Source: Candidatus Mcinerneyibacteriota bacterium (GTDB lineage: Bacteria > AUK180 > JAQVHJ01). Taken from it: DNA of 14,697 bases. This document shows, one piece after another, positions 1-14,697 of this stretch (within the stretch, counting starts at the first letter, position 1; the number at the start of each line of letters is the position of its first letter). Where the stretch lies: positions 1-14,697 of the forward strand of contig DAOVMD010000024.1 of the NCBI GenBank assembly GCA_030630935.1, read 5' to 3'. The notes under the pieces are model-generated. The model ran no database searches, was not told the origin of the DNA, and worked only from the letters and a program-made list of their open reading frames with translations. A program made the position numbers and the translations under genes.

Positions 1-1542
1 CAGGTTTTATTTGAATTTCCTGAAGGAAAACAAAATGATATAGATTACACTTATCTTGAAAGCTTTGATAAGAGTTCGGATAGTTTGCCGACCTCGGATT
101 TAAAATTAAATTTAGAGAAATTGATAATTTATTATCCTTTAATTTACAGGAAGCAATATGTTGGAATGCTAATATTTACTGAGCATCTTGACCCAGGTAT
201 TTTATTACAGATAAGAATGATAGAAAAGACTTCAACTGATTATCGCAGCCTTATTAAATTTGGAGAAAAGAGTTATTCTTTTGTATTAAATATCGGATTT
301 TTAATTGTTAGTTTAGTTTTATTATTCTTAACTTTTTGGATTGCATTCTATGTTGCCCGCCAGATTACCATTCCGGTTGAAGAGCTTCTTCAGGGCACCC
401 TAAAAGTTTCAAAAGGTGATCTTGATGTGAAGATAGAAGTCGAGACTACCGATGAACTTGGGCTTCTGGTTGACTCGTTCAATAATATGGTAAGAGATAT
501 TAAGGAATTGAATATTAAGAATCAGGAACATACGCAGTTTATTTCTTCAATACTACAAAATATTGGGACTGGTGTAATTGCGATCACACCTAACCAAAAA
601 GTTGTTGAGGTAAACGAGTCAGCAAAAGATTTATTAAAAATAAGTTCTGATGAAACCCCTGAGAACCTGAGTGAGTATTTTGAAGCGGAAAGTTTTGGCA
701 GGCTGAATAAATTAGTAGATGAGTGTTTTAAAAATAAAACAGAATGTATACATAAGGAACTTGATATAAAGGTGAAAGGTAAAAACTTGAATCTTCATTT
801 CGCCGTTACCGCAGGAATTGAATCAGTATCTGGTGGAGCAATATTAGTTTTTGATGATATTACACATATTATTCATCTTCAGAAAATTGAGGTTTGGAAG
901 GATGTTGCAACACAGCTTGCTCATGAGATTAAAAACCCTTTAACCCCGATTAAGTTATCAACTCAGCGCGTATTGAAAAAATATAATGAGGGCGCGGACG
1001 ATTTTGGTGAGATTTTGAACCGTTCATACTCAACAATAATCCAGGAGGTTGATAATATTAAATCTCTTCTTGACCACTTTAATGCATTTGCAAAATTACC
1101 ACCACCCAGCTTTCAAGACTATAGCCTGAATCAAATAGTCTCTGAAGTCGTTGATCTCTTTCGCAACCTTGAAAACATAAAGTTTATTGAAGAATATGAT
1201 GAAAATATTCCGAACTTATCATTAGATAAATTTCAGATAAAAAGAGTATTGAAAAATATAATTGATAATTCAATTGAATCATTTTTAAAGAAAGGGAAAA
1301 TTACAATTTCAACAATGTTTAATAAGTCCGAAAATTCGGCTTTATTGATTATAGTAGATAATGGAAAAGGAATGGAGAAGAATGAGCGTGAGAAAATTTT
1401 TCTGCCATATTTTTCTACAAAGGAGATTGGAATGGGGTTAGGAATGGCAATTGTTGAGAAGATCATTTCTGACCATAATGGAGAGATTGAAGTTTTTAGC
1501 CAGCCATATAAGGGAACCAAAGTACAAATAAAGTTTTTTTAA
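1..1542 (+). CDS. Sensor histidine kinase, NtrY-like (HAMP-PAS-HisKA-HATPase), 5' end outside window
   Basis: Membrane sensor kinase of a two-component system; the partner regulator is not in the window. The frame is open from base 1, so the gene starts upstream; a TTG at 85 could open a shorter frame but nothing supports it as the start. Counting codons from base 1: the end of an extracytoplasmic sensor region, one membrane segment at about 94-120, a HAMP linker at about 117-172 (ITIPVEELL...DELGLLVDSFNNM), a PAS-like region at about 180-290, the phosphoacceptor box LAHEIKNPLTPIKLS with His308, the N box (NIIDNSIES, Asn423), the G1 box VDNGKGM (Asp453) and a G2 box GMGLGMAIVEKI. The order and the NPLTPIKLS H-box resemble NtrY of the nitrogen-regulation family, but the signal sensed cannot be inferred. 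All catalytic boxes are intact. Six bases separate it from the comF-like gene, so the two are probably cotranscribed. Confidence 0.9.
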   Translation, partial: QVLFEFPEGKQNDIDYTYLESFDKSSDSLPTSDLKLNLEKLIIYYPLIYRKQYVGMLIFTEHLDPGILLQIRMIEKTSTDYRSLIKFGEKSYSFVLNIGFLIVSLVLLFLTFWIAFYVARQITIPVEELLQGTLKVSKGDLDVKIEVETTDELGLLVDSFNNMVRDIKELNIKNQEHTQFISSILQNIGTGVIAITPNQKVVEVNESAKDLLKISSDETPENLSEYFEAESFGRLNKLVDECFKNKTECIHKELDIKVKGKNLNLHFAVTAGIESVSGGAILVFDDITHIIHLQKIEVWKDVATQLAHEIKNPLTPIKLSTQRVLKKYNEGADDFGEILNRSYSTIIQEVDNIKSLLDHFNAFAKLPPPSFQDYSLNQIVSEVVDLFRNLENIKFIEEYDENIPNLSLDKFQIKRVLKNIIDNSIESFLKKGKITISTMFNKSENSALLIIVDNGKGMEKNEREKIFLPYFSTKEIGMGLGMAIVEKIISDHNGEIEVFSQPYKGTKVQIKFF

Positions 1543-1548
1543 AAATTA

Positions 1549-2268
1549 ATGTTTGAGAGAATTTTAGCGTTTCTTTTTAATCGGTACTGCTTTTTTTGCG
1601 GTAAGGTGTTGGGGTTAAAAGAAAGCAAATTATGTATAAAGTGTTATAATAAAATTGAAAGTTTTAGAGGTGTAGTTACTTGTAAGAAATGCGGGAGACC
1701 GCTACATTCTATGTACCCCTTAAACTTGGATTATACCTGTGGAATCTGTAGAAATAAACGGCTGCCTTACTCGGAACTATATGTATATGGTCCATATGCT
1801 GGGAAGTTAAGGGATTTGTTAATTGCATTAAAATTTCGAAATCAGTTTTGGGTTTCACAAGTTATTTCAGACCTGTTAATAAAAGACGAAAGATTTGCAA
1901 ATTTTATTTCAGGTGCAGATCTTTTGTTGCCGGTTCCTCTTCACTCAAGGCGTCTTGATTCCCGGGGGTTTAATCAAGTTTATTTATTTACTAAAGAGTT
2001 TAAGAAAAGGCTTAGTTTAAGTATCCCTATTTCTAAATGGGATGTGCTCCGGGTTAAAGAGACCGAGTTCCAAAAAAGCCTATCTCTCAGGAGAAGAATT
2101 TTAAACCTTAGGAAAGCTTTTATGATAAATAATATTTCTGCGATTCAAGGTAAAAAGATAATTCTAATTGATGATATCTTAACTACCGGAGCAACCGTTA
2201 TGTCTGTTTCCAAATTACTCCGAAAATCGGGGGCAAAAGAGATAAAAGTAGTTATTATAGCGAGATAA
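1549..2268 (+). CDS. comF: ComF family phosphoribosyltransferase-like protein
   Basis: A 239-aa protein of the ComF/GntX family, cytoplasmic, with an N-terminal zinc ribbon region and a C-terminal type I phosphoribosyltransferase fold. Four CxxC pairs are visible (Cys14/17, 29/32, 45/48, 64/67), enough for two zinc sites. The family core LLLPVPLHSRRLDSRGFNQV is present, as is the PRPP-binding loop ILIDDILTTGAT at about 206-216. In naturally competent bacteria ComF is needed for DNA uptake or processing of single-stranded DNA; its reaction is unsettled and homologues occur in non-competent species, so competence is not implied here. The length is normal for the family. ATG follows the kinase stop by six bases with no clear Shine-Dalgarno site, suggesting translation coupled to the kinase. 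Confidence 0.88.
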   Translation: MFERILAFLFNRYCFFCGKVLGLKESKLCIKCYNKIESFRGVVTCKKCGRPLHSMYPLNLDYTCGICRNKRLPYSELYVYGPYAGKLRDLLIALKFRNQFWVSQVISDLLIKDERFANFISGADLLLPVPLHSRRLDSRGFNQVYLFTKEFKKRLSLSIPISKWDVLRVKETEFQKSLSLRRRILNLRKAFMINNISAIQGKKIILIDDILTTGATVMSVSKLLRKSGAKEIKVVIIAR

Positions 2269-2309
2269 TTTTTTCTTTATATTCATATAATATATATATT
2301 AGAAAATCC

Positions 2310-2339
2310 TTGACATTATATTATTTTTTATGGTATAAT
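2310..2339 (+). promoter_or_regulatory. Sigma70-type promoter of the secreted protein/PorV-like unit
   Basis: A consensus -35 TTGACA (2310-2315) and consensus -10 TATAAT (2334-2339) are separated by 18 bases. Transcription would start near 2346, giving a leader of about 28 bases that carries the AGGAGG ribosome site at 2363-2368, five bases before the ATG at 2374. The match is near perfect, so high constitutive expression is likely. Confidence 0.85.
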
Positions 2340-2373
2340 ACAACTTAAATTAACGTCAAATCAGGAGGTCTAG

Positions 2374-4965
2374 ATGAAAAAGACTTTTATAGTCATAATT
2401 TTATTATTGGTTTTTTGGGGATTTGCTCTAAGTCCTGCCTATAGTGCATATAATGCACCAGAGGAATCTAATTGGGGTTATCTCTGGGCGGAATCAGCAA
2501 CTTTAGGTTATGAGTGCTTCTCAGGTTATTTCGCACCCAACTATATGGGTGGGTTTTATGTTTATACCTTGGTTGATAATATGATCTGGGATCCCGTTAA
2601 TGATCACTTGTATATGGGTGCGGTGTGGATAGGAAATGAAGATCTCCTTGACCAAGGAAGTGACTGGGCATTTACCAATGCCAATTCTTTTGAAATGCAA
2701 TATGTTCCTTGGGATGAAATGGAATGGGGTTCTCCGGTTATTGCTGTGGGGGGATACGATACATTTCTAAAAACACGCGGCATGAATACTGACCTTACAA
2801 TAGATATGAGAACCTTTTCAGATTACAATGATTCCTTTTTCATCCAGGTTTATATCATTCGAAATGATACAGAAACAGATTATAAAGGATTATATTTTGC
2901 TGAAGCTGTTGACTTTGATATAAATATGCAATATTCTCCGGAACAGAATCTTGGAATTGCTCAAACTTACATTTCTGATGCAGCTTCAGGTTATAAGGAG
3001 AAGGATGATTTTGCCGGTTATAATTCTACTTATCAAGTTGGGTTTATGTATGATAATGACCTTGGTACACCAAAGTATTTTGGAGTAAAATGTTTAACGG
3101 ATGAACTTGCTTCGTTTAACATCATTAAAGTTGAGCCGGCATACTTTTCCACATCATATTTAGGCGGGTCCTATAGCGGTGACGATAAAGGCGTTTATGA
3201 TATAGAGCCTTATTATTCTTTTGGCTGGCCTCTTATTTGCTGTTCCAACCCTATGCAGATTTATAATGCAGATTGTTATGACTATATGGCAAACAAAGAG
3301 TTTGATACTTCTCCGCCCAATGCGGGAGATTACCAAGTTGTTCCAGCTGTTGGTCCGTTTGACCTTGCTCCAGGAGAATATAAAATAATTGCATTTGCGA
3401 TTGGTGGTAACGAAGCTTCCGAAGCTGATTTAATGGATCAATTTAAAAATGCTTCTGTATATTATAATGTCAATGTTGACGGGCAATTAGATGATGCTAT
3501 TCCAGAGGCCGCTCCAGTTGAGGAGGCTGCTCCTTATGAAAAATATAATACTACTACATCTCAAACAGAAGCAGTCTTCAACTGGGTGTTAGATTCAAAT
3601 ATTACCGCATATTATACTGATAACTCTGGCTATAATGTTTACTATACAATTGATTGGGATATTTTTGTTTTTATATGGACCGGCAATACACCGATTGAGC
3701 TACATAGTTATCTTTCAAATACACTCTATAAACCCGTTTCTGCAACCTTTGAAGGTTTCCCTATGGTTGAAGGAACCGATTATACTGCTGGAGATTCTGT
3801 TCAGCTTTGGGTTACATCAGTTGGTCCTAATTGGGATAATGATACCTTTGTTAATCAGAGTAAAGAGTTAATTATGAATCTAGATACTACACCGCTTACT
3901 CCAACATTAACGTTGGACTTACTTCCTGATTCATCGGATGGTTCAGATATTCTTTTAACCTGGTCAGAAGCAGATACAAAAGACCAGGATATTAAACAGT
4001 ATAATATCTATAGAAGTTCCCCGGGGGGCGGGACAACTTGTCCTTTTGAAGTTGCGACAATTTTAACTTCTACAAGAATAATTGATATATATGGCCCTGC
4101 CGGTTTAGACGGAGGAGCAACTCCATTATTAATTTTAAGTGACGGTTCAACATATAGACCAAACACATATCTTCCCGGCTACGACACAACTCCGGATTCT
4201 GACGCGGATCCAATTTTGAATTTCGGCACAGAACACTTCCTCTTATGCGGGCTTGAGACAGGAACAACTTATATGTTTCAGGTTACTCTAACAGATTTCA
4301 CAGATTTAACTGCAAAATCTGATACTGTTACAACTGTAATGATGCCGGGGTCACCATTGAATTTAACTGCAACAATGGGACACCATATCGTTAAATTACG
4401 CTGGGAATTATCTTCTGACCCGAATGTCTTTAAGTATAATGTCTATAGAGCAAAAATTGCAACGGGGGCAGATGTGCCAGAAACTGATGATTATAAATTA
4501 ATCGGTGCAACCCTTGCTTCCAGTTTAAAACCCTGGAAATATAACGACAAAGATATTGAAGATTATCAGTTGTATTACTATTACGTTAAAGCCGTTGATA
4601 GAATCGTAAACTTAAATAGCTATATTTCAAATGTTGTTAGTGTTGAAACATCTTTCAGAACTTCAAAAGACCTTGAAGGAGTAGTAACCGTTCCGAATCC
4701 ATATAAGAAAGGAATTTCAAAAGTAAACTTTATCGCTTTTGCAAGATTAACTAAAGAAGCAGAGATAAATATATATACCCTTTCAGGAACACTCGTTAGA
4801 ACTTTAACACACTCACCAGCAGACCTTGACCTTCTCGGTCCAGGTATTAAAAAGTGGGACTTAAAAAATGAAGACGGTGAAGAAGTTGCTTCCGGCCTTT
4901 ATATTTGGGTTGTAACTAATCCAGCCGGCGATAAGAAAATTGGTAGATTAGTAATAATCAGATAA
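2374..4965 (+). CDS. Large secreted protein with fibronectin type III-like repeats and C-terminal FlgD-Ig/type IX-like sorting domain
   Basis: An 863-aa exported protein of unknown specific function. The N-terminus is a Sec signal peptide (KK, then a long hydrophobic core, with likely cleavage after AYSA at residue 25). Residues about 30-370 form a Tyr/Trp/Asp-rich region I do not recognise. About 380-500 is a Thr/Ser-rich and acidic stretch. About 501-658 and 659-757 look like two fibronectin type III modules: both carry the xxYNxYR strand motif and YxxxVxxxD-type strands. The last ~95 residues (VPNPYKKG..., INIYTLSGTLVRTL, DGEEVASGLYIWVV, KIGRLVIIR) match the FlgD-Ig/type IX-like C-terminal domain used for outer-membrane sorting in FCB-type bacteria. 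The next gene is a PorV-like barrel, fitting a secretion or anchoring pair. The start is fixed by AGGAGG at 2363-2368. Export and architecture are well supported; the role (surface or adhesive protein, or enzyme) is not. Confidence 0.85.
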   Translation: MKKTFIVIILLLVFWGFALSPAYSAYNAPEESNWGYLWAESATLGYECFSGYFAPNYMGGFYVYTLVDNMIWDPVNDHLYMGAVWIGNEDLLDQGSDWAFTNANSFEMQYVPWDEMEWGSPVIAVGGYDTFLKTRGMNTDLTIDMRTFSDYNDSFFIQVYIIRNDTETDYKGLYFAEAVDFDINMQYSPEQNLGIAQTYISDAASGYKEKDDFAGYNSTYQVGFMYDNDLGTPKYFGVKCLTDELASFNIIKVEPAYFSTSYLGGSYSGDDKGVYDIEPYYSFGWPLICCSNPMQIYNADCYDYMANKEFDTSPPNAGDYQVVPAVGPFDLAPGEYKIIAFAIGGNEASEADLMDQFKNASVYYNVNVDGQLDDAIPEAAPVEEAAPYEKYNTTTSQTEAVFNWVLDSNITAYYTDNSGYNVYYTIDWDIFVFIWTGNTPIELHSYLSNTLYKPVSATFEGFPMVEGTDYTAGDSVQLWVTSVGPNWDNDTFVNQSKELIMNLDTTPLTPTLTLDLLPDSSDGSDILLTWSEADTKDQDIKQYNIYRSSPGGGTTCPFEVATILTSTRIIDIYGPAGLDGGATPLLILSDGSTYRPNTYLPGYDTTPDSDADPILNFGTEHFLLCGLETGTTYMFQVTLTDFTDLTAKSDTVTTVMMPGSPLNLTATMGHHIVKLRWELSSDPNVFKYNVYRAKIATGADVPETDDYKLIGATLASSLKPWKYNDKDIEDYQLYYYYVKAVDRIVNLNSYISNVVSVETSFRTSKDLEGVVTVPNPYKKGISKVNFIAFARLTKEAEINIYTLSGTLVRTLTHSPADLDLLGPGIKKWDLKNEDGEEVASGLYIWVVTNPAGDKKIGRLVIIR

Positions 4966-4971
4966 ATATAT

Positions 4972-4977
4972 AGGAGG
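4972..4977 (+). promoter_or_regulatory. Ribosome binding site deciding the start of the PorV-like gene
   Basis: AGGAGG lies seven bases before the ATG at 4985 but only four before the in-frame TTG at 4982, so the ATG is preferred. Confidence 0.75.
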
Positions 4978-4984
4978 AATTTTG

Positions 4985-5986
4985 ATGAAACGTTTATTTA
5001 TTATTATACTAAGCATAATTTTAGTTTCACTTGCAATTCCGGTATTTGCAACAAGTACAGGTGGAACTTCTGCACAATTCTTAAAGATCCCGATTGGCCC
5101 AAGACCAGAATCTATGGGGGGGGCTTTTACAGGTTTAGCCGATGACGGTTCCGCTCTCTTCTGGAATCCTGCCGGGACCGGGCAATTTGAAAAAGCCCAC
5201 ATGATAGCCGGATATATCGGGTATGTTGCAAAAATTAAATATGAATATTTTGCAGCTGGTTTTCCCATAGGTGATTACTACAGATTGGGGATAGGGCTTG
5301 GAGCCCTGAATTCTCCTCCAATGCTTGTCACTACTTTTGAGACATTAGATATTGATGGAAATATAATCAATAATATCTATGGAACTGCAGGTGATGAATT
5401 TAATGCAAGTAGTAACTTATTTATTCTTAATCTCTCAAGAAAATTCAGGTATGGAGATAGAGACCTATTCTATGTAGGTGGAAACCTTAAATATGTCAGA
5501 GAATCTCTCGCGGATTATAAAGCATTTACGCTTGCATACGATCTCGGCATATTATTTAAAGTAACCGAATCATTCAGGCTGGGCTTAAGTCTTCAGAACT
5601 TAGGCGGCGAACTTAAGTTTATCTCTGAAAAAGAACAGCTTCCACAAGCATTCAGGTTTGGCCTATCTTATTTCTTTGTAAACAATGAGCTCAATAGATT
5701 GGTTGCAGCATCTGATATCGTTAAGTATATTGATGAAGATATTAAAGTTGGCATTGGTGGTGAATATACCTTCAGAGATTTATTTGTCTTAAGACTCGGA
5801 TATAACAATGCGGATCTCGGCTCAATGACAGCTGGTCTTGGAGTAATTATAAAGTTTATAAAAACACGAAGAGTAAAGGGCGTAGTGAAAAGGACTGAGA
5901 TGGTTAGAGTTGGAATCAACTATGCATTTGTTGATTATGGTGACTTTGGACAGACCCATAGGTATTCAGTTGGCTTCAGGTTTTAA
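4985..5986 (+). CDS. PorV/UPF0164-like outer-membrane beta-barrel protein
   Basis: A 333-aa outer-membrane protein of the PorV/PorQ-like (FadL-related, UPF0164) group. It begins with a Sec signal peptide (KR, hydrophobic core, predicted cleavage after VFA at residue 22). The family's typical opening follows: GTSAQFLKIPIGPRPESMGGAFTG, then DDGSALFWNPAG. The rest is alternating beta-strand sequence with Gly/Tyr-rich hairpins (LGLSLQNLGGELKF, LRLGYNNADLGS) and ends in aromatic GFRF, the usual barrel signature. In type IX secretion PorV is the shuttle that binds the C-terminal sorting domain of cargo and passes it to the attachment complex; the gene upstream encodes a protein with such a domain, so a cargo-carrier relation is plausible. 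No other type IX genes are in the window, so this cannot be proved. The gap to the upstream gene is 19 bases and a terminator follows. Confidence 0.85.
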   Translation: MKRLFIIILSIILVSLAIPVFATSTGGTSAQFLKIPIGPRPESMGGAFTGLADDGSALFWNPAGTGQFEKAHMIAGYIGYVAKIKYEYFAAGFPIGDYYRLGIGLGALNSPPMLVTTFETLDIDGNIINNIYGTAGDEFNASSNLFILNLSRKFRYGDRDLFYVGGNLKYVRESLADYKAFTLAYDLGILFKVTESFRLGLSLQNLGGELKFISEKEQLPQAFRFGLSYFFVNNELNRLVAASDIVKYIDEDIKVGIGGEYTFRDLFVLRLGYNNADLGSMTAGLGVIIKFIKTRRVKGVVKRTEMVRVGINYAFVDYGDFGQTHRYSVGFRF

Positions 5987-6012
5987 GTAGTATAAATTGA
6001 AATAAAATAAAT

Positions 6013-6045
6013 AAAAGCGTCTTTTATTTTAAAAGGCGCTTTTTT
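6013..6045 (+). terminator. Rho-independent terminator after the PorV-like gene
   Basis: Arms 6013-6025 (AAAAGCGTCTTTT) and 6031-6043 (AAAAGGCGCTTTT) pair over 13 bp with one G-U pair around a five-base loop. The T run continues to 6045. It ends only 23 bases before the GAPDH start codon. Confidence 0.85.
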
Positions 6046-6068
6046 AATCAATAACGGAGGAGATTCTA

Positions 6069-7097
6069 ATGGCAATTAAAATTGGGATAAATGGTTTTGG
6101 CCGAATAGGCAGATTAGTTTTTAAAAGATTAATGCTTGAAAAGAAATTTAAGGAAGATTTCGATATTGTAGGAATCAATGATTTAATACCGACTAAGCTT
6201 TTGGCACATCTTTTACAGTATGATTCTGTACACGGCAAATTCCCGATGGAAGTTTCTTATACGGAAGGTTCAATTATAGTTGGTGGTGAAGAGACTAAAG
6301 TTTTTTCTGAGAAAGACCCTTCAAATTTGAAATGGGGTGACCTTGGTGCAGAAATCATATTAGAATCAACCGGATTCTTCAGAACTCACGAGGCAGCATC
6401 ACTTCATTTGAAAGGTGGAGCAAAAAAGGTAATTATTTCAGCTCCTGCAAAAGGAGACAAAGGTGCAGACAGTACAATTGTTATGGGTGTTAATGAAGAT
6501 ACATATATTCCGGAAAAGCATTATATCTTATCCAATGCTTCGTGTACTACCAATTGCCTTGCTCCAGTAGTAAAAGTCCTGAATGACAACTTTAAAATTA
6601 AAAAGGGCTTAATGACTACTATTCATGCTTATACAAATGACCAGCAGGTTCTTGATGGTCCTCATAAAGACTTTAGAAGAGCCAGGGCAGCAGGACTTTC
6701 AATGATACCTACAACAACCGGAGCCGCAAAGGCAGTAGGGCTTGTTCTTCCGGAACTGAACGGTTTACTCGACGGTTTTGCAATAAGGGTTCCAACACCG
6801 GATGTATCAGTAGTCGATTTAGTTGTGACAGTAGAGAAAAACACAACTGTCCAGGAAGTAAATGATGCAATGAAGAAAGCCGCAGCAGATGGCCCAATGA
6901 AAGGATACCTTGTTTATACAGAAGTTCCATGTGTCACAGTTGATTATACTGGTGACCCTGCATCAAGTATCTTCGACGCTTTAAGTACGAAAGTCATAGA
7001 TGGAAATATGATTAAAGTCCTTTCGTTCTATGATAATGAATGGGGTTATGCTTGCAGGTGTGTTGATCTTATGAAATATATTAGTGAAAAGAAATAG
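6069..7097 (+). CDS. gap: Glyceraldehyde-3-phosphate dehydrogenase, type I
   Basis: Cytoplasmic glycolytic enzyme that oxidises glyceraldehyde 3-phosphate to 1,3-bisphosphoglycerate with NAD+ and phosphate. The 342-aa length is normal. The N-terminal Rossmann motif is INGFGRIGR (residues 7-15), followed by GINDL at the end of the second strand, which fits NAD preference. The catalytic motif SNASCTTNC places the nucleophile at Cys159, and the base is His186 in TIHAYTNDQ; their 27-residue spacing is standard. The C-terminal SFYDNEWGYACR is also conserved. GGAGG at 6056-6060 lies eight bases before the ATG. It is the first gene of gap-pgk-tpiA-secG. A terminator ends 23 bases upstream, so its promoter must be inside or before that hairpin, or it depends on read-through. 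Confidence 0.98.
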   Translation: MAIKIGINGFGRIGRLVFKRLMLEKKFKEDFDIVGINDLIPTKLLAHLLQYDSVHGKFPMEVSYTEGSIIVGGEETKVFSEKDPSNLKWGDLGAEIILESTGFFRTHEAASLHLKGGAKKVIISAPAKGDKGADSTIVMGVNEDTYIPEKHYILSNASCTTNCLAPVVKVLNDNFKIKKGLMTTIHAYTNDQQVLDGPHKDFRRARAAGLSMIPTTTGAAKAVGLVLPELNGLLDGFAIRVPTPDVSVVDLVVTVEKNTTVQEVNDAMKKAAADGPMKGYLVYTEVPCVTVDYTGDPASSIFDALSTKVIDGNMIKVLSFYDNEWGYACRCVDLMKYISEKK

Positions 7098-7104
7098 GTT
7101 TCCA

Positions 7105-8283
7105 ATGTCGATTAAAATTGTTGATGACTTTAATTTTAAAGGTAAGCGCGTTTTATTAAGAGTGGATTTTAATGTCCCAATTTCTAAGAATCGTGTTACT
7201 GATGACACCAGAATAAAAAGAGCTCTAAAAACAATTAGAAAAATAATTGATGCAGGCGGTCGATTAGTTGTGATGTCTCACCTTGGAAGACCAAAAGGAA
7301 ATATAGTTAAAGAATATATGATGGATCCTGTAGGTGAAAGATTATCCACGCTATTAAAACATCCTGTTAAGAAATTAACCGATTCGATTGGTGGTGAGGT
7401 GGAGAAAGCTGTTGCAGCTATGAAAGACAGAGATGTTATTCTCTTGGAAAACCTTAGGTTTCATCCCGGTGAAAAGGCAAATGACGAAGGCTTTGCAAAG
7501 GATTTAGCTAAGTTAGGAGATATATATATTAATGATGCGTTTGGTACAACTCATAGAGCACATGCTTCTATCTCAGGAATATGCAAATTTATTGAGAATA
7601 AGGGTATGGGATATCTGATTCAGAAAGAACTGGAAAACCTTTCAAAGGCAATTAGTAACCCATCTCTACCATTCCTCGCAATTTTAGGCGGAGCAAAAGT
7701 TTCAGGGAAGATTGACTTAATAAACAACATTAGTAATAAAGTTGACCAGATACTTATAGGCGGCGGAATGATGTTCACGTTTTTAAAAGCAAATGGATAT
7801 GAGATTGGAAACTCACTTCTTGAAGAAGATAAACTTGACCTTGCCAAAAAATTACTTGATGAAATCGGGAATAAACTTGTCATCCCGACTGATGTTAAAA
7901 TTGTAGATAGTATTGATAACCCGGACTCCTTAAGGATTGTAAAAATTGAAGATATGCTCTCTGATGTGATTGGAATTGATATCGGTTCTGAAACTATTAA
8001 GGCTTTCGAAAGCAAAATCTTAAAAGCAAAAACCGTTCTATTCAATGGCCCAATGGGAATTTTTGAAAAGAGTTCTTATGCCGAAGGTACGATAAAAATT
8101 CTGGAAGCCATCGCCAGAGCAAAATGCGTCAGTATAATTGGTGGTGGTGATTCAGCCGCTGCAGCAAATAAATTCGGATTTGAAAACGTATTTACACATA
8201 TCTCTACTGGAGGTGGTGCTTCACTTGAGTTCTTATCAGGAAAACCATTGCCGGGAATTGAAAGTTTGAAAAGCGAGGATTAA
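7105..8283 (+). CDS. pgk: Phosphoglycerate kinase
   Basis: Transfers phosphate from 1,3-bisphosphoglycerate to ADP, giving 3-phosphoglycerate and ATP; cytoplasmic and the step after GAPDH. The 392 residues match the family. Visible motifs are KGKRVLLRVDFNVP at 12-25 (substrate binding), SHLGRPKG, LLENLRFHPGEK, INDAFGTTHRAHAS, GGAKVSGKI at the interdomain hinge, FNGPMGIFE, the nucleotide-binding IGGGDSAAAANKFG and the C-terminal STGGGASLEFLSGK. A GTG at 7084 would add seven residues and overlap gap by 14 bases, but the ATG at 7105 gives the family N-terminus (SIKIVDDFNFKGKRV), so I chose it. It starts seven bases after the gap stop, and tpiA follows directly. Confidence 0.97.
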   Translation: MSIKIVDDFNFKGKRVLLRVDFNVPISKNRVTDDTRIKRALKTIRKIIDAGGRLVVMSHLGRPKGNIVKEYMMDPVGERLSTLLKHPVKKLTDSIGGEVEKAVAAMKDRDVILLENLRFHPGEKANDEGFAKDLAKLGDIYINDAFGTTHRAHASISGICKFIENKGMGYLIQKELENLSKAISNPSLPFLAILGGAKVSGKIDLINNISNKVDQILIGGGMMFTFLKANGYEIGNSLLEEDKLDLAKKLLDEIGNKLVIPTDVKIVDSIDNPDSLRIVKIEDMLSDVIGIDIGSETIKAFESKILKAKTVLFNGPMGIFEKSSYAEGTIKILEAIARAKCVSIIGGGDSAAAANKFGFENVFTHISTGGGASLEFLSGKPLPGIESLKSED

Positions 8284-8284
8284 T

Positions 8285-9040
8285 ATGAGAAGGAAAATAA
8301 TCGCAGGTAATTGGAAAATGCATCTTTTAACTGATTCGGCAATTGATTTAGCAAAATCCCTTGCCGAAAGTATAAAAGATGTTGATGATGTTGATATCGC
8401 AATATTTCCTCCTGCTCCATATTTGATTCTTATGAAGGAAGTTCTGAAGGATTCAAATATTAAATACGGTGCTCAAAATATGCACTTTGCAGAGAAAGGT
8501 GCATATACCGGGGAGTTGTCCCCAGGCATGCTGAAGGATATTGGTTGTAAGCTGATTTTAGTCGGTCATTCTGAAAGAAGAAAAATTTTCAAAGAATCAA
8601 ATGAATTGATTAATAGTAAGTTAATCGCAGCAATTAATAATCACTTGACCCCGTATCTTTGTATCGGGGAAACTCTCGAAGAACGTGAGAGCGGAAAATT
8701 ATTCGAGGTGATCGAAGAACAATTAACAATTGGATTAAAAAGTATTTCTGAAGATGACTTTAACAAAATTGTTATTGCTTATGAACCTGTCTGGGCTATT
8801 GGAACTGGGAAAACCGCAACCCCGGAGATTGCTCAGGAAATGCATCTATTTATTCGGAATTGGATTAAGAAAAATTACTCTGAAAATACTTCAGAGAAAA
8901 TGAGGATCCTCTACGGAGGAAGTATGAAACCAGAAAATGTTAAAAGCTTAGTTTCACAACCTGATATAGACGGCGGTTTGGTCGGTGGGGCGTCTTTAAA
9001 AAGCGAATCATTTTCACAAATTATAAGATTTTCTAGATAG
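8285..9040 (+). CDS. tpiA: Triosephosphate isomerase
   Basis: Interconverts dihydroxyacetone phosphate and glyceraldehyde 3-phosphate, feeding GAPDH. The 251 residues form the usual TIM barrel. The catalytic set is complete: Lys11 in AGNWKMH, His95 in VGHSERR and Glu167 in AYEPVWAIGTG, with the mobile loop 6 sequence and the phosphate-binding motifs LYGGSMKPEN and GGLVGGASLK near the C-terminus. The ATG lies one base after the pgk stop, so translation is likely coupled to pgk. Confidence 0.98.
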   Translation: MRRKIIAGNWKMHLLTDSAIDLAKSLAESIKDVDDVDIAIFPPAPYLILMKEVLKDSNIKYGAQNMHFAEKGAYTGELSPGMLKDIGCKLILVGHSERRKIFKESNELINSKLIAAINNHLTPYLCIGETLEERESGKLFEVIEEQLTIGLKSISEDDFNKIVIAYEPVWAIGTGKTATPEIAQEMHLFIRNWIKKNYSENTSEKMRILYGGSMKPENVKSLVSQPDIDGGLVGGASLKSESFSQIIRFSR

Positions 9041-9054
9041 AAAGAGGTGTTCTA

Positions 9055-9438
9055 ATGTTATTTAATGTCTTACTAATTCTCCACATCATTGTCTGCCTTG
9101 CGTTAGTTGCAATAATACTCGCTCAGTCAGGTAAAGCTGGAAATATTTCAAGTATGTTCGGTGGTGGAGGAGGAGAATCATTCTTAGGAGCTACCGGCGC
9201 AAGTAAACTACTTGCTAAAATTACAACCGGTCTCGCAATTACATTTATGGTGTTATGTTTTACGTTGGCAATATTCTCCTCGAAACAATATATGAAATCA
9301 GATGTTTCAGGGACTAAAGTTGTTGAAAAAGAAATCCCAGCTCCTGGACCAACACCTGTTCAGCCCGAAGAAACAACTACTCCAGTTCCTACACCAGAGA
9401 AAAAGGATAAGCCTGCAGAAACTCCAAAAACAGAATAA
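9055..9438 (+). CDS. secG: Preprotein translocase subunit SecG
   Basis: Small inner-membrane subunit of the SecYEG channel, which assists SecA-driven protein export. The 127-aa protein has the SecG layout: a first membrane helix at about 2-24 ending in ILAQSGKAG, a cytoplasmic loop with the conserved SMFGGGGGESFLGATGAS glycine stretch, and a second helix at about 60-80. A Pro/Thr/Glu/Lys-rich tail of about 40 residues follows; such tails vary in length among SecG proteins. AGAGGTG at 9043-9049 serves as ribosome site and tpiA ends 14 bases upstream, so it is part of the glycolytic transcript. The tpiA-secG order is common in bacteria, and tRNA-Leu(GAG) comes next. Confidence 0.95.
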   Translation: MLFNVLLILHIIVCLALVAIILAQSGKAGNISSMFGGGGGESFLGATGASKLLAKITTGLAITFMVLCFTLAIFSSKQYMKSDVSGTKVVEKEIPAPGPTPVQPEETTTPVPTPEKKDKPAETPKTE

Positions 9439-9447
9439 AATGATAAG

Positions 9448-9467
9448 GAACCTGAGAATAAAGGTTC
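9448..9467 (+). other. Small hairpin between secG and tRNA-Leu
   Basis: GAACCT (9448-9453) and AGGTTC (9462-9467) can pair over six bases around an eight-base loop. No T run follows, so it is not a standard terminator; secG and the tRNA may be on one transcript. Confidence 0.35.
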
Positions 9468-9526
9468 AGAAGAAAATAATTAGTGTAGTAAATTCGTAAT
9501 TATTATAAATTATTTTACACCCCCGT

Positions 9527-9614
9527 GCCGGGGTGGTGGAACTGGTAGACACGCTAGGTTGAGGGCCTAGTGGGCTTTTAGCCTGTACGGGTTCAACTCC
9601 CGTCCCCGGCACCA
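9527..9614 (+). tRNA. tRNA-Leu, anticodon GAG
   Basis: An 88-nt class II tRNA. The acceptor arms GCCGGGG (9527-9533) and CCCCGGC (9604-9610) pair perfectly, with discriminator A at 9611 and an encoded CCA at 9612-9614. The anticodon stem CTAGG/CCTAG holds a seven-base loop TTGAGGG with anticodon GAG at 9561-9563, which reads leucine CUC and CUU codons. A long variable arm follows (GGGC TTTTA GCCT), as expected for leucine tRNAs. The T arm is ACGGG/CCCGT with loop TTCAACT. It lies 88 bases after secG. Confidence 0.97.
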
Positions 9615-9627
9615 CTTGTTTGCTCCC
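9607..9627 (+). repeat. Direct repeat copy 1 at the tRNA-Leu 3' end
   Basis: The last bases of the tRNA (CGGCACCA) plus the following C-TTGTTTGCTCCC recur at 9744-9764 with one mismatch. Duplication of a tRNA 3' end is the mark left by site-specific integration, so this could be an attachment site. Confidence 0.6.
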
Positions 9628-9660
9628 AGAAACAACAGTATCAAGACCTAGATGCTAGAG

Positions 9661-9702
9661 CTAGACAGTATTAAATGCTTACAATACTTGGTCTCGGTCT
9701 AG
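9661..9702 (+). repeat. Inverted repeat downstream of tRNA-Leu
   Basis: CTAGAC then AGTATT (9661-9672) can pair with AATACT (9683-9688) and GTCTAG (9697-9702), leaving an eight-base bulge on the 3' side. It overlaps a perfect 14-bp palindrome at 9700-9713 followed by AAAAATTTT. It might act as a weak terminator of the secG-tRNA transcript, but the T run is poor. Confidence 0.4.
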
Positions 9703-9743
9703 ATCTAGATCTAAAAATTTTAAAAAAGTAAAAAGTAAAGGGA

Positions 9744-9764
9744 CGGCACCAATTGTTTGCTCCC
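9744..9764 (+). repeat. Direct repeat copy 2 of the tRNA-Leu 3' end
   Basis: A second copy of CGGCACCA followed by A-TTGTTTGCTCCC, 137 bases after copy 1 with one mismatch. The bases before it do not continue the tRNA acceptor arm, so only the 3' tail is duplicated. Confidence 0.6.
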
Positions 9765-9838
9765 GCATCGCAGCGAAGCAAGATCTAGCTTGTGTCTTAA
9801 CTTCAGTTCGAGTAATCCCCCAAACCACGTAGGACTTT

Positions 9839-9866
9839 GGGCTTAAGAGTTTGAGTTCTTTAGCCC
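9839..9866 (+). other. Hairpin in the post-tRNA region
   Basis: GGGCTTAAGA (9839-9848) pairs with TCTTTAGCCC (9857-9866) over ten positions with one mismatch and an eight-base loop. The same GGG can instead pair with CCCAAA just upstream (about 9819-9825), so two exclusive folds are possible. Confidence 0.35.
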
Positions 9867-9943
9867 TGAACCCGATTTTTGTGAGTGGTTCATGGGTGCT
9901 CCCCTAAAGATTTCCTAAAGAAAATCTCAGTTCGAGTAAGAAG

Positions 9944-9977
9944 TAAGAGTTAGCTCCCCTAACCGGGGAGTGTCTTA
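9944..9977 (+). other. Hairpin with CTCCCC/GGGGAG stem
   Basis: TAAGA (9944-9948) plus CTCCCC (9954-9959) pair with GGGGAG (9965-9970) plus TCTTA (9973-9977), with a small internal loop and a five-base terminal loop. Its right half belongs to the ~58-base direct repeat that recurs at 10081. Confidence 0.4.
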
Positions 9978-10020
9978 TCAAAAACGTCTCTTACACATAC
10001 TCTTACTCTTACTGAAAATA
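9964..10020 (+). repeat. Imperfect ~58-base direct repeat, copy 1
   Basis: Starts CGGGGAGTGTCTTA and ends CTTACTCTTACTGAAAATA. It aligns with the copy at 10081 over its whole length with a few substitutions and one-base gaps. Confidence 0.6.
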
Positions 10021-10080
10021 TTTATTATTTTTACTACTTCTCACTTCTCACTACTCATTATTAAATTTTTACTATTCTTA

Positions 10081-10138
10081 CGGGGAGTGTCTTACAAATA
10101 ATGTCTCTTACTCATACCCTTACTCTTACTGAAAAATA
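10081..10138 (+). repeat. Imperfect ~58-base direct repeat, copy 2
   Basis: Starts CGGGGAGTGTCTTA and contains CCTTACTCTTACTGAAAAA. It lies 117 bases after copy 1 and lacks the left hairpin arm that precedes copy 1. Confidence 0.6.
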
Positions 10139-10212
10139 AGAAAAACTCTTTCTGTTAAACGATTATCTATAAAACGACCGCTCTCAACTCTCTAATATCT
10201 ATTCTCAAATTA

Positions 10213-10227
10213 TAACGTATTACGATA
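10213..10227. promoter_or_regulatory. Upstream operator candidate for the MarR-type regulator
   Basis: TAACGTATTACGATA, a near-perfect odd palindrome around T10220 with core CGTA-T-TACG. The core is repeated exactly at the marR promoter, centre to centre 105 bp away. No promoter is evident at this copy. Confidence 0.55.
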
Positions 10228-10286
10228 CAAATCCTTATTTTTTATCTTAAAACTATTGTTAATATTTTAAATTCCTGTTTTTTTTC

Positions 10287-10315
10287 TTGATTTATTTTGT
10301 GAGATATGCTATAAT
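10287..10315 (+). promoter_or_regulatory. Sigma70-type promoter of the marR-CDF unit
   Basis: -35 TTGATT (10287-10292) and -10 TATAAT (10310-10315) are separated by 17 bases. Transcription should start near 10322. The promoter lies within the apparent open frame that begins with the TTG at 10287, which rules that codon out as the start. Confidence 0.8.
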
Positions 10316-10317
10316 AA

Positions 10318-10332
10318 TATCGTATTACGAAC
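10318..10332. promoter_or_regulatory. Operator candidate over the marR-CDF transcription start
   Basis: TATCGTATTACGAAC, core CGTA-T-TACG centred on T10325, begins two bases after the -10 box and covers the predicted start of transcription. A protein bound here would block initiation, as expected for MarR-type autoregulation. Confidence 0.6.
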
Positions 10333-10352
10333 TAAAAATGAGGAAAAACATT

Positions 10353-10820
10353 ATGAATCCATATTTAAAGAAGTTGAAAAGGGGGAAGGATTTTAAGATG
10401 CTAGAGAAGTTGAATTCCTTGGTTCCTGATTTAAAAGAGCTTTTAGAGATGCTTTTAGTAATTGAGAGTGAAGAGCGTTTAACCCCTGTGAAGTTTCGTG
10501 CGGCGGGAATATTAGCGAAATCAGGAATGATAAGCGGTCAAGAGTTCAAGGATGAGATAGGTTTAGCTCAGAGTACGTCATCAGAATTATTGAGTCGAAT
10601 GATAGTTGACGGTACTGTTATCAAGGTCTTGGATAAGTTGGATGGGAGAAAGGCCGTGTTTTTATTATCAGAAGAAGGTGAGGATATATATTTTCGTATT
10701 TCAGCTATGCGTATGAAGAGGATGAAACTTATACTTGGTTATTTAAATGATTCAGAGAAGAAGAAGCTTTTATCTTCAATCACGGAGATCTCGACTCTTT
10801 TTAAAAAACTTGAAGAGTAG
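10353..10820 (+). CDS. MarR-type winged-helix transcriptional regulator
   Basis: DNA-binding regulator, probably a repressor of its own transcript and of the metal transporter that follows. From this start it has 155 residues. An N-terminal helix (LNSLVPDLKELLEMLL) precedes the winged helix: LTPVKFRAAGILAKSG, then the helix-turn-helix GQEFKDEIGLAQSTSSELLSRMIVDG and the wing IKVLDKLDGRKAVFLLSEEGEDIY, then long dimerisation helices. There is no Cys or His in the protein, so a thiol or His-based metal site is absent. Start choice: the promoter excludes the TTG at 10287; the ATG at 10353 has GAGGA eight bases before it, while the ATG at 10398 has AAGGA seven bases before it and would give 140 residues. 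Both are possible. The family call is firm; the effector is unknown. Confidence 0.8.
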   Translation: MNPYLKKLKRGKDFKMLEKLNSLVPDLKELLEMLLVIESEERLTPVKFRAAGILAKSGMISGQEFKDEIGLAQSTSSELLSRMIVDGTVIKVLDKLDGRKAVFLLSEEGEDIYFRISAMRMKRMKLILGYLNDSEKKKLLSSITEISTLFKKLEE

Positions 10821-10822
10821 GT

Positions 10823-11716
10823 ATGGACAAGCGAATCAAGGTAACCGTTACAGGATCAATTTTAAATATTTTTTTATCAGCAATAAAGCTTACTGCGGGA
10901 TTTCTTGGAAATAGTTACGGTTTAATTGCGGACGGGATTCATTCCCTCTCTGATTTAGTTACCGATATTCTGGTTGTTTTTGGTATTTTAATTGGGAAAA
11001 AACCTCCTGACGAAGGTCATCATTATGGACACAAGAAACTTGAGAATATTGCTGAAGTTTTAATGGGGTTAATTTTAATAATTTTATCAATTAAACTTTC
11101 CGTCTCATCTTTTAAGATACTCCTAAGCGGGAAGGTTTACACGCCTGCTTTTTACACAATTTTCATTGCAATTATTTCAGTCATAATAAAAGAATATTTA
11201 TATCGTGTTACTAATAAAATTGCAAAAGAATGCAATTCAGATGTTCTTTTAGGAAACGCCTGGCATCATAGGAGTGATGCATTAACATCCGTTATTATTG
11301 TTTTTAGTTTAGGGATTGGAATTTATTTCCCAAAGTTTTATTTTATAGATGCGATAATAAGCATAATGATTTCTATTATAATAATGTATTTAGGGATAAA
11401 GATAACGATGAGGTCGCTTAATAAACTTTCTGATGCTGCACCACCTGAAGGTTATAGGAATAATGTCGAGCAAGAGATTGAATTAATCGAGGGTGTTGGG
11501 AATGTACACGGTCTCCGGATGAGGTTTTTAGGGAGTCAGATTTATATTGAATGCCATGTGGAGGTAGATCCTGATATTTCAGTTAGCTTAGGGCATGATA
11601 TTGCAACAGAGATTAAGGACCATCTTATGGTCTGGGATAAAAACATTGTTGAGGTAATGGTTCATATTGAACCGCTTGGCGATCATCTAAAAATACATAA
11701 CTCAGATTTTAAATAA
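10823..11716 (+). CDS. Cation diffusion facilitator (CDF) family metal transporter
   Basis: A 297-aa inner-membrane divalent-metal/proton antiporter, probably an exporter that lowers cytoplasmic Zn2+ or a similar ion. Six membrane segments are readable, followed by the cytoplasmic C-terminal domain from about residue 205. The transport site is HxxxD in segment 2 (His40 and Asp44 in ADGIHSLSD) and HxxxD in segment 5 (His148 and Asp152 in AWHHRSDALTS). In characterised CDF proteins a His-Asp pair in both segments goes with Zn2+/Cd2+, while manganese members have Asp in place of His, so Zn2+ is the best guess. The C-terminal domain carries ECHVEVDPD, LGHDIA and VMVHIEPLGDH, typical metal-binding dimer sequences. 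The ATG lies two bases after the marR stop, so the two are one operon. Its 3' end overlaps the convergent transpeptidase gene by 15 bases. Confidence 0.93.
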   Translation: MDKRIKVTVTGSILNIFLSAIKLTAGFLGNSYGLIADGIHSLSDLVTDILVVFGILIGKKPPDEGHHYGHKKLENIAEVLMGLILIILSIKLSVSSFKILLSGKVYTPAFYTIFIAIISVIIKEYLYRVTNKIAKECNSDVLLGNAWHHRSDALTSVIIVFSLGIGIYFPKFYFIDAIISIMISIIIMYLGIKITMRSLNKLSDAAPPEGYRNNVEQEIELIEGVGNVHGLRMRFLGSQIYIECHVEVDPDISVSLGHDIATEIKDHLMVWDKNIVEVMVHIEPLGDHLKIHNSDFK

Positions 11717-12673
11717 ATTCTCTTGACTTCCCTTCTTATATTTATATTCACCTGTTTTTAAATCAACCCAGACATCAGGGATGTTTTTTGTTTTTTCAAA
11801 GTGATCATAACCAGTTTTTAAATTAAGCCAAAACTTAATTAATTCAGGATGGCCTTCCCCTATCTTCTTCAATTTTCCAATATTGATTTTTGTATATTTA
11901 CATGGGAAGATATCTACCCGCGTTCCCCCAACATATTCCGGGTTAGTTAAAACAAAGACTTCTTCAATCATTTTATCTCCAATTGGAATACAGCCTATTG
12001 TTACAAAACTTCCATGAATGAAAATCTGATTTCCCAATGGTTTCGCAAGTTTATCATACCAAATTGAGGGAGCTCCGGAGATACATTCATTTCTAATTAT
12101 CTTAATGTTTTTACTCCACCAATTTAATATGTTCTCCTTTCCCTTCTTATTGATTCTCTTTATATTATAACCACGTACCGCATCTGCAGGGTTGGGATAT
12201 CCAAGTGCCAATGAAAGATGAAAGCTGCTCCATGGATTATGGTAGAGAACATGGTAATAACCTTCCGGAACTTTTGAGTCTCCTATCCGGTCCTTTGGAC
12301 CAATCTCTCCCTCTGAAATCTCCCGTTTAATAGGAATCGAAAGAATGTTTTTTATAAGATCTTTCTTAGTGGTATCAATATCATTATAGGGAAGATTATG
12401 TGCTTTATAGGTTTTTATCAAGATGAACTCTTTTGAGTCCTTATTTTTACCCCAGACTTCTAATTCTGATTCATGTTTGAAAATTCTAATATAAAGATCT
12501 GAAAGTGGATATGTTAAATTCCTTTTTAAAAGCATCTTCTCTAAATTAGGTTTGATCGCTTTTTCATAACTATAAATCTTCGTCATAACTGCTTTGGTTT
12601 CTTTTGCTTCAATTGATAATGAAACTAATAACAGTGTTAAGAGAAAAATTAAACCGGAAACTTTCTTCATCAT
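11702..12673 (-). CDS. YafK-type L,D-transpeptidase/L,D-endopeptidase family protein
   Basis: Exported peptidoglycan-acting cysteine enzyme. Of 323 residues, the first ~23 form a signal peptide (MMKK, hydrophobic core, SIEA). A YkuD-fold catalytic region follows at about 57-260, with family blocks ELEVWGK, EIGPKDRIGDSKVPEGYY, SSFHLSLALGYPNPAD and the active-site motif HGSFVTIGC with His220 and Cys228. This block order is that of YafK. E. coli YafK (DpaA/LdtF) detaches Braun lipoprotein from peptidoglycan; other YkuD enzymes form 3-3 crosslinks, so either activity is possible here. An unusual Lys/Asn-rich insertion lies at about 94-120 before the GPK block. The start is supported by GGAAG eight bases upstream of the first of two adjacent ATGs. 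A possible -10 (TATAAT on the minus strand, 12694-12699) has no clear -35. Confidence 0.87.
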   Translation of the reverse strand: MMKKVSGLIFLLTLLLVSLSIEAKETKAVMTKIYSYEKAIKPNLEKMLLKRNLTYPLSDLYIRIFKHESELEVWGKNKDSKEFILIKTYKAHNLPYNDIDTTKKDLIKNILSIPIKREISEGEIGPKDRIGDSKVPEGYYHVLYHNPWSSFHLSLALGYPNPADAVRGYNIKRINKKGKENILNWWSKNIKIIRNECISGAPSIWYDKLAKPLGNQIFIHGSFVTIGCIPIGDKMIEEVFVLTNPEYVGGTRVDIFPCKYTKINIGKLKKIGEGHPELIKFWLNLKTGYDHFEKTKNIPDVWVDLKTGEYKYKKGSQENLFKI

Positions 12674-12844
12674 AATTTTATCTTCCTTTTAGGATTATAT
12701 TAACATAAATTGTTATAAAAATCCATAATATTTTCAATATTTTTTTTAATTTCAGATACATAAGAATTTTAATAAACCTTTTTTATGCTTGTTGTACCAA
12801 TTACTTGTTATTGTAAACAGGATTTTTTAAACAATTATTATTCG

Positions 12845-12888
12845 TTTCAGTTGCACGATTTGTCAATTGACAAATCGTGCAACTGAAA
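12845..12888. repeat. Perfect 44-bp palindrome
   Basis: Two 22-base arms (12845-12866 and 12867-12888) are exact inverse complements with no spacer: the left arm begins TTTCAGTTGCACGATTTG and the centre is TCAA|TTGA. No T run follows on either strand and no gene ends into it, so it is not an ordinary terminator. TTGACA occurs on both strands from the centre outward. It could be an operator, a cruciform-forming site, or a copy of a dispersed REP or miniature inverted-repeat element. Confidence 0.9.
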
Positions 12889-13042
12889 AAAATATTTCTA
12901 AATAATAAATTATATGCGCAGTTATATAGATCTCAGATGCGTCACAAACATTGTTTTGTGTACAATTCTTTTGTATTTGTTTGCAAAGTATCAGAGTTGT
13001 TTGAAGATCACACATTTGAATATGTTTTCAACACTTCAGTTC

Positions 13043-13063
13043 TTCAACTTTTTAAAAATTGAA
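13043..13063. promoter_or_regulatory. AT-rich inverted repeat upstream of the ahpD-like promoter
   Basis: TTCAACTTTTT and AAAAATTGAA pair with one bulged base. It ends 22 bases before the -35 box. ArsR-family operators are often AT-rich inverted repeats, so this could be a regulator site; the low complexity makes it weak. Confidence 0.3.
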
Positions 13064-13085
13064 CATTTTAAATTGTATTTTTTTC

Positions 13086-13114
13086 TTGACTTTAATTTTA
13101 TATTGTGATATAAT
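13086..13114 (+). promoter_or_regulatory. Sigma70-type promoter of the AhpD-like/ArsR/GcvH-like unit
   Basis: -35 TTGACT (13086-13091) and -10 TATAAT (13109-13114) with a 17-base spacer. The start would be near 13121. GAGGAG at 13128-13133 then precedes the ATG at 13138, giving a leader of under 20 bases. Confidence 0.85.
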
Positions 13115-13137
13115 TTAATTCCATTTTGAGGAGAAAA

Positions 13138-13539
13138 ATGCAAGATAATAAAGATAAAAAAGACTTTTCAAAACAATGTTATAAAAACGAACAAGAACAG
13201 AAGGTTTTAAGAAAGGGGTTAAGGGATTACAGAAAAGCTAATCCCAATTTCGCAAAGGGCTTTATTGAACTATGGCGAAAAAGTAAAGAGGGGACGAGTA
13301 TTCCAAAAGTTTATAAGGAATTGATGGAACTTTCAATAACAATTGTACAACGCTGCAGGCCATGCATTTTTTTACATACTCGCTTGTGTCTCGAAGCAGG
13401 TGCAACCATTGAACAACTTTTAGAAGCAACTCAAGTCGGTGTTGTAATGGGCGGTGGTCCCTCTTATCAATATTTAGGTTATGTGATGGAAGCAATTGAA
13501 GTCTATAAGAATAAAATTGAAAAGAAGAGAGGGGAATAA
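13138..13539 (+). CDS. AhpD-like/carboxymuconolactone decarboxylase family protein with CxxCxxxH
   Basis: A 133-aa cytoplasmic protein of the AhpD/CMD alpha-helical family. The core reads LMELSITIVQRCRPCIFLHTRLCLEAGATIEQLLEATQVG: redox pair Cys73 and Cys76 with His80, the CxxCxxxH signature of the thiol-active branch, followed by the usual helix pair and a GGGPSYQY segment. Members with this motif act as disulfide reductases or peroxidases; mycobacterial AhpD is reduced through a lipoylated acyltransferase. True decarboxylase members lack the Cys pair. The N-terminal ~35 residues are charged (DNKDKKDF). The ATG at 13138 is chosen over the in-frame TTG at 13126, which lies partly in the GAGGAG ribosome site. 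Its stop overlaps the ATG of the ArsR gene (TAATG), so the two are translationally coupled. Confidence 0.88.
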   Translation: MQDNKDKKDFSKQCYKNEQEQKVLRKGLRDYRKANPNFAKGFIELWRKSKEGTSIPKVYKELMELSITIVQRCRPCIFLHTRLCLEAGATIEQLLEATQVGVVMGGGPSYQYLGYVMEAIEVYKNKIEKKRGE

Positions 13540-13823
13540 TGCATCTTTCAAAACGAGATTGTTTGAAAATTTCGAAATTTTCAAAAACTTTCGCAAATCC
13601 TTTGAGAGTTCAATTAATGTGTTCTCTCAAAATAGGACCGAAGAATGTTTCGACTTTATGTGATGAGCTATTATCAAAAGAATCGAACATCTCTCAGCAA
13701 CTGCGATATCTTTGGCAGGTTGGATATATTGCAAAAAAGAAGAAGGGACGAGAAACGTTTTATTCGCTTAAAAACATTGAAGTGATAAAACTCTTACAAA
13801 AATTAAAAGAGCTGGCTAAGTAA
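13539..13823 (+). CDS. ArsR-type winged-helix transcriptional regulator
   Basis: A small (94-aa) DNA-binding repressor, probably controlling its own operon. The family fold is visible: helix SKTFANPLRVQLMCSLKIGPKNV, the helix-turn-helix STLCDELLSKESNISQQLRYLWQVG, the wing IAKKKKGRETFYSL and a final helix. ArsR proteins release DNA on binding metal or on thiol oxidation. The ELCVCDL arsenic motif is absent; three cysteines occur (Cys8, Cys28, Cys41), with Cys41 near the start of the recognition region, so thiol or metal sensing is possible but unproven. The start shares one base with the preceding stop codon, and GAGGGG at 13529-13534 may serve as its ribosome site. A GcvH-like gene follows 39 bases later. 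Confidence 0.88.
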   Translation: MHLSKRDCLKISKFSKTFANPLRVQLMCSLKIGPKNVSTLCDELLSKESNISQQLRYLWQVGYIAKKKKGRETFYSLKNIEVIKLLQKLKELAK

Positions 13824-13832
13824 AATCAGCTC
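13809..13832 (+). other. Weak hairpin at the end of the ArsR gene
   Basis: GAGCTG (13809-13814) can pair with CAGCTC (13827-13832) around a 12-base loop, spanning the arsR-like stop. No T run follows, so termination before the GcvH-like gene is unlikely. Confidence 0.3.
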
Positions 13833-13862
13833 CAAAAATAAATTTAATTCAGGAGGTTAATT

Positions 13863-14282
13863 ATGGCAGAGCTACAAGGGTATTTAGTACCGGATGAACT
13901 TTATTACCATAAAGAACATATGTGGGTTCGTATCGAAGGAGATACTGCAACAGTAGGAATTACAGACTTCTCTCAAAAATTAGCCGGGGAAATTTCTTTT
14001 ATTGAATTACCCAGTGAAGGTGATGAAGTTGCAAAAGAACAGATTATCGGAACTATTGAGACTGGAAAATGGATGGGTAAAATATATGCACCAATCTCAG
14101 GTGAAATTACAGAAATCAATGAAGACGTTGATGATGAACCCGAAAAAGTCAATGAGTCTCCATATGAAGCTGGCTGGTTATTTAAAATGAATGTATCAGA
14201 TTCTTCTGAATTAGATTCTTTAATGAAAGGTGAAGCGGTACTTGATTGGCTAAAAGGCGAGATTGAGAAACACGCCAAGTAA
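13863..14282 (+). CDS. GcvH-like lipoyl carrier protein (glycine cleavage system H family)
   Basis: A 139-aa protein with the single hammerhead lipoyl domain of glycine cleavage H proteins. Conserved blocks are HMWVRIEGDTATVGITDFSQKLAGEISFIELP, then KEQIIGTIETGKWMGKIYAPISGEI, then NESPYEAGWLFKM. The lipoylated residue is expected to be Lys69 in ETGKW. Canonical GcvH has ESVKA there and LGD where this protein has KLAGE, so it belongs to a variant branch. In the glycine cleavage complex the H protein carries aminomethyl groups between P, T and L proteins; none of those genes is in the window. Variant H proteins elsewhere serve as carriers in sulfur metabolism or redox modules. AGGAGG at 13851-13856 lies six bases before the ATG, and no terminator separates it from the ArsR gene, so it may share the AhpD-like transcript. 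Confidence 0.9.
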   Translation: MAELQGYLVPDELYYHKEHMWVRIEGDTATVGITDFSQKLAGEISFIELPSEGDEVAKEQIIGTIETGKWMGKIYAPISGEITEINEDVDDEPEKVNESPYEAGWLFKMNVSDSSELDSLMKGEAVLDWLKGEIEKHAK

Positions 14283-14543
14283 CATCGGGGATTGATTCCT
14301 CTCACTTCCAAATAATTATTTATCCGACATAACATATTGAAACATTATGTTCTTCTCCATTTTAGTTGATTGAAATTCCCAGGAAAGCCTGCTTAGCCCT
14401 TAATATATAGGACTCTTTATTTTTGTTCGAATACATATTCCTTTTTCATTAACTTTTGAAAGTTCTTTATTTTGGATTTTTGCTTGTAATTTTCATTTTT
14501 CTTCATGATTTAAATATTCTTTCTCTTTTTTTATTGTTTTCAT

Positions 14544-14563
14544 ACTAGCCCTAAACGGCTAGT
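14544..14563. other. Seven-bp hairpin ACTAGCC/GGCTAGT
   Basis: ACTAGCC (14544-14550) and GGCTAGT (14557-14563) pair perfectly around CTAAAC. No T run follows on either strand, though a T-rich run precedes it on the plus strand. Confidence 0.5.
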
Positions 14564-14582
14564 GTTATGTATTGTAATTACC

Positions 14583-14638
14583 TTGACAGCGGATTGTATC
14601 GTAAATAGATTGACGTTATGTTTTACTTCTATTATAAT
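14583..14638 (+). promoter_or_regulatory. Strong promoter near the right edge, product not visible
   Basis: -35 TTGACG (14610-14615) and -10 TATAAT (14633-14638) with a 17-base spacer; a second TTGACA sits at 14583-14588, 27 bases before the first. Transcription would start near 14645. The ATGs at about 14653 and 14663 hit stops within ten codons, so either the gene starts beyond the window or the product is an RNA. Confidence 0.7.
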
Positions 14639-14697
14639 AGGCAAAATTAAAAATGAGACGAAGATGAGAAAGGCAGTGGAAATAAACTTTTGAATAA

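Follow-up and report, generated by a model that had tools for sequence, protein, structure and literature searches.

A GcvH-like lipoyl carrier encoded with an AhpD-like protein and an ArsR regulator, and its linkage to Hdr and sulfur-relay genes in relatives

Gene layout of the locus

The window, the whole stretch of 14,697 nucleotides analyzed here, carries near its end three genes on the + strand. They encode a 133-residue AhpD-like thiol oxidoreductase of the CMD family (13138-13539), a 94-residue regulator of the ArsR/SmtB type (13539-13823; HTH_5/ArsR, 5e-8) and a 139-residue GcvH-like lipoyl carrier of the K-W clade described below, devoid of cysteine (13863-14282; PF01597, 6.5e-43). 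The TAA stop codon of the ahpD-like gene (13537-13539) shares one base with the ATG of the ArsR gene (13539), and 39 bases separate the latter from the gcvH-like gene. Our scan of this gap revealed neither promoter nor terminator on the + strand, in agreement with an earlier note on this DNA, which had described the overlap and the terminator-free spacing. A promoter of its own for the gcvH-like gene, which would have spoken against the reading of that note, was not found.

The promoter that the note had called strong is an extended -10, sigma-70-type promoter upstream of the ahpD-like gene (13086-13114, + strand; TTGACT-17-TATAAT with the extended TG, 11/12 in the promoter scan). A genome of the same family (the sister genome, locus L050) has a near-consensus counterpart, TTGACA-17-TATAAT, also with a TG before the -10 and at about the same distance from the ATG. 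Ribosome-binding sites precede the ahpD-like gene (GAGGAG, 13128-13133, + strand; GAGGAGAAAAATG is identical in L050) and the gcvH-like gene (AGGAGG, 13851-13856, + strand). A possible intrinsic terminator lies at 14542-14565 on the + strand; it is weak, with 0.7 such matches expected in the scanned region. The contig ends 415 bases past the stop codon of the gcvH-like gene, and these bases hold no further gene and no remnants of tusA-dsrEFH. Overall, the DNA from 13079 to 14282 shares 67% identity and its gene order with the sister genome, which argues that the arrangement of the trio is more than chance. The 10-base inverted repeat in the promoter region of the window, a candidate ArsR operator, is not kept there.

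Other features of the window surround this operon. A near-perfect palindrome of 56 nt (28-nt arms, no loop) lies at 12839-12894, between a ykuD-like gene and the ahpD-like gene; a second copy of its perfect core lies elsewhere in this genome, on contig C337 (L043, 3097-3134), which indicates a dispersed palindromic repeat. Genes for a MarR-like regulator and a CDF metal transporter (10287-11716) lie upstream; in the sister genome nothing separates them from the AhpD operon, whereas the reverse-strand YkuD-like gene intervenes in the window. A tRNA-Leu(GAG) gene just downstream of secG (9527-9614) is 92% identical in the sister genome.

The AhpD-like protein bears the CxxCxxxH motif noticed earlier, as Cys73-x2-Cys76-x3-His80 (codons at 13354-13377, + strand), and matches both the CMD profile (PF02627, 4.2e-12) and the ahpD_dom profile (TIGR00778, 32.8 bits; cut-off, 27.8). 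It thus combines the CMD/AhpD domain, the CxxC and the histidine by which AhpD is recognized, and the AhpD structure PDB 5dik also matches it (4.7e-14). A further cysteine, Cys84, four residues past the motif, was present in 10 of the 15 relatives compared.

The ArsR protein has three cysteines (Cys8, Cys28 and Cys41), all retained in the sister genome. Sulfane-sulfur sensors of the ArsR family (SqrR/BigR/sHdrR) are defined by a pair of cysteines in helices alpha-2 and alpha-5 (PMC12423496). The window protein resembles SqrR, BigR, sHdrR and HlyU in its ArsR fold, in an adjoining sulfur operon and in Cys28, which aligns with the alpha-2 sensing cysteine of SqrR/HlyU. It differs from them in having Cys8 and Cys41 and no alpha-5 partner, so sulfane-sulfur sensing through the known bridge is not supported for it. 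ArsR regulators lacking this pair accompany other sulfur operons, too (PMC12423496). An ArsR gene in the operon was found solely in the window's own family.

The GcvH-like protein as a second paralog

The fold of the GcvH-like protein is that of H proteins (TIGR00527, 136 bits; cut-off, 116), and the lipoylation lysine previously noted is Lys69, within ETGKW (codons at 14058-14072, + strand), aligned with ESVKA of the canonical GcvH of the same genome. The latter is encoded by a gcvT-gcvH-gcvPA operon on a separate contig (C455) and is 41% identical to the window protein. We built a tree of 93 sequences (74 H-like proteins and 19 canonical GcvH). The H-like proteins formed one clade apart from the 19 canonical proteins (support, 100/100), and the window protein fell in a subclade (97/93) with proteins of Aerophobetes and WOR-3/Stahlbacteria. 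Tryptophan directly follows the lipoyl lysine (K-W, as in ETGKW or QSRKW) in 74/74 clade members and in 0/19 canonical GcvH. NCBI models name the proteins of this clade glycine-cleavage GcvH, mostly above the curated cut-off; their separation would correct a systematic misannotation.

The neighborhoods agree with the tree. Within 5 kb of 80 gcvH-like loci, gcvT was found in one and gcvPA in none. The earlier note had considered that the gene might travel with gcvT/gcvP in relatives: this holds for gcvT near the gcvH-like gene of two genomes only (L185, at ~5 kb; L089, at ~7 kb) and for gcvPA at none of the 80 loci. In L185, a canonical gcvT-gcvH-gcvPA operon with its own canonical gcvH (385-7543) lies ~5 kb from the GcvH-like/DsrEFH operon.

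An ordinary second H protein of glycine cleavage or one-carbon metabolism, merely adjoining a thiol gene and a regulator, would account for the TIGR00527 score and for the operon close by in L185. This reading is largely contradicted by the phylogeny (distinct clade and motif), and the neighborhoods and the separate operon in the window's own genome also speak against it, leaving it a very slight probability. On these three grounds we rejected a glycine-cleavage role: the protein neither groups with glycine-cleavage GcvH nor shows their linkage to gcvT/gcvP. The distinctness of the lone GcvH-like protein, as first proposed, is therefore upheld. Judging by its relatives, it would be a dedicated lipoyl carrier rather than a glycine-cleavage H protein.

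Neighborhoods in relatives and Hdr, sulfur-relay and lipoate genes

The genomes compared were all drafts, mostly from uncultured bacteria. Neighboring genes were assigned to clusters by similarity and the cluster representatives were identified by profile. With a completeness of 80% for the window genome and 72% for its sister, parts absent from them are not readable as losses. The trio is not unique to the window genome, a concern raised at the outset: in the sister genome (G001; L033 and L050), the same order is embedded in a co-directional series, CDF-AhpD-ArsR-GcvH-like-TusA-DsrE2-DsrE-DsrF-DsrH.

Among 147 genomes of the WOR-3/Stahlbacteria phylum, the profile of the AhpD subfamily had 13 matches at E<1e-20, and in 10 of the 13 the gene came immediately after hdrC-hdrB. 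At six of these ten loci (L051, L055, L169, L172, L174 and L175), AhpD was followed within 4 kb by a gcvH-like gene and by tusA and/or DsrE-type genes; its reading frame is broken in L055. Two orders were observed, FNR-HdrA-HdrC-HdrB-AhpD-[DsrE]-DsrE2-DsrE-DsrF-DsrH-GcvH-like and FNR-HdrC-HdrB-AhpD-TusA-DsrE-DsrF-DsrH-GcvH-like. Close relatives of the GcvH-like protein were found in 15 genomes of this phylum, alongside Tus/DsrE genes in 12 of them. AhpD and the GcvH-like protein co-occurred in 8 of the 147 genomes, against 1.2 expected (hypergeometric P of ~6e-7, treating genomes as independent and ignoring their kinship); in two of the eight, the genes were on different contigs. Each of the five genomes checked encodes just two CMD-family proteins, so that a chance adjacency is unlikely. 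The association is not strict: AhpD lacks a linked gcvH-like or hdr gene in L168, L170 and L178, in several genomes it adjoins hdrB without a GcvH-like gene, and stand-alone gcvH-like genes occur in L188 and L192. Around the 80 wider gcvH-like loci (within 5 kb), genes of lipoate assembly (ligase, LipS1, LipS2 or LipT) were present in 50 and Hdr-type genes in 21. A histidinol-dehydrogenase-like gene precedes the gcvH-like gene, lipoate ligase and LipS in 37 of the 80 (L070, L127 and other Desulfobacterota-type loci), forming a second conserved gene order that has no Hdr. Stahlbacteria-type loci also encode a protein of 78 residues without a Pfam match, ahead of AhpD or TusA.

The neighborhoods thus offer well-supported linkage among AhpD, GcvH-like, Hdr and sulfur-relay genes. 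The pairing of the AhpD-like and H-like proteins suggested by the earlier note stands, given the linkage in the window genome, its sister and six WOR-3 genomes and the excess co-occurrence. Its self-contained trio does not, since what stays constant across the relatives is HdrC/HdrB, TusA and DsrE/F/H and the ArsR gene is local. The linkage and these neighbors indicate that the AhpD-like and H-like proteins belong together inside an Hdr/sulfur-relay system and not in a three-gene peroxidase module.

Such a module would work as in Mycobacterium: the lipoylated H-like protein would donate the electrons by which the AhpD-like protein reduces a peroxiredoxin or peroxides directly, and ArsR would act as an oxidative-stress switch. 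The CxxCxxxH motif, the ahpD_dom match and the co-occurrence with a lipoyl carrier fit this scheme, and the reduction of AhpD by lipoyl proteins is given as established in PMC8945050, which cites Bryk 2002. The AhpD-SucB-Lpd chain described there resembles the present case in its possible redox pair of a lipoyl protein and a CxxC protein of the AhpD type, but its lipoyl group sits on an acyltransferase, as opposed to the free H-like carrier here, and most members of the present AhpD subfamily have the extra cysteine. Moreover, ahpC or another peroxiredoxin gene was recognized in none of the operons seen, AhpD has hdrC/hdrB and tus/dsr genes as its constant neighbors, and in several genomes it adjoins hdrB without the carrier. 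We regard the peroxidase scheme as distinctly unlikely; the wider context points to Hdr-coupled sulfur or disulfide redox chemistry over peroxide defense.

In Stahlbacteria-type loci, an aldehyde dehydrogenase gene (PF00171) repeatedly follows the gcvH-like gene (L174, 5916-7295; L172, 13065-14444; L175, 11917-13320; and others). The lipoyl arm could accordingly bear an acyl group made by this enzyme, Hdr re-oxidizing or reducing the lipoyl dithiol. The frequency of the gene in these loci speaks for an acyl carrier, but it is absent from the window, from the sister genome and from loci of the L051/L169 type, and TusA/DsrEFH would be left unexplained. This makes the acyl reading highly improbable.

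In L169, one operon unites the FlxABCD-HdrABC genes: it encodes MvhD/FlpD, two Fe-S proteins, an NAD-binding flavoprotein, an HdrA2-like protein of 918 residues, HdrC and HdrB (CCG domain). L169 also encodes TusD-, TusC- and TusB-like proteins (TusB above the cut-off) and DsrE2. In the window genome, HdrA-MvhD-FlxB-FlxC-FlxA-HdrA (C34) is cut by the contig end, and a second cluster encodes MvhD-DsrE-TusA-MvhD-HdrA (C109). HdrC and HdrB of the relatives' type are missing from this 80% complete assembly and present in the sister genome; only one DsrE-family protein was found in the window genome. The lipoate-assembly genes that the note had proposed to look for are present, clustered in a LipS2-LipT-LipS1-ligase operon on C322, with NCBIfam scores of 219 bits for LipS2 and 188 bits for LipS1, under the strict cut-offs of 270 and 230. 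The ligase of C322 (L150, 242-1792; 516 residues) has a C-terminal region of ~190 residues beyond its LplA/LplB match. None of the 12 genomes examined had a DsrC (PF04358) match above the cut-off, and DsrC was rejected as the Hdr partner on this basis.

A possible lipoyl-dependent Hdr system and its known counterparts

Hdr-type complexes are widespread in anaerobes, yet to our knowledge only methanogens and bacteria with DsrC have a known disulfide substrate for them. We propose that the GcvH-like protein serves, as a dedicated lipoyl carrier, a cytoplasmic system of sulfur/disulfide redox chemistry with Hdr, in which the AhpD-like protein is the thiol-exchange partner; we hold this to be fairly probable. 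Against it speak the lack of tus/dsr genes behind the gcvH-like gene in the window, the single DsrE-family protein and missing HdrC/HdrB of the window genome, the unlinked ahpD or gcvH-like genes of some relatives and the glycine-cleavage operon close by in L185. Lys69 would probably be lipoylated by the products of the LipS1/LipS2/ligase operon. TusA and the DsrE/F/H-type sulfurtransferases could then hand sulfane sulfur to the lipoyl arm. This arm, as dithiol/disulfide or loaded with sulfane sulfur, would be the substrate presented to the CCG subunit HdrB, which may connect via HdrC/HdrA to MvhD and the FlxABC-like NAD subunits. The CxxC of the AhpD-like protein may swap electrons or thiols with the lipoyl group or with HdrB, resetting the redox state of the carrier. 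Gene order suggests these roles for HdrB, TusA/DsrEFH and AhpD. In the window's family, the ArsR within the operon would probably repress it, its cysteines sensing thiol-reactive species. Since the hosts lack DsrC, are rich in Hdr and are apparently anaerobic (as far as the genes found and the types of host suggest), NADH-driven reduction of sulfane sulfur or of a disulfide appears likelier than oxidation.

The GcvH-like carrier might thus fill the vacant place of a disulfide partner for the Hdr enzymes and, being encoded in the operon, is a concrete and testable candidate for their substrate. Going further, the lipoylated H-like protein may be the physiological disulfide substrate of FlxABCD/MvhD-HdrABC complexes in bacteria that have neither DsrC nor the coenzymes of methanogens; its sulfane sulfur would come from TusA/DsrEFH, and an AhpD-type protein would be a dedicated subunit for thiol exchange. 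The H-like protein would then provide a third "heterodisulfide" after CoM-S-S-CoB and DsrC, a suggestion that we put forward tentatively and with more doubt than belief. If true, lipoate-dependent sulfur metabolism would reach deep uncultured bacterial and archaeal lineages, beyond the (mostly) sulfur oxidizers, and an AhpD-type protein would gain a role outside peroxide defense. Our literature search found no paper that connects CMD-family proteins to TusA and the oxidation of sulfur, nor one on WOR-3 with Hdr and DsrE.

The closest described carrier is LbpA, a GcvH-like lipoyl protein that, by experiment, Hyphomicrobium requires for its Hdr-type oxidation of sulfur and that is matured by LipS1/LipS2/sLpl(AB) (PMC6067878, PMC10332631). 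The sHdr-LbpA systems of Hyphomicrobium and Thioalkalivibrio share with ours a lipoyl protein outside glycine cleavage, an Hdr-type enzyme, TusA/DsrE, lipoate-assembly genes and an ArsR. A sulfur oxidation of this kind would turn TusA/DsrE-bound sulfane sulfur into sulfite, the lipoyl protein carrying the intermediates, and the same classes of genes (Hdr, lipoyl GcvH-like, TusA, DsrE and LipS1/S2-ligase) are found in Hyphomicrobium (PMC6067878, PMC10332631). However, two conserved cysteines near the N and C termini define LbpA, some archaeal LbpAs excepted (PMC6067878), and the window protein, which has the lipoyl lysine, has no cysteine at all. In place of shdrC1B1AC2B2, the relatives of the window encode a single HdrC-HdrB and a long HdrA2-like protein with MvhD/Flx. 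They also have a TusBCD/DsrEFH set, an AhpD-like protein is not described for sHdr-LbpA, and the hosts here are different and apparently anaerobic. We therefore consider sulfur oxidation of the sHdr-LbpA kind unlikely. The system would work like the LbpA/Hdr systems, but we do not file it under LbpA, as it has neither the cysteines that define this protein nor a duplicated HdrCB. Plasmid searches for LbpA references with the GcvH-like and LipS2 proteins returned gcvH-type matches or nothing.

The second counterpart is the FlxABCD-HdrABC complex that Desulfovibrio possesses (Ramos 2015 and Ferreira 2023, both cited by PMC10553843); for the Flx-Hdr of sulfate reducers, DsrC is the presumed partner (PMC10553843, PMC5296606). 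The L169 operon matches this complex in MvhD, two Fe-S Flx proteins, an NAD-binding subunit, HdrA, HdrC and HdrB, and in the window genome the parts are split over contigs. For the Desulfovibrio complex, DsrC has been put forward as the disulfide partner, whereas no DsrC scored above the cut-off here, and the systems described in this work add AhpD, TusA/DsrEFH and a lipoyl carrier to the complex.
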